Origin: Ottowia beijingensis
GTDB taxonomy: Bacteria; Pseudomonadota; Gammaproteobacteria; Burkholderiales; Burkholderiaceae_C
Assembly (NCBI RefSeq): GCF_013423955.1
Contig: NZ_JACCKX010000001.1
Location: 868,001 to 932,000 of the forward strand
Direction of reading: 5' to 3'
Length of the DNA: 64,000 nt
The notes beneath the pieces are model-generated. The model was not told the DNA's origin and searched no databases. It saw only the letters and a program-made list of their open reading frames with translations. This document shows positions 1-64,000 of the stretch, piece after piece. Made by a program: the position numbers and the translations under genes. The stretch's first letter is position 1, and the number at the start of each line of letters is the position of its first letter.

Positions 1-12
1 GGAAGTGGGCGG

Positions 13-714
13 TCAGGCCGCCAGGTCGAACACCAGCACCTCGGCGTCCTGGCCGCCATCCAGGCGGATGCGGCTTTCCTGCTCGATCAGCGCGGCATCG
101 CCGCCACTGAGGCGCTGGCCGTTCACGCTCAGCTGGCCGCGCACCAGGTGCACGTAGGCCTTGCGGGCGGGGTCGATGGCCAGCTCGGTGCTTTCGGCGC
201 CGTCGAACAGGCCGGCGTACAGGGCGGCGTCGGCGTGGATCTTCACGGCATCGCCCTCCGGCTCGCACGCCGCCACCATCCGCAGCTGGCCGCGCTTGTC
301 GGCATCGGGCACCGTCTTCTGCTCGTAGCTGGGCGCGATGCCGGTCACGTTGGGCTCGATCCAGATCTGCAGGAAGTGCGTGGTCTGGCCCACCGCATGG
401 TTGAACTCGCTGTGCATCACGCCGCTGCCGGCGCTCATGCGCTGCACGTCGCCGGGCGGAATGCCCTTGACGTTGCCCATGCTGTCCTTGTGCGCCAGGT
501 TGCCCTGCAGCACGTAGCTGATGATTTCCATGTCGCGGTGGCCATGCGCGCCGAAGCCGGTGCCGGGAGCGATGCGGTCTTCGTTGATGACACGCAGGTT
601 GCCCCAGCCCATGTGCGCCGGGTCGTAGTAGCCGGCGAACGAGAAGCTGTGGTATGACTTGAGCCAGCCGTGGTCGGCGTAGCCGCGGTCCTGTGATTTG
701 CGAATCGTGATCAT
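13..714 (-). CDS. Pirin family protein (bicupin)
   Basis: A 233-residue pirin-like bicupin. The family consists of metal-binding cupins; some members have quercetin 2,3-dioxygenase activity, but the bacterial substrate is usually unknown. The N-terminal cupin has the expected metal ligands H57, H59, H101 and E103, and the C-terminal cupin (about residues 145-233) lacks a comparable set, as is normal for pirins. The ATG start is preceded by AAGGAG seven bases upstream. It is transcribed divergently from a LysR regulator across a 105-base gap, so that regulator probably controls it. Full length for the family. Confidence 0.93.
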   Translation of the reverse strand: MITIRKSQDRGYADHGWLKSYHSFSFAGYYDPAHMGWGNLRVINEDRIAPGTGFGAHGHRDMEIISYVLQGNLAHKDSMGNVKGIPPGDVQRMSAGSGVMHSEFNHAVGQTTHFLQIWIEPNVTGIAPSYEQKTVPDADKRGQLRMVAACEPEGDAVKIHADAALYAGLFDGAESTELAIDPARKAYVHLVRGQLSVNGQRLSGGDAALIEQESRIRLDGGQDAEVLVFDLAA

Positions 715-787
715 GTGTGAACTCCTTGTATGTCCTCGACTTTAGGTGGCGGCAGCGTTTTTGAAACCGCACATCATTGATGGCATC

Positions 788-803
788 ATTCAAAAAAATG
801 AAT
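788..803. promoter_or_regulatory. Inverted repeat in the pirin-LysR intergenic region
   Basis: ATTCA-N6-TGAAT, a dyad between the divergent pirin and LysR genes, close to the LysR ribosome binding site (AAGGAG at about 804). LysR proteins commonly autoregulate and control the divergent neighbour from such sites. Binding is inferred only. Confidence 0.35.
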
Positions 804-819
804 CAAGGAGACATGCCCC

Positions 820-1755
820 ATGGCCGAGCCGACCGACGTCCTGAGCCCGGATGCCTTTCGCATCCTCAACGCCATCGCCAAGGCGGGCAGCTTTGCCGCA
901 GCGGCGCGCGCGCTGGGCATGGTGCCCAGCGCCCTGACCTACCGCGTGCGCCAGATCGAGGACGCGCTGGACGTGCTGCTGTTCGACCGCAGTTCGCGCC
1001 AAGCGCGCCCCACCGCCGCCGGCGCCGAACTGCTGGCGCAAGGCGAACGCCTGAAGCAGGAGGTGGACGCCGTGGTGAACCGCGTCAAGCGCGTGGCCAC
1101 CGGCTGGGAGCCCGAGCTGACCATCACCGCTGACGGCCTGATATCGCATTCGGCCCTGATGGAGCTGTGCTGCGACTTCTTCAACCTCAACCCGCCCACC
1201 CGCCTGCGCCTGCGCGAGGAAATCCTCAGCGGCACCGTCGGCGCGCTCACCTCGGGCAAGGCCGATCTGGCCATCGGCGTGATCCTGGAGCCCTCCAGCG
1301 CCGCCAACCTGCGCGCCAAGCCGCTCGGGCAGGTGCGCTTCGTGTACGCCGTGGCGCCGCACCACCCGCTGGCGCGGGCCGAGGAGCCGCTGTCGGATAC
1401 GGAACTGCTCAAGCACCGCGGCATCGTGGTGGCCGACTCGGTGCAGAACGGCACCACGCAATCCTTCGGCCTGCTGTCGGGGCAGGAAACCTTCACCGTG
1501 CCCAGTCTGGCCGCCAAGCTCGACGCCCACCTGCGCGGACTGGGCGCCGGCTTTCTGCCGGAGCCGATCGCGCGGCCGTACCTGTCCACCGGCCGGATGG
1601 TGGCGCGGCGGGTGGAACGCAGCACCCGCATTGCCCAGCTCAGCTACGCCTGGCGCGCCAGCGCCAACCCAGGCAAGGCCCTGAGCTGGTGGCTGGAACA
1701 GCTGGAGCGCCCCATCACCCGGCGCGCGCTGCTCGAACAGCACGGCAGCATGTAG
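820..1755 (+). CDS. LysR family transcriptional regulator
   Basis: A 311-residue LysR-type regulator. The N-terminal winged helix-turn-helix (about residues 10-70) includes the typical segment 'AGSFAAAARALGMVPSALTY' followed by the 'LFDRSSRQARPTAAG' stretch. The C-terminal half (about 90-300) fits the periplasmic-binding-like effector domain. AAGGAG lies nine bases before the ATG. The divergent pirin gene is the likely target; the effector cannot be read from the sequence. The next gene starts nine bases after the stop, so the two may be co-transcribed. Confidence 0.92.
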   Translation: MAEPTDVLSPDAFRILNAIAKAGSFAAAARALGMVPSALTYRVRQIEDALDVLLFDRSSRQARPTAAGAELLAQGERLKQEVDAVVNRVKRVATGWEPELTITADGLISHSALMELCCDFFNLNPPTRLRLREEILSGTVGALTSGKADLAIGVILEPSSAANLRAKPLGQVRFVYAVAPHHPLARAEEPLSDTELLKHRGIVVADSVQNGTTQSFGLLSGQETFTVPSLAAKLDAHLRGLGAGFLPEPIARPYLSTGRMVARRVERSTRIAQLSYAWRASANPGKALSWWLEQLERPITRRALLEQHGSM

Positions 1756-1764
1756 AGTTCGCCC

Positions 1765-2821
1765 ATGGCCCGCTCACACCGCACCCCGCGTCGTCAATTC
1801 GCCGTCATCGGCGCCGGCATGGCCGGCCTGGCCTGCGCCCGCACGCTGCAGCGCGCCGGGCATGCGGTGCAGGTGTTCGAGGCCGCGCCCGAGCCCGGCG
1901 GGCGCGTGGCCACGCACCTGTCGCCCTTCGGCAGCTTCGACACCGGCGCGCAGTACTTCACGGTGCGCGATGCGCGCTTCACCCAGGCGCTGGACACCAC
2001 CGCCCCCGACCTGGTGCGCCGCTGGAGCGCCAACGCGGTGCGCGTGCTGGACGAACACGGCCGCGTGGTCGAGGCCGCGCCGCCCCGGCGCGACGCCCAT
2101 TGGGTCGCCATCCCGGCCATGCACCGCCTGCCCCAGCGCTGGGCCGAGCCGCTGCAGGCCGCCAGCGCCCTGCACCTGGGCACGCGCGTCACCCACATCG
2201 CACGCGATGCGCTGGTGCCCGCGCGCTGGCAACTGCACACGCAGGGCCTTGAAGGCGATCAACGGGTGCATGCCGGTTTCGACCGCGTCATCCTGGCCGT
2301 ACCGGCATCACAGGCGCGCAGCTTGCTATTGATTTCAGAGCTTCCCAGCCTGGCTGAGGCGCTGGCGGCCGTTGACATGGCGCCCTGCTGGACCCTGATG
2401 CTGGCCTACCCGAACGCCTCGCAACCCGGCCTGCAAACCCTGGGCCCGCAATGGAACGCCGCCCGCAGCACCCACCACCGCGTGGCCTGGCTGGCGCGCG
2501 AATCGTCCAAGCCCGGCCGAGAGCCGGTCGAACGCTGGACGGTGCAGGCCAGCCCCCTTGGTCGCGCGAACACGAGAACGACGATGCCGGCCGCGTGATC
2601 GGCAAGCTGACCAAGGCCTTCGCCGAAATCACCGGCATCCGCGCCACGCCCGCGCTGGCCGAAGCGGTGCTGTGGCGCGAGGCGCAGACCCTGAAGCCAC
2701 TGGGGCAACCCTGGCTGTGGAACGCCAGCCTAGGCGTCGGCCTGTGCGGCGACTGGTGCATCGGCCACCGCGTCGAGGACGCCTTCGTCTCGGGCCCGAG
2801 CTGGCCCTGGCCATCGCCTGA
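1765..2821 (+). pseudogene. Renalase-like NAD(P)/FAD-dependent oxidoreductase, two frameshifts
   Basis: Flavin oxidoreductase of the renalase/amine-oxidase-like group. The N-terminus has a Rossmann FAD motif 'AVIGAGMAGLACARTLQRAG' followed by the acidic 'FEA' and 'GGR' typical of the family. The frame breaks at about 2556 (after 'WTVQASP', resuming as 'WSREHENDD') and again at about 2798 (after 'EDAFVSG', resuming as 'ELALAIA' then stop). Each break is repaired by adding one base, giving about 352 residues, the usual family length. Because neighbouring housekeeping genes carry the same kind of error, a sequencing artefact is at least as likely as decay. The substrate is unknown. Confidence 0.8.
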
Positions 2822-2845
2822 GCAACGCTTGCTCCCAGGGGCGCT

Positions 2846-2942
2846 TTCATTTTATAGTCGCTTGCGCATATCCCGCCAGGGTTTCAAGAGAAAACCATTG
2901 AAACAACCGAGCAGAAAGCGCAAGCAGCTATTTTTTGATAGA
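2846..2942. repeat. Comamonadaceae-type interspersed repeat (intergenic)
   Basis: Between the oxidoreductase and gluQ is an imperfect inverted pair: 'ttttatagtcgcttgcgc' at the left and 'gcgcaagcagctattttttg' at the right, with a 60-base centre. The same motif recurs at more than ten other sites in the window. No gene is seen here. Confidence 0.7.
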
Positions 2943-2983
2943 ACCGACCATGACCTGAACCGCAACGGTCCTTGCCCAACGCC

Positions 2984-3936
2984 ATGTACATCGGCCGCTT
3001 CGCCCCCTCCCCACCGGCGCGCTGCACGCCGGCTCGCTGGTGGCCGCACTGGCCAGCTGGCTCGACGCGCGAGCGCACGGCGGGCAATGGCTGGTGCGCA
3101 TCGAAGACGTCGACACGCCGCGCTGTGTCCCGGGGCCGATCAGGCCATCCTGCAGCAACTGGCAACGTGCGGGCTGGTGCCCGATGCGCCGCCAGTGTGG
3201 CAATCGCATCGCACCCATCTCTACGAAGCCGCGCTGGCCCGTCTCGTCGATGCCGGCCTCGCCTACCCCTGCGCCTGCTCACGCAAGGACATCGAACTGG
3301 CGCACGCCGCACGCGGACTCAGTCGCCTGCGTGGCGCCGAACTGCCCTACCCCGGCACCTGCCGCCCCGAACGCGGCGGCCTGCACGCCAGGCCGGCGCG
3401 CGCCTGGCGTCTGCACACTGCGCGCTCCAATCAAAAATGCCGCCAACGCCCACGGAAAGGGCGCTGACAGCTATCGACAACGAAGCATCCACGGCTTTGA
3501 ACTTGGTGCATTGGCACGACCGTCGGCTGGGTCCACAGCAGCAGGACGTCGAGCATGAGGTTGGCGATTTCGTGCTGCGCCGCGCCGATGGCCTCTGGGC
3601 ATATCAACTGGCCGTGGTCATCGACGACGCCGAACAGGGCGTCACGCACGTCGTGCGAGGTGAAGATCTGGCCGACAACACGCCACGGCAGATCCTGCTG
3701 CAGCGCGCCCTCGGCGTTCCAACGCCACGCTACCTGCACACCCCCTGGTGCTGGCTGCCGACGGGCAGAAGCTGAGCAAGCAGAACGGGGCCCAGGCGCT
3801 GGATCTGACCGATCCCACAGCCGCCCTGACCCAGGCCGCGTCAACCCTCGACTTGCCCCTCCCGTCCGATGGCGCGACGCTTGCGGACATGCTGGCCGAA
3901 TGGACGGCCGAATGGGCGGCGCGCTGGCGGTCGTAA
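2984..3936 (+). pseudogene. gluQ: Glutamyl-Q tRNA(Asp) synthetase, multiply frameshifted
   Basis: GluQ loads glutamate on the queuosine base of tRNA-Asp. It is a GluRS paralogue lacking the anticodon-binding domain. Family segments appear in order but in successive frames: '[10 protein letters not shown]', '[20 protein letters not shown]', '[12 protein letters not shown]', the Cys-rich zinc segment '[11 protein letters not shown]', '[20 protein letters not shown]', '[20 protein letters not shown]' and the KMSKS-like '[11 protein letters not shown]'. About four or five single-base losses (near 3010, 3130, 3430 and 3745) would restore it. A copy of the interspersed repeat lies inside at 3434-3475. 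Either real decay or concentrated consensus error. Confidence 0.8.
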
Positions 3937-3957
3937 GCCCCAGAACGGAAACCCTGG

Positions 3958-4779
3958 TCATTGCATGGGCAGGCCCGTGGCTAGAGCGTCCTTGTCTGGC
4001 GGTGGAACGTCCTTATGGCCGGACGTTGGCTGGAAGCCTTCGGGCAGCAGCAGCAACGCGATTCTGGCCTGTCCCTCCGCCAGCAGTTCTGCGGGCAGAA
4101 GACGCGGATGATTCGCCGAAATCGACACAGAAACCTCTTCGACGCCGCCCCTGTCATCCATCACAGCAGCCTTCAGGGCCAAGCGCTGGTTGTAGTGATT
4201 CCACTTGTCACACGCACCCGGCGGGATGGGTATGCAGACGCCACGCTCGTCACCCACAACCAGCCTGTTGAACGCGCCAGACAGCCCGATGTGACTGGAA
4301 ATGATCTCCATCAGATCAGTGCCCAGGCCTGTGAGAACCGCCGTCTTGCCCAAAGGAACAAGAAACAGGTTGGACGCGAGATTCTGGTCAGCATACCCCC
4401 GCGTAGAAAGCTCCGCCAAAGACGTCAAGGTGTCTTTCATTCGCTCATCGGCCAGCAGTTTGCCGATGGGCACTGACAGGCGTTTGGTGCGTGGACGGTC
4501 GAAAGCAAAGTTGCCGGAGAGCGCAACCTTGTAATCATGCGCTCCATCAGGGCCGGCTATAGAAAAACCTTGAGCAGCCAGATACGTCTCCGTTATCTTC
4601 GCCAAGGCTGGGTTGTCTTCGAAAGCCACCTGCAGCCGAGGTAGCGGCGCATCGCGCGGAAAAGGTGACCATCCCAGAACTCTTGTGACGATGGTGACGG
4701 GTGGCTCAGGATCTTTCGCAATGGCCTGGCCCATGACGGCGAAGGCCAGCACCAGAGTGAGGCAGAGAGACTTGATCAT
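3958..4779 (-). CDS. Secreted hypothetical protein
   Basis: A 273-residue protein I do not recognise. It starts with a clear Sec signal peptide (MIKSLCLTLVLAFAVMGQ followed by AIA, cleavage probably after residue 21), so it is exported to the periplasm or beyond. The mature part has no transmembrane segment and contains two Cys near 'GVCIPIPPGACDKW' (about 185-200) that could form a disulfide. It is convergent with gluQ and is the last core gene before island A. Function unknown. Confidence 0.72.
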   Translation of the reverse strand: MIKSLCLTLVLAFAVMGQAIAKDPEPPVTIVTRVLGWSPFPRDAPLPRLQVAFEDNPALAKITETYLAAQGFSIAGPDGAHDYKVALSGNFAFDRPRTKRLSVPIGKLLADERMKDTLTSLAELSTRGYADQNLASNLFLVPLGKTAVLTGLGTDLMEIISSHIGLSGAFNRLVVGDERGVCIPIPPGACDKWNHYNQRLALKAAVMDDRGGVEEVSVSISANHPRLLPAELLAEGQARIALLLLPEGFQPTSGHKDVPPPDKDALATGLPMQ

Positions 4780-4914
4780 CGGTTTTGCTGATGACGGTTG
4801 ATCGGTGCCAACGATGTTGTACTACGCCGAACATGTTGGCCCCAGCGCAGGCCGTTTCAACGCACCCATCCATCGCAAGAAACGGTTGTCCGATTGTCAC
4901 CACACCAGAAAACA

Positions 4915-4947
4915 AAAAGCCCGCTACATAATAGGTAGCGGGCTTTT
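4915..4947. terminator. Rho-independent terminator beside the left attachment site
   Basis: Stem of AAAAGCCCGCTAC paired with GTAGCGGGCTTTT, a 7-base loop, and A/T tracts on both sides. Its position just left of the tRNA-Lys fragment suggests it was the original terminator of tRNA-Lys before island A inserted. A related hairpin lies at 20985-21013 beside the intact tRNA. Confidence 0.8.
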
Positions 4948-4967
4948 GAGGCTTGGCGCCGTTTTTC

Positions 4968-5014
4968 TGGTAGGACGTGCAGGATTCGAACCTGCGACCA
5001 ACGGATTAAAAGTC
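4968..5014. repeat. attL: 47-bp copy of the tRNA-Lys 3' end
   Basis: Identical to 21027-21073, covering the CCA end, acceptor 3' strand, T-arm, variable loop and anticodon loop of tRNA-Lys(UUU). Identity stops at 5014 in the anticodon stem. This is the remnant left at the distal end after integration into the tRNA gene. Confidence 0.93.
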
Positions 5015-5132
5015 AGCAAGAGTAGGGGTTGAGGGGTGTTGAGTGGTGTAGAGATTTCCATGATAAATCAATGACTTGCGTGAATTTTTATCCTTGCACT
5101 GTTGATGGGTATTCGGCAAAATAGGGCAAAGT

Positions 5133-5154
5133 TGGCTACATAGTGGCTACATGG
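5133..5154. repeat. Tandem GGCTACAT repeats, possible integrase arm sites (left)
   Basis: Two direct copies of GTGGCTACATG-like sequence 11 bases apart, 73 bases upstream of the integrase start. The same doublet occurs at 20949-20970 near the other end. Symmetric placement near both att sites fits arm-type binding sites of a tyrosine recombinase; this is inference. Confidence 0.5.
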
Positions 5155-5226
5155 GAGACCAGCGGATCCGTTCCGCCCGGCCCCGAAGCCATGTAGCCGC
5201 ACCGCAGCCCCAGCCCCTGACCGACC

Positions 5227-6567
5227 ATGGCCCGACCACGAAAGACCGAAGCCCCTGACCTGGCGCACGCCGTTGACTTGACAGCCGGCGCCATCGAACG
5301 CCTGAGCTGCCCGACCGGCAAGCAGCAAGCCTTCCTGCGCGACAGCAAAGCCCCCGGCCTGCGCGTGCGCGTGACCGCTGCCGGTGCCAAGGCCTACGTG
5401 TTCGAGGCGAAGCTGAACCGGCAGACCATCCGCCGCACCATCGGTGACGTGCGCGCCTGGACGATTGAGCAGGCCCGCGCCGAAGCCAACCGCCTGCGCG
5501 TGACCTTGGATGCTGGGCAAGACCCGCGCGAACTGGAACGCGAGCGGCAGGCGAAAGCCCAGGCCGCAAAAGCCGCCCAGGCTGCCCAGGCCGTCACGGT
5601 GGGCGAGACATGGGCCGCCTACATGCAAGCCCGCCGCGCGCATTGGGGCGCCCGGCACCATGCCGACCATGCGAAGCTGATTCGCCCTGGCGGCGAGAAG
5701 GCCAAGCGTGGCACCCGCGGCCGGGGCGTGACCATCGCCGGCCCCCTGCATCCCTTGATGGCGCTGCGGCTGGGCGAACTCGACGCCGACACCATGCGGG
5801 CATGGGCGAAGCGCGAAGCCGAGACCCGGCCCACATCAGCCCGGCTGGCGCTGCGCTGCCTCAAGGCCTTTCTCGCCTGGTGCGGCGAACAGAAAGCCTA
5901 TGCGGGGCTGGTGAACACCGACGCCGCCAGCGGCCGGGACGTGCGCGAGGTGCTGGGGCGCGCAAAGCCCAAGACCGATGCGCTGCTGAGTGAGCAGTTG
6001 TCGGCATGGTTCTCCGCCGTGCGCGCCATCGGAAACCCCGTCATAGCCGCCGCGCTGCAAGTCATGTTGTTGACCGGCGCCCGGCCCGGCGAAGTGCTGG
6101 CGATGAAGTGGGCGGACCTGAATCACCAGTGGCGCGGAATCACCATGCGCGACAAGGTAGAGGGCGACCGCGTGATTCCGCTCACGCCCTACGTGGCGCA
6201 GTTGCTGGCCGGCCTGCCGCACCGCAATGCGTGGGTGTTCTCAAGCCCCGGCGCCGCCGATGGCGTCCTGAGCTGGCCCGCCAAGCCGCACGCCCAGGCC
6301 TGCGCCGTGGCCGGCATCGAAGGCCTGACCCTGCATGGCCTGCGCCGCAGTTTCGGCAGCCTGTCCGAGTGGCTGGAACTGCCGGCCGGCGTGGTGGCGC
6401 AGATTCAAGGCCACAAGCCCAGCGCCACGGCTGAAAAGCATTACCGCGTCAGGCCGCTTGACCTGCTGCGCGTGCACCATGAGCGCATCGAAGCATGGAT
6501 GCTCGAACAGGCCAAGATTGAGTTTGACGCGAAAGCCAAGCCCGGCAAGCTGCGGGCTGTGAAGTGA
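5227..6567 (+). CDS. int: Site-specific tyrosine recombinase (integrase)
   Basis: A 446-residue phage-type integrase. The N-terminal part (about 25-110) is the DUF4102-like arm-binding domain of P4/tRNA-targeting integrases, then a SAM-like core-binding domain (about 120-235) and the catalytic domain. Catalytic residues are visible: R286 in 'TGARPGEV', H370 and R373 in 'HGLRRSF', H396 in 'QGHKPS' and nucleophile Y406 in 'AEKHY'. It is the first gene inside attL and reads into the island, the usual arrangement. It very likely mediates recombination between the 47-bp tRNA-Lys repeats. Intact. Confidence 0.95.
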   Translation: MARPRKTEAPDLAHAVDLTAGAIERLSCPTGKQQAFLRDSKAPGLRVRVTAAGAKAYVFEAKLNRQTIRRTIGDVRAWTIEQARAEANRLRVTLDAGQDPRELERERQAKAQAAKAAQAAQAVTVGETWAAYMQARRAHWGARHHADHAKLIRPGGEKAKRGTRGRGVTIAGPLHPLMALRLGELDADTMRAWAKREAETRPTSARLALRCLKAFLAWCGEQKAYAGLVNTDAASGRDVREVLGRAKPKTDALLSEQLSAWFSAVRAIGNPVIAAALQVMLLTGARPGEVLAMKWADLNHQWRGITMRDKVEGDRVIPLTPYVAQLLAGLPHRNAWVFSSPGAADGVLSWPAKPHAQACAVAGIEGLTLHGLRRSFGSLSEWLELPAGVVAQIQGHKPSATAEKHYRVRPLDLLRVHHERIEAWMLEQAKIEFDAKAKPGKLRAVK

Positions 6568-6612
6568 CACCGGGAACCAACGGGCACATACAAATATCTA
6601 TATACTTCCACC

Positions 6613-6942
6613 ATGAAGCCGATTGAGTTTCGGGCTACCGCATTGGATGACTTGAGGGCGTTCCCGCCATCGGCCATGCGCGATGCGGGTTATCAACTGG
6701 ACAAGGTGCAGCATGGCCTACAGCCGGACGACGCCAAGCCGATGCCGTCGATTGGAGCTGGGGCAATGGAGCTTCGCGTCTGGGACGAAGCCGGGACGTT
6801 CCGCGTGGTGTACGTCGCCAAGCTGGCCGATGCCGTGTACGTGCTGCATTGCTTCCAGAAGAAGACCCAGCAGACAGCCCAGCGCGATATTGAGCTGGCC
6901 CGCAGGCGCTTCAAGGCCTTGATGAAGGAGATTCAGACATGA
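6613..6942 (+). CDS. Type II toxin, RelE/ParE superfamily (Gp49-like, HigB-type)
   Basis: A 109-residue toxin of the phage-derived Gp49-like/HigB group, which are ribosome-dependent mRNA interferases. Signature stretches are 'AMELRVWDEAGTFRVVYVAK' and 'VYVLHCFQKKTQQTAQRDIE', ending with a basic helix. Its stop overlaps the ATG of the XRE antitoxin by four bases, giving the toxin-first order typical of HigBA. A TATACT element at 6601-6606 just before the start could serve as the -10. Confidence 0.88.
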   Translation: MKPIEFRATALDDLRAFPPSAMRDAGYQLDKVQHGLQPDDAKPMPSIGAGAMELRVWDEAGTFRVVYVAKLADAVYVLHCFQKKTQQTAQRDIELARRRFKALMKEIQT

Positions 6943-7268
6943 CTGCAAACCGCCGCTTCGCCAGCGTCTGGGACGCTATCGAGAACACGCCCCAAGAGGC
7001 CGCCAGCATGCGTGCGCGCTCCGAATTGATGATGAGCCTGGCCGAAACCATCCGCGAACAGGGCATGACGCAAGCGCAGGCCGCCGAGCTATTCGGGGTG
7101 ACGCAACCCCGTGTGTCCGACCTGGTGCGGGGCAAGGTGAGCCTGTTTTCCCTGGACACGCTGATTGACATGGCTGCAACGGCCGGCATGGGGCCGGTGG
7201 TGAAAGTCAGCAGGCCGAAGCCGCCCAAACGGCAGACGGTACGACGCTCAAAGGCTGCCGTCGCCTGA
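6939..7268 (+). CDS. XRE family antitoxin (HigA-like)
   Basis: A 109-residue helix-turn-helix protein with the HTH at about residues 42-75 ('QGMTQAQAAELFGVTQPRVS' then 'DLVRGKVSLFSLDTLIDMA'). It overlaps the toxin gene by ATGA and presumably neutralises the toxin and represses the pair. The C-terminus is basic (KPPKRQTVRRSK). Likely stabilises the island. Confidence 0.88.
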   Translation: MTANRRFASVWDAIENTPQEAASMRARSELMMSLAETIREQGMTQAQAAELFGVTQPRVSDLVRGKVSLFSLDTLIDMAATAGMGPVVKVSRPKPPKRQTVRRSKAAVA

Positions 7269-7360
7269 CCGAATCGCCCCAGCTAGGCCCGCGAACCGAA
7301 AAGCGGGTCACCTTCACCCGCCTGCTGGGGCGCGCCAACGAAGGCCCGAGGAAGGCGGAC

Positions 7361-7927
7361 ATGAGCGATCAAGCTGAAAGACACATTACGCAGTTCCAAA
7401 AGCGCCGGCTTGAAATCAAAGGGCGCCTTTCACGACCTATCGAACGCTCTGAAAACCCAAGCGAACAGGAACGCATTGCAATCACCAAGGAACTGAACGA
7501 GAGGACGGAATTGCTCTTTGAGCGCCATGGCATCAAGCATGGTGATTGGGAGACGCTTGCGATGACACTGGCTTTTCTGCATGAGCCAGGATTTCGATTT
7601 AAGAAGCAAGCGGGAGCGAAAGAGAAGTGGAATCTTGATGCGGTGACGCGCTTCTGTCGCGACGTTGACGCAATCATGAGCGGAAACAAGCACCTGTCGA
7701 GAATCGATGCGGGCCGCATCGTGGCTCGAAGAGAGCAATGGCGCAATTTGTTTTCGAGCAGAAGGGCAAGCGATCCTACGGATGCGGCCATACAAAAGGT
7801 TCTTCAGAAATACCCAGCCTTGATTGCGTCTGAAGATGCAAGGCAGTTAAAGGCGGCGAGAGACGGATACAGAATGCTGTTCGGCGAGTTGCCAGAAGGC
7901 TTAGGCGACCAAAGTCCCGACGAGTAG
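7361..7927 (+). CDS. Hypothetical protein
   Basis: A 188-residue soluble protein, charged and helix-rich, that I do not recognise. Base composition is less GC-rich than the flanking core genes, in line with acquisition. It follows the toxin-antitoxin pair by 92 bases. No signal peptide, transmembrane segment or catalytic motif is visible. Confidence 0.6.
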   Translation: MSDQAERHITQFQKRRLEIKGRLSRPIERSENPSEQERIAITKELNERTELLFERHGIKHGDWETLAMTLAFLHEPGFRFKKQAGAKEKWNLDAVTRFCRDVDAIMSGNKHLSRIDAGRIVARREQWRNLFSSRRASDPTDAAIQKVLQKYPALIASEDARQLKAARDGYRMLFGELPEGLGDQSPDE

Positions 7928-8209
7928 AAGCAAAAATATAGTCTGGAAAGAATTGCCGGATTACTATTCTTTCCATAGTGCGACGGGCAACCTAGCTCCA
8001 TTCGGTGCTGTTGCTCTCCTTTCGGAGCGCCGGCATCGGCTGGAGCATCCGATGCAGTCTGCGTACCCCCGAACGCCGCCAAGCTGGCGGCTGCGGAGAA
8101 GAAGTCCGGCGCCACCATCGTCGCTGGCAAAGCACTCAGCGAAGCCGCGCCGCCGACCGGCTCGCCGCTGAAGCAAGAACCGTCCGTCGCCGAAAATCAA
8201 TCCGGCGCT

Positions 8210-8470
8210 GTGGTCATTGCCAGTGCAGAAGCGCCGCCGGTTGACGCGCCGCCGCCTAAGGCGCGCGCCCCGCGTGTCGTCTATACCCCGATCGATCAAG
8301 AGACGCGCAGTCACGTCGGCACGCAGCAGGCCGGTTATTACCTGGGCAGGGCGGCCCAGACATTGAGAATTTGGTCGTGCCGTGAAGACGGCCCCGTCCG
8401 CCCGATCCGCGTACACGGCCGCCTCATGTGGCCCATGGCAGGCATCCGCGCCGCGTTGGGGTTGTCCTGA
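8210..8470 (+). CDS. Small helix-turn-helix protein (MerR/excisionase-like)
   Basis: An 86-residue ORF from a GTG. The C-terminal half 'AGYYLGRAAQTLRIW' followed by 'VHGRLMWPMAGIRAALG' fits a helix-turn-helix of the MerR/excisionase type, as in small regulators beside phage replication genes. The same frame is open upstream to 7979 with protein-like codons ('NAAKLAAAEKKSGATIVAGK'), so the true N-terminus may lie farther left or be lost by a frameshift. The following gene overlaps the stop (TGATG). Confidence 0.55.
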   Translation: MVIASAEAPPVDAPPPKARAPRVVYTPIDQETRSHVGTQQAGYYLGRAAQTLRIWSCREDGPVRPIRVHGRLMWPMAGIRAALGLS

Positions 8471-8676
8471 TGGATGCGCGGACCGCCACCAGCACCAGGG
8501 CGCAGGCGCTCTACGACGGCTACGCCGCCGATGGCTACAGCCACCGCGGGACGGCGCGCTATGAACTTGTGAGCGAGCCGGAACCCAAGGCGGAGGTTCT
8601 GACTGATGCGCCGCACTCTCCGCTTCATCCGCCACTGCATCCGCCTGCGCTCGTTCTCGCGTGCGCTGTGGGTTGA
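8470..8676 (+). CDS. Small hypothetical protein
   Basis: A 68-residue ORF whose ATG overlaps the stop of the preceding HTH gene, suggesting translational coupling. N-terminal part 'ALYDGYAADGYSHRGTARYE' is polar and the C-terminus is Pro/His/Leu-rich. No recognised family. Coding status rests on the overlap pattern alone. Confidence 0.4.
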   Translation: MDARTATSTRAQALYDGYAADGYSHRGTARYELVSEPEPKAEVLTDAPHSPLHPPLHPPALVLACAVG

Positions 8677-8713
8677 TGCGTTCGAGAACCACAAGCCCAA
8701 ACACGAGCAATGA
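8606..8713 (+). CDS. Very small basic protein (35 aa)
   Basis: ATG at 8606 in a different frame from the preceding ORF, giving MRRTLRFIRHCIRLRSFSRA and 15 more residues. Its TGA overlaps the ATG of the ParB-like gene (ATGA). Strongly basic. Several phage replication operons carry such mini-ORFs, but this could be a chance reading frame. Confidence 0.3.
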   Translation: MRRTLRFIRHCIRLRSFSRALWVDAFENHKPKHEQ

Positions 8714-9602
8714 AGACGATCAGCATTGAGGCCATCCGCATCGATCGCGAAACCCAATCTCGGGCAGAGATTCACAACGACACGGTTGCAGAGTACGCAG
8801 ACGCTCTGGAAAGCGGGACAACCCTCCCACCCATCATCGTGTTCTTCGATGGCGTGGACTACTGGCTGGGCGATGGCTTCCATCGTGTTCATGCGTTCCG
8901 TCAGGCAGGCCGCGCCAGCATCAATGCCGACGTGCGAGAGGGTACGCAGTCCGACGCGCAACTGTTCAGCTACGGCGTCAACACTGACCACGGTCTGCGC
9001 CGCACCAATGCCGACAAGCGCAAGGCCGTGACCGGCGCACTGCAGCATCCGGTGTCGTGCAAGTGGAGCGACAACCAGATTGCGAAGCACTGCGGGGTAT
9101 CCGATAAGACTGTTTCCGCCGTGCGGACTTCTATCTTCGGAAATTCCGAAGATGCGAAGCCCACGGAGCGCACAGTCACGCGCGGCGGCACGACTTACAC
9201 GCAGAACACGGAGAACATCGGCGGCAAGAAGAAGGCGGGCGAGGCGGTTAACAAGGCGACGGTTAACACCGGAGTTAACACCGCTGGCGCTGTTTCGAGC
9301 CCGTTCTGCCGGTATCACCGCTGGCGATTCCCGAGTCAACGACCGATGACGGCGCCCCTTCCGAGGAAGAAATTGCCGCCGCGCTGGCCGCCGTGGAGGC
9401 AGACGGTCAGGCGCTCCAAGTGCTGCTCGACGCCGATGACAAGCTGGCCGCAGCGTCCGAGGAGATCAAACGCCTGAACGCGGTGGTCAACGTCCTGACG
9501 CAGCGCAATGCGGGGCTGATGGAGAAAGCCAATGAGGCCATTAAGGCGGCCAAGAGGTGGCAGAAAAAGCATGATGCCTTGGCGAAGAAGGTGGCGACAT
9601 GA
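8710..9602 (+). CDS. ParB-like nuclease-domain protein (one frameshift)
   Basis: The N-terminal part (about 1-120) is a ParB/Srx-like domain: 'IRIDRETQSRAEIHNDTVAE', 'GTTLPPIIVFFDGVDYWLGD', 'GFHRVHAFRQAG'. A helix-turn-helix follows ('WSDNQIAKHCGVSDKTVSAV', about 118-137). At about 9300 the frame shifts; the downstream frame (to 9602) gives an acidic, coiled-coil-like tail ('EEEIAAALAAVEADGQ'), so the intact protein is about 297 residues. Such proteins regulate or assist phage/island replication. It overlaps the helicase start by four bases. Confidence 0.75.
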
Positions 9603-12258
9603 CGTTGTTCGAAGACGCCCCCAACTACGCGTCGGCAAAGTTCAAAGAGCCGCGTCCGTTTCAGAGAACCGCACTTCCGGCGCTGCGCGATGGCATTCGG
9701 CAGGGTCACCGCCGCCAAATGCTGATGGCTCCCACCGGCGCCGGCAAGACGTATCTCGGTCTTCGGCTGATTCATGAGGCGTTGGTCAAGGGCAAGCGCG
9801 CCATATTCGTCTGCGACCGACGCACGCTGATCGACCAGACCAGCGCGGATGCGGATCGCTACGGTCTGGCCGCACACGGTGTTCTGCAAGCTGATCACTG
9901 GCGCACCAATCCTGACGCGCCGTTCCAGATCGCCAGCGCGCAGACACTTGCGCGCCGCACTTGGCCGGATGCCGATGTGATCGTGATCGATGAAGCGCAC
10001 ACGCAGATGGCGGCGTGGGTTGACCACATCCCGAACTGCCGAGCGGCAGTGGTTGGCTTGTCGGCGACACCGTTCAGCCCCGGTCTGGGCCGCTTGTTCA
10101 CGCGGCTGGTGAACGCCACGACCATGCACGAACTGACCGAATCCGGCGTGCTGGTGCCCATGCGCGTGCTGAGTTGCACCAAGCCCGACATGCGCGGCGC
10201 CGAAACATCGGGCGGCGAATGGACGGACAAGGCTGCCGAAGAACGCGGCATGGAAATCATCGGCGACGTGGTGACGGAGTGGGCCAAGCACGGTGACAAC
10301 CGCAAGACCATCGTCTTCGGCGCCACCATCGCCCACTGCGAAGAACTGTGCCGCCAGTTCAACGAGGTCGGCGTGATGGCGGCGGTGTTCACGTCTCATA
10401 CCACCGACACCGAGCGAGAGGCGCTGCTGAAGGAGTACCGCAAGGCAGATTCACGTCTGCGCGTGCTGGTGTCGGTCGAAGCACTGGCAAAGGGCTTCGA
10501 CGTGCCGGACGTGGGCTGCGTGGTCGATTGCCGGCCGTTGCGCAAGTCTCTCTCGACGGCGATTCAGATGTGGGGTCGCGGCCTGCGTTCGTCGCCCGAA
10601 ACTGGCAAGAAGGATTGCATCCTGCTCGATCACAGCGGCAACGTGATCCGGTTCCGCGAAGACTTCGAGAGCATCTATTTCAACGGCCTGGACACGCTCG
10701 ACGCTGGCGAGAAACTGGACAAGGCGATCCGCAAGGACGTTGACGATGAAGACAAGGAAGTGAAGGCCTGCCCAGCCTGTGGGCACAAGCCGTTCACCAA
10801 GCGCTGCATGGCCTGCGGGTTCGAGCGCCAGAGCCTTGCCCTGGTCGAAGCCAGCGCGGGCGAGATGCGCGAAGTCGTGATGCTTGGCGGCAAGCGCATG
10901 GGCGATGACCGCGCGCACGTCTGGGCTCAGGTGGCGACCTATGCGAAGGCCTACAGCCGACCGGAGAAGCAACAGGGCCGGGCCGCCAATCTGTACCACG
11001 AGATCACTGGCCAGTGGCCGCCGCGCTCATGGACGGCTTTGACGGCGCCGACGGTGGAGATCACCAAGCCGGTGCTCAACAAAATCAAGTCGCTCAACGT
11101 GGCGCACGCCAGAGGAGGCAGCGCCATGCAGTTTGCTGAATTCTGCCGCGCCAATGGCCTGATCGTTGACCGGATCATTGAGGGGCGCTGGGTGCGCGTG
11201 CCTACCTTGGATCACCCGCGCAAGAGCAATGGCGCCTATCGCTTCATGGGGTCGGTCGGCTGGGTGCAGAACCATGCCACCGACAGCGAGGTCAGCACCT
11301 GGCGGCCGGACGGCCATGATGACGTGCGGGTCGATCCGGCGCTGATCGCCGCAGCAGCGGACTACGAACGTCGGCAGCGCGCCGGGTGGGATGCCGCAGC
11401 ACAGACCGCCGCCGACATGCTGGCCCGCTGTAAAAGCGGCGAGGCCGCCTATCTGGCCTACAAGGGGCTGGCGGACGTTCCGGGGCTTCTTCTCGAAGAC
11501 GACGCGCTGTTCGTGCCGATGCGGCACTACGCAACCAATCGCCTGCAGGGCGCCCAGATCATCCGCTGGCTGCCGGCGGAGATGCGGCACGAGAAAAGAT
11601 GCTGCGCGGCATGCGCGCCAAGGGCTCCGTGTTCCGCATCGGCAGCCCGAAGGCACGCCGCACATGGCTGGTGGAAGGGTATGCCACTGGTCTGAGCTTG
11701 CATGCCGCGCTGACGCTGCTGCGCCTGCCGGATGCGGTGCTGGTGTGCTTCAGCGCTAGCAATCTGAAGTACGTGGCCAGCGTTGTGCACGGCGTGCGGC
11801 TGGTATTCGCCGACAACGATGCCAGCGGCACCGGCGAGCGCGTTGCACGCGAAACGGGCCTGCCGTATTGCATGGCGCCTGTGGTCGGTTGGGACGCAAA
11901 CGACATGCACATCAAGCAAGGCGTGTTCGCCCTGGCGGACTTGGTGCGCGCCACCGTGGCGGGGCCCCCATGCGATGTTGACCATCCCCCGCGATACCTG
12001 CCCCGAAGTCAGAGAGGGATATGCGGTTCTCCGAACACCGCAGCAGGCATCGCCAACACTGCGCTGGTTGGACATGGTTTAACGGCAGCGGCGCAGGGTG
12101 AGTCCCCTACTGTTGGATCAGGTGCTGAAACAGGGGAAAGGGTGGCGAAGCTAGCGCCCTTGCATCGAACGGCTGGCGGGTCATGCAACGCGACGGGTGA
12201 GAAGTCGGAACATGTGAAGGCCTACCCAGGATGGGCTAGGTCTGTCCGCTCGGGGTGA
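9599..12258 (+). CDS. DEAD/DEAH-type helicase fused to a Toprim domain (one frameshift)
   Basis: Residues 1 to about 400 are a superfamily 2 helicase: Walker A 'APTGAGKT' (about 44-51), DEAH at 131-134, 'GLSATPF', and a final 'QMWGRGLRS'. A four-Cys zinc knuckle 'CPACGHKPFTKRCMACGFE' follows at about 391. At 11593 the run 'gagaaaagatg' has apparently lost one A; the next frame continues with a Toprim domain, showing 'LVEGYATG' and 'VFADNDASGTG', the acidic residues of primases and topoisomerases. It is thus a phage/satellite replication helicase-primase-like protein. The recognisable domain ends near 12000; the frame to 12258 runs into non-coding-looking sequence. Confidence 0.8.
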
Positions 12259-12290
12259 GGGCTTGGGGGATCAAGAAGAAGATGAAGAAT
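12075..12290 (+). other. Purine-rich, non-coding-looking segment; possible group II intron 5' fragment
   Basis: After the Toprim domain the base use changes sharply, with runs such as 'ggggaaagggtggcgaagct' and 'gtgagaagtcggaacatgtg' resembling domain I of bacterial group II introns. No reverse transcriptase and no domain V are present, so at most a truncated 5' piece remains. Low confidence; it may be another structured RNA. From here to 12506 I see no gene. Confidence 0.25.
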
Positions 12291-12506
12291 AGGGGTATCC
12301 ATCCCAGAGGGGTGCCCGAGGGTGGGGGGACTGCGCTGCCGCCTGTCGCTGCCATCGGCGCCGCCGCTCGGATACCGCTGCCATCAAGATCACCCAGGCG
12401 GCTTTCCAGAATTACGCAAGACGCGCCCGCCGCTCGATTTGGTGCGAGATAGCCACCGGGCCGGGAAAGGGCGCGAGGGGCTGATTTCGAGGCCGCTCCC
12501 GCCAGC

Positions 12507-13004
12507 ATGAGAAAGTACCCCGGTACGACGGATTTTGAAGCGATCAGGGATCGAATCGTGCCGTCCTACGCCCGAAGCGATACCGGGGATGCGCGTATTG
12601 TCTACCCGGATGGGCCTCGGGCCAAAAAGAAGCCCGGTGTGCATAGATTGGATGCTGCTGATGCTGCATCGCGTCCGGCTCCTGCCGAGGCTTCGGCCTC
12701 CAGTGTAGCTGCCGGCGGCCAACAAAAATTCCCTGCTGTCAAATGGGTGGACTCGACTGTTCAAGCTGATGGGCTTGACCCGACTTCCGACCTGCCCGGC
12801 AGGGGAGTCCAAAATTTAGCGCGATGGCCCGGTGCTATATGGCTTGAAAGGAACTGGCGAAACCAGCGCCCGCTGCCCACTGGAACCGAGCCGTCAGCGG
12901 CCAGTGTAGCGCCGCTCAGCGCTACGGCCGGCGCCGATCTTCCGCTGGCTTGGTTGCCGGCAGCTTGCCCGCCAGCATCAGCGACGCCCGCAAGGTGTCG
13001 TTGA
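12507..13004 (+). CDS. Possible fragment of a polyvalent phage protein
   Basis: A 165-codon ORF with an Ala/Pro/Ser-rich low-complexity stretch ('ASRPAPAEASASSVAAGG') like the linkers of the polyvalent protein gene at 13584. The last third overlaps the antitoxin gene on the other strand and is probably not coding. It may be the upstream part of the same phage gene, separated by the toxin-antitoxin pair. Weakly supported. Confidence 0.25.
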   Translation: MRKYPGTTDFEAIRDRIVPSYARSDTGDARIVYPDGPRAKKKPGVHRLDAADAASRPAPAEASASSVAAGGQQKFPAVKWVDSTVQADGLDPTSDLPGRGVQNLARWPGAIWLERNWRNQRPLPTGTEPSAASVAPLSATAGADLPLAWLPAACPPASATPARCR

Positions 13005-13269
13005 TACGGGTCTGCCAGCCGTCGCCGGTGGCGCGCAGGGCAGTCAGCACGTCATCGTCCAGCCGAATCTGCACGGGCTTCTTGGTGGTGGCCTGCACGC
13101 TGCCCAAGGGGCGGCCAGCTTTGCGGCGGGCACGGATTTGCTCAGGTGTGTGCACGGCGGCGTACTCGCCGCGCTTGGCTTGCTCAAGGCCGGCGCGCAG
13201 GCCTGGAGTGGCGTGACCGGCATCGGTTTCGATGGCCTTGGCCACTTTCTCGACGTTCAGATTTTTCAT
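12922..13269 (-). CDS. BrnA-like antitoxin
   Basis: A 115-residue protein (ATG at 13269) whose C-terminal half 'KKPVQIRLDDDVLTALRATG' followed by 'DGWQTRINDTLRASLML' is the ribbon-helix-helix-like segment typical of BrnA/CopG antitoxins. It starts one base after the stop of the upstream RelE-like toxin gene, forming a toxin-first operon, and is expected to bind the toxin and the shared operator. The ORF is open upstream to 13311, but the internal ATG fits the spacing. Confidence 0.78.
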   Translation of the reverse strand: MKNLNVEKVAKAIETDAGHATPGLRAGLEQAKRGEYAAVHTPEQIRARRKAGRPLGSVQATTKKPVQIRLDDDVLTALRATGDGWQTRINDTLRASLMLAGKLPATKPAEDRRRP

Positions 13270-13270
13270 T

Positions 13271-13555
13271 TCACTTTGCCTTTCTGATGGCCTTGGTGGG
13301 CAGGTTTTCACGGACGCTCTTGGTGTAGGCGGCGATCAGCACGATGTAGCCATCATCCAGCACGTTGAAATAGATCAACCGTGCGCCGCCACGCTTGCCA
13401 CGGCCCTGCGACGCCCAGCGCACCTTTCGCGCCCCATCAGCACCCGGAATCACGTCGCCGGCCAGCGGGTTCTCGGAAAGCCAGCCGATGCCATGCGAGA
13501 AGTTTGGGATCAGCCCCGTCCAGATAAGCCAACGATTTCCCAACAGTGTTTCCAA
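13271..13555 (-). CDS. RelE/ParE-family toxin
   Basis: A 94-codon ORF whose C-terminal two thirds match RelE/HigB-2-type toxins: 'NPLAGDVIPGADGARKVRWA', 'GRGKRGGARLIYFNVLDDGY', 'YTKSVRENL'. The N-terminus ('ETLLGNRWLIW', from a TTG) looks unlike the family and may be shifted by an indel or replaced by the insertion junction. It pairs with the BrnA-like antitoxin immediately downstream. The pair lies between two pieces of a polyvalent phage protein, suggesting insertion into it. Confidence 0.7.
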   Translation of the reverse strand: METLLGNRWLIWTGLIPNFSHGIGWLSENPLAGDVIPGADGARKVRWASQGRGKRGGARLIYFNVLDDGYIVLIAAYTKSVRENLPTKAIRKAK

Positions 13556-13583
13556 ATCGGCGCACGCTGTTGCGGAATAACTG

Positions 13584-15117
13584 GTGTCGGCTCAAAACGC
13601 CCTGGCTTCGACCTCGAACGCCTCGGCGCGTCGGCAGGCGGGAGCGATCCGGCTGCAGCAGGGCGAGCAGAACCCGGACGGCACAGGCTGGGGTCTGGCG
13701 CACATGGAGGCGCGGCACGGCAAGGAGATTCGCGCAGCCGGATTCGACTCCGTGGAGGCATTCCTTATTGACGCCTTCCATAATATGGACGGAATCTGGA
13801 AGCCAGGTGCGACATCGCAGTTGATCGCTGTTCAGTCTGGTCGCACCGGAAAGGTGGCGTTCATTCAGTTGGAGGTAGACACCCAAGGTAGTAAAGATTT
13901 CTACCGGGTGAACAGTGCATTCCCTGCAAACGAGAAGTTTGTGTCTCGCAAGGAGAAACGAGAGGGGTGGGAACCGCTTTGGAGCAGGTACCCCGTTCCT
14001 GCTGATGCGTCCGGCGCATCGGGCTTTGTAGGCCAGTCTCCTAATGCCGGTGAGACGGCCCCCACGGTAAGCGGCCAAAGCGATAGCGCCAGTGTACCGC
14101 CTGCCGCCACGGATGCCAATACCGCCAGCCCACAAGCCCAATTCGAGCGCCTGCGCGCAGAATCCAAGGCCGAGAACCCCGGTGTTGCAGCCTTCGCCAA
14201 GGTGGCCGGCGCGAGCGGAGAGTCTGCCGCCGACGTGTACGGCCGCTGGCATCAGGTCATGGGGTTCAATGAAGCGCTGGCGAACGATACAGGCGCGCAG
14301 ATCGCGGCCAAGATGGCGGAAAACCTGCCGCGCAAGCCGTGGGGCAACGATGACGCCTATCCCGGAGCCAACCTTCCGGCCAACAACGTGCCTGCGGCGC
14401 ACGCGCACAAGTTTTCCGAGCGCGCAGAAGCTGCCAAGCGCAGTTTCGACCGCGACATGGACACCCGCGAGCTGATGGCGCGCGATGCCGAGAACTTCGG
14501 CGTTGACGAAAATGCGGTGGCGCAGACGCGCGCCACGGTGCGCGAAATGCGCAAGAAGGCGAACGACAACATGGCTGACGGTCAACGTTCCAGTGGAATG
14601 GCGTGGCCTGGATCATGTGGCCTTGCGCGAGCACATGGCTGATGCGCTGGATCGGATGGTCAAGAACAAGACGGCCATCACGCATCCGGAGCTGGGAGAA
14701 ATCAGGGTGGGGCGCGAGGGCGCCAAGAAGTCCGAGAACTCGGCGCGTGACCCGGCAAAGTCATTGGTGACGGCTGATCTTGAGGCCGTGTTGCCGCAGT
14801 CCATCGTGGCGCGCAGCGAGCCGTCGCGGGGCATGGATGGCCCTGACATCGCAGGGTATTCGACGCTGCTGGCCCGTGTGAATGTGGATGGCGTGCCGCT
14901 GGTTGCCGCATTCACCGTGCGCCACCAGTCGGATGGCCGCTGGTACTACAACAGCGTTGCACAGCACGACGCGCAAGAAAAACCCGCGATTCCTATGGGC
15001 GTCCTGACCAGCAATCCGGTTCAAGTGTCGCCCCGATTGTGTGTGCCGGTCTTCAGGCCCCCAACTGCACGCGCCGCGCAGCCCGCGCGCTTGCAAACCA
15101 CGGCAGTTTGCCGATAA
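13584..15117 (+). CDS. Polyvalent phage protein fragment with nuclease-like and LPD3-like domains (one frameshift)
   Basis: The N-terminal region has 'GLAHMEARHGKEIRAAGFDS' and 'YRVNSAFPANEKFVSRKEKR', resembling the barnase/EndoU/ColicinE5-RelE-like nuclease domains found in large polyvalent phage and MuF-type proteins. The middle is a Ser/Ala/Pro linker, then a charged helical part. One extra base at about 14587 shifts the frame; the other frame continues 'VPVEWRGLDHVALREHMADA' and 'YSTLLARVNVDGVPLVAAFT', resembling LPD3 domains. Such proteins are injected with, or packaged beside, phage DNA. No head or portal genes remain, so this is a relic. Exact domain names are tentative. Confidence 0.55.
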
Positions 15118-15134
15118 TATGACCATATGGTCAT
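15091..15134 (+). promoter_or_regulatory. phd-vapC promoter with palindromic operator
   Basis: TTGCAA (15091-15096), a 16-base spacer and GATAAT (15113-15118) form a plausible sigma-70 promoter. Directly at the -10 end is a perfect 16-bp palindrome ATGACCATATGGTCAT (15119-15134). This is the expected position for autorepression by the Phd antitoxin or the toxin-antitoxin complex. The gene start follows at 15150. Confidence 0.65.
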
Positions 15135-15149
15135 TTTTAGGAGTCCGCC

Positions 15150-15406
15150 ATGAGAAACGTCACCGTGGTCGAAGCCAAAGCCGCTTTTCCGCCCTGCTGG
15201 CCGAGGTGGACGAAGGCGCCGAAATCGACATTACCCGCCACGGCAAGGTGGTGGCACGCTTGGTGCCCGCCCGCCCGCGCATGGCCAGCGAAGCCTTTGC
15301 CGATTTCTGGAGCGACACCGATGGGTTCGACCTGCAAGCTCCGCCCGATCTTCCCCCGAAGACCCACCCGCGCTGGACGCCTGACTCTCCCCTGATCCAC
15401 CCATGA
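15150..15406 (+). CDS. Phd/YefM-type antitoxin (one frameshift)
   Basis: Reads 'MRNVTVVEAKAAF' and, after restoring one T in the run at about 15187, 'SALLAEVDEGAEIDITRHGK' followed by 'VVARLVPARP', the canonical Phd/YefM fold, about 86 residues. The last codons overlap the vapC ATG. It binds DNA through its N-terminus and inhibits the PIN-domain toxin with its C-terminus. The frameshift is likely a homopolymer error. Confidence 0.82.
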
Positions 15407-15816
15407 GCACCCGCTACCTGCTGGACACCAACATGCTGATCGCCGCCCTACGGGGCACGCCCGAAGTGCGCCAGCGCCTGCACAGCGTGCCGCTGACCGA
15501 CCTGTTGCTGTCCACCGTGGTGCTGGGCGAGCTGGAGTTCGGCGCCGAGAAAAGCGCATGGGCGCAGCGCAACCGCCAGCGCCTGAGTGAGCTGACCGAG
15601 CGCCTGCCGCTCATCGGCATGGACGCCGGCACCGCCCGGCACTACGCGCGCATTCGCGCCCAGCTGGAGCGCCAGGGTCAGCCCATCGGCGCCAACGACC
15701 TGTGGATCGCCGCCCAGGCGCTGGCGGCCGAAGCTACCCTGGTGACGGACAACGAAGGCGAGTTTCGCCGCGTGCCGGGGCTGGCGCTGGAAAACTGGCT
15801 CAGGCCCGAAGCGTGA
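15403..15816 (+). CDS. vapC: VapC-family PIN-domain toxin (ribonuclease)
   Basis: A 137-residue PIN-domain RNase. Acidic catalytic residues are all visible: D in 'YLLDTNMLIAAL', E in 'VVLGELEFGAEKS', D in 'IGANDLWIAAQALA' and D in 'LVTDNEGEFRRV'. It overlaps the antitoxin stop by four bases (ATGA). VapC toxins cut tRNA or rRNA to arrest growth; here it may stabilise the island. Intact. Confidence 0.93.
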   Translation: MSTRYLLDTNMLIAALRGTPEVRQRLHSVPLTDLLLSTVVLGELEFGAEKSAWAQRNRQRLSELTERLPLIGMDAGTARHYARIRAQLERQGQPIGANDLWIAAQALAAEATLVTDNEGEFRRVPGLALENWLRPEA

Positions 15817-15887
15817 CCCCGGTGTATATGGGTCAAATCAGCCTCCAGCGCATGTCCATCAAGCGCAAAAAGCTATTGTTTTCGTAG

Positions 15888-16012
15888 TTATTGCCGGACA
15901 TCCACCCGGCCCAGCACGGCATCGGCAATGGTGGCCGCGCGCAGTTCTTGTAGCAGCGTGATGGCTTCTTGGGTGTGGGTGATAAGGGCGTCGATCTTGG
16001 CTGCCGCCCAAG
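15888..16012 (-). pseudogene. hsdS C-terminal remnant (type I restriction specificity subunit)
   Basis: The minus-strand frame ends with 'KIDALITHTQEAITLLQELR' and 'AATIADAVLGRVDVRQ', the typical final helix and tail of HsdS subunits. Nothing upstream resembles target-recognition domains: from about 16012 the sequence is unrelated and full of short repeats. Thus only the last 35-40 residues of a specificity subunit remain. hsdM and hsdR are absent from the window. Confidence 0.65.
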
Positions 16013-16081
16013 GAGCGCAAGATGGACAACAGCAATCTGCTTGCGCCGCTTGATGGCCTGCGCGCGCATTCCGTTTCGCTC

Positions 16082-16136
16082 GTATCCAAGTCGCTGGTAT
16101 CCAAGGACTTGGTATCCAGGGCGGTATCCAAGCCAT
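16082..16136. repeat. Short GGTATCCA repeats
   Basis: Four near-copies of (g)gtatccaag about 12-18 bases apart, giving repetitive Trp-Ile-Pro or Leu-Asp-Thr in two frames. The surrounding stretch 16012-16615 shows no supported gene and looks like degenerate junction DNA. Confidence 0.6.
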
Positions 16137-16615
16137 GGTCAACAGCGATGTATACACCGGAATTGGTGGGTTGGGCGTGACCTGGGTCGGGCTGGCGCCG
16201 ATGGCTTCGGGTGCTGGTACGCAAAGAGGTACGCAAGAAACCCGTGCTGTCGGAGTGCTCCGTCGTCAACGCCAATCCCGAGGCCGTTGCGCCGGTGCAA
16301 GCGGCTGCGCTTGAACGCCGCACCGGGCACATCGCCGACACCCTCAGCGCCGATCCTTTGTCTCCCGGTGGGTTTTTGACAAGAGATCATTGAATGCACA
16401 AGCAGCGCTCTGCAAGGCCCTCGATCCATCAACGACACTGGCTGGAAACCCGCACGGAACAAGCGTTTCCCAGCGTTGGGGCCTGCTTGTTCAAATTCTG
16501 AACAGGGGGCTTGCGCAACTTGTGCAGCTGAACCAGTTCAGTCCGACTTTGTGACGATGTAGCGTTGGTGGTCAGGACGATGAAGCTGGGATGTAGGGCT
16601 CCATGACCCACGAAA

Positions 16616-18742
16616 TCAGTCAAGCTCAATCAGCATCGCTCCGCGTTTTGCGCGGGTCAACGCGACGTACAGCAACTTGCGCTGAGTCTCGGTTTCTTCT
16701 GGCGCATCCAAGTAGCTCCTGGGTGCGACCACGATGACACAATCAAACTCGAGTCCCTTGGCGCGGTGCATGGTGGCAAGGTGAATCACATCCCGTGCAT
16801 CGGCATGATTGCTTTGCGCCGTGATCGCGATGCAATGCAAACCCGCCGACTGAATGAGACTGGCCATCGCATCCCGGCTCTTCTCGCTGGCTGCAATGAC
16901 GCAGAAGGAAAGCGGCAATCCCTCACCCTGCGCAAGGTTCCAATCGCGAACAAATTCAACGGCGTGCTTGGCTGCATCCTCAATTCCTTTCACGCTCAGC
17001 ACCGAGGGTGCCGGGCCGTGTGACAAGGACTTGTAGCGCTTGGTCTCATCGTGGCCGTCATCAAGGTCGTCGATTTCGCAGCCTTGCAGCAATGCCACCG
17101 CCTGCCGGCGTATCTCGTCGGTGGTGCGGTAGTTGAGGTACAGCTTTCTGGCCCGTCCCCGAATATCGATTCCGCAGCGGCTCATCGCAGCCTTGTTGCG
17201 GCTGTAGATGCGCTGGTGCCCGTCGCCCACGAAAAAGAGGTCATTCGGACCCGCAGGCACCAACGCACGAAGCAGCCGAAGGGCCTGCGGCCCCAGGTCC
17301 TGGGTTTCGTCCGCAACGATGGCGCTGTAAAGAGGTCTGGCGCTTTCTCTTTCTCTTTCTGCTTCAGCGCTCAGCACATCAGCGACTTCGCGGAAGGCAT
17401 CATCCACTTCCTTGAGCTTGCGCGATGCTAGCTGTCCACGATACTCCTCGAACACCGGCCAGACGGCATCGCGTTTGGCGCGACTTAGGATGACGCCACG
17501 TCCTGTTCGTCGAGCCGTACGGTACTGGTCCAACGTGGTGATGCCTTGCGCCAGCACCACCTGTTCAAGCTCCTGTTCATAAAAACTGTCGGGCAGGTCC
17601 AGTGCCGAATCCTTGACCGCCAATGCCGCTTGCCATGCCTGATAGGCGGCATCCCGCTTTCGGTCATACACGATTCGATGCTCCAGCTTGCGGCTACGCA
17701 TGAAGGCATTGACCCAGGCATCGAGGTTGCGGACCTCCAGCTTGGCAAATGTTTCACTGCTGCAGAGCGTGCGCAGGTTCTGCTCGATATCGGCTGCCAG
17801 GTTCCTGGTGAAGGTGGTGACAAACACCTTCTGGTTCGCCTCAGTCCGGTTCTCTGCCAGCCACCTGGCGCGGTGCATCGCCAGAACGGTCTTGCCGGTT
17901 CCCGCGCCCCCAAGCACCCGCACAGGACCGCTGCGGTCGCCAACTGCAAGCTTGTTCTGCGTAGGATGCAGAAACACCCGCCATTGCGCTAGGGGCGCAT
18001 TCAGGATGGCGGTCATGGACTCGTCGTCGCTCACCACCACAAACCGCGACTGCGACTCTGGCGTGGCCAGGGCTGCTGCGAAGTCTTGGGTATCGATGGC
18101 CTTGTCCACCCGGGTCTCACGGGCGTTGAGCACCTGACCAACCGTGTCGCCTGCCGCAACAAGGAACAGGCCTTCGTAGGCTTCCAGCGGTAGCTGTGTC
18201 TGCTTGGCATCCAGCTCGTCCTCGGTCGCGATGGCCCGAACGAAAGCCAGCAACTCCTGCGGGACACCGAGGCTCATCAACTCGCGGTCATCCAAGTCCG
18301 CAAAGAGCGCCGGAGCCGCTGCAGCGGGCGTCACCTCGGCACGGTCCACAGCCGCATCGTTGGCGCTCATGGCTTCTTGAGGCCCCGGCTCTGCAACGCT
18401 CTCGACAGTCAACATCTGCATCGCCCCGGTGACCGGGTTGATGGTCAGCTTGCGCTTTTCGGCCCAGCGGTAGGCATCGTCGTGGTGGTCCACATACAGC
18501 AGTACATACACATCACCCGCGGATGGCTTGAAGACAATGCCGCGCCAATCCCCGTCGAGCCGAACCGACTTGAGGTTCGGGTCCCGCGCGCCATTGATGT
18601 TCTCGTAGTTGATGCCTGGGCTCTTCGGGTCGGCCTGGAACTGAATGGCCCACTTCATCACCTTGGTATGGACTTTGGCAGGCAACTTGGCCAGTTGCAG
18701 CAGAAATTCGTTGCTCAGCGCAACCTTGGGTTTGAAGCTCAA
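16616..18742 (-). CDS. UvrD/Rep-type helicase with N-terminal RelE-like domain
   Basis: A 708-residue protein. The first 100 residues ('SNEFLLQLAKLPAKVHTKVM', 'LDGDWRGIVFKPSAGDVYVL') resemble the RelE/ParE toxin fold. From about 250 a superfamily 1 helicase follows: Walker A 'GGAGTGKTVLAMHRA', 'FVTTFTRNLAADI', 'IVADETQDLGPQALRLLRAL', 'FVGDGHQRIY', 'NYRTTDEIR', 'TMHRAKGLEFD' and 'LLYVALTRAKRGAMLIEL'. It is the last intact gene of a minus-strand run of helicase genes and lies beside an hsdS tail, typical of a defence island. Probably a DNA-processing component of an anti-phage system; the system itself is not intact. Confidence 0.82.
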   Translation of the reverse strand: MSFKPKVALSNEFLLQLAKLPAKVHTKVMKWAIQFQADPKSPGINYENINGARDPNLKSVRLDGDWRGIVFKPSAGDVYVLLYVDHHDDAYRWAEKRKLTINPVTGAMQMLTVESVAEPGPQEAMSANDAAVDRAEVTPAAAAPALFADLDDRELMSLGVPQELLAFVRAIATEDELDAKQTQLPLEAYEGLFLVAAGDTVGQVLNARETRVDKAIDTQDFAAALATPESQSRFVVVSDDESMTAILNAPLAQWRVFLHPTQNKLAVGDRSGPVRVLGGAGTGKTVLAMHRARWLAENRTEANQKVFVTTFTRNLAADIEQNLRTLCSSETFAKLEVRNLDAWVNAFMRSRKLEHRIVYDRKRDAAYQAWQAALAVKDSALDLPDSFYEQELEQVVLAQGITTLDQYRTARRTGRGVILSRAKRDAVWPVFEEYRGQLASRKLKEVDDAFREVADVLSAEAERERESARPLYSAIVADETQDLGPQALRLLRALVPAGPNDLFFVGDGHQRIYSRNKAAMSRCGIDIRGRARKLYLNYRTTDEIRRQAVALLQGCEIDDLDDGHDETKRYKSLSHGPAPSVLSVKGIEDAAKHAVEFVRDWNLAQGEGLPLSFCVIAASEKSRDAMASLIQSAGLHCIAITAQSNHADARDVIHLATMHRAKGLEFDCVIVVAPRSYLDAPEETETQRKLLYVALTRAKRGAMLIELD

Positions 18743-18746
18743 AGTT

Positions 18747-20141
18747 CTACTCCTGGTATTCGATGGTCAGCCCCAACGCCGTCGCAGCAGCAGCCTCCCA
18801 AGGCTGTGCCGTGCACTGCGTCAAATCCTCGTCCAGACACAGCACCGTCCACCCCTGTGCGGCCCACGCCTGGGCCATATCTGCCTGGTCCGACCGCAGC
18901 ACCGCCACTTGGGCTGCGGACCAAACCAGCTCTGCTTCGGCCAGTACACGGCCCTTGTCGTCTGCCAGCTCTGGGCCAACTTCCGGAATGCCCGCCCCGG
19001 CCTGCGCCAGCCGAACCATACCCGGTTTGAGCGGAACCAAAACACTGTCGAGTACCTCCAGCCAGGCGCCGTTCAAAGAGGGCTGCGTGGCGGGCTGCGC
19101 CGCTGCGGATGCCTGCAAGGTGCGCAGGCCATCGTAATCCTGGTGGTCCAGACCGCTCGCCGTGACAAGCCACATCCCGGGCAGCGACTGGGTGGTGTTG
19201 AACAGATGCAGCCATTGGCGCCACGCAAAATGCAGCGCGGCCTCATCGTCAGCCTTGGCTTCGTCCAACACCAGAACGCCAGGTGCCATCCAGCCTGCCT
19301 CCTGGGGAAGACCCTTGGCGGCAGCCAAGGGCCACCAGCCAACTTGCTGGCATGCCCCTGAGCCTTTGGACAGACTGGGGGCAAAACCCTTGCCCGGCTC
19401 CTTGACGTGTGCGGGCAGTCGGTGAATCCACTGCCCAAGCTGGTGTTCACAAGCCGATTTTTCCTGCTCAGTGTCCGGCACCATCAAGTAGCCAAGCCAC
19501 AGGGCATTGCGCTGCAACTGCTCCACTGCGGGGTCGCCCGCCGGTCCCTCCGCCGGGGTGGCCAGCCAATGCAGCAAAGTGGCCACGGCATGCTGGGTGA
19601 AAGCCTTTTCCTGCGCGCGTGGCACCGCTGCCGGAGCCTTGCCCCGTTGTGTCGGGACAGGCTGACCAAAGGCGACTCCAGGTCGGTATCCAGTTTTCCG
19701 GCAAGGGCGTCCATCACATCGTTGTGCGTGACAGACCAACACCAAAACCCGCCACTGGCCATCCGACCACATCACATCGCCGCACGAAGGACACGCCACG
19801 TAGGTGTCTGCCTCCACCGTCAGGTTCTGCATGTGATGGCACGACGTGCAGAAACGCCAACCCGTCGTAAAAAGGTGGCTCACCAAGCCGCAGATGGGTT
19901 CGGCCATGCGTGACTGCTCATCCAGAAAGCAAACGCTGGAGCCGCCCGCAGGCTTCTTCGAGAATGGCGAACTTCCCAGCCAGCGCTGCACCAGCGTGGC
20001 GGAACTGCGAACAACCGGCGAAAGCTGCTGCGGATCGCCTGCGAACAGATAGCTGCGGCCTAACGGCATCAAGGCCAGGGCATGTGCAAGGCCGACTTGA
20101 CTGGCTTCGTCAAAAACCACCAGATCAAAGGTGGGCACCAT
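18747..20141 (-). pseudogene. Superfamily 1 (AAA_12/DNA2-like) helicase, C-terminal part, frameshifted
   Basis: Begins at the Walker B segment 'FDLVVFDEASQVGLAHALAL' with the DEAS-Q box of Upf1/DNA2-like helicases, then 'YLFAGDPQQLSPVV' and 'DEQSRMAEPICGLVSHLF', followed by a four-Cys ribbon (CTSC...CPSC). The N-terminal Walker A half is missing. Around 19740 and 19650 the best coding frame changes twice ('VTHNDVMDALAGKLDTDLES' lies in another frame). The last 200 residues are an unfamiliar C-terminal domain. The stop is four bases before the UvrD gene, so they formed one operon. Truncated at its 5' end by fusion to the SNF2 fragment. Confidence 0.65.
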
Positions 20142-20575
20142 TCCTTCTGGAACTGGGTGAGCATGGCTTTTGCGTGACCACCAGGATGCGCTTGCCGCGC
20201 CCGCGCTGTATCAGCTCGGTGGCCAGGATGCCAGCCTCCAGCGTTTTGCCCAGGCCGACGGCATCGGCAATCAGGATGCGCGAGCGCGGCTGGCGCAGCG
20301 CCTGCAAAGCCGGGTCGAGCTGGTAGGGCACCAGGTTCATGACGCCCTTGTGGCCCAGGCGAATCTTCTCGTCGTTGGGCACGCTGCGCCGGCGCAGGCT
20401 TTCCAGATACAACACGGTGGCGTTGTAGGCGGGGCTGGTGTCGGGCACCAACTCGGTCTTTGCGGGGTCGAGCACCTCGATGGTGTCTTCCAGCGCCGTC
20501 AGAAACAGCGCCGACTGCCCCCGCACCAGGTCGGAAATGCCATCACAGGTGAGCAGCCATCGTGGCGGAGGTCGA
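20125..20575 (-). pseudogene. SNF2-family helicase, N-terminal remnant
   Basis: Contains 'GISDLVRGQSALFLTALEDT', 'YNATVLYLESLRRR', 'YQLDPALQALRQPRSRILIA' and 'DAVGLGKTLEAGILATELIQ', the N-terminal and Walker A regions of SNF2-like helicases in DISARM- and restriction-associated loci. One missing base at about 20145 would extend it to 'LVVTQKAMLTQFQKEW', after which the sequence switches to the AAA_12 helicase. The 5' end is also lost, since upstream sequence is unrelated. It is a double-ended remnant. Confidence 0.65.
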
Positions 20576-20709
20576 GCGCCTCGTCGAGCAAATGCGCGAC
20601 GAAGAGCAGACATGATGCTGGCCTGACAGCCCTCGTGCTGGTGCCGCTGAGGGTGCTAGCCGGACTGCCAAAAACCTCTTACATCCGCCGTTACATCGGC
20701 GGTCAACAA

Positions 20710-20740
20710 AAAGCCTGCTACCGATTGAATAGCAGGCTTT
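20710..20740. terminator. Hairpin beside the tRNA-His fragment
   Basis: AAAGCCTGCTA paired with TAGCAGGCTTT across a 9-base loop. It sits just left of the tRNA-His 3' fragment, as the terminators of tRNA-Lys sit beside their gene copies. It probably travelled with the tRNA-His attachment sequence. Confidence 0.65.
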
Positions 20741-20751
20741 CTAGTGTTTAC

Positions 20752-20801
20752 TGGGTTGGCTGATGGGACTCGAACCCACGACGACCAGAATCACAATCCG
20801 G
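20752..20801 (-). pseudogene. Truncated tRNA-His (3' half only)
   Basis: The reverse complement gives the anticodon stem and loop with anticodon GTG, variable loop, T-arm and acceptor 3' strand ending in CCCA of a tRNA-His. The 5' half (D-arm) is missing and replaced by unrelated sequence. tRNA 3' halves like this are left as att sites by integrating elements. Confidence 0.8.
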
Positions 20802-20807
20802 CTGGCC

Positions 20808-20852
20808 GACGGTTGCCTAACCGTTGTCTAACTGTTACCCAACCGTTGTGCT
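20808..20852. repeat. AACCGTTG-type short repeats
   Basis: Related copies of 'taaccgttgt', 'taactgttac' and 'caaccgttgt' at about 10-12 base spacing immediately inside the tRNA-His fragment. Spacing near one helical turn suggests cooperative protein binding, perhaps recombinase arm sites of the element that used tRNA-His. Too short for a CRISPR. Confidence 0.4.
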
Positions 20853-20948
20853 GGCCGCCACCACACCAGCGAAGCCCAGCGGCACGAACGACCCCCGATG
20901 GCTAGGACCCGCACCGCAGGCCCCGTGCGCCCCCGAAACCCTGCACTG

Positions 20949-20970
20949 GTGGCTACATGGTGGCTACATG
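20949..20970. repeat. Tandem GGCTACATG repeats, possible integrase arm sites (right)
   Basis: Two direct copies of GTGGCTACATG 11 bases apart, about 57 bases from attR. They match the doublet at 5133-5154 near attL. Confidence 0.5.
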
Positions 20971-20984
20971 ACCCCGGAAAGAAA

Positions 20985-21013
20985 AAGCCCGCTACATATT
21001 CTGCAGCGGGCTT
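20985..21013. terminator. tRNA-Lys terminator (island copy)
   Basis: AAAGCCCGCT paired with AGCGGGCTTT, 9-base loop, located 13 bases beyond the CCA end of tRNA-Lys on the minus strand. It is the island-borne equivalent of the hairpin at 4915-4947. Confidence 0.75.
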
Positions 21014-21026
21014 TCGTTGTGTGGCT

Positions 21027-21102
21027 TGGTAGGACGTGCAGGATTCGAACCTGCGACCAACGGATTAAAAGTCCGCTGCTCTACCAACTGAGCTAACGTC
21101 CC
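21027..21102 (-). tRNA. tRNA-Lys(UUU)
   Basis: 76 nt with encoded CCA. The cloverleaf reads GGGACGT acceptor, GCTC...GAGC D-arm, anticodon loop CTTTTAA (anticodon TTT), and T-arm GCAGG-TTCGAAT-CCTGC. The 3' 47 bases are duplicated at 4968-5014, so this intact copy is also attR of island A. The 5' end overlaps the stop of tcdA, and a TATAAT at 21144-21149 (minus strand) inside the tcdA tail could be its -10 box. Confidence 0.96.
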
Positions 21103-21932
21103 ACATCCCTTGCACTGACGAGCAGTGCGCCGGAAAGCCTCGAATTATAGCGTGGTTTTTCGGCTCCTCGCGCAATTTGATCCAGAACCCATCCGGCCGC
21201 GCACAGGCCGAAGGTGGCGGTGACGGCAACGGTCGATCCGTAGCCATGACAGTTCAGCGAGCCGTCCATGTCATCGCCCACCTCGCAGGCTTCGGGCATG
21301 ACCACGTTCTCGCGGCTGAAGACGGCAGCCACACCGATGGGCCGCCCGCCCGACGGTGCGCCATGATGGCGGCGCAGGCGGTAGCGCAGTTGGGCGATCA
21401 GCGGGTCGTGCGTAACCTGCGCGATGTCGGCGATCTCGACCAGCTCGCCCTGCCGCTTGCCCCCGGCCGCGCCCACCGTGATGAAGCCCGCCCGCTGCTG
21501 CATCGCCCAGGCCGCCATGGCGACCTTGGCAGCCAACTTGTCGCAGGCGTCGATGACGACCTGCGGCGTCGCCGACAGCAGGCCGGGCCAGTTGGCAGGT
21601 TCGACGAACTCCTCGATCTCGTCCACCTCGCAGCCGGGGTGAATCTGCGCGATGCGCTCGCGCATGGCCTGCACCTTGGCCTGGCCGATGGTGTCGGTGA
21701 GCGCGTGAATCTGCCGATTGACGTTGGATTCGGCCACGTGGTCAAGGTCGATCAGCGTGATGCGCGCCACGCCGCTGCGGGCCAGCGCCTCGGCCGCCCA
21801 CGAACCGACGCCGCCGATGCCGACCACGGCGACGTGCGCCTGGCGGATGCGCACGGCGCCTTGCGCGCCATACAGGCGGGCCAGCCCGCCAAAGCGGCGC
21901 TCCAGGTCGGGTGCATCGGCCACCGTGCTCAC
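21093..21932 (-). CDS. tcdA: tRNA threonylcarbamoyladenosine dehydratase (TcdA/CsdL)
   Basis: A 279-residue E1/ThiF-like enzyme that cyclises t6A at position 37 of ANN-decoding tRNAs using ATP. The nucleotide motif is 'VVGIGGVGSWAAEALARSGV', followed by 'LIDLDHVAESNVNRQIHAL' and the conserved 'VIDACDKLAAK'. The GTG start overlaps the upstream transporter stop by four bases. The last codons ('LVSARDVGR') run into tRNA-Lys, overlapping it by 10 bases. This odd end suggests the native stop was altered or an indel is present. Confidence 0.93.
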   Translation of the reverse strand: MSTVADAPDLERRFGGLARLYGAQGAVRIRQAHVAVVGIGGVGSWAAEALARSGVARITLIDLDHVAESNVNRQIHALTDTIGQAKVQAMRERIAQIHPGCEVDEIEEFVEPANWPGLLSATPQVVIDACDKLAAKVAMAAWAMQQRAGFITVGAAGGKRQGELVEIADIAQVTHDPLIAQLRYRLRRHHGAPSGGRPIGVAAVFSRENVVMPEACEVGDDMDGSLNCHGYGSTVAVTATFGLCAAGWVLDQIARGAEKPRYNSRLSGALLVSARDVGR

Positions 21933-23047
21933 GCCGCCCGCTCCAGCCGCCACATCTGGTACTTCAGCGCGGCCACGGCGCCAGCCGCAATGCCCGCCAC
22001 CGCGGTGAAACTGGTCAGGCTGAGGTTGGACACACCACTCAGCCCCTGGCCGATGGTGCAGCCCAGCGCCGTCACGCCGCCCACGCCCATCAGCGTGGCG
22101 CCGATCAGGTGGTTCGCCAGGTCTTCGGTGGTTCGAAAGCCTTCCCAGCGGAACTGGCCGGTGAGCAGCGCATGCAGGCCGGCCCCCACGGCCACGCCGG
22201 CGACGGAGGCCACGCCCAGGCTCAGGCGCTGGTTGCTGTCGCTGAAGAACATCACCCAGTCGATGGTGTGGGCCAGCGGGCCGGTGAAGGTCATCGCCTC
22301 CATGCGGCCGCTGCGCGTGGCCAGGTAAGCGGCTTCCAGCGTTTCGGGGTGTTCGGCCAGGTGCCCCACATGACCGCTGAGCCACCACATGGCGACGATC
22401 ACGCCGCCCACGCCCAGCCCGGCCAGCAGGTTGTTGCCGGTGATGAAGCCGCGCCCGGCCAGGGCCCAGGCCGTCAGCGGCAGGCCGACCAGCAGCGCCG
22501 CGCCCAGCAGCGCCGCCGGCACCGGCCAGCCCGCCGCGGCCGACGCCAGATGGCCCACCGTGGCCGGGCCGTTGAAGGTGACGAACACCTGGTCCACCGT
22601 GCGATCGCGCAGCACGGCGGTGATGCCGCGCATCGTCGCGTAGGCCGCCAGCGCCATGACCACGAACACCACCAGCGCCTTCAGGTTGCCCGCGCCTAGG
22701 CGAATCAGCGTCTTGCTGCCGCAGCCCGAGGCCAGCACCATGCCAACGCCGAACAGCGCGCCGCCCACCAGCGCCGACAGCCACATCCAGCGCGGCGTGG
22801 CGTAAAGCGAATCGGCCGCCTGCACCCAGCCGCCCGCGGCCAGCGCGCCAAAGCCGATGATGGCCACGCCCACCGCCAGCGCCCACTGGCGCAGGCGCGT
22901 GGCGTTGCCCATGGTCACCATGTCGGCAATGGCGCCCATGGTGCAGAAGTTGGTGCGGTGCACGATGGCGCCGAACACGGCGGACAGCGCAAAGGCCCCC
23001 AGCAGCACGGCGCGTGCAAGTGAATCAACGTCGGGCTGGGTCGGCAT
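21929..23047 (-). CDS. YeeE/YedE-type sulfur (thiosulfate) transporter
   Basis: A 372-residue polytopic membrane protein. Characteristic cysteine motifs are 'VHRTNFCTMGAIADMV', 'VLASGCGSKTLIRLGAGN' and 'TALGCTIGQGLSGVSNLS', matching the YeeE/TsuA family in which conserved Cys pass thiosulfate across the membrane. About nine or ten hydrophobic helices are visible. The ATG at 23047 is preferred over an upstream in-frame start. The gene is coupled to tcdA by a GTGA overlap. tusA and cysM farther on could use the imported sulfur. Confidence 0.9.
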   Translation of the reverse strand: MPTQPDVDSLARAVLLGAFALSAVFGAIVHRTNFCTMGAIADMVTMGNATRLRQWALAVGVAIIGFGALAAGGWVQAADSLYATPRWMWLSALVGGALFGVGMVLASGCGSKTLIRLGAGNLKALVVFVVMALAAYATMRGITAVLRDRTVDQVFVTFNGPATVGHLASAAAGWPVPAALLGAALLVGLPLTAWALAGRGFITGNNLLAGLGVGGVIVAMWWLSGHVGHLAEHPETLEAAYLATRSGRMEAMTFTGPLAHTIDWVMFFSDSNQRLSLGVASVAGVAVGAGLHALLTGQFRWEGFRTTEDLANHLIGATLMGVGGVTALGCTIGQGLSGVSNLSLTSFTAVAGIAAGAVAALKYQMWRLERAA

Positions 23048-23108
23048 GGGGCGGGATTCTATTGAACGGGCGCGAAGCTGTTTCACGCCCGCACGCCAGG
23101 CACTATTC

Positions 23109-23160
23109 ATTTGATAGCTTCCGGCGCTTTACAGAAAAGGGCTCAGGCCGATTTTTATTC
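23109..23160. repeat. Interspersed 'tagctt-ggcgc' repeat
   Basis: A half-copy of the family repeat ('catttgatagcttccggcgc') upstream of valS and the YeeE-like gene. The 240-base gap between those divergent genes holds no other feature that I can name. Confidence 0.6.
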
Positions 23161-23288
23161 ATGAAGCCGGGGCGTATCGGCCCGCCGCGCCGCGCCGGGG
23201 TGGGCCGTTAAAATTTAGGGTTTCGCCCTCTTCCGGCGTGCGCCTTCCGCGCCGCGCCCCTATCAGCGGCCTTGCGCCGCCCTCCACC

Positions 23289-26142
<2,854 letters not shown>

Positions 26143-26172
26143 GGCGACCGGTGCGGCATACGGCCGACTGTT

Positions 26173-26270
26173 AAAAATCATAGCTTCTTGCGCCCGATAC
26201 ATAAGGGTTTCAGGCAGTTTCACGCCTGAATTCCTCGCAGGACGTTCGAAAGCAGCTATAAAAACATACT
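26173..26270. repeat. Interspersed repeat, inverted pair
   Basis: 'catagcttcttgcgcc' at the left and 'aaagcagctataaaaac' at the right flank a GC-poor centre with a small hairpin ('ttcaggcag...cctgaa'). It lies in the gap between convergent valS and the dehydrogenase gene, where it may act as a bidirectional end signal. Confidence 0.65.
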
Positions 26271-26301
26271 GATTGCAGGGCAACCGCCGCCCTTGCGCCG
26301 C

Positions 26302-27270
26302 TCAGGCCAGCGGCATCGGCTCGCTGTCGGTGGGCCCGAGCTGGCTGTGCAGTTCGCTCAGCAGCAGGGTTTCGTGAATGCGGTCGGCCAGGTACCAGCT
26401 GCCGCGCAACTGCGATTCCTGCGTGAACGGTGCCAGGCGCGGCGTGATGCGCAGGTTGGTCAGGCCGTGCAGCGGCGAGTCGGGCGCGGTCAGCCGTTCG
26501 TCGTCGCTGTCCATCATGAAGGCACTAATGCGGCCCGAGCGCAGGGCGCCCGCCAGCGCCGGCAGGTCGAACAGCGACGGCCGGCTGATGCTGGTCCACA
26601 GCTGGCCCGGCTTGCAGGATTCGAGCACACGCTCGCTCACCAGCCCGCGGTAGCGCGAGGCGTAGATGGTCTGCACCGACACCGCGTCGGCCACCTCCAG
26701 CATGTCGGTCAGCGCCATCGGCTGCACGCCCAGGCGGCGCCACAGCTCGGCGTTGCGGTGCACCGCCGGGTCGTAGCCGACCACACGCACGCCCAGCGGC
26801 ACCAGCATGGTGGCCAGCACGTGCGCCGGCGGCGCCAGGCCGAACAGCGCGATCACGCTGTCGTTGATCTCGCGCCCCGGATGGCCCCGCGAGCGCGGGT
26901 CGCCGTCGCCGCGCCGGCGCACGCCCTGGCGGAACAGCGACAGCAGGCTGAGCAGCAGGTATTCGGCGCTGGCGCGCACCGTGGCGCTGGAGGCCTGGAT
27001 GACGCGCACGCGCCGCTTCTGGCAGGCTTCGAAGTCGATGTTCTCGGTGCCGTCGTGGATGCGGCCCACGGCCGCCAGGTGCGGCGCGGCGTCGAGCAAC
27101 TGGGTGTTGATCTTCAGACGGGGCGGCACCACCAAAGCGTTGACGCGCTGCAGGCGCTGGTGCAGCAAGCCCTCATCGTCCAGCAGCTCTGGCCGATAAT
27201 CGACCTGATGCCGGGCTGCCAGCCACTGGCGCGCGTCGGTGGCCAAATCCTCCAGCAGGAGAATGTCCAA
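26302..27270 (-). CDS. D-isomer-specific 2-hydroxyacid dehydrogenase family protein
   Basis: About 322 residues of the NAD-dependent D-2-hydroxyacid dehydrogenase fold. Substrate-domain features include 'LAAVGRIHDGTENIDFEAC', and the Rossmann half has 'VGYDPAVHRNAELWRRLGV', 'DMLEVADAVSVQTIYASRYR' and 'LWTSISRPSLFDLPALAGAL'. The dinucleotide motif around 'VIALFGLAPPAHVLATML' departs from GxGxxG, and the usual catalytic His position is unclear, so substrate or even activity is uncertain. A TTG start at 27270 is chosen because GAGAGGA precedes it; the frame is open to 27345. Confidence 0.75.
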   Translation of the reverse strand: MDILLLEDLATDARQWLAARHQVDYRPELLDDEGLLHQRLQRVNALVVPPRLKINTQLLDAAPHLAAVGRIHDGTENIDFEACQKRRVRVIQASSATVRASAEYLLLSLLSLFRQGVRRRGDGDPRSRGHPGREINDSVIALFGLAPPAHVLATMLVPLGVRVVGYDPAVHRNAELWRRLGVQPMALTDMLEVADAVSVQTIYASRYRGLVSERVLESCKPGQLWTSISRPSLFDLPALAGALRSGRISAFMMDSDDERLTAPDSPLHGLTNLRITPRLAPFTQESQLRGSWYLADRIHETLLLSELHSQLGPTDSEPMPLA

Positions 27271-27368
27271 GCGTTCCTCTCTGATTTTCTGTCGTTCTGT
27301 GCGCTGACCGGCGCCGCACGCCCGCATCAACCGCCTGCACAGCACTTTACCATCCGGTTTATTCGCCC

Positions 27369-28256
<888 letters not shown>

Positions 28257-28483
28257 TCAGCGCCGGCGCAGGATGTGCGCCGTGGTGTTGCCTTCGGTGG
28301 TCTGCTCGACCAGCTCGTTGCCGGTCTGCCTGGCAAAGGCCTCGAAGTCGCGCACGGCACCGGGGTCGGTCGACAGCACCTTCAGCAACTGGCCGCTCTG
28401 CAGTTCGGCCAGGCCTTTCTTGGCCTTCAGGATGGGCAGCGGGCAGTTCAGCCCCGTGCGTCGACTTCTTTGGCGATATCCAT
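28257..28483 (-). CDS. tusA: TusA-family sulfur carrier protein (one frameshift)
   Basis: About 75 residues. After restoring one C at about 28452 the protein reads 'MDIAKEVDARGLNCPLPILK' then 'AKKGLAELQSGQLLKVLSTD', with the CPxP motif carrying the persulfide Cys. TusA proteins relay sulfur to tRNA 2-thiolation and other acceptors. Located 14 bases after the NUDIX gene on the same strand. Confidence 0.9.
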
Positions 28484-28497
28484 GCAGCGATTGTGCG

Positions 28498-29046
28498 TCA
28501 ATCCAGCCCGCGGCGCCGCTCGGCGTTTTCCTCGGCGGTGAAGAACACCGGCTCGTGCCCGCGCGCGCGCAGCCAGTCGGCCAGCGCATAGCCGGTGCCG
28601 GCGGGCCAGCACTTCAGCTCGGGCAGGTCGTACAGGCGGTAGTCGATCAGTTCGGGCGAGAGCTTCACTTCGCCGGTGCACACGGTGTGGAAGGCGATGA
28701 TGACCTGGTTCATGCGCTGGAAGTCGTACACGCCCACCAGATCGAGCGACTGCACGTCGAGGTTTGTCTCTTCCTTCACCTCGCGCGCAATGCCCTCCTG
28801 CGCCGACTCGCCCGCCTCCATGAAGCCGGTGATCAGCGCGAACATCTTGGCCGGCCACAGCGCATTGCGCGCCAGCAGCACCTGGCCTTGGTATTCGACG
28901 ATGGCGGCCAGCACCGGCGTGGGGTTGTTCCAGTGCGTGAAGCCGCAGCCGGCGCAGCGCAGGCGCTCGACGATGCCGCTGTCTTCCTGCATGGGCAGCA
29001 TCTCCAGCGGCGTGGCGCATTGGGGGCAGTAGTTCCAGCGGGTCAT
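28498..29046 (-). CDS. NUDIX hydrolase with N-terminal zinc ribbon
   Basis: A 182-residue NUDIX pyrophosphohydrolase. The Nudix box is intact: 'GFMEAGESAQEGIAREVKEE' then 'TNL'. A zinc ribbon (CPQC...CAGC, residues about 6-39) precedes it, as in NudC-like proteins, though this one is shorter than NAD diphosphatase. The ATG at 29046 is chosen over upstream in-frame codons because the ribbon starts there. Substrate unknown, probably a nucleoside diphosphate derivative. Confidence 0.9.
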   Translation of the reverse strand: MTRWNYCPQCATPLEMLPMQEDSGIVERLRCAGCGFTHWNNPTPVLAAIVEYQGQVLLARNALWPAKMFALITGFMEAGESAQEGIAREVKEETNLDVQSLDLVGVYDFQRMNQVIIAFHTVCTGEVKLSPELIDYRLYDLPELKCWPAGTGYALADWLRARGHEPVFFTAEENAERRRGLD

Positions 29047-29049
29047 GGT

Positions 29050-29112
29050 TGCTTTTGTATTGATAGCTGCCTGCGCCCGCCAGATGCGCGCTGCAGGCCG
29101 ATTTCGTTCAAA
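29050..29112. repeat. Interspersed repeat half-copy
   Basis: 'ttgatagctgcctgcgcccg' between the NUDIX and cysM genes, the same family as the other intergenic copies. Confidence 0.6.
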
Positions 29113-29113
29113 T

Positions 29114-30016
29114 TCAGGCCGGGAACACGCCGGTCGACAGGTAGCGGTCGCCGCGGTCGCACACCACGAACACGATGGTCGCGTTCTGCTCGCGCGCCGC
29201 GATCTGCTGCGCCACCCAGGCCGCACCGCCCGACGAGATGCCGCCGAAGATGCCCTCGCGCCGCGCCAGCTCGCGCGCCATGTCCTCGGCGTCGAGCTGG
29301 TCCACCAGCACCAGCTCGTCCACCGCCTGGGGGTCGTAGATCTTCGGCAGATACTCCTCGGGCCACTTGCGGATGCCCGGAATGCGCGAGCCTTCCGACG
29401 GCTGCGCGCCGATGATCTGCACCTTCGGGTTCTTCTCTTTCAGAAAGCGCGACACGCCGGTGATGGTGCCCGTGGTGCCCATGGCGCTGACGAAATGCGT
29501 GATGCGCCCGCCGGTCTGCTCCCACAGCTCGGGGCCGGTGGTCTCGTAGTGGATGCGCGGGTTGTCGGCGTTGGCGAACTGGTCCAGCACGCGGCCCTTG
29601 CCCTGCGCCACCATCTTGTCGGCCAGGTCGCGCGCATATTCCATGCCGCCCGAGCGCGGCGTCAGGATCAGCTCGGCGCCGAAGGCCTTCATGGTCTGCG
29701 CGCGCTCGACCGACAAGTCCTCCGGCATGATCAGCACCATGCGGTAGCCCTTGATGGCCGCCGCCATGGCCAGCGCGATGCCGGTGTTGCCGCTGGTGGC
29801 CTCGATCAGGGTGTCGCCGGCCTTGATCTCGCCGCGCTCCTCGGCGCGCTGGATCATCGACAGCGCCGGGCGGTCCTTCACCGAGCCGGCGGGGTTGTTG
29901 CCCTCCAGCTTGGCCAGCACCACGTTGCCGCGTGCGGCGTTGTCGTCGGCGTTCACGCGCTGCAGGCGCACCAGCGGCGTGCGGCCGATGGCGTCTTCGA
30001 TCGTGGGGTAGTTCAT
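29114..30016 (-). CDS. cysM: Cysteine synthase B (O-acetylserine/thiosulfate sulfhydrylase)
   Basis: A 300-residue PLP enzyme. The PLP lysine lies in 'NNPAGSVKDRPALSMI', the substrate loop is 'EATSGNTGIALAMAAAIKGY', the phosphate-binding turn 'GTTGTITGVSRFLKE', and it ends 'YLSTGVFPA', typical of CysM rather than CysK. CysM can use thiosulfate to form S-sulfocysteine. The ATG at 30016 is used; GTG at 30025 is an alternative. tRNA-Leu starts 40 bases away on the opposite strand. Confidence 0.95.
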   Translation of the reverse strand: MNYPTIEDAIGRTPLVRLQRVNADDNAARGNVVLAKLEGNNPAGSVKDRPALSMIQRAEERGEIKAGDTLIEATSGNTGIALAMAAAIKGYRMVLIMPEDLSVERAQTMKAFGAELILTPRSGGMEYARDLADKMVAQGKGRVLDQFANADNPRIHYETTGPELWEQTGGRITHFVSAMGTTGTITGVSRFLKEKNPKVQIIGAQPSEGSRIPGIRKWPEEYLPKIYDPQAVDELVLVDQLDAEDMARELARREGIFGGISSGGAAWVAQQIAAREQNATIVFVVCDRGDRYLSTGVFPA

Positions 30017-30055
30017 CGGATGCACTGTGCCATAATTTCCAGCTTGCCTTGCGCA

Positions 30056-30140
30056 GCCCGGGTGGCGAAATCGGTAGACGCAGGGGATTCAAAATCCCCC
30101 GCCGCAAGGTGTGCCGGTTCGAGTCCGGCCCCGGGCACCA
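30056..30140 (+). tRNA. tRNA-Leu(CAA)
   Basis: 85 nt class II tRNA with a long variable arm and encoded CCA. The anticodon loop TTCAAAA gives anticodon CAA (codon UUG). The acceptor stem pairs GCCCGGG with CCCGGGC. Confidence 0.95.
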
Positions 30141-30148
30141 CCAACGTG

Positions 30149-30186
30149 AAAAAGCCGCAGGTTCTCAGCAGAACCTGCGGCTTTTT
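30149..30186. terminator. Bidirectional rho-independent terminator
   Basis: AAAAAGCCGCAGGTTCT pairs with AGAACCTGCGGCTTTTT around a 4-base loop. It serves tRNA-Leu on the plus strand and the permease on the minus strand, whose stop lies at its edge. Confidence 0.92.
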
Positions 30187-31594
30187 CATCGCCGCCGGTC
30201 GATGGGCACCGTGGCCGCCGCCGGCACCGCGGGGCCACCGCCGCGCGCCTCCAGCCACAGCAGGATCACCGCCCCCACCGCCAGCACGCCCACGCCGGCC
30301 AGCGCGCCCGCCTTCACGTAAACCACCGACGACCACAGCATGTAGCCGCACACCGCAGCAAACAGCAATGGCATCAGCGGGTACAGCGGCACCCTGAAGG
30401 GGCGCGGCGTGTCGGGCTCCTTGCGGCGCAGCACGATCAGCGCCAGCGTGCACAGCAGGAAGAACAGCCAGAACACCGGCGCCGTGTAGTCCACCATGGT
30501 CTGGAAACCGCTGCGCAGGCTGGCGCCGAACACCACCAGCACCAGCGCGAAGGCCGACTGCGCGTACAGCGCCGCCGCCGGCACGCCGCGGTCGCCCTCC
30601 CAGCGGCCCAGCGCGTGCAGCGCGGCCCAGTCGCGGCCCACGGCGAAGTTGGTGCGCGCGCCGACGATCATGGTGGCGTTGATCGAGGTGAGCGCCGCCA
30701 CGGCCACCATCACGGCGATCAGCGTCTCGCCCGTGCGCCCGAACGCCACGCCCAGCAGATCGGCCGCCACCGCCTCGCTTTTCGCCATGCCCTGCAGGCC
30801 CAGCCCGTACACATAGGCCAGGTTGACCAGCAGGTACAGCACGGTGATCAGCGTGATGCTGATGACCAGCGCGTGCAGGATGCCGCGGCGCGAGCCGCGC
30901 AGCTCGGCGCTGAGGTAGGCCGCCTCGTTCCAGCCGCCGAAGGTCAGCAGCACGAACACCATGGCCAGCCCCAGCATGCCCAGGGCCGGCGCGGCCGAGC
31001 CGCCACCGGCGCCCTCGCCTGCCGTCGCCACCGGCATGGTGTGGCCCGCATCGCCCCACAGCCACAGCCCGGCCACCACCACCAGCACCAGGCCCAGCAC
31101 CTCGGCCAGCGTCAGCCAGCTTTGCGCGCTGGCGCTGGCGTGGATGCCGCGCGCGTTGACCCAGGTCAGCACGATCACCGCCAGCGCGCCCCACACCGCC
31201 GAGCTGTAGGCCCCCAGCGGCACGATGGCGCCCATGTAGTCGCCGAACACGAAGGCCAGCATGGCGATGGAGCCCGTGGTGATGACCGCGAAGCGCGCCC
31301 ACGCGAACAGGAAGGCCACGCGCCTGCCATACGCCCGGTGCAGGAAGTGGTAGTCGCCCCCGCGTGCGGCCAGGCCGCCGCCAGCTCGGCGTAGCACAGC
31401 GCGCCGATGAGCGAGATCACCCCGCCCGCCAGCCAGGCGGCCATCATCCAGCCGGTGGAGCCGGTGAACTGCGCCACCAGCGAGGGCGACTTGAAGATGC
31501 CCGCGCCGATGACGATGCCGACGATGATGGCGATGGCCTCGCGCAGGCGCAGCGTCTGCTGCGGCTGGATGGTTTCTGCGTCGGCGCGGCTCAT
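30186..31594 (-). CDS. APC-family amino acid permease (one frameshift)
   Basis: About 469 residues, 12 hydrophobic helices. The N-terminus 'LREAIAIIVGIVIGAGIFKS' has the GxGIF-type motif of APC amino-acid/polyamine permeases. One base is missing at about 31372, where 'ELAAAWPHAGG' resumes as 'DYHFLHRAYGRRVAFLFAWA'. Helix 6 'FGGWNEAAYLSAEL' is also typical. The ATG at 31594 overlaps the stop of the upstream methyltransferase gene. The amino acid transported cannot be told. Confidence 0.9.
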
Positions 31595-32543
31595 TCGGTC
31601 CCCAGCGATTCGGCCTCGTGCTCGGGCGCGGGGCCGGCGCCGTCGAAGGGCGGTGCCGCACCCAGCCGGCGGGCGCTGAACGGCTGGCGCGCGCCGTTGT
31701 TGGTGAAGTCGTACACCGAGCCTTCCATGCGGTCGCCCGCCACGCGGCCGACGAAGCGGCGCAGGTGGCCGTCCTCGTCGGTCAGGTCGAACGACAGGCG
31801 CTCGCCCAGCAGCTTGCCGTCGCTCGGCAGTGCCGTGAAGTCCTTGAACAGCGCTTCGCCGGTGACGTACTGGAAGCGCTGCGTGAACGACATGCGCACG
31901 GTGCGCGGGCCGCTTTGCTGCGGAAAGCTGAACTCCCAGTCGCCGCCCGCGTTGGCCGGCACCAGCCACAGGTGCACCGAGGCATGCCCGACCTTGGCGC
32001 TTTCGTCCGGCGCCAGCGGCCCATGCGGAACTCGTGCGACACCACGCGCGTGCCCGGCTTCAGCGCCAGGATGCGGTGGCGCAGCCGCAGGTTCAGGTGC
32101 GGCAGCAGGTACATGGTGATGACCGTGGCCTGGCTGAAGTCCGACTCGAAGATGTCGGCCTTCTCGAAGCGCGCGCGGTCGGCCACCTTGGCCTGCTGGG
32201 CGCGGCGGCGCGACAGCTCGACCATGTCGGGGTTGTATTCGATGCCCAGCCCCCGTGCGCCCTCGCGCGCGGCGGCGATGACGATCTTGCCGTCACCCGA
32301 GCCGAGGTCGATCACGTAGTCCTTGGGCGTGACCTGCGCCATGCGCAGCATGCGGTTGACCAGCGTGTCGGGCGTCGGGATCCAGATCACGTCCTTGCCG
32401 GACTGGCCGCGCTCCGGCTCGTAGGTGACGGCGCCGGTCTGCGCCCACAGCGCCGGTGTGCCCAGCAGGCCGCCCAGGGCGATGGCGCCGGAGCCGGTCA
32501 GCAGCTGGCGGCGCCGTGCGCCGAAGGCGTCGAGAGGGGTCAT
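31591..32543 (-). CDS. Tat-exported class I SAM-dependent methyltransferase-like protein (one frameshift)
   Basis: About 317 residues. It begins with a twin-arginine-like signal 'RRRQLLTGSGAIALGG', then a methyltransferase domain with motif I 'DYVIDLGSGDGKIVIAAA', the acidic 'GIEYNPDMVELSRRRAQQA' and 'ADIFESDFSQATVITMYLLP'. One base missing at about 32021 breaks the frame after 'VVSHEFRMG'; the remainder 'VHLWLVPANAGGDWEFSFPQ' is a beta-rich tail. Exported methyltransferases of this layout are widespread in betaproteobacteria, with unknown substrate. Overlaps the permease start. Confidence 0.82.
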
Positions 32544-32715
32544 GCGTTGAAGTTCCTTGACATCAGGGGTTGGGGTGGACTCACCCAGACAGACCGTCTG
32601 CGCGGCCAGCCCGCAAGCCTGACGGCCCGCGGCCCGGGATGAAAAATAGCACGGCTTTGCCCGAGCGCCGCCGCAGCCTATTGCCGCCCGCGGCCGCCGC
32701 GCCGGGCGGCTGGCG

Positions 32716-33992
32716 TCACACGGCGTCGCCAGCGCTGTCGGGCGGCATCCAGCGCTGCAGCTGCAGCACGTTCTCGCCCCGGTGGCGCGGCTGCGGGCCA
32801 GCTCCTGCCGCGCCACGGTGCGCAGGTGCACCTCGTCGGGGCCATCCAGAAAGCGCAGGGCGCGGCCCCAGCTCCACAGCGCGGCCAGCGGCGTGTCGGG
32901 CGTCAGGCCCACGGCGCCGAACACCTGCATGGCGCGGTCGATCACCGTGGTCTGCAGGCGCGCGGCCACCAGCTTGATGGCGGATACGTCGGTGCGCGCG
33001 GCCGCGTTGCCTTCCACGTCCATGCGCCAGGCGGCGCGCAGCACCAGCAGGCGCGCCTGGTCGATCTCGATGCGGCTCATGGCGATCCAGTCCTGCACGT
33101 TGGCGAAGTCGGACAGGTGCCTGCCGAAGGCCATGCGCTCCAGCGCGCGCTCGGCCATCAGCTCCAGCGCCAGCTCGCACTGGCCGATGGTGCGCATGCA
33201 GTGGTGCACGCGCCCCGGCCCCAGCCGCGCCTGCGCCATGGCGAAGCCGTCGCCTTCCGATCCCAGCAGGTTGGCGGCCGGCACGCGCACGTCGCGGAAC
33301 AACAATTCGCAATGCCCCTCGATGGCCTGGTGCTGCATCACCGGGATGTTGCGCACGATCTCCAGCCCCGGCGCATCCATGGGCACCAGCAGCATGCTGT
33401 GGCGGCGGTGCGCGGGCGCGTCGGGCGAGGCATCGGAGATGCCCATCACGATGGCCAACCGGCAACTGGGGTGCGCCGCGCCGGTGATGAACCACTTGCG
33501 GCCGTTGAGCACGTAGCTGTCGCCATCACGCGCGATGCGCGTGCCCAGGTTGGTGGGGTCGGACGAGGCCACGTCGGGCTCGCTCATGGCAAAGCATGAG
33601 CGGATGGCGCCTTCCATCAGCGGTTCGAGCCACTGCGCACGCTGCTCCGGCGTGGCGAACAGGTGCAGCAGCTCGATGTTGCCGGTGTCGGGCGCGCTGC
33701 AGTTGAACACCTCGCTGGCCCAGGGCACGCGGCCCATGATCTCGGCCAGGGGCGCGTATTCCAGATTGCTGAGGCGCGTGCCGGGTTCGCCCTCTTTCAG
33801 GCCCGGCAGGAACAGGTTCCACAGGCCGGCTTCGCGCGCCTGGCGCTTGAGCGGCTCGATCACGTCGAGCGGGTAGACACCCGCATCGGCCCAGCGGTGC
33901 CAGTCGCGGTGCGAGGGCAGGATCAGGTCATCCATGAAGCGCTGCACCTGGCTTTGCAGCGCCTGCACGCGGGGCGGGTAAGCGAAGTCCAT
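32716..33992 (-). CDS. Acyl-CoA dehydrogenase family protein (one frameshift near the end)
   Basis: About 425 residues. An alpha-helical N-terminal domain is followed by 'CFAMSEPDVASSDPTNLGTR' and 'NGRKWFITGAAHPSCRLAIV', the FAD/substrate regions, then a C-terminal helical domain 'VQDWIAMSRIEIDQARLLVL' and 'QVFGAVGLTPDTPLAALW'. This is the long ACAD10/11-like bacterial group. A missing base at about 32778 garbles the tail; the restored end is 'RGENVLQLQRWMPPDSAGDA'. It likely oxidises an acyl-CoA, substrate unknown. The 170-base gap to the methyltransferase shows nothing further. Confidence 0.9.
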
Positions 33993-34048
33993 GCGGTCAC
34001 TCTACGCCCTTCGGGGGTGGCGGCGCAGTCCTGTCGAAGACAGCATTA

Positions 34049-34137
34049 CTACAAATAAAGTAGCTTCTGGCGCCCTCCGCAAGCCATTTTCAGATACTTT
34101 TCTCTTGAATTCGTTGCTGGATGGGCGCTGGCCACTA
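34049..34137. repeat. Interspersed repeat, inverted pair
   Basis: 'taaagtagcttctggcgccc' and, inverted, 'gggcgctggccactatcaaa' flank a centre reading 'gccattttcagatac' and 'cttgaattcg'. The centre is nearly the same as in the copy at 36343-36430. Confidence 0.7.
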
Positions 34138-34151
34138 TCAAAACAGATTGA

Positions 34152-34290
34152 TCATCAAGAAGTCTCGGATGACGCGCGGACGCCATCCGCTGTGGGGAGC
34201 GGGCTTGCCCGCGATCAGGCGTTCGTGGCGACGAGGCGCCTCATCGCGGGCAAGCCCGCTCCCACAACACGGTCTGAGGCTTCTTGATAG
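34152..34290. repeat. REP-like inverted-repeat doublet, copy 1
   Basis: Outer arms 'atcaagaagtct' and 'cttcttgat' enclose two facing units, GGAGCGGGCTTGCCCGCGAT (from about 34195) and ATCGCGGGCAAGCCCGCTCC (about 34242-34261). The same structure is found at 36436-36567, 37745-37865 and 43491-43615. Together with the repeat above it fills the gap between the acyl-CoA dehydrogenase and the epimerase genes; no gene is seen. Confidence 0.8.
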
Positions 34291-34310
34291 TCAAGCAAGA
34301 CGGTGGTCAT

Positions 34311-35174
34311 TCAGGCAGGCGCCAGCCCGGTGGCCACCGTCGGATAGCGCAGGCGCAGGCGCAGCTCCTGCTTCAGCCGGCGGTTGTGCATGCGGCGCGA
34401 TTCGCGCATGAAGGACAGCTGCACCGCGCTCAATTGTTCCGTTGCCTGCGCGCGGCTGATGCGCGGCGGCCGTGGCAGGCCGTACAGGTCGGCCGCTTGA
34501 TCGAAGTAGTCGCCCATCCGCAGGTCGCTGTCGTCGCTGGCGTGCACCACGCGCTGCGGCTTGCCGCGCCACAGGGCGGCCAGCACGGCGCGCGCCAGGT
34601 CGTCGGCGTGGATGTGGTTGGTGAACACGTCGTCGGCTGCCGCCAGCACGGGTGTGACGCGCTGCAGGCGCTCGCGCGGCGTGCCGTTAGGGCGATCAGC
34701 GGCGTAGATGCCGGGAATGCGCAGGATGCTGGCGCGCACGCCCGCCGCGCGGCCGAAGGCGCGCACCTGGCCTTCGGCGGCCACGCGGCGGCGTGCGCGG
34801 GCGGTCTGCGGGTTCAGGGCGCGCGTTTCGTCGATCCACGCCCCGCCGCAGTCACCGTACACACCGCTGGTGGAGCCGTAGACCAGCGCCGCCGGCACGC
34901 TGCGCCGCGCCAGCACGCGCAGCAGTGCCTGCGTGCGCGCATCGCCCTCGCCTTCGCCCGGCGGGGGTGCCAGGTGAATCACGTGCGTGGCGATGCCGGC
35001 CAGTCGCCGCAGGCTGGCTGTGTCGTCCAGGTCGCCCGCCAGCGGCGTGATGCCCTGCGCGCGCAAGGCGGGCGCCGCCGCGGCATCGCGCACCAGCGCC
35101 AGCACGCGCACACGCGGCGACAGCCGCCGCGCCGCGCGCCCCACGTCGCCGCAGCCGACGACGAGCACGCGCAC
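34311..35174 (-). CDS. NAD(P)-dependent epimerase/dehydratase-like protein (atypical SDR)
   Basis: A 287-residue atypical short-chain dehydrogenase. The dinucleotide site 'MRVLVVGCGDVGRAARRL' is followed by 'DLDDTASLRRLAGIATHVIH' and 'STSGVYGDCGGAWIDETRAL'. It resembles the YeeZ group, whose reaction is not known. Transcribed divergently from the flavoreductase gene, 98 bases apart. Confidence 0.85.
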   Translation of the reverse strand: MRVLVVGCGDVGRAARRLSPRVRVLALVRDAAAAPALRAQGITPLAGDLDDTASLRRLAGIATHVIHLAPPPGEGEGDARTQALLRVLARRSVPAALVYGSTSGVYGDCGGAWIDETRALNPQTARARRRVAAEGQVRAFGRAAGVRASILRIPGIYAADRPNGTPRERLQRVTPVLAAADDVFTNHIHADDLARAVLAALWRGKPQRVVHASDDSDLRMGDYFDQAADLYGLPRPPRISRAQATEQLSAVQLSFMRESRRMHNRRLKQELRLRLRYPTVATGLAPA

Positions 35175-35272
35175 GCGCCTGAAGCGCGCCGGCAGCGCAC
35201 CGAGGGAGTCTGGTTTGAGGGCAAAATTGGCCGGTTCAGCGGGGTGGAAGTCCCCGCGAGGATACTCAAGCC

Positions 35273-36313
35273 ATGACCTACACCATCACCGTGCAACCCA
35301 GCGGCCGCAGCTTCGAGGCCGAACCGGCCGAAACCATGCTCGCCGCCGGCATCCGCCAAGGCATCGGCCTGCCCTACGGCTGCAAGGACGGCGCCTGCGG
35401 CTCGTGCAAGTGCAAGAAGATTTCGGGCACCGTCACCCACGGCCCGCACCAGGACAAGGCGCTCAGCGCCCAGGAAGAGGCCGACGGCTACGTGCTGACG
35501 TGCTGCGGCACCGCCACCAGCGACGTGGTGCTGGAATCGCGCCAGGTCACGCACGCGGGCGCCTTCCCGATCAAGAAGATGCCGGCGCGCGTGGCGACGC
35601 TCGAAAAGCTGTCGCCCGACGTGGTGCGCCTCAAGCTGCAGTTGCCCGCCAACGACATCATCCAGTACCACGCGGGCCAGTACGTCGAGTTCATCCTGCG
35701 CGACGGCGCGCGGCGCAGCTACAGCATGGCCAACGCGCCGCACACGCTGATCGAAAGCGGCGCGCCGATGGTCGACCTGCACATCCGCCACATGCCCGGC
35801 GGCAAGTTCACCGACCACGTGTTCGGCGCGATGAAGGAGAAGGAAATCCTGCGCATCGAGGGGCCGTACGGCAGCTTCCACCTGCAGGAATCGCCCAAGC
35901 CCATCGTGCTGCTGGCCTCGGGCACGGGCTTCGCGCCCATCAAGGCCATCATCGAGCACATGCAGTTCATGGGCATCACGCGCGAGGCCGTGCTGTACTG
36001 GGGCGGCCGCCGCCCGCACGATCTGTACATGGACGAGTGGGTGAAGGCCCGCTGCGCCGAGATGCCGCACCTGAAGTATGTGCCGGTCGTCTCCGACGCG
36101 CTGGCCGAGGACGGCTGGAGCGGCCGCACCGGCTTCGTGCACCTGGCGGTGCTGCAGGATTTCGCTGATCTTTCAGGCCACCAGGTCTACGCCTGCGGCG
36201 CGCCCATCGTGGTCGATTCGGCGCGCAAGGACTTTGTCGAGAAAGCCGGCCTGCCCGAGCACGAGTTCTTCGCCGACGCCTTCACCAGCGAAGCGGACAA
36301 GTTGAGCGTGTGA
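35273..36313 (+). CDS. CDP-6-deoxy-delta-3,4-glucoseen reductase-like [2Fe-2S] flavoreductase
   Basis: A 346-residue electron-transfer protein: an N-terminal plant-type ferredoxin with cluster ligands C37, C42, C45 and C77, then an FNR-type module with 'RRSYSMANAP' (FAD), 'GPYGSFHLQ', 'LLASGTGFAPIKAIIEHM' (NAD(P)) and 'VYACGAP'. Betaproteobacteria commonly carry this gene under the AscD/CDP-6-deoxy-glucoseen reductase name, though a partner dehydratase is absent here, so the acceptor may be another oxygenase or reductase. Confidence 0.9.
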   Translation: MTYTITVQPSGRSFEAEPAETMLAAGIRQGIGLPYGCKDGACGSCKCKKISGTVTHGPHQDKALSAQEEADGYVLTCCGTATSDVVLESRQVTHAGAFPIKKMPARVATLEKLSPDVVRLKLQLPANDIIQYHAGQYVEFILRDGARRSYSMANAPHTLIESGAPMVDLHIRHMPGGKFTDHVFGAMKEKEILRIEGPYGSFHLQESPKPIVLLASGTGFAPIKAIIEHMQFMGITREAVLYWGGRRPHDLYMDEWVKARCAEMPHLKYVPVVSDALAEDGWSGRTGFVHLAVLQDFADLSGHQVYACGAPIVVDSARKDFVEKAGLPEHEFFADAFTSEADKLSV

Positions 36314-36342
36314 AGTGCGGCGCATGCGTGCCGACTCTTCTT

Positions 36343-36430
36343 TTGATAGTGGCTTGCGCTGGATGGAAGCCATTTTCAAGAACAAATGACCTGAATTCAT
36401 TTTTTGGCAAGCGCCAGCAGCTATCATTTT
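36343..36430. repeat. Interspersed repeat, inverted pair
   Basis: 'ttgatagtggcttgcgctgg' and 'gccagcagctatcattttt' face each other around 'gccattttcaag...cctgaattc'. It is the best-formed intergenic copy. Confidence 0.75.
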
Positions 36431-36435
36431 TTGAC

Positions 36436-36567
36436 TATCAAGAAGTCTCAGATGACGCGCGAACAGCATCCGCTGTGTGGGAGCGGGCTTGCCCGCGATG
36501 AGCCGACTCGTCGCCACGAGGGCCAGATCGCGGGCAAGCCCGCTCCTACAACGCCGTTCGAGACTTG
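36436..36567. repeat. REP-like doublet, copy 2
   Basis: Facing units GAGCGGGCTTGCCCGCGATG and ATCGCGGGCAAGCCCGCTCC with the same flanks as copy 1 ('atcaagaagtctcagatgac' and 'cgttcgagact'). Confidence 0.8.
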
Positions 36568-36602
36568 TCGCCGATCCGGCATTTTTTAACTTGAGTTCCC
36601 TG

Positions 36603-37567
36603 ATGCAACGACGCCATCTGCTCATCACCACCCTCGCCCTGGCTGCCAGCACGGCGGCCTTCGCGCAGTCCGCCAAGCCGATTCGCCTGATCGTGCCCTA
36701 TGCCCCCGGCGGCCCGCTGGACGTGACGGCGCGCGCGCTGGCCGAACAGGTGAAGGATTCGCTGGGCACCGTCATCGTCGAGAACAAGCCCGGCGCCGGC
36801 GGCAACATCGGCAGCGACTACGTGGCCAAGGCCACGCCGGACGGCAGCGTGATCGGCCTGGCCGCCGTGGCCACGCACGCCATCAACCCCTGGCTGTTCA
36901 GCAAGATGCCCTACGACGCCGCCAGGGACTTTGCCCCCATCACGCAGATGGTGCGCGTGCCCAACGTGCTGGTGATGAACGCCGACACCGCCGCGCGGCT
37001 GAAGATCAACACGCTGGCCGACCTGATCGCGTATGCCAAGCGCAACCCCGGTCAGCTCAACTACGGCTCGGGCGGCAACGGCTCGGCCGGGCACCTGGCG
37101 GGCGAGATGTTCAAGCAGGGCGCGGGCGTGTTTGCCGTGCACATCCCCTACAACGGCGCCAACCCGGCGCAGCTGGCGCTGGTGTCGGGCCAAGTGGATT
37201 TCAACATCGACAACCTGGCCTCTGCCGCGGCCAACATCAAGGCCGGCAAGCTGAAGGCGCTGGCCGTGACCCCGCCAAGCGTTCGCCCATGCTGCCGGGC
37301 GTGCCGGCCATGGCCGAGACGCTGAAGGGCTTCGAGGTCGACACCTGGTGGGGCCTGGCGGCGCCCGCCGGCACGCCGAAGGACGTGATCGACAAACTCA
37401 ACACCGCCTTCACCGCCGCGCTGAAGAGCCCCGAGACGCAGCAGCGCTTTGCCATGCTGATGGCCGAGCCCGTGCCCACCACGCCCGAGCAGTTCGGCCA
37501 GCTCATGCAGCGCGAGCGGGCGCGCTACGAGCCGGTGGTCAAGCGCTCGGGCGCCAAGGTGGACTGA
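36603..37567 (+). CDS. Bug/TctC family tripartite tricarboxylate transporter substrate-binding protein (one frameshift)
   Basis: About 322 residues, periplasmic. Signal peptide 'MQRRHLLITTLALAASTAAF' ends with A-Q. Family segments are 'IRLIVPYAPGGPLDVTARAL', 'VIVENKPGAGGNIGSDYVAK', 'YGSGGNGSAGHLAGEMFK' and 'VPYNGANPAQLAL'-like sequence. One base is missing at about 37272, where 'KLKALAVT' should continue 'AKRSPMLPGVPAMAETLKGF'. No TctAB genes are adjacent, as is usual for the expanded Bug receptors of Burkholderiales. Ligand unknown, probably a small carboxylate. Confidence 0.9.
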
Positions 37568-37636
37568 TACGGATTGGCTTTCAATAAAGCTTGACCATCA
37601 GGAAGTCTCGTTCCGCCTCCACTTGAAAACGTGAAC

Positions 37637-37712
37637 AACCGTCGTCCCGGCGAAAGCCGGGATCCAGGTGTTCTTGCACACGCCGTCTGGATTCCGGCTT
37701 GCGCCGGAATGA
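37637..37712. repeat. Short dispersed inverted repeat
   Basis: 'cgtcccggcgaaagccggga' and 'ttccggcttgcgccggaatg' are two hairpin-forming units of the type common between genes in many proteobacteria. Part of a 500-base gene-free stretch (37568-38064). Confidence 0.65.
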
Positions 37713-37744
37713 CGAATTTCTGGCTGTCTTGATCGGGAATTGAA

Positions 37745-37865
37745 TCAGATGCCGCGCGGATCGCATCCGCGGTGTGGGCGCGGCCTTGCCCGTAACGGGG
37801 CATCTCGTCGCCACCAACGCTTGATCGCGGGCAAGCCCGCTCCTACAACGCTGCCTGAGACTGGT
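37745..37865. repeat. REP-like doublet, copy 3 (diverged)
   Basis: The left unit is degenerate ('gggcgcggccttgcccgtaa'); the right unit 'atcgcgggcaagcccgctcc' is intact, with the usual flank 'tacaacgctgcctgagactg'. Confidence 0.75.
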
Positions 37866-38064
37866 GACGCATCAAGCAACACGGCCCTGCCGACGATGTG
37901 AGAGCAGTTGGGCGGGGCCGGGGACAGGCATATACTCACCACCATGCAGGCCGCCAGCACCCGCCAATCAAGCGCAAGAAGAACATACTCCCCTCTTCTT
38001 CTGGCGCCGATGCGCAGCCCGGTGATTGAATCAAGCCCGGCCTGGCAGGGCTTGCCAGCACCGC

Positions 38065-38781
<717 letters not shown>

Positions 38782-38782
38782 C

Positions 38783-39556
38783 TCAATGTCCTCCGGTGCC
38801 CAGGTAGGCCTCGATCACTTTTTCGTTCTTCTGCACGTCGGCCGGCGTGCCCTCGGCAATCTGCTTGCCGTAGTCGAGCACCGTCACGCGGTCGCACAGG
38901 CCCATCACCAGCTTCACGTCGTGCTCGATCAGCAGGATGGTGCGGTTGTCCTTGCGGATGCGGTCGATCAGCTCGCGCAGCTGCACCTTCTCGGTGGCGT
39001 TCATGCCGGCGGCGGGCTCGTCCAGCGCGATGAGCTGGGGGTCGGTGGCCAGCGCGCGGGCAATCTCCAGCCGGCGCTGGTCGCCGTACGACAGCGTGCG
39101 CGAACGGAAGTGCGCGTATTTGCCGATGCCCACGTAGTCCAGCAGTTCCATCGCACGTTCGGCGATGGCTTCTTCCTCGGCCTTGAAGCTGGCGGTGCGG
39201 AAGATGGCGCCGAACAGGCCCGAATGGGTGCGCACGTGGCGGCCCACCATCACGTTCTCCAGCGCCGTCATCTCGGCGAACAGGCGGATGTTCTGGAAGG
39301 TGCGCGCGATGCCCGCCCGGGCCACGTCGTGCACGGCCTGCGGCTTGTAGGGCTTGCCGCCCAGCTCGAAGCTGCCGCCATCGGGCGTGTACAGCCCGGT
39401 GATGACGTTGAAGAAGGTGGTCTTGCCGGCGCCGTTGGGGCCGATCAGGCCGTAGACCTGGCCGCGCTGGATGGTGATGCCCACGTCCGACAGGGCCTGC
39501 AGCCCGCCGAAGCGCTTGGACACGCCCTGGACGCGGAGTACGGTATCGCTGCTCAT
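38783..39556 (-). CDS. livG: Branched-chain amino acid ABC transporter ATP-binding protein LivG
   Basis: A 257-residue ABC ATPase with Walker A 'GPNGAGKTTFFNVITGLYTP', signature 'LSYGDQRRLEIARALATDPQ', Walker B 'LIALDEPAAGMNATE' and the LivG-specific C-terminus 'GTPADVQKNEKVIEAYLG'. One base separates it from livF. Confidence 0.94.
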   Translation of the reverse strand: MSSDTVLRVQGVSKRFGGLQALSDVGITIQRGQVYGLIGPNGAGKTTFFNVITGLYTPDGGSFELGGKPYKPQAVHDVARAGIARTFQNIRLFAEMTALENVMVGRHVRTHSGLFGAIFRTASFKAEEEAIAERAMELLDYVGIGKYAHFRSRTLSYGDQRRLEIARALATDPQLIALDEPAAGMNATEKVQLRELIDRIRKDNRTILLIEHDVKLVMGLCDRVTVLDYGKQIAEGTPADVQKNEKVIEAYLGTGGH

Positions 39557-39574
39557 GGTGCTCGTCCTCGCGGC

Positions 39575-40762
39575 TCAGGGGTTGATGGCGTCCTGGCGGC
39601 GCACGGTGCTGCCGGGCACGGCGTCGGCCGGGAAGTCGATGCCCGGCGGGTTCTGCTGCGCCGTGGTGGGCATGACCTTGCCGGTGGCCAGCGGGCGCGC
39701 CTTGCCGTGCTCAGGCGTGGGCCACAGGCCGCGCGGGCGCAGCAGCATGATGCTGATCATGGCCAGCGCGATCAGCAACTGGCGCAGGATCGCCGAGTCG
39801 AGGCGGCCGTCGGTCATGGCCTGCAGCGGGCCGGCCACGTAGCGCAGCACCTCGGGCAGCGCCGCCAGAAGCACCGCGCCCAGGATCACGCCCGGCAGGT
39901 GGCCGATGCCGCCCAGCACCACCATGGCGACGATCATCACCGACTCCATCAGGCTGAACGATTCGGGCGAGACGAAGCCCTGGAAGGCCGCGAACATCGA
40001 GCCCGCCACGCCGCCGAACGAGGCACCCATGCCGAAGGCCAGCAGCTTCATGTTGCGGGTGTTGATGCCCATGGCCTGGGCGGCGATCTGGTCCTCGCGC
40101 ACCGCCATCCAGGCGCGGCCGATGCGCGAATCCTGCAGCCGGTAGCAGACGAACACGGTGACCAGCACCAGCACCAGGAACAGGTAGTAGTACAGCGAGA
40201 CCGAGGCGATCTCGAAGCCGCCGATGGTGAGCGGCCGGCCCAGGTCGAGCCCGAAAATCTTGACCGAGTCGATCTGGTTGATGCCCTTGGGGCCGTTGGT
40301 GATGTTGTAGGGGTGGTCGAGGTTGTTCAGGAAGATGCGGATGATCTCGCCGAAGCCCAGCGTGACGATGGCCAGGTAGTCGCCGCGCAGCTTGAGCACC
40401 GGAATGCCCAGCAGCACGCCGGTGAAGGTGGCCAGCAGCAGCGCCACCGGAATCACCAGCCACAGCGAGGTGTGGAAGCCGTTGGGAAACGCCGCGCCGA
40501 TGGCGGCGAAGGTGCTGGTCAGGTGTGGCGAGGCCAGCAGGCCGTAAAGATACGCGCCGACGGCGAAGAAGGCCACGTAGCCCAGGTCCAGCAGGCCGGC
40601 CTCGCCCACCACGATGTTCAGGCCCAGCGCCAGCATCACGTACAGCAGCGCGATGTCGACGATGCGCACCCAGGCGTTGCCGAACTGCTGCAGCACCAGC
40701 GGCAGCACCAGCAGCGCGATGCCGCACAGGGCGAAGACGATGATCTTGTTCTTTTGGCTCAT
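39575..40762 (-). CDS. livM: Branched-chain amino acid ABC transporter permease LivM
   Basis: A 395-residue inner-membrane permease with 9-10 hydrophobic helices. The LivM segment 'GLNIVVGEAGLLDLGYVAFF' and 'LRGDYLAIVTLGFGEIIRIF' are clear, as is the cytoplasmic EAA-like 'RAWMAVREDQIAAQAMGINT'. It continues as a hydrophilic 45-residue tail ending 'RRQDAINP', longer than usual. 18 bases upstream of livG. Confidence 0.93.
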   Translation of the reverse strand: MSQKNKIIVFALCGIALLVLPLVLQQFGNAWVRIVDIALLYVMLALGLNIVVGEAGLLDLGYVAFFAVGAYLYGLLASPHLTSTFAAIGAAFPNGFHTSLWLVIPVALLLATFTGVLLGIPVLKLRGDYLAIVTLGFGEIIRIFLNNLDHPYNITNGPKGINQIDSVKIFGLDLGRPLTIGGFEIASVSLYYYLFLVLVLVTVFVCYRLQDSRIGRAWMAVREDQIAAQAMGINTRNMKLLAFGMGASFGGVAGSMFAAFQGFVSPESFSLMESVMIVAMVVLGGIGHLPGVILGAVLLAALPEVLRYVAGPLQAMTDGRLDSAILRQLLIALAMISIMLLRPRGLWPTPEHGKARPLATGKVMPTTAQQNPPGIDFPADAVPGSTVRRQDAINP

Positions 40763-40913
40763 GAGAGTGATCCGATGTGCGTGCGCGGCAGCGCACCAAG
40801 GGCCGCGGAGCCGGCCATGCCAGCGAACGCCGTGCCCGGACCTGCGCCGGGCACTGGCGTTGTCCCCCTCGCACCGCAGAGGGGGAAGGCGCCGCAGGCG
40901 ACTCAGGGGGTGT

Positions 40914-41842
40914 TCATGCCCTGTCCGCCACGCGCTCGCCCAGCAGGCCGGAAGGCCGCAATGTGAGCACGATGATCAGCACGATGAAGGCGAAGATGTC
41001 GGTGTAGTGGCTGCCCAGCAGGCCGCCGGTGAGCGTGCCGATGTAGCCCGAGCCGATGGCCTCGATCAGCCCCAGCAGCAGCCCGCCCAGCACCGCGCCC
41101 CCAGGTTGCCGATGCCGCCGAACACCGCGGCGGTGAAGGCCTTGAGCCCCGGCAGGAAGCCCATGGTGTGCTGGGCCGTGCCGTAGTTGCTGGCGTACAT
41201 CACGCCGGCAATGGCCGCCAGCACGGCACCGATGATGAAGGTGGCGGAGATCACCACGTCGGGCTTCACGCCCATCAGCCCGGCCACGCGCGGGTTCTCG
41301 GCCGTGGCGCGCATGGCGCGGCCGATCTTGGTGTAGTGCACCAGGTACATCAGCAGCGCCAGCGACACGGCGGTGACGCTCAGGATCATGATCTGCGTGG
41401 GCGTGATGTAGGCACCGCCGACGTTGAACGGCGCGCTGGGCAGCAGCGTGGGAAAGGGCTTGTAGTTGGGCTTCCAGATGATCATCGCCAGCGTCTGCAG
41501 CAGGATCGACATGCCGATGGCGGTGATCAGCGGTGCCAGGCGCGGGCTGTTGCGCAGCGGCCGGTAGGCCACCTTCTCGATCACGAAGTTGAGCGCCGCC
41601 GCCACCACGCAGGCAATCAGCATGGCCAGGATCAGGATCACCCAGCCGGGCGCGCCGGGCATGGCGGCCTGCATCATGCCGATGACCGACCAGGCGGTGA
41701 GCGCCCCGACCATGAGCACTTCACCGTGCGCGAAATTGATGAGTTGGATGATGCCGTAGACCATGGTGTAACCCAGGGCGATCAAGGCATACATGCTGCC
41801 CAGCACCAGACCGTTGATGATCTGCTGAAGCAAGACTTCCAT
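40914..41842 (-). CDS. livH: Branched-chain amino acid ABC transporter permease LivH (one frameshift)
   Basis: About 309 residues. 'MEVLLQQIINGLVLGSMYAL' and 'GYTMVYGIIQLINFAHGEVL' mark the LivH N-terminus; 'RAMRATAENPRVAGLMGVKP' is the ATPase contact loop. At about 41098 a G is missing from a run; the restored end reads 'GGAVLGGLLLGLIEAIGSGY' and 'LTLRPSGLLGERVADRA'. First gene of the operon in this window; 150 bases separate it from livM. Confidence 0.92.
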
Positions 41843-41936
41843 TCCGTTCCTCCTGCGCCGTGGCGCGTGGTCGACGGGGCGGCCTTGTTGATGGTGTACC
41901 CGGCAGCGCCTTGTGGGCGCCATCAGCCACCTAGCA

Positions 41937-41969
41937 AAAAACCCGCCAGGTGGTCTGTAGCGGGTTTTG
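41937..41969. terminator. Hairpin upstream of livH
   Basis: AAAACCCGC...GCGGGTTTT with an internal loop, flanked by A and T tracts. It probably ends rarA transcription on the minus strand ahead of the liv operon. The rest of 41843-42093 contains no gene I can support. Confidence 0.6.
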
Positions 41970-42093
41970 GTGAAAATAATTCTAGCGGCGGGCAAGGCCG
42001 GCCAAGAGCCAGATGCACCGGGGTTTTCCTTGTGGGCGACGCACCGTCGCGGTGCGCCGCGGCGCAGGCGGGTGCCCATCCTGGGGCGGCGCG

Positions 42094-43427
42094 CTATGCG
42101 TCGGGGGCACCATCGGCCGCGTCGCGGTTGCGTCGACGCAACTCGGCCAGCTTGTCGCCGATCCTGATCTCGAGCCCGCGCGGCACGGGCTGGTAGAAGT
42201 GCTGCTCCGGCATGCCGTCGGGCAGGTAGCGCTCACCCGCGGCAAAGCCGCCGGCCTCGTCGTGTGCGTAGCGGTAGCCCTTGCCGTAGTCGAGCTGCTT
42301 CATCAGCTTGGTGGGCGCGTTGCGCAGGTGCAGCGGCACGGGGCGCGTGGTGTCGTTCTTGACGAAGGCCTTGGCGGCGTTGAAGGCCTTGTAGACGGCG
42401 TTGCTCTTGGGCGCCACGGCCAGGTAGACCACGCATTCGGCCAGGGCCAGTTCGCCTTCGGGGCTGCCCAGGCGCTCGTACACGTCGGCGGCGTCCAGGG
42501 CCAGGCGCAGCGCGCGCGGGTCGGCCAGGCCGATGTCCTCGCTGGCCATGCGGATCATGCGGCGCGCCAGGTAGCGCGGGTCGGCGCCGCCGTCGAGCAT
42601 GCGCACGAACCAGTAGAGCGCGGCATCCGGGTCGCTGCCGCGCACCGACTTGTGCAGCGCGCTGATGGTGTCGTAGAACTGCTCGCCGCCCTTGTCGTAG
42701 CGGCGCAGGCGCTCGCCCAGCACCTTCAGCAGCCAGGCGTCGGTGATGGTGTCGACATGCTCGGCGCGGGCGGCGACGAACAGCGTCTCCAGCGTGTTCA
42801 GGAGGCGCCGCGCATCGCCGTCGGCGTAGGCGATCAGGCGCTCTTGCGCTTCTTTTTCGATAGCTGTCTGCGCTTGCTCCGACTGCGCCCGGGCCAGAAT
42901 CTGCTTCAGATCGTCTTCATCGAGCGGCTGCAGCACGTAGACGGCGGCACGCGACAGCAGCGCGGAGTTGACTTCGAACGAGGGGTTCTCGGTGGTGGCG
43001 CCGATGAAAGTGAACAGCCCGCTCTCGACGTGCGGCAGGAAGGCATCCTGCTGGCTCTTGTTAAAGCGGTGCACCTCGTCGACGAAGACGATGGTGGCCT
43101 GCGGCGTGAGGCTGTCACGCGCCTTCTCGGCCAGCTCGACCGCATCGCGGATGTCCTTGACGCCGCCGAGCACGGCGCTGATGGGGATGAACTGCGCGTC
43201 GAACGCGTCGGCCATCAGCCGCGCGATGGTGGTCTTGCCGGTGCCGGGCGGCCCCATAGGATGCAGCTGTGCGGCTGGCCCGATTCGAAGGCAATACGCA
43301 GCGGCATGCCCTCGCCCAGCAGGTGCTGCTGGCCCACCACCTCGGCCAGCGTGCGCGGGCGCAGGCGCTCGGGCAGGGGCACGTGCAGTGGCGCGTGGGC
43401 GGCGGTCTTGGGTGGCGGGCGAGGCAT
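42094..43427 (-). CDS. rarA: Replication-associated recombination protein A (one frameshift)
   Basis: About 445-residue clamp-loader-like AAA+ ATPase (RarA/MgsA) acting at stalled forks. '[20 protein letters not shown]' opens the protein; Walker A '[19 protein letters not shown]' is restored by one G at about 43258; '[20 protein letters not shown]' is Walker B and '[20 protein letters not shown]' sensor 1. The C-terminal tetramerisation region ends '[20 protein letters not shown]'. A 'tttcgatagctgtctgcgct' repeat at 42856-42885 is translated in frame ('[12 protein letters not shown]'). ATG at 43427. Confidence 0.94.
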
Positions 43428-43490
43428 GGACGGATTCTAGGAACGCCGGCGCAGACGCCGCCCATGCCATCGATGAATCAAATGATCTTG

Positions 43491-43615
43491 ATGATCAAGA
43501 AGGCCCAGATGATGCGCGGTCGTCATCCGCTATGTGGGCGCGGGCTTGGAGCGTTCGTGGCGACGAGGCGCCTCATCGCGGGCAAGCCCGCTCCCACAAC
43601 ACTGTCTGAGACTGG
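43491..43615. repeat. REP-like doublet, copy 4 (left unit truncated)
   Basis: Right unit 'atcgcgggcaagcccgctcc' and flanks match copy 1, including 'ggcgacgaggcgcctcatcg'. The left unit is shortened to 'gggcgcgggcttgga'. Confidence 0.75.
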
Positions 43616-43622
43616 TTTCCAA

Positions 43623-43725
43623 TCAATAAAGATAGCTGCTTGCGCCTGCCATTGCTTGCTTTCAGATAGATTCATATATGAAATCGTTTAATGACGGGCG
43701 CAAGCAGCTATCATTTTATTCATGC
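43623..43725. repeat. Interspersed repeat, inverted pair
   Basis: 'aagatagctgcttgcgcctg' and 'gggcgcaagcagctatcatt' face each other across about 65 bases. With REP copy 4 it fills the 300-base gap between rarA and lolA. Confidence 0.78.
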
Positions 43726-43738
43726 CACGCCTATTGTT

Positions 43739-44416
43739 TCAGCACGTCCACCCCTTGGGCGGCACGAAGCTGAAGTGGCTGGCGGGCACGGCGGCGTTCA
43801 CCTCGAAGCCGGTGAAGGTCAGCACCGAGCGCTGGCCGAAGCTGTCCAGAATCTCCAGCGTGCCCAGCTCGGCCCCCTGGGCGCCGGGCTTGAAGCCGAC
43901 GCGGATGCTTTGCAACTGGCCGTCGCGCGACTTGGGCACCGCCTTCACCCACTGCTGGCCGTCGGCATCAGGCTCTTCGCTCAGCGTGAAGTCCTTCTCC
44001 AGCGCCTTCAGGTCAGGCGCAGCGGCCACGATGGCCGCCGGCGTGGAGCCCAGCACCTGGTCCTGCGGACGTGAGGTGACCTGGTTCAGGTCCACGTCGT
44101 GCAGCCACAGCGTCTTGCCGTCGGCGACGATGGTCTGCTCGAACGGCTTGGCGTAGACAAAGCGGAATTTGCCCGGCCGCTGGAATTCGAAGGTGCCGCT
44201 CTGCGTGCGGGCACGCGGCGCCTGGCCATCCTTGGCCGGCGCGGTGACGACCTGCGTGAACGCCGCCTTGCCCGAGCGCGTGCCCTTGACGAACTGCTCC
44301 AGGCTGTCCAGCCCGCCGGCCCAGGCCGACTGCGCCGCCAGCGCCACGAGAGAAGCGGCCACGGCCAGCCGGCCGAGCACGCGAAGATGGGAAGAGGGTT
44401 GCTTGCTCATGTGCAT
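43739..44416 (-). CDS. lolA: Outer membrane lipoprotein carrier protein LolA
   Basis: About 223-225 residues, periplasmic. It carries lipoproteins from LolCDE to LolB. The signal peptide (to about 'AQSAWA') is followed by 'LEQFVKGTRSGKAAFTQVVT', 'RTQSGTFEFQRPGKFRFVYA' and 'LWLHDVDLNQVTSRPQDQVL', matching LolA strand order. It ends 'HFSFVPPKGWTC'. ATG at 44416 or 44410. It lies directly downstream of ftsK on the same strand, the common ftsK-lolA-rarA order. Confidence 0.93.
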   Translation of the reverse strand: MHMSKQPSSHLRVLGRLAVAASLVALAAQSAWAGGLDSLEQFVKGTRSGKAAFTQVVTAPAKDGQAPRARTQSGTFEFQRPGKFRFVYAKPFEQTIVADGKTLWLHDVDLNQVTSRPQDQVLGSTPAAIVAAAPDLKALEKDFTLSEEPDADGQQWVKAVPKSRDGQLQSIRVGFKPGAQGAELGTLEILDSFGQRSVLTFTGFEVNAAVPASHFSFVPPKGWTC

Positions 44417-44564
44417 AGGACCGGCATTGTGGCGCCGGGTTCAGCGCCGGACGGTGAAGAAGGGTCAAGAAACGCAAAGTTGCGGCGGCGGCCTACACGC
44501 CGGTGCGCCGTGGCCGCCCGGGCGAGCCGGCCCGCGCGTTTCGGTTCGCGAGCTTCGGTCGGTG

Positions 44565-46903
44565 TTATTCGGCCCGCGTCGGCACCAGGATGTCGCGCTG
44601 GCCGCGCTCGTTCATGGCACCCACCAGGCCGGCCTTTTCCATGTCCTCGACCAGCCGCGCGGCGCGGTTGTAGCCGATCTTCAGGTGGCGCTGCACCAGC
44701 GAGATGCTGGCCTTGCGGTTCTTCAGCACGATCTCGACCGCCTGGTCGTACAGCGCGTCCTTCTCGCCGCCGCTGTCGCCGCCATCGCCGAAGCCGCCCT
44801 CCTCGCCATCGACGGTGCCGCCTTCCAGCACGCCCTCGATGTAGTTGGGTTCGCCCTGGCTCTTGAGGTATTCGACCACGCGGTGCACCTCGTCGTCGCT
44901 GACGAAGGCGCCGTGCACGCGCTGCGGAAAGCCGGTGCCGCTGGGCATGTAGAGCATGTCGCCCATGCCCAGCAAAGCCTCGGCGCCCATCTGGTCGAGG
45001 ATGGTGCGGCTGTCGATCTTGCTGCTGACCTGGAAGGCGATGCGCGTGGGGATGTTGGCCTTGATCAGGCCGGTGATCACGTCCACGCTGGGCCGCTGCG
45101 TGGCCAGGATCAGGTGGATGCCGGCGGCGCGCGCCTTCTGCGCCAGGCGGGCGATCAGTTCCTCGATCTTCTTGCCAACCACCATCATCAGGTCGGCCAG
45201 CTCGTCGATGACAACCACGATGTAGGGCAGGCGCTCCAGCGGCTCGGGGTCGTCGGGTGTCAGGCTGAACGGGTTGTAGATGAATTCGCCGCGCGCCTTG
45301 GCCTCGTCGATCTTCTGGTTGAAACCGGCCAGGTTGCGCACGCCGGACTTGCTCATCAGCTTGTAGCGGCGCTCCATCTCGGCCACGCACCAGTTCAGGC
45401 CGTTGGCGGCCTGCTTCATGTCGGTGACCACCGGCGCCAGCAGGTGCGGAATGCCTTCGTAAACCGACATCTCCAGCATCTTGGGGTCGATCATCAGCAG
45501 GCGCACGTCCTTGGGCTCGGCCTTGTACAGCAGCGACAGGATCATGGCGTTGATGCCGACCGACTTGCCCGAGCCGGTGGTGCCCGCCACCATCACGTGC
45601 GGCATCTTGGCCAGGTCGGCCACCACCGGCTTGCCGACGATGTCCTTGCCCAGGCCCACGGTGAGCAGGCTCTTGGCGTCGTGGTAGATCTGCGAGCCGA
45701 GAATCTCCGACAGCTTGATCATCTGCCGCTTGGCGTTGGGCAGCTCCAGCGCCATGTAGTTCTTGCCGGGGATGGTCTCGATCACGCGGATCGACACCAG
45801 GCTCAGCGAGCGCGCCAGGTCCTTGGCCAGGTTCACCACCTGCGAGCCCTTCACGCCCGTGGCCGGCTCGATCTCGTAGCGTGTGATCACCGGGCCCGGC
45901 GCCGCCGCCACCACGCGCACCTCGACGCCGAAGTCCTTCAGCTTCTTCTCGATCAGGCGGCTGGTCATCTCCAGCGTTTCGGGCGCCACGCTGTCCTGGT
46001 GCGCCGGCGCGCCGTCGAGCAGATCGACCTGCGGCAGGTTGCTGTCGGGCAGTTCGGTGAACAGGGGTTTCTGCTTTTCCTTGGCCACACGCTCGCTCTT
46101 GGGCACCTGCACCAGCGTGGGCTCGATCAGCACCGGCGCCGGGTGCTGCTCCTCGATCACCTCGCGCTCGTGGTGCACCACCTCCTCGCGCTCGCGCGCG
46201 GCCTGCTTGCCCAGTGCCAGATCCTGCGCTATCTCGCGGCGTTCGCGGCGCGATTCGACCAGCGCATACAGGCCGGCGCCGATGCGCTCGGCCAGCCGAC
46301 TCCAGGAAAAGCGGAACGCCAGCGCCGCGCCCAGCACCAGCGTGGCGATGCCGAACAGCGCCGAGCCCGTGAAGCCCAGCCATTGCACGGCGATCGGCCC
46401 GCCCAGATAGCCCAGAATGCCGCCCGCCGAGCCCGGCAGGGCGTCGTCCCAGCGGTACAGGCGCGACCATTCCAGACCGGTGCTGGCCGCCAGCACCAGC
46501 AGCAACCCCAGCCAGAAGGCCGCACGGGTGGACATGAGATACGACCAGACCGACCGCTCGACTTTCTCGGCCGCGGGCTGGCCACCGTTCATCCAGCGCG
46601 TGACGCCCCCAGCCAGCCGCGCACGGCCGCCGCCACGCACCACCAGGCCGAAAAACCCAGGGCCACGTAGGCCACATCCGCCAGCCACGCCCCCAGCTTG
46701 CCGGCCCAGTTGTGCGGCGGGCCGCCCGTGCCGGAGGTGGACCAGGCGGCATCGTGCGGCGAATAGCTGGCCAGCGCCATGGTCGCGAAGATGATGAGCG
46801 CCAGGCCCAGCACCAGCACCACTTCCTGCGTGAAGCGGCCCACGCCCGTGCGCGGCGCGGGCGCCGGCTGGGCATCATTGAACGTATTGAGAGGGTAAGC
46901 CAT
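44565..46903 (-). CDS. ftsK: DNA translocase FtsK (one frameshift)
   Basis: About 779 residues. Four hydrophobic helices at the N-terminus are followed by a short linker and the motor: Walker A '[20 protein letters not shown]', Walker B '[20 protein letters not shown]', and '[20 protein letters not shown]'. The C-terminal winged-helix gamma domain reads '[20 protein letters not shown]'. A missing G at about 46607, between 'AVRGWLG' and 'VTRWMNGG', splits the frame within the membrane region. Needed for chromosome dimer resolution at division. ATG at 46903. Confidence 0.95.
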
Positions 46904-46992
46904 GGACAAAACTACAGTATCGGGAGCTTACCGCAAGAGGCGGTGGCCGCAGCCGGCGCGGCCCGGCCCAAGGCAGGCGCGGGCAGGAAAAA

Positions 46993-47666
46993 TCACCCCA
47001 GCGCGTTCAGGCGCTCCTTGACCACGATGGAGCCGTTTTCCTGGGTCTGAATAAAGCCGCGCTCTTCCAGATCCTTCATCACGCGGCTGACCATCTCGCG
47101 CGAAGCGCCCACCATCTTGGCGATGTCCTGGCGCGAAATCTTCTCGCGGATCAGCATCTCGCCGTCGCCGGTCTCGGTGGCGAACTCGAGCAGGGCGCGC
47201 GCCACGCGGCCGTACACGTCCATCAGCGCCAGCGATTCGATCTTGCGGTCGGCGTGGCGCAGGCGCTGCACCAGGCCGCGCATCACCGCATAGGCCATGG
47301 AACTGTTCTCGGGCAGGCAGCGGGCGAACTCGATGCGGCCGAGCATCAGCACGTCGGTCTGCACCTCGGCGCGCACGGTGGCCGAGTGCGGCTCGTTGTC
47401 GATCAGGCTCATCTCGCCGATGTGATCGCCCGGCTGCAACGTGGCCAGAATCACCTCGCGGCCGCGGCTGTCGGCCGTGACCACGCGCGCGCGGCCGTTC
47501 AGCAGGATGAACAGGGCATTGGATTTCTTGCCCTGCTCCACGATGACTTCCCGCGCTTGAACCGGCGCTTGACCACCGCATCGGCGACCGAGATCGCCTG
47601 CGATTCGGTCAGCATCGAAAAGAGCGGGACCCGACGGATCAGATCGAGACTCGACAGCATGGTCAT
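46993..47666 (-). CDS. Crp/Fnr family transcriptional regulator (one frameshift)
   Basis: About 225 residues: a cyclic-nucleotide-binding-like jelly roll ('NALFILLNGRARVVTADSRG', 'PGDHIGEMSLIDNEPHSATV') followed by a winged helix ('ISRQDIAKMVGASREMVSRV'). The start 'MTMLSSLDLIRRVPLFSMLT' with GGAGG eight bases upstream joins the body after restoring one G at about 47553. No N-terminal Cys cluster is seen, so it is Crp-like or Dnr-like rather than oxygen-sensing Fnr. Divergent from trxB. Confidence 0.9.
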
Positions 47667-47742
47667 GTCAGTAAACCTCCGGCCTTCGCGCCATTCTTCG
47701 AATTCTTAGAATTTCGCACCTTGCACAAGGCGCCAAAACGAT

Positions 47743-48751
<1,009 letters not shown>

Positions 48752-48776
48752 GAAGGCACGCCGCCGCCATTCGAGC

Positions 48777-48782
48777 TATAAT
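48777..48782 (+). promoter_or_regulatory. Probable -10 element upstream of rpmB
   Basis: TATAAT 148 bases before rpmB, just beyond the trxB stop. No strong -35 is visible. The leader 48783-48929 is GC-rich and could fold, as expected for a ribosomal-protein mRNA leader. Confidence 0.4.
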
Positions 48783-48929
48783 TTGAGGCTTTACTCGATC
48801 TGGCGCCCCATGGCGCCTGAATCTTGTTGGGGCTACCGCCACCCCTAACCTGGCGAGGTGAGGCTGAAGCGAGTCGCGGGCACGAATGCCGGCGGCGCCA
48901 GCAACAGCCGTGATGACTGGAGTCATTCA

Positions 48930-49163
48930 ATGGCACGCGTGTGCGAAGTCACGGGCAAGAAGCCCATGGTCGGGAACAACGTTTCCCACGCCAACAACAA
49001 AACCAAGCGCCGGTTCCTCCCGAACCTGCAACACCGCCGTTTCTGGGTCGAGAGCGAGAACCGCTGGGTGCGCCTGCGTGTTTCCAGCGCCGCCCTGCGC
49101 CTGATCGACAAGAATGGCATCGACGCCGTGCTCGCCGACATGCGTGCCCGCGGCCAAGCCTGA
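48930..49163 (+). CDS. rpmB: 50S ribosomal protein L28
   Basis: 77 residues, '[20 protein letters not shown]' then '[19 protein letters not shown]', the standard L28 sequence. The ATG at 48930 is internal to a longer open frame that starts at 48858, and is fixed by homology. Followed by rpmG after 23 bases. Confidence 0.97.
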
Positions 49164-49186
49164 ACCCCCGTTAAAGGAGCAGCAAC

Positions 49187-49357
49187 ATGGCCACCAAAGG
49201 CGGACGCGAAAAGATCAAGCTGGAATCCACGGCCGGTACCGGTCACTTCTACACCACCAGCAAGAACAAGAAGACCATGCCCGAGAAAATGTCGATCATG
49301 AAGTTCGACCCCAAGGCTCGCAAGCACGTCGAATACAAGGAAGTCAAGCTGAAGTGA
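49187..49357 (+). CDS. rpmG: 50S ribosomal protein L33
   Basis: 56 residues, '[20 protein letters not shown]' followed by '[20 protein letters not shown]' and '[16 protein letters not shown]'. It lacks the four zinc Cys, i.e. the C-minus form. An AAAGGAG site lies 10 bases upstream. Same operon as rpmB. Confidence 0.97.
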
Positions 49358-49382
49358 TTCAGCAAGGCTGATCCTGACGACC

Positions 49383-49410
49383 AACCCGCTGCCCTTGCAG
49401 CGGGTTTTTT
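49383..49410 (+). terminator. rpmBG rho-independent terminator
   Basis: AACCCGCTG pairs with CAGCGGGTT around a 6-base loop, followed by T6. Confidence 0.88.
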
Positions 49411-49461
49411 CTCCCTGTCGACCTCGCGCCAGTCGCTAGAATCGACGAGCAGTTTCGACGC

Positions 49462-49549
49462 GGAGGTGTGGCAGAGTGGTCGATTGCACCGGTCTTGAAA
49501 ACCGGCAACGGGCAACCGTTCGTGAGTTCGAATCTCACCGCCTCCGCCA
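49462..49549 (+). tRNA. tRNA-Ser(UGA)
   Basis: 88 nt class II tRNA with long variable arm and encoded CCA. The anticodon loop CTTGAAA gives TGA. The acceptor stem pairs GGAGGTG with CACCGCCTCC region bases. Confidence 0.94.
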
Positions 49550-49593
49550 GAGAAAACAGCGCCGGCATTTTGTCGATGCGCAAGAAAAACGGG

Positions 49594-49616
49594 CCGTGAA
49601 GGCCCGTTCTTGTTTT
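49594..49616 (+). terminator. tRNA-Ser terminator
   Basis: ACGGGCC-gtgaa-GGCCCGT with A-rich and T-rich flanks, 45 bases past tRNA-Ser. A near-identical hairpin lies beside tRNA-Asp at 62753-62776. Confidence 0.7.
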
Positions 49617-49718
49617 GACTTTCACAGATCAGATCCACGCCGACAACCGAAGTCTTGTGCTGGCTCGAGCGCAGCCTGCGACCCGATTCCAGACACTGGA
49701 TTATCAGAACCTGAAAAT

Positions 49719-49753
49719 GGAAACGGGTTACGCCATTTCTGGCGTAACCCGTT
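49719..49753. terminator. Strong hairpin left of island B
   Basis: AACGGGTTACGCCA pairs perfectly with TGGCGTAACCCGTT around TTTC. It lies just before the tRNA-Asp 3' fragment on the host side, so it is plausibly the original tRNA-Asp terminator. Confidence 0.7.
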
Positions 49754-49760
49754 GATTTAC

Positions 49761-49776
49761 TTGGCGGAGTGGACGG
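49761..49776. repeat. Left attachment site, 16-bp tRNA-Asp 3' end
   Basis: TTGGCGGAGTGGACGG, identical to 62788-62803 at the CCA end and acceptor/T-stem of tRNA-Asp. A second loosely matching pair, 'gggtgaagtgatggatag' near 49904 and 'gggtaaagtgatgggtag' near 62731, lies inside each end. Between 49777 and 50275 I see no other supported gene. Confidence 0.65.
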
Positions 49777-50275
49777 CCACTCAGGATGCACCTCATACGG
49801 GGTGATGGGGTGCCACATGACGTCAAGCATACCCTGAAAGCTGAACCTCCAGTGCACCAGGCAGTGTCACCAAGGCCCGCGAAATGTCTAGCTGACCGAT
49901 GGGTGAAGTGATGGATAGTCGTGAGTAAGTGGCTGACTCCGGAGCCGCCGTACCACTGCAATATTCAGACCTGCTCAGCTATGTTTTTGGTCCGTGGCGC
50001 TAATCGCAACTCACCACGAAGCCACCACGCAAAGACACATATAGATACATTCTTCCAATTGGCGTCGCCTGAAACGGCGTTTGCAGGTGTGGCCTGCGCA
50101 ATTTCTGCCCCAGCACACAAAAGCTGCGGAGAAATTCCACATGGCGAAATATTTGACCGGTTTTCCGGCTAATCCACCCTCTAATGGCCTCGACTTCGGT
50201 CGGGACAACAGCGCTTTCCCTCCCAATCAGGAGCGACGAACTAGGGATAAGTGTAATAGTTTGAAACAGAGATCG

Positions 50276-50503
50276 ATGGCGCTAGAGCCCCAAGATGGTG
50301 GCTACAAGACATCGCAATCAGCATTGGCCCGACACCTTCGGCTCAAGGAGGTAACAGCCCTAGTTCGAATGTCACCGTCGACAGTTTGGCGGAAGGTCAA
50401 AGATCGATCTTTTGTTCAGCCGATCAAGCTATCGGCGCGAATCACTGTTTGGAGTAGCGCCGAAATCGAACGCTGGCTTGAGGCCAAGGAGGGTGGGCGA
50501 TGA
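50276..50503 (+). CDS. AlpA family transcriptional regulator
   Basis: A 75-residue AlpA/excisionase-like helix-turn-helix protein: 'LRLKEVTALVRMSPSTVWRK' and 'LSARITVWSSAEIERWLEAK' match the family pattern. The frame is open to 50081, but the ATG at 50276 gives the usual size. The stop overlaps an ATG (50500) of the next gene by ATGA. AlpA proteins activate integrase or excision genes in P4-like islands. Confidence 0.85.
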   Translation: MALEPQDGGYKTSQSALARHLRLKEVTALVRMSPSTVWRKVKDRSFVQPIKLSARITVWSSAEIERWLEAKEGGR

Positions 50504-51877
50504 GCGCATTCACCTTTGCCCCCGTGGGACGAACACGATACCGACTATACCGAACGGGCGGTCGGCTACGAGACCTTCGAGTCTCCTTGGGATAAACACG
50601 ACGCTGACTACAGCGAACGGACACGCCAGGACGCCCTCCAGCCTCCTTTGGATGCATATGAGGCCGACGACAGCGAGCGCGGACCGCTGTTGTCGCTGTC
50701 GCTGCGAATCGACCCCGTCAGCAAAGCACTAATTCGCCACATCGACGGCACTCCGCACCCACTTGACGTACAGCATGCTGCGACGTTCGCGAAAGTAACC
50801 CGCGCAGTGCCTGATTGCGGTCGCACCATGCCGGTACCGCCCACGGCGAGGCTGAGGCGTACCTGTGTTCCTTCACAGTTTGGCGAACTGCCGCGCTTGG
50901 AATGGTTGATGGAACCGCTGATTCCACGCAGATCCATAGGGATCATTTTCGGCTCATCCGGCGTCGGTAAGAGCGCGTTCTTGATCGATCTCGGCATTGC
51001 GTTCGCTTCGGGGCGCTTGTGGGCAAACCGATTCGACGTGGTCAAAGGCGCGGTCCTAATTTGCTGTCAAGAGGGTGAGGAAGGAATGCGGACGCGCGCG
51101 TTTATCAGCACGCGCGCGGAAGACCCAGCGGTCAGCGCCAGACTGCACTTCTGTTTTGATGCCCTCAACATAGGGGCCGAGGCCGACATTGATGACCTCG
51201 CCGCCACTATCGTTCGATTGGGTGCGTTTGTGGTCTTCATCGACACCCTGTCCGCCTCGCTAGCCGGGGCATTGGAGGAAAACTCCACCTCCGACATGGC
51301 CAAGATGATCGGACTATTGAGGCGCCTCATCCGGATGACCGGGGTAACCGTGATCTTGATTCACCACACCGGTCACCAAGACGGCCGGGAGCGCGGCGCA
51401 TCCGTGCTGCGCAGAGATGTAGACGTGTCGATCATGTTGACCCGCAAAGGCTCAGAAATCGAGTGGCGCACCGTCAAGGCCAAGGATGGTCCATCGGATA
51501 TCTGCGGTCGTTTTGAGCTTGAGCCTGTTGAGGGATTGGACGCTCAGGGTGTGTGGCAGCAGTCCATCAGCGTCAAACACTGCGATCAGATCGAAAGCGT
51601 GACTTCTGCGCGCCCAACTAAGCGGCTCCTCTCAAGCAACCAAGCGAAGGTGCTGGAAACCGTGAAGACATTGCTCTCGGAGCAGGCGATCAGCGCTTCC
51701 GACAAGGACTCGGATGCGCCCTACGTCGAACGAGAGCGCGCTGTTTCGGCATGCCTGGGTCATTTCCAGCACGCAGCGCAGAAGCACCGTTCATCGCGTG
51801 CGCGGGAGACCCTGCAGGCGCTGGTCGACAACGGCCATCTGACCGACCACGACGATCGCCTTCGCCTCGCCAACTAA
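50500..51877 (+). CDS. RepA-like RecA-fold ATPase with N-terminal tandem repeats (probable +1 frameshift near start)
   Basis: About 458 residues, of the AAA_25/RepA helicase type found beside AlpA in islands. Walker A is 'GIIFGSSGVGKSAFLIDLGI', Walker B 'AFVVFIDTLSASLAGALEEN', and 'VTVILIHHTGHQDGRERGAS' is the conserved HH region. The N-terminus has three units of about 20 residues (WDEHDTDYTER, WDKHDADYSER, LDAYEADDSER). ATG at 50500 overlaps the alpA stop but must drop one C at 50519-50523 to reach this frame; otherwise it starts at TTG 50516. Likely drives island replication. Confidence 0.82.
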
Positions 51878-51934
51878 CTCCTGTTTCTCTTCATTCGCAG
51901 CCGAATGCTGCTTTCTCTTTTTCGAAAGATTCCC

Positions 51935-52252
51935 ATGAAAATCAAATCCTTTTGGATCGTCCGTCGCGCTGCTGCATACCTGAACTACCTTGCAGCGCAA
52001 GATCAAGTTGTTACAGGCGCCGAGTTCGCCCAGATGCTGGGATTAGTCACACCCGACCGGCGATTCGCCGGCATCCGGCGTGCAATCGAAATCCTAAAAC
52101 TCCTTGATTATGATGACCTTCGCAAAAGTCGCCCCAGGCGCGCCGCAATGGTTGTTCAAGAGCGCGGCGCGATGGCGGGATTACCCTACCGCTTCTTTTG
52201 GAAAGACGACATAACGACCATCCAAGAGCGCAATACACGCCACCAAAAATGA
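51935..52252 (+). CDS. Hypothetical protein
   Basis: 105 residues, basic ('IVRRAAAYLNYLAAQDQVVT', 'RRFAGIRRAIEILKLLDYDD'). The pattern suggests a small winged-helix-like DNA-binding protein, but no family is recognised. ATG at 51935. The stop overlaps the next start by ATGA, so the two are coupled. Confidence 0.6.
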   Translation: MKIKSFWIVRRAAAYLNYLAAQDQVVTGAEFAQMLGLVTPDRRFAGIRRAIEILKLLDYDDLRKSRPRRAAMVVQERGAMAGLPYRFFWKDDITTIQERNTRHQK

Positions 52253-52674
52253 TCTGGCACGTCGTGCAATACCCTTATTCATTGAGATGCACCGAGGAGC
52301 AGCGCCGGCACATTGAGTCAGTGCTTAGGATAGACAACGGCACGACGAGATATCGGAGCGAGTTGCCGCGCCGCCAGTGGCGTGAGCAAAAGAACCGCAA
52401 ACCCAGCAAGATGGAAACTTCGATAACCGCGAACTGGCCTACCAGCGCACTTACACGCTCGCACAATGGACTACTGCAAGACATCGCTTCTCTGATGCGC
52501 AAGACCTCCAGCTTGGGTCAGGCCGGACTATCCAGGGATCAGGTAGCTGAGAGCATCATGTACTACATGCCACCCGAATACTCAGTGGAGGAATTGGGCG
52601 AGGACATCGACCACTTGGTGAAAACCGGATGCTTGCGTGAGGTTGATGGCATTCTTACGCTGCCTCTCCATTGA
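52249..52674 (+). CDS. Hypothetical protein
   Basis: 141 residues, coupled to the preceding gene by ATGA. The C-terminal half 'MYYMPPEYSVEELGEDIDHL' then 'VKTGCLREVDGILTLPLH' looks like a helical or winged-helix end. Not recognised. Convergent with the XRE regulator gene, whose stop is 20 bases away. Confidence 0.58.
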   Translation: MIWHVVQYPYSLRCTEEQRRHIESVLRIDNGTTRYRSELPRRQWREQKNRKPSKMETSITANWPTSALTRSHNGLLQDIASLMRKTSSLGQAGLSRDQVAESIMYYMPPEYSVEELGEDIDHLVKTGCLREVDGILTLPLH

Positions 52675-52693
52675 CTGTCACCCGGAACACCTG

Positions 52694-52933
52694 CTAGCGT
52701 GCTCTGCGCGCCAGCACGGCGGCCATGAGGTCGTTGAGCGGCACGTCTAGCGCCTGCGCAAGCAAATGAAGCGCCGTCAACGTCGGTTGATTGGTCGCGA
52801 GTTCGAGCTTGGCCACATAGGTGCGGTTTAGCCCCGCCCTGTGGGCCAACTCCTCTTGCGAGACACCCAACCCTGCGCGCCGCGAGCGAAGCTCGTCCGC
52901 GAACGCAGTAATCAGCGCCTTGTCCCGAATCAT
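52694..52933 (-). CDS. XRE family transcriptional regulator
   Basis: 79 residues, essentially one helix-turn-helix domain: 'LRSRRAGLGVSQEELAHRAG' then 'LNRTYVAKLELATNQPTL'. ATG at 52933 is preferred; the frame is open to 53014. It is divergent from the uracil-DNA glycosylase with under 100 bases between starts, so it probably controls that gene. This compact form resembles control proteins of restriction-modification systems. Confidence 0.85.
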   Translation of the reverse strand: MIRDKALITAFADELRSRRAGLGVSQEELAHRAGLNRTYVAKLELATNQPTLTALHLLAQALDVPLNDLMAAVLARRAR

Positions 52934-53027
52934 CGCCCGGGACTGTCTGCGGCCACCCGAGTTTACGCACCCGCATATGTGATACAAATTTCCCTGCGGC
53001 GCTGTGCTGCGCAAACAGGAGGATCAC

Positions 53028-53687
53028 ATGCTGTCGAGGGACAAACTCTGGAAACTGTCGTCGGGCGCGCGTGCCAATGGTTGGGGGTTCGAGCAGCAAG
53101 ACTTGCCGAACGGCATCAGCGACGCCCAGGTGTTTCCGGAACCTGCGCAGATTTTTCGGGCGCTGGAGTTGGTGAGTCCGGCGCAGGTCAAAACTGTGAT
53201 CGTTGGGCAAGACCCTTATTTCAGCCTTTCGGCGGGTGGCAAGCCGCACGCGACCGGGGTCGCTTTCGCGGTAGCTGGTCAGGACGCACCTTCGTCACTG
53301 CAGAGGATCAAGGCGCACGTTTACCCGAAGGGTCAAGGCAAGAACGACTTGGCGGACTGGGTAGACAGCAAAGGCCTACTACTGCTGAACGCGGGGTTGA
53401 CGGTTCCCGCCACCGGAGGCCGCGAGGCTGCCGGCAAACACCTGCGGCACTGGCGAGAATTCTTCAAGTCGGTCATAAATCAAGCCCACGAGGCGAGTCC
53501 GCGGGCGGTCGTCGTGGCGTGGGGCACCAAAGCCCGAGATGCCTCCGCCAGCGCCCTTGGTATCGACTGGCAGAGCCCTCCACCGTGGTTCGATTGGACT
53601 TACCATCCGGTCGCCGCCAAGTCCGGGCCGCACAGCTTTGCCAACTTCTGGACCACGCCGGCTGGCAAAGCCTTGGTTATGCGGTAA
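53028..53687 (+). CDS. Uracil-DNA glycosylase family 1-like protein
   Basis: 219 residues of the Ung fold. Motif A is 'VIVGQDPYFSLSAGGKPHAT' (D62; GQDPYF instead of GQDPYH), 'GVAFAV' supplies the stacking Phe (F80), 'GLLLLNAGLTVPATGGREAA' has the pocket Asn (N121), and motif B is 'WTYHPVAAKSG' (H193; HPVA instead of HPSP). All catalytic residues are kept, so it probably excises uracil or a related modified base. An AGGAGG site precedes the ATG. It is an island gene beside a XRE regulator, not the chromosomal repair ung, so a role in defence or base-modification control is possible. Confidence 0.88.
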   Translation: MLSRDKLWKLSSGARANGWGFEQQDLPNGISDAQVFPEPAQIFRALELVSPAQVKTVIVGQDPYFSLSAGGKPHATGVAFAVAGQDAPSSLQRIKAHVYPKGQGKNDLADWVDSKGLLLLNAGLTVPATGGREAAGKHLRHWREFFKSVINQAHEASPRAVVVAWGTKARDASASALGIDWQSPPPWFDWTYHPVAAKSGPHSFANFWTTPAGKALVMR

Positions 53688-54046
53688 CACCGTCGCCTGA
53701 CTGAGCAGCGCGCGGCCCCTTCCGCGCCCCATTTCTCTACCTGTTGCCGTGGCCTAAAGGCCATGTCCGGCAAGAAAACTCGCGCCTTGCTTGTCCCGCT
53801 TCGCACGCGGGATGGTGCACGCATCGCCGAATCAGACGCTGAAAATCCTGATGAAAATCAATGGGTTACAACCCATTGTCATTAATAGCTATTGATTTTG
53901 TAGCAAACAATCGAGCAAAGAAGGGGAGAGGAAGACAGCGCCTTATTTGGCGCGGGTTTCCGGCCGGTTAGTGGTCACTTCACCATTTTTTCGATTTCGG
54001 CGAACCATCACGTCAGCGCCGCTAATGGCGTTTGAAGGGAACATGA

Positions 54047-55314
54047 ATGAAGGCAAAGGAAATGAGCGCGCTGGCCGTGGCCAGCATCAAGAGTCGGGGT
54101 ATTCACTTCGTCGGTGGCGTCACCGGCCTGGCCCTGAATGTCACGAAGTACGGTTCGCGCAGTTGGGTCATGCGCTTTCAGATCAAGGGGAAACGTCGCG
54201 ACATGGGGTTGGGTCCCTACCCATCGGTCACGCTGGCCCAAGCGCGTGAATCGGCGCGTGCCGCGCGGGAAGTGCTGCGACAGGGCGTAGACCCGGTAGA
54301 ACACGCCCGGGCGGCACGCCAGCGTCTGATCGTGGAGCGGAGACGGCCGTCGCGTTCGCCGACGCGGCGACGCACTACATCGCCACGCATGAACATGGGT
54401 GGAGGAACGCCAAGCACGCCCAGCAGTGGCGCAACACCATCGAGACCTATGCCAACCCGGTCATCGGCAAGGTGCCGCTGCGTGACATCGACGTGGCCAT
54501 GGTGCGGCGCATTCTGGAGCCAATCTGGACCACCAAGAACGAGACCGCCAGTCGCGTCCGGGGACGCATCGAGTCAATCATCGACTGGGGCATCACCATG
54601 GGCTACCGCACCACGACCAATCCGGCACGCTGGAAGGGGCATCTGGAGCATTTGCTGGCGCAACCTTCCAAGGTGGCCCGGCGCACCCGTCAACCCGCCC
54701 TGCCCTATGCCGACATGCCGGCGTTCATGCAGGCGCTGCGCAAGCAGCACAACACGTCGGCTCGGGCGCTGGAGTTCCTGATCCTGACTGGCGTTCGGTC
54801 CGGCGAGGTGCGCAACGCCACATGGAGCGAGTTCGACCTGGACAAGGCGGTGTGGACGATTCCAGCGGAGCGCATGAAGGGCGGCAGGGAGCACCGGGTG
54901 CCGCTGTCCGAGCAGGCGTTGAGGCTGGTGCGGGCGCAGCAGGAGGTGTCTTTCTGCTCCTTCGTATTTCCGAGTCCGAATCGACCACGCGACCCGGAGG
55001 CGGATGGCACAGCGCTGTCCGACATGGCGTTGACCGCCGTGATGCGGCGCATGGCGTTGAAGCAGAAGGCCGTACCGCATGGGTTTCGTTCAACCTTCCG
55101 TGATTGGGTGAGCGAGACCACCACGCATTCGAACGAGGTGGCCGAAATGGCGCTGGCCCACAGCATCCGCAACAAGGTCGAGGCGGCGTATCGGCGCGGT
55201 GACCTGTTCGAGAAGCGGCGCCAACTGATGCAGGAATGGGCGGATTTTGTACTGCGTCAGCAGCCCTCACCCAACGTGTTTCCAATCAGCGAGGGACTCC
55301 GACTTGCCGCCTGA
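54047..55314 (+). CDS. int: P4-type tyrosine integrase (one frameshift)
   Basis: About 422 residues. N-terminal DUF4102-type domain ('GIHFVGGVTGLALNVTKYGS', 'KRRDMGLGPYPSVTLAQARE'), then core-binding and catalytic domains. Catalytic residues: R in 'TGVRSGEVRNATWSEFDLD', H and R in 'PHGFRSTFRDWVSETT', H in 'MALAHSIRN' and Y in 'VEAAYRRGD'. One G is missing at about 54343 in 'VERETAVAFADAA'. The preceding 360 bases (53688-54046) contain no supported gene. Probably the recombinase of island B or of an element nested in it. Confidence 0.9.
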
Positions 55315-55332
55315 ACTGGAGAGCAGACGATC

Positions 55333-55956
55333 ATGAGATTTCAGAATCCAGCCAACGGGCATATCGAAGAATTTGGCGAGGCCACTTGGCTGTGGGTGCT
55401 GGTGGGCGGTCCGTTCTACCTCGCCTACAAGCAAATCTGGCTGCACGCAGTGATAGCGGCGGTGTTGTCCCTGTTCACTGCCGGACTGTCTTGGGTGCTG
55501 CTGTACCCGCTGATCATCAAGTGGGTGATACGCAGCCATTACGCCAAGCTGGGATGGAAAGAAATCACGGAAGGCAAAGCAGTAGTAAGAAGTTCGTCCG
55601 GGGCGCCTAGCACCGATGTGCGCATCCTTTCTACGCCCCCGGACGGCGACTATCGCGTGCTGGGCGAGATCATGGTCAAGCTGACCCGATGGACGCCGCT
55701 GGAGCGCAAGTACGGCCGGGAGGACGTGGATCAGCGCCTGCGGGAGAAAGCCTTGGCCTTGGGTGCCAATGCCATCGTGAACGTCCGCTACGAACAGAAG
55801 GATGAATCGTGGACCAACGCCGGCTCTATCGAGGGTAGAGGCTTGGCAGTCGTGAGTGAATCCGACACCACGACCTGTCCGTTCTGCGCGGAACGCATCA
55901 AACGCGCCGCCACGCGCTGCAAGCACTGCGGGTCAGACATTCCGAAGGCTGCGTGA
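55333..55956 (+). CDS. Membrane protein with YbjQ-like domain and C-terminal zinc ribbon
   Basis: 207 residues. Two hydrophobic helices at about 18-70 ('WLWVLVGGPFYLAYKQIW', 'AVLSLFTAGLSWVLLYPLII'), then a region like the heavy-metal-binding YbjQ fold ('DVRILSTPPDGDYRVLGEI', 'LREKALALGANAIVNVRYEQ'), ending in a zinc ribbon CPFC...CKHC. 18 bases downstream of the integrase. Function unknown. Confidence 0.7.
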   Translation: MRFQNPANGHIEEFGEATWLWVLVGGPFYLAYKQIWLHAVIAAVLSLFTAGLSWVLLYPLIIKWVIRSHYAKLGWKEITEGKAVVRSSSGAPSTDVRILSTPPDGDYRVLGEIMVKLTRWTPLERKYGREDVDQRLREKALALGANAIVNVRYEQKDESWTNAGSIEGRGLAVVSESDTTTCPFCAERIKRAATRCKHCGSDIPKAA

Positions 55957-56019
55957 CCGCCGGTCTTGCAACTGCGCATTCTTCATCAGAAATCAAACCT
56001 CACCTGCAGGAGCCTCGCC

Positions 56020-56169
56020 ATGGACGACGACATTGGCCTTGGTGAACTACTGATCGACAACCTCTTGGGCCTGATCGGTGCATTGATACTGATCTGGGCA
56101 TTCTTGTTCGTTTGCGTGGGCCTGCACCGCGTCATCACGGGATCACAAGATGAGCACCACGCCGATTGA
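56020..56169 (+). CDS. Small membrane protein
   Basis: 49 residues with a single helix 'LIGALILIWAFLFVCVGLHR' and acidic ends. ATG at 56020 follows GCAGGAG. It overlaps the next ORF. Unknown role. Confidence 0.5.
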   Translation: MDDDIGLGELLIDNLLGLIGALILIWAFLFVCVGLHRVITGSQDEHHAD

Positions 56170-56431
56170 TTGCAGCACCACCGTGAAGGTGGTTTACCTG
56201 CGCTACGCCGACCCCGGCTTCATACCGCGTTACCGGCAGTGGATCAAGACGATGACGTCACTGGTGCCACCCGAGGCATTGCGCGTGGAGATCGTGACGA
56301 TGGATCAGCCGGAGCCACCACTTTCTGAGGTAGTCGCTGGACTCGAGGCATTCGATTATCTGTTGTTCGATCCCGTCTTGACGGCGCCCAAACAACATGA
56401 CCGGAAGTCCTCGGAGGAAAGAGTGTCATGA
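56150..56431 (+). CDS. Hypothetical protein
   Basis: 93 residues, starting within the preceding small membrane protein gene. Contains 'VKVVYLRYADPGFIPRYRQW' and 'LEAFDYLLFDPVLTAPKQ'. No family recognised. The stop overlaps the ATG of the DnaB-like fragment. Confidence 0.5.
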   Translation: MSTTPIDCSTTVKVVYLRYADPGFIPRYRQWIKTMTSLVPPEALRVEIVTMDQPEPPLSEVVAGLEAFDYLLFDPVLTAPKQHDRKSSEERVS

Positions 56432-56556
56432 CCAACAACCAAATCATCGTCGCCAAGCAACGCAACGGGCCGACAGGAACCACCAAGTTGGCCTACGTCC
56501 AGCAGTTCACACGGTTCGAGAATTTGGCAGCCGGACGCTACACAGATGACTTCTAG
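56428..56556 (+). pseudogene. DnaB helicase C-terminal tail fragment
   Basis: A 42-codon ORF whose 'NQIIVAKQRNGPTGTTKLAY' then 'VQQFTRFENLA' matches the last segment of replicative helicase DnaB. The rest of DnaB is absent. It is either a relic of a phage-type dnaB or a short peptide kept after deletion. The ATG overlaps the preceding stop. Confidence 0.6.
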
Positions 56557-56583
56557 CCTGTACCAAGTTGCCCTTCCCCGGTT

Positions 56584-56629
56584 CCCCGCCCGCCCGGTCT
56601 TTCTTTTAGAAGACCGGGCGGGCGGGGGA
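56584..56629. terminator. Strong GC-rich hairpin
   Basis: CCCCGCCCGCCCGGTCTT and AGACCGGGCGGGCGGGG pair over 17-18 bases around a short T-rich loop. It separates the gene run above from the secreted protein gene below and likely terminates in at least one direction. Confidence 0.7.
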
Positions 56630-56673
56630 CCGGGGTAGGCGTGCTCAGGTGAATTCACCGAAAGGAAATAGCT

Positions 56674-57003
56674 ATGAATTCAAGAGCAAAAGCGATCACC
56701 ACTTTGGTCGCCGGTATCACCCTGAGCTTTGCTGCGGTGGCTCAGACGCCGAAGTTCAAGCGGGGCGAAGACTACGGTTCGATCCGGGTCAAGCTGCTAC
56801 AACAGGGCTGGAAGCCATTGATCCTGCCGGACTCCGACGAATGCATGGAGGACGACACCCGGTGCCAAGGTAGGCCCGAAATGCAATGGTGTTCGGGTAC
56901 GGGGCTGGCGGGCTGCCAGTTCAACTGGGTGAAGAACGGCAAGTGGCTCAGCATCTGCACCATGGGCGAAGAAAAGGCGAGCTTCAGGAGCTATTGCCGG
57001 TGA
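56674..57003 (+). CDS. Small secreted cysteine-containing protein
   Basis: 109 residues. Signal peptide 'MNSRAKAITTLVAGITLSFA' with cleavage near AVA-Q. The mature part has six Cys ('DECMEDDTRCQGRPEMQWCS', 'GCQFNW', 'SICTMGE', 'SYCR'), suggesting disulfides in the periplasm. An in-frame 'MNSPKG' lies 25 bases upstream in another frame. Not recognised. Confidence 0.65.
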   Translation: MNSRAKAITTLVAGITLSFAAVAQTPKFKRGEDYGSIRVKLLQQGWKPLILPDSDECMEDDTRCQGRPEMQWCSGTGLAGCQFNWVKNGKWLSICTMGEEKASFRSYCR

Positions 57004-57036
57004 TCGACTGCCGATTGCTCAAGGTGGTAGCGAGGA

Positions 57037-57300
57037 GTGCCTTCTTGGTACTTCTTTGGTCCCTGGAACAGGCTGGATGGGGGAGCCATGGCGACCGGAT
57101 CAAGCTGCCACTCGATCAAGGACTGGGACGCTCGGCATCGCTGCCTAGCCGAGGTACGGGGCAACTACTCATACTGCTACGCGATCCGCGACCATGACGG
57201 GCGCAAGCTATGCTTGGCGAAGACGAAACGACAGCGGGGGTACTGCCACTCGATCCGGGACGAATCGGAGCGAAAACGCTGCTTGGTGATCGTGCATTAG
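57037..57300 (+). CDS. Small protein with three 23-residue Cys repeats
   Basis: Open from GTG 57037; ATG at 57088 gives 70 residues. Three units with exact 23-residue period: CHSIKDWDARHRCL, CYAIRDHDGRKLCL, CHSIRDESERKRCL, i.e. C-x2-I-[KR]-D-x3-R-x2-C-L. Paired Cys 12 apart suggest disulfide-stapled helices or a metal site. No signal peptide from either start. Family not recognised. Confidence 0.6.
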   Translation: MPSWYFFGPWNRLDGGAMATGSSCHSIKDWDARHRCLAEVRGNYSYCYAIRDHDGRKLCLAKTKRQRGYCHSIRDESERKRCLVIVH

Positions 57301-57432
57301 AGCCCCTGCGCGCCTATTCACTAAGGGGTTCTTGACGGCAGCTTCATAGCCATTCCGGGTCATCGGATCGGGAGTGTACTTCGCTATCGCGAGTCAGGTG
57401 TTAGATTCCTGCCCGGAGAGAGAGAACTACAA

Positions 57433-57666
57433 GTGATATACGTCGATGACGCCGAGGTCATAAAGCACGGTTATGCGTGGTTTCACCTCGTGGCGGATAG
57501 CATACAGGAACTGCACGAATTCGCGGCTCGCATCGGGCTACCCGCCAGCGCCTTCCATCGCGGTGCGCGGCACCCCACTACGATGTTACAGCTAACCAAC
57601 GCTTGCGCGCACTTCAATACGGAGCTACTGCGATCTCTGCTCGGTACGCAGTGCAAGTCTGCCTGA
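57433..57666 (+). CDS. DUF4031-like small protein
   Basis: 77 residues from GTG. 'IYVDDAEVIKHGYAWFHLVA' followed by 'DSIQELHEFAARIGLPASAF' fits DUF4031, a small family of unknown function often found on phages and mobile elements. A GGAGAG site precedes it. It ends 18 bases before the TS-fold gene, so it is probably the first gene of that operon. Confidence 0.72.
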   Translation: MIYVDDAEVIKHGYAWFHLVADSIQELHEFAARIGLPASAFHRGARHPTTMLQLTNACAHFNTELLRSLLGTQCKSA

Positions 57667-57684
57667 AATCAGCCTCGTCGGCGC

Positions 57685-58752
57685 GTGCCATCGAAGCGGA
57701 TTCTCCTCAGTTCTGCCTCTTTGCCTAACCCAGCGAGGCAAGGCGTGTACATCGCAGCTGACTCCCTCGACGACCTGCTGTTAAAGGTATACAAGCAAAT
57801 TCTCGAGCGCGGCATCACGATAAAGCCGTCTAAGGGCGATGCGCGGGAAATCAGCGGCATTCTGCTAAAGCTCTCGGCGCCACGGGCCCGTCTCAGCCGG
57901 TCAGAGTCACGGGGCCTCCTCTTCAGTTGCCTTGGCGAACTACTGTGGATACTTGCCGGTAGCGATCGGCTGGACTTCATACAGCACTATATCCCTGGCT
58001 ATGACGAATTCTCCGACGACCAGAAAACCATCTACGGGGCATATGGACCCCGCCTTTTCGGCAAAGTGCCAAATGATCAAGTTCCACGTGTCATCCAGTT
58101 GTTGAAGGACAAGCGCGATTCTAGGCAAGCCGTTTTGCAATTGTTTGACCGCACTGACACGCTTACATTCCATAAGGATGTTCCATGCACCTGCACGCTG
58201 CAGTTTATGGTGCGTGATAGTCGGCTGCACATGTTGACGTCTATGCGTTCCAATGACGCTTGGCTTGGTTTGCCTCATGATGTCTTCACCTTCACCATGA
58301 TTCAGGAGCTCGTTGCACGGTCAGTGGGTATAGAGCTTGGCGAATACAAGCACGCCGTAGGCAGCTTGCACCTCTACAACAAGCACCAAGATAAAGCCCT
58401 CCGGTTCGTGAGCGAGGGCTGGCAGACGCGGCGCCCAATGCCTCCTATGCCCAAGGGCGACCCGTGGGCCTCGGTGAAAAGCCTCGTTGCTTTCGAGAAG
58501 AAGGTGCGAACTGGCCACGGTGCCATGCCAACGCCACCGATAGACCCGTATTGGGAAGACTTGGCCACGTTGCTGTCCATCCACAAGGCTTCTCGCGTCC
58601 CGAACAACCAGCCAGAAATACGGCGTCTGAAGCGGCGAATCCACGACGACGTTTACTCGACTTACATCAAGAGGCACGGCAAACTCCTTTCCGAGAAAGA
58701 TCAGCTGTCTATATTCAACGGTTCGACAGCCCCGATCAAGGAACCCGCATGA
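57685..58752 (+). CDS. Thymidylate synthase-fold pyrimidine C5 (hydroxy)methyltransferase, possibly dCMP-specific
   Basis: 355 residues from a GTG. The TS fold is evident: 'FSCLGELLWILAGSDRLDFI', 'IYGAYGPRLFG', nucleophile C168 in 'DVPCTCTLQFMV', 'MRSNDAWLGLPHDVFTFTMI' and 'AVGSLHLYNKHQDKAL'. Where thymidylate synthases have LGLPFN (Asn selecting dUMP), this protein has LGLPHD; Asp199 at that site marks dCMP/CMP hydroxymethylases and the known Asn-to-Asp TS variants. The His after the catalytic Cys is Thr. It is about 90 residues longer than E. coli TS, with a C-terminal extension. Coupled by ATGA to the next gene. Likely makes a modified pyrimidine nucleotide. Confidence 0.8.
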   Translation: MPSKRILLSSASLPNPARQGVYIAADSLDDLLLKVYKQILERGITIKPSKGDAREISGILLKLSAPRARLSRSESRGLLFSCLGELLWILAGSDRLDFIQHYIPGYDEFSDDQKTIYGAYGPRLFGKVPNDQVPRVIQLLKDKRDSRQAVLQLFDRTDTLTFHKDVPCTCTLQFMVRDSRLHMLTSMRSNDAWLGLPHDVFTFTMIQELVARSVGIELGEYKHAVGSLHLYNKHQDKALRFVSEGWQTRRPMPPMPKGDPWASVKSLVAFEKKVRTGHGAMPTPPIDPYWEDLATLLSIHKASRVPNNQPEIRRLKRRIHDDVYSTYIKRHGKLLSEKDQLSIFNGSTAPIKEPA

Positions 58753-58976
58753 ACGGCCCTGAGAAGCAGCTTCGAAGAGAAGCGCTCGAAGCACAACTGA
58801 TGAAGTTCCACAAGGAAAAGATACCACTGACTGGCATCGTCCCCGTAGAGAACATGCTGTCCTTCATCGAGCAACTCATCGACAGTCTTCAGCGCGTCGA
58901 GTTTGTGCGTAAGGTACAGACTAGGCCCATTAGCCTATTGCGTGCCGACCCAAAGAGCCCCTATTCGACCCTATAA
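58749..58976 (+). CDS. Small helical protein of the TS-fold cassette
   Basis: 75 residues, ATG overlapping the TS-fold gene stop. Charged and helical ('EKQLRREALEAQLMKFHKEK', 'ENMLSFIEQLIDSLQRVEFV'). No recognised domain. Translational coupling suggests it is a subunit or partner of the TS-fold enzyme. Confidence 0.65.
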   Translation: MNGPEKQLRREALEAQLMKFHKEKIPLTGIVPVENMLSFIEQLIDSLQRVEFVRKVQTRPISLLRADPKSPYSTL

Positions 58977-58984
58977 GGGCCGCA

Positions 58985-59671
58985 ATGCTCAGAGCGTCGG
59001 ACGGACATCCGGAAGAGGCGTTCTGGCTAGTATTCCTGGCCACGCATTGCGGCCGGAACCTACGCACCGGATGGCAGCTCGCTGGCGAGTTATACGGCGC
59101 ATATGAGAACACGCTTTGGAACTGGTCGCGAGTTGCCACTGACCCGACTGCTTTTGGCGAATGGCTGGAGGATAATCGCGCCAACTTCAAAGGAAAGTTC
59201 GGCAATCACCGCAAGTATGAGTCGCTCAAGCAGGGCGCTCGCGGCACCGGTGTCGTCGTGAGGACCTACGTTGAATGGGTCAAAGCAAACGGCTCGCACG
59301 GCCAGATGATCGCCACTGCATTAGCCCAGGCGAAGGGCCATCCTCGCCAAGCATTCGCACTGTTGTATGACTCGATGGATGCGGTTGTGAGCTTCGGGCG
59401 CACTGGGCGCTTCGATTACCTCACAATGCTTTCGAAGCTCGGCCTCGCCGCGATTGATGCCAACTCGACGTACATGAACGAGGCCACTGGCCCCAAGAAG
59501 GGCGCGCGCTTGCTATTTGACGGACAAATCGACTCGAATACCGGTGCCAAGACCCTCGAAGCGCGTGTTGCGGCCTTAGAGAGGCACTTAGGCGTCGGCA
59601 TGCAGGTGATGGAAGACGCCATGTGCAACTGGCAGAAAAGCCCCGGGAGGTATCTGCCCTTCCGCGGCTAG
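58985..59671 (+). CDS. Protein resembling alpha-glutamyl/putrescinyl-thymine pyrophosphorylase (clade 3-like)
   Basis: 228 residues; AAGGG lies six bases before the ATG. The pattern 'EAFWLVFLATHCGRNLRTGW', 'WNWSRVATDP', 'VVSFGRTGRFDYLTMLSKLG' and 'YMNEATGPKKGARLLFDG' resembles the glycosylase-fold family that, in phages with hypermodified thymine, installs alpha-glutamyl or putrescinyl groups on activated hydroxymethyl-uracil in DNA. Assignment is from memory of the family pattern and needs a profile search. Last gene of the cassette; it ends three bases from the convergent ImmA/IrrE gene. Confidence 0.55.
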   Translation: MLRASDGHPEEAFWLVFLATHCGRNLRTGWQLAGELYGAYENTLWNWSRVATDPTAFGEWLEDNRANFKGKFGNHRKYESLKQGARGTGVVVRTYVEWVKANGSHGQMIATALAQAKGHPRQAFALLYDSMDAVVSFGRTGRFDYLTMLSKLGLAAIDANSTYMNEATGPKKGARLLFDGQIDSNTGAKTLEARVAALERHLGVGMQVMEDAMCNWQKSPGRYLPFRG

Positions 59672-59674
59672 GGA

Positions 59675-60747
59675 TCAGCCCCAGGTGTATCGCTTCTTTA
59701 GGAAGTTGAGCTTCTCCCGAGGCACCAAGCCTCGGTGTTGAAGCTGCCCAACCACGATGCCGGGGACACTGAAAGATTACGCGCAAACCTCATGATGGTC
59801 TTGTAATCATGAGGAAGTGCGCTCAGCGCAGCCTCTTGCGACGGCGGGATCAGAATCTTCGCAGCGAAGTCATTCGCTTCCCTCTCTTCCGACTCATCGA
59901 GGTGTCGATTCTCTGACCACTCTAGGAAAAGACGATTCTCGTGTAGAACCAGATGTCCGGCCTCGTGGAAGAAAGTGAACCAGAAGCTGTCGTCACGCAG
60001 ATACCGCGCACTGAGCTGAACGATGGCTTGACCATTTCTGATCCGTGTTGCGCCGCTTGCCGGGCAGCCTTTAGGGGTCCGAACAATGACAACCGCGACT
60101 CCACACTCGGCACACCTACGCTGAAGCTGAGGGATGAAATCAGCCGGCTTTTCGATCCTCGTCAGCCGCCTCAACTCCGGCAAGATTCGCTCGAAGTTAA
60201 TGCGGGACCATTGCGCGGTGCTGATCCGGCTCGCGAGTCGCTCACCCTGCCGAAGCCAAGCAGCGGCAGAAGCCCCTTGTCTCGCGAAGACCGGCGACGT
60301 CCTATACGCCGTCAGGCCGGCGTGTTGAGAAAGCCATCTATCTCGCCACTCATCGACGCTCGATACCCCGAAAAAGGCGAAAGCCATGTCGAGTTTGTCC
60401 GCACCCGTGCTAGCGGCGTCTAACCAGCCGAACTTTGCCATGTCGGCTAGCGGAAGGCTGGACACCCACGCACGGGCATCGTCGTAAATCGTCTGTAACG
60501 AATGGCGGTACTGCGCCTCCCGCGCAAGCCAGAAGCGTGAGGTAGCCCCGACAAAGATTGCAAGCCTTTCAGCTCTCGCTTTAGTAATTGGTAAGTCCCC
60601 ATCGAGCACCCGAGCGAGCTCGCTCTCAGCAACCCCGAGGGCGTTAGCAACTATCGCTTGTGTAATCCCCGTCCGTTGAGCGAGCTCTCGAATGGTCTCT
60701 CCCGGAGGAGACGCCCATGCTGGACAGAATTCAGCGGTGACGCTCAC
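59675..60747 (-). CDS. XRE family regulator with ImmA/IrrE metallopeptidase domain (one frameshift)
   Basis: About 357 residues. N-terminal helix-turn-helix ('LAQRTGITQAIVANALGVAE'), a middle region, and a C-terminal ImmA/IrrE-type zinc peptidase with 'FTFFHEAGHLVLHENRLFLE' (HExxH) and 'EREANDFAAKILIP'. A missing base at about 59767 alters the tail; restored it reads 'GIVVGQLQHRGLVPREKLNF'. The GTG start overlaps the end of the interrupted toxin gene upstream, giving a toxin-first operon. Such proteins act as antitoxins or as repressors cleaved or relieved by stress. Confidence 0.85.
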
Positions 60748-60916
60748 TTGCTTCCCCGATGTGGACTACTTTGAGCCTCGTAACTTGAGCCCAATCAATC
60801 GTTCCACCACTCATTGGCGCGCTTTGTTGATTCACATTGCATAAGAGACTAAGTCCTTCGCTCAACTGGAACCGTAGCATTGTGTGTTCCTGCGCGCAAT
60901 TGTCGATTTCGAGCCC

Positions 60917-62319
60917 TGTCAGCAGTAAATGAGTTGTCCGGTTCGTAGCAAGTAATCTGTCCGGTTTATGGAGGAGCGATGCAACACGCCCCCATGAGCC
61001 GGGCCCGCTACATGCAGGAGAACCGGAAGATGAGATTCACAGAAGCCTTGGAAGGCTGGACACAAGGGCGACTGACCCAGGCCGAAGCGGCCTTGCTGCT
61101 GGGGCAGTGCGAACGCAGCTTTCGCCGTCACATTGAACGCTACCAAGCCGACGGCCTGGACGGGCTGTTGGACAAGCGACTCAGCCAGATCTCCAAACGC
61201 CGTGCCAGCGCAGCGGAGGTGGACCACGTGGTGGCACTCTACAAAAGTGGGTTTGCCGGCTGGAACGTGGCGCACTTTCACACCAAGTACAAAGCCGAGT
61301 GTGGCGGTGCACGCAGCTACAGCTGGCTCAAGAGCGTGCTGCAGGGCGCTGGGGTGGTCAAGGCCTCCAAACGACGGGGCACCCACCGCATCAAGCGCGA
61401 ACGAGCCCCGCTGGCGGGCATGCTCATGCACCAGGACGCCAGCACCCACCGCTGGGTGCCCGCCCACGTCTGGGACCTGGTGGTGACCCTGGATGACGCC
61501 ACCGGCGAGCACACCAGCATGTTCTTCTGTCACCAGGAGGGCACAGCGTCGAGCTTTCACGGCATCGGCCAGACGATCGCACGCTATGGCCTCTTTGCCA
61601 GCCTGTACACCGACCGGGGCAGTCACTACTTCACCACGCCCGAGGCAGGCGGCAAGGTTGACAAGGCGCACCTGACTGAGGTCGGGCGCGCGCTCAAGCA
61701 ACTTGGTATCGAGCACATTGCGGCCTACTCGCCCGAGGCGCGTGGCAGAAGCGAGCGGGCGTTCCAGACCCATCAGGGGCGTCTGCCGCAGGAGTTGGCC
61801 CGTGCCGGGATCACCGATATGGACAACGCCAACCGCTACCTGGAGGAGGTCTACCGAGCCAGCCACAACGCCGAATTTGGTGTGTCCAGCACGTTGCCGG
61901 GCACGGCCTATGTGCCCTTCATCAGCGGCAGCCTGCCCGACATCTTGTGTGAGCAACACGAGCGCACCGTGGGCAATGACAACTGCGTGGCGTTTGCAGG
62001 TCTGAGTCTGCAGATTGCGGCCGATGAGTTCCGCTACCACTACGTGCGCACCCGGGTGCGCGTGCACCGCTATGTGGACGCCACGCTGGCGATCTTTCAT
62101 GGCCCTCGCAGGCTGGCAAGCTTCGATGCCCAAGGCAAACCAACGCGGGACAAGGAGGTGCAGCGGCTGGCCGCATGAGCTCGCCTTGACCCATCGCGTG
62201 CTGGCAGCCAAGCCGCTTCGGGCTGCGCCCTTCGCAGCTTGGCTGCCAGCACCATCACATCAAGTCAAAGCGGACAATCTACTTGCTGCCAAACCGGACA
62301 GTTCTATTTACTGCTGACA
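60917..62319 (+). mobile_element. IS1202/ISNCY-type insertion sequence
   Basis: 1,403 bp. The terminal inverted repeats begin TGTCAGCAGTAAAT at both ends and stay alike for about 50 bp; each end carries two TGTCCGGTT-type motifs. A 17-bp target duplication TTGTCGATTTCGAGCCC flanks it (60900-60916 and 62320-62336). Long target duplications of this size occur in some IS1202-family groups. Perfect TSD and intact transposase point to a recent, active copy. Confidence 0.92.
60979..62178 (+). CDS. IS1202/ISNCY family DDE transposase
   Basis: 399 residues. N-terminal helix-turn-helix ('WTQGRLTQAEAALLLGQCER', 'SFRRHIERYQADGLDGLLDK') and a DDE core: D in 'AGMLMHQDASTHRWVPAH', D in 'ASLYTDRGSHYFTTPE', E in 'PEARGRSERAFQTHQGRLPQ'. 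AGGAG precedes the ATG. It occupies almost the whole IS. Confidence 0.92.
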   Translation: MQHAPMSRARYMQENRKMRFTEALEGWTQGRLTQAEAALLLGQCERSFRRHIERYQADGLDGLLDKRLSQISKRRASAAEVDHVVALYKSGFAGWNVAHFHTKYKAECGGARSYSWLKSVLQGAGVVKASKRRGTHRIKRERAPLAGMLMHQDASTHRWVPAHVWDLVVTLDDATGEHTSMFFCHQEGTASSFHGIGQTIARYGLFASLYTDRGSHYFTTPEAGGKVDKAHLTEVGRALKQLGIEHIAAYSPEARGRSERAFQTHQGRLPQELARAGITDMDNANRYLEEVYRASHNAEFGVSSTLPGTAYVPFISGSLPDILCEQHERTVGNDNCVAFAGLSLQIAADEFRYHYVRTRVRVHRYVDATLAIFHGPRRLASFDAQGKPTRDKEVQRLAA

Positions 62320-62752
62320 TTGTCGATTTCGAGCCCCATATCAAACAGTTCTGCGACAGTTTCAACTGCGTTCATGTCTGCCAGCACTCGGCGCAGCGCT
62401 TTACTTCCTAGCTCACCAAGCTCCCGCTTCGCCCTCGCCGGACTTTCACAGGTGGCGCGCAGTTCCCTCGTCTGAAAGGCAATCTCAAGCGGCATAGAGC
62501 CAGAATTGTCAGCGAAAGACCGAGGGGCGTCTCAATTCCTACCTGGATGAGCATAAGTTTGTCAGCTTGCGACAATTACTGTCAATTTCCGAGAACCGCA
62601 TGGCTGCAACCAGCCTGTGGTTCACGTTGACTTAAGGGCCGGCAAAACTCCGGCTGCGCAGCAAACACCAGCACAACCCATCAGACGCAGTGACTCACGA
62701 CGCGTCACAACGTGCCATCCTCGCCGACGGGTAAAGTGATGGGTAGAAAGAA

Positions 62753-62776
62753 AAAACGGGCCGCGAAGGCCCGTTT
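62753..62776. terminator. tRNA-Asp terminator
   Basis: ACGGGCC-gcgaa-GGCCCGT with A6 before and TTTT after, 13 bases beyond the CCA end of tRNA-Asp. Between the split toxin gene (62495) and here I see no other feature. Confidence 0.8.
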
Positions 62777-62788
62777 TCCTTTGTCGAT

Positions 62789-62865
62789 TGGCGGAGTGGA
62801 CGGGACTCGAACCCGCGACCCCCGGCGTGACAGGCCGGTATTCTAACCGACTGAACTACCACTCC
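62789..62865 (-). tRNA. tRNA-Asp(GUC)
   Basis: 77 nt with encoded CCA; acceptor GGAGTGG, anticodon loop CTGTCAC with anticodon GTC, T-arm GCGGG-TTCGAGT-CCCGT. Its 3' 15-16 bases are repeated at 49761-49776, marking it as the target of island B. Confidence 0.95.
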
Positions 62866-62912
62866 GCGTCGGCAGCTGCGTTGTGCTCTTGCGAGCCAAG
62901 TGCAGCCAAACT

Positions 62913-62988
62913 TGGCGACCCTACGGGGATTCGAACCCCGGTACCCACCGTGAAAGGGTGGTGTCCTAGGCCTCTAGACGATAGGGTC
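62913..62988 (-). tRNA. tRNA-Glu(UUC)
   Basis: 76 nt with encoded CCA; anticodon loop CTTTCAC gives TTC. Part of a minus-strand Ala-Glu-Asp tRNA cluster. Confidence 0.95.
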
Positions 62989-63015
62989 AAAACCTAGAAT
63001 CTTCTTCGACAACCT

Positions 63016-63091
<76 letters not shown>

Positions 63092-63140
63092 GTTCGAGTT
63101 TCCCCGTGTGGGTGTCGAGCCTTGCATTATATGCTGGAAA

Positions 63141-64000
63141 TCAAACGTTCTGCAAGCGTGACAAAACTATTTCGCGCCGGTGCAACGCCAGCATGGCGTC
63201 GACCGAGGGGTCTGCGGCGTGCCCATGACCAGCACGCGCACCGGCATGGCCAGTTGCGGCATCTTCAGGCCGTGCTCGGCCAGCGTGTCCTTGATGGCGG
63301 CGGTGATGGCAGGTGTGGTCCAGTCGGCGGCGGCCAGCCTGTCGCGCAGTGCCGCGACGGCCGGCTTCACGGCGTCGGTGACGTGCTTGGCCAGGTCGTC
63401 GGCGCTGGGCGTGACGTCCGCGTAATAAGCCTGCGCCCAGTCGGCCAGGGCCACAGTGGTGTCGCAGCGGTCCTTGAACAAACCGCAGATGGCGGGCAGG
63501 CGCTCGTCGGCGGCGATGCCGCGCTTCTGCAGCTGCTCGGCAACCAGCGGCGCCAGCGCATCGTCGTCCATGGCCTTCAGGTGCTGGGCGTTGACCCAGC
63601 GCAGCTTGGCCTCGTCGAACTGGGCGGCGCTGCGGCCGAGGTGATCGAGGTCGAACCACTCCAGGAACTGCACGCGGCTGAAGATCTCGTCGTCGCCGTG
63701 GCTCCAGCCCAGGCGCGCCAGGTAGTTGACCATGGCGTCGGGCAGGTAGCCCTCGTCGCGGTATTGCGTGACAGGCTTGGCGCCGTTGCGCTTGCTCATC
63801 TTCTCGCCCCGCTCGTTCAGCACGGTGGGCAGGTGCGCGTACACCGGCGGCTCGTGGCCGAGGGCGCGGAAGATGTTGATCTGGCGCGGCGTGTTGTTCA
63901 CGTGGTCGTCGCCGCGGATCACGTGGGTGATCTTCATGTCGATGTCGTCGACCACGACGCAGAAGTTGTAGGTGGGCGTGCCATCGGGCCGGGCGATGAC
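63141..64000 (-). CDS. gltX: Glutamate--tRNA ligase, C-terminal part (runs off the window; one frameshift)
   Basis: The visible part starts at the catalytic core ('[20 protein letters not shown]', '[20 protein letters not shown]') with the KMSKS motif '[14 protein letters not shown]', then the helical anticodon-binding domain, ending '[20 protein letters not shown]'. A base is missing at about 63215 before 'SVDAMLAL'. The 5' end lies beyond position 64000. It is co-directional with the downstream tRNA cluster. Confidence 0.95.

Follow-up and report, generated by a model that had tools for sequence, protein, structure and literature searches.

The closest described relatives of the locus analysed here come from phage defence, phage DNA modification and antibiotic synthesis. 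PD-lambda-2 (PMC9519451) consists of a HigB-like protein A, a HigA-peptidase B and a P4-antitoxin-like C, and confers phage defence. Brig1 is a uracil-DNA-glycosylase (UDG) superfamily glycosylase directed against phage DNA carrying glucosyl-hmC (PMC11078745). The DefensePredictor study (2026, PMC13092281) validated thymidylate synthase (TS) and 5hmdU-kinase domains in other defence systems; aGPT-Pplase figures there among the predicted defence domains without validation, and the abbreviations for Fig. 6F include HTH and UDG. Phages also encode amino-acid:DNA transferases (PaMx11 gp46/PUGT and the M6 homologue; ADDT, PF18724).

Here we analysed a 64,000-nucleotide stretch of the Ottowia beijingensis genome (the window) and found a damaged copy of a compact gene module of bacteria of many kinds, which probably serves for defence or addiction. 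The module has domain types in common with the DefensePredictor systems, and the aGPT-Pplase system of its Fig. 6F (PMC13092281) may be the same module. Since aGPT-Pplase is already listed there as a predicted defence domain, the novelty is partial; in the literature titles and abstract openings searched, the arrangement of TS, aGPT-Pplase3/ADDT-family protein (PPlase) and ImmA was not found as a named system.

Results

The original prediction had placed in 57433-59671 a cassette of four co-directional genes, for a DUF4031-like protein, a TS-fold enzyme, a 75-aa protein overlapping it by ATGA and a 228-aa protein resembling pyrophosphorylases. The four open reading frames (ORFs) and the overlap are indeed there (Table 1), and profile searches bore out the families of the first, second and fourth, but the list of genes has to be amended. 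The 75-aa ORF is the N-terminal part of a split PPlase, the DUF4031 gene is frame-broken and optional (28/114 loci), and two conserved genes had been missed, both lying beyond 59671: a convergent gene for an XRE-type, ImmA/IrrE-containing protein (IMM) and the small gene adjoining it (SMI). The four-gene order thus fails, while the pairing of TS with PPlase stands.

The 114 related loci span ten phyla, several of them represented here by metagenome bins alone. TS and IMM are each present in 112/114 loci and SMI in 107/114. TS and PPlase share one stretch in 112/114, against 10/113 for the commonest unrelated neighbour family, which excludes a chance association. The usual arrangement is TS, in some loci a glycosylase, and then PPlase, opposed to IMM; the stop codons of PPlase and IMM lie a median of 1 nt apart, and the two genes overlap in 45 of the 103 loci measured. 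One locus (L138), with a divergent PPlase, has neither TS nor IMM within its 3.8 kb. Intact modules include those of Comamonas (L044) and Variovorax (L045). The module was found in 8 of 72,556 plasmid records and in 25 IMG/VR loci, and inspection by eye revealed recombinase- or integrase-like neighbours (10/113 and 7/113 loci, respectively). E. coli genomes gave no match at the DNA level, and between positions 49000 and 63500 no long direct repeats (at least 17 nt) bounding an island were found.

Table 1. Features of the module copy in the window (positions of the window; evidence in the last column)
Feature	Coordinates	Strand	Evidence or remarks
DUF4031 gene, optional member, two frames	57433..57728	+	first part is the 77-aa ORF 57433-57666
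TS-superfamily enzyme, predicted dCMP 5-hydroxymethylase	57685..58752	+	PDB match, signature residues, alignment
aGPT-Pplase3/ADDT-family protein (PPlase), two frames	58749..59671	+	75-aa ORF 58749-58976 and 228-aa ORF 58985-59671
IMM, XRE-type HTH and ImmA/IrrE (Peptidase_M78), HEAGH motif	59698..60747	-	Peptidase_M78 9.2e-10
SMI, C-terminal piece	60731..60916	-	SMI profile 54-103 of 103, 4.3e-14
Insertion sequence inside SMI	60917..62319	.	terminal inverted repeats, direct repeats, transposase-like ORF
SMI, N-terminal piece	62319..62495	-	SMI profile 1-50 of 103, 4.8e-20

The TS-fold ORF matches Pfam Thymidylat_synt (2.4e-26), and its translation probably begins at GTG 57745 rather than GTG 57685, as suggested by the alignment with its relatives. 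The closest solved structure is that of the CMP 5-hydroxymethylase MilA (6.3e-47). We assigned residue roles against MilA (PMC5175136) and the T4 dCMP hydroxymethylase, T4 dCH (PMC6400193). Like these two enzymes, the family has the catalytic Cys (110/110), an Asp at the cytosine-specificity position (110/110) and an acidic residue, D or E, three before the Cys (97/110). At the deoxyribose positions it carries Ser (110/110) and Arg (106/110), as does T4 dCH, whereas MilA has Ala and Lys. Because the Asp is invariant, the substrate is probably dCMP and not dUMP or thymine, and the protein of the window retains every dCMP 5-hydroxymethylase signature residue, among them Cys 168 and Asp 199 (numbered along the ORF that begins at 57685). 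The prediction that the enzyme is a dCMP 5-hydroxymethylase is therefore strongly supported at the sequence level. An ordinary thymidylate synthase was rejected, the Asp replacing the Asn of thymidylate synthases in 110/110 members. The window protein scores under every NCBIfam equivalog cut-off. A second TS-like gene, with 28% identity, is present in the genome.

The 75-aa and 228-aa ORFs downstream are the two ends of one protein of about 305 aa: the PPlase family profile covers positions 3-65 in one frame and continues over 60-308 in another, and the 75-aa ORF was accordingly rejected as a separate gene. Only in the window, L008 and L057 does PPlase come as two pieces; the remaining loci have a single ORF. 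The 228-aa part matches PF18746 aGPT-Pplase3 (positions 51-279, 2.7e-81, 273.5 bits against a cut-off of 25) and PF18724 ADDT (2.1e-74, 250.6 bits against 26.2), and the 75-aa part matches PF18746 at positions 5-38 (8e-5), under the curated cut-off. The family name reportedly goes back, in all likelihood, to Iyer 2013. PUGT, the glycinyltransferase of phage PaMx11, itself matches PF18724 (1.6e-27).

As both PPlase and the UDG-like protein described below gave chance-level matches alone when their profiles were compared with PDB sequences, the folds decided. The AlphaFold model (pLDDT 96.2) of a PPlase homologue that shares 71% identity with the part in the window is HhH-glycosylase-like, with PUGT as best VIA match (Z 10.7, 221 aligned, rmsd 4.3), followed by HhH glycosylases; the HhH-fold DUF2419, solved with queuosine-5'-monophosphate, also ranks high in the structural comparison (Z 9.0). 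In a viral Foldseek search the top match was an amino acid:DNA transferase (2.5e-4), and plain Foldseek against the PDB gave no E below 0.5. A C-terminal Q..E...C.W motif is common to PPlase and the phage transferases. The two differ in that PPlase falls in a different PHROG and that its upstream enzyme is of the cytosine and not the uracil type, and they may differ at the active site. The phage transferases have an invariant Lys with a catalytic role; this residue (K150 in PUGT, invariant in ten phage relatives) aligns with a nearly invariant Asp of PPlase (hhalign probability 63%), and PPlase against PUGT alone gave a probability of 4.1. On this weak alignment, the reading of PPlase as a glycosylase with an active site of the lysine type finds no support.

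An optional partner, absent from the window's module, occurs in 39/114 loci. By the fold of its model (pLDDT 93.1, VIA Z 14.2) it is a member of the UDG superfamily, for which base excision is predicted: all 46 PDB Foldseek matches at E <= 0.001 belong to that superfamily, the best being TDG (1.8e-6). Its Pfam matches were likewise at chance level. It was rejected as a member of one family with PPlase (hhalign probability 1.6), and a search of phages with one of these proteins gave no protein match. It resembles Brig1 in its fold and in having modified cytosine as likely target, and it differs in that the module is predicted to make its own hydroxymethylcytosine nucleotide.

The other optional member, the DUF4031 gene, matches PF13223 (5.9e-15, profile positions 1-45 of 76), and its module profile is matched at positions 2-49 by one frame (57382-57663) and at 43-90 by another (57501-57725). 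The frame breaks in the DUF4031 and PPlase genes, and in a tRNA-synthetase gene, likely stem from assembly indels.

On the opposite strand, IMM shares with PD-lambda-2 an XRE and ImmA/IrrE protein with a small gene directly upstream, and a HExxH-type motif is found in 111/112 family members. Its PADLOC match is PD-Lambda-2_B (1.4e-21 in the window, 1.4e-23 in L006); since it also matches, more weakly, RmrA (1.2e-11) and capP (1.1e-9), PD-lambda-2 is not its sole kin. The HigA model was matched under its cut-off (9.8e-9). Unlike PD-lambda-2, the module has the convergent TS-PPlase operon on the other side, and its small gene appears only weakly HigB-like by sequence: SMI matched a PHROG 'toxin of TA system' at 3.2e-4, its top PDB match was Killer protein (E 0.19), hhalign with one RelE/ParE-family toxin gave a probability of 9.4, and 31 members had no meaningful Pfam match. 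Neither TS nor the 228-aa part was matched by PADLOC, and the same held for the UDG-fold protein and for four SMI; the 75-aa part had a chance-level DpdA match (0.045). No match to PD-lambda-2 C was seen among the scanned TS, PPlase, DUF4031, UDG-fold and SMI proteins, in a library that may lack a C model.

In the window, SMI is split by an insertion sequence that has perfect 14-bp inverted repeats at its termini, is flanked by direct repeats of 18 nt (60899-60916 and 62319-62336) and contains a 399-aa transposase-like ORF (60979-62178, +) identified by eye. Because of this split, the window copy is probably not functional as a whole.

Discussion

We give about even chances to the reading that this is a mobile nucleotide-based conflict module, which would make 5-hydroxymethyl-dCMP, process it further and be gated by a toxin-antitoxin-like pair, most likely against phages; its defence role is one that we infer. 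The TS-superfamily enzyme would add a hydroxymethyl group at C5 of dCMP, the step that the residue data strongly support. PPlase, whose family and HhH-glycosylase fold make it kin to the phage amino-acid:DNA transferases, might then act on the hydroxymethylcytosine, as nucleotide or in DNA, by group addition or base cleavage, and a third of the modules would use the UDG-fold glycosylase to excise the altered base. The XRE-ImmA protein and its small partner, like PD-lambda-2 B and A, could be sensor, switch and addiction pair. An invasion would lead either to the poisoning or marking of DNA in active replication by the altered cytosine nucleotide, or to a halt of growth brought about by the pair.

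The original prediction of a base- or nucleotide-modification system gains from the PPlase family and from its co-occurrence with TS, but dCMP is the probable substrate and the kinase of the phage pathway is rare; the use that it proposed, against phages or to mark DNA, is a putative one. PF18723, the 5hmdU DNA kinase of phage hypermodification, was found in 1/32 genomes (the window's own, which lacks it, and those of 31 of the 80 genome_contigs loci). Its absence from 31/32 leaves the activation of the hydroxymethyl group unexplained, and the phage pathway is not transferable as it stands.

Could the module instead maintain plasmids and islands, with SMI and IMM as toxin-antitoxin and TS-PPlase as a second, metabolic toxin, phages not being the target? 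The plasmid carriage, the recombinase- or integrase-like neighbours of some loci and the tail-to-tail compactness would fit, as would the toxicity of PD-lambda-2 B alone and its rescue by A (PMC9519451). However, IMM relatives, mostly with SMI, adjoin PPlase in only 2/20 loci outside the window (short stretches), so addiction needs no TS or PPlase, and the IMM of the window is open though SMI is interrupted, unlikely for a strongly toxic IMM unless silent. We regard this alternative as improbable.

Modified or hypermodified cytosine built into island or host DNA, for restriction evasion or as an epigenetic mark, is unlikely: PUGT and the ADDT family are DNA-hypermodification enzymes, but the recurrent module genes include no nucleotide kinase, PF18723 is rare, the UDG-fold glycosylase co-encoded in 39 loci ought to attack DNA of this kind, and the 228-aa part had 0 matches in 50,697 phage records.

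It is quite unlikely that the product is a small-molecule antimetabolite, hydroxymethyl-dCMP being split by the glycosylase-fold protein into 5-hydroxymethylcytosine or a derivative that acts as pyrimidine poison. The N-glycosidase MilB, its model in mildiomycin synthesis, has a different fold, which counts against it. The likeness of TS to MilA and of PPlase to DUF2419 would suit this chemistry, and MilB frees 5hmC from hmCMP (PMC4081090), but the sugar pocket of TS, with its Ser and Arg, points to dCMP, not CMP, and PPlase shares its Pfam family with the transferases. Finally, the genes might be ordinary phage or metabolic ones in decay, a surplus thymidylate synthase lying beside genes unrelated to it. 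That would account for the broken window copy and the second TS-like gene, but this very improbable idea is already contradicted by the gene set conserved across ten phyla, the invariant TS active-site residues and the Asp in place of Asn.

Returning to the conflict module, a bolder and doubtful version is an unnamed immune class, in which host-made 5-hydroxymethyl-dCMP would become, without a kinase, a lethal or marked cytosine through an amino-acid:DNA-transferase-like enzyme, excisable by the co-encoded UDG-fold enzyme and held by a HigBA-ImmA-like gate. If true, that class would be phage hypermodification chemistry turned weapon. For a family whose name comes from phage thymine chemistry, the module offers a substrate that is exact and can be tested (dCMP to hmdCMP). 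Carried by plasmids and islands of ten phyla, at times with a UDG-fold glycosylase, it would bring toxin-antitoxin defence into one unit with nucleotide chemistry and DNA glycosylases.

Gene content of the module

The original prediction had described a four-gene modification cassette on a mobile island, consisting of DUF4031, a thymidylate-synthase-superfamily enzyme (TS), a 75-aa protein and a 228-aa protein. All these ORFs are present in the window, and base or nucleotide modification on foreign-looking, probably mobile DNA remains the reading, but the gene membership had to be redrawn. The 75-aa protein is not a separate gene and belongs with the 228-aa ORF, and the list had missed the convergent half of the module, IMM and the small gene beside it (SMI).

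Features of the window and their best profile matches
Feature	Coordinates	Strand	Match or remark
tRNA-synthetase gene (PF00133; valS by eye)	23468-24562 / 24433-26142	+	overlapping ORFs, different frames
Low-GC stretch	50081-55314		about 57-62% GC
227-aa UDG-family protein	53004-53687	+	PF03167 1.5e-5; UNG-like GQDPY motif
Integrase-like gene	54047-55314		two reading frames (by eye)
87-aa ORF	57037-57300	+	just upstream of DUF4031
Four-gene cassette as first predicted	57433-59671
DUF4031 ORF			Pfam DUF4031 5.9e-15, model positions 1-45 of 76
TS ORF			Pfam thymidylate synthase 2.4e-26
75-aa ORF			aGPT-Pplase3 positions 5-38, 8e-5, under curated cut-off
228-aa ORF			Pfam aGPT-Pplase3 2.7e-81, positions 51-279; ADDT 2.1e-74
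IMM	59698-60747	-	XRE + ImmA/IrrE; Peptidase_M78 9.2e-10; convergent with PPlase
SMI, piece 1	60731-60916		SMI profile 54-103
SMI, piece 2	62319-62495		SMI profile 1-50

Read at the sequence level, the 75-aa and 228-aa ORFs are a single protein (PPlase), because the profile of its relatives continues from one frame (3-65) into the other (60-308). Among 114 loci, PPlase is in two pieces only in the window and at loci L008 and L057, and is intact as a single ORF in the other relatives. The DUF4031 gene is frame-broken in like manner, judged by the profile of its relatives. TS probably starts at 57745 rather than 57685, since the relatives' proteins start there. Assembly indels are a likely cause of the frame breaks, because the window also holds the two-frame integrase-like gene and the split tRNA-synthetase gene, the latter pointing to indel errors in the assembly; real mutations may also account for them. 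Artefacts may thus explain why PPlase and DUF4031 are out of frame. In the window's own copy of the module SMI is interrupted: between its pieces lies an insertion sequence whose ends are perfect 14-bp inverted repeats and which is flanked by repeats of 18 nt.

By eye, the low-GC stretch holds an AlpA-like ORF, a RepA-like ATPase and the two-frame tyrosine integrase, a set that resembles an integrative element or a satellite of the P4 type. The 87-aa ORF carries a pair of imperfect 19-nt repeats at a distance of 138 nt, encoding a repeated CHSI-K/R-D unit.

Conservation and gene order

We surveyed ORFs with HMM profiles built from the same 114 loci: the best 80 of 207 PPlase relatives in genome contigs, 25 from viral contigs, 7 of 8 plasmid records, the window and L003. 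PPlase is present in 114/114 by selection, TS and IMM in 112 each, SMI in 107, a protein with a uracil-DNA-glycosylase fold (UDG-like) in 39 and DUF4031 in 28. TS is missing from L003 (a 3.8-kb stretch) and L077, and IMM from L028 and L095, both of which stop shortly past PPlase. Exactly TS and PPlase, with IMM and SMI facing them, make up 55 loci; 19 more have UDG-like between TS and PPlase, 12 have DUF4031 in front, and the remainder are variants, broken or cut. SMI and IMM are reversed at L027, and at L082 DUF4031 and UDG-like follow PPlase. SMI lies directly upstream of IMM in relatives. The median distance between the stop codons of PPlase and IMM is 1 nt, and at 45 of the 103 loci measured they overlap (nine loci excluded by name, two lacking IMM). 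Among other neighbours the most frequent family, a serine recombinase by eye, occurs at 10 of 113 loci. Nine phyla, several from metagenome bins, are named on the tree of genome loci, and a Leptospira plasmid locus adds a tenth. Some of the 114 rows are near-copies, five of which were left out of the tree; along it (109 rows, without a shuffle control) UDG-like changed at least 8 times and DUF4031 6 times.

In less biased samples PF18746 was found in 2/300 genomes of the order and 4/398 of the phylum, own genome included in both. Two of the three new phylum loci carry TS, IMM and SMI; the most divergent, L138, has none of these within its 3.8 kb. IMM relatives (E <= 1e-20) occurred in 20/274 genomes of the class, own included. 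SMI accompanies IMM at 19 of the 21 resulting loci versus PPlase at 3 (own, L143 and L144), in stretches of 2.4-4.1 kb, where a more distant PPlase would escape notice; SMI/IMM therefore seems to be a free-standing unit, joined by the TS-PPlase operon. Two SMI/IMM loci without PPlase, L150 and L153, adjoin DNA-methyltransferase-like ORFs (by eye).

TS is a predicted dCMP 5-hydroxymethylase

The best solved relative of the TS family is the CMP 5-hydroxymethylase MilA (profile E 5.7e-70 versus 2e-27 for the next enzyme; window protein 6.3e-47). In the available text of the MilA paper the residue for cytosine is Asp186 and those for ribose are Ala176/Lys133, replaced by Ser/Arg in deoxy enzymes; in that of the T4 dCH paper hydroxymethylases are marked by an acidic residue three positions ahead of the Cys. 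Among the 110 TS proteins that reach 240 aa (short pieces at two loci were left out), Cys, Asp and Ser are each found in 110, Arg in 106 (Lys in 4) and D/E in 97. From these residues TS is predicted to convert dCMP to 5-hydroxymethyl-dCMP, and cytosine is probably the substrate.

PPlase shares family and fold with phage transferases

A homologue that shares 71% identity with the part in the window was modelled (pLDDT 96.2). Foldseek against the PDB gave nothing with E <0.5; against viral models its top match was an amino acid:DNA transferase (2.5e-4). When VIA-align ranked Foldseek's 1000 best PDB chains, PaMx11 gp46/PUGT came first, at Z 10.7 (rmsd 4.3 over 221 aligned). Next were HhH 8-oxoguanine glycosylases, at Z 9.3 and below, and at Z 9.0 DUF2419 in a structure that includes queuosine-5'-monophosphate; Z drops from 5.9 to 3.3 past rank 26, but such values are within reach of helical folds through their arrangement alone. 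PUGT matches Pfam ADDT (1.6e-27), as PPlase does, whereas their PHROGs differ, and direct hhalign of PPlase with PUGT alone gave a probability of 4.1. Against ten phage homologues the PPlase profile reached E 6.9e-5 (probability 63%), with a common C-terminal Q..E...C.W stretch; in this alignment of 63% probability, read by eye, the phage proteins' invariant Lys stands opposite a nearly invariant Asp of PPlase. PPlase and the phage transferases therefore have family and fold in common but may differ in their chemistry. Of 32 genomes searched for the phage kinase family PF18723, namely the own one and 31 from among the 80 genome loci, one contained it. That only genome with a 5hmdU-kinase-type protein (1.7e-96) is L125, the Larkinella genome of L043.

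The optional UDG-like partner (268 aa) is absent from the window's module, and Pfam gave it no credible name. All 46 PDB matches of its model (pLDDT 93.1) at E <= 0.001 are UDG-superfamily enzymes, the best being TDG (1.8e-6), and VIA gave Z 14.2 to family 4 UDG. Set beside it by description only, Brig1, a UDG-superfamily-like glycosylase, excises glucosyl-hmC and protects against T-even phages, according to the available text (PMC11078745). The low-GC stretch also carries a second glycosylase, the window's 227-aa UDG-family protein, which precedes the cassette by about 4 kb.

Relation to known defence systems

IMM matches PD-Lambda-2_B (1.4e-21) and, more weakly, RmrA (1.2e-11) and capP (1.1e-9). 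PD-lambda-2, in the part of its description available, is a phage defence system in which component A is HigB-like and component B, a HigA-peptidase, is toxic by itself and rescued by A (PMC9519451). IMM fits component B. The position of SMI, a PHROG match to 'toxin of TA system' (3.2e-4) and a non-significant top PDB match to Killer protein (E 0.19) suggest that it is the counterpart of A; one hhalign test, against a RelE/ParE-family toxin, was negative, and Pfam, searched with 31 members, gave nothing meaningful.

No TS-PPlase-ImmA arrangement was found as a named system in the titles or abstract openings listed by literature searches. In the available portion of the DefensePredictor paper, TS and 5hmdU-kinase domains are validated in defence, aGPT-Pplase is a predicted, unvalidated domain, and HTH and UDG appear in the same figure legend (PMC13092281); going by that portion, the module may be one of the eight systems illustrated there. 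The module would be kin to nucleotide-centred and toxin-antitoxin defence, both already known kinds, and we consider the chances that it serves in defence to be evenly balanced.
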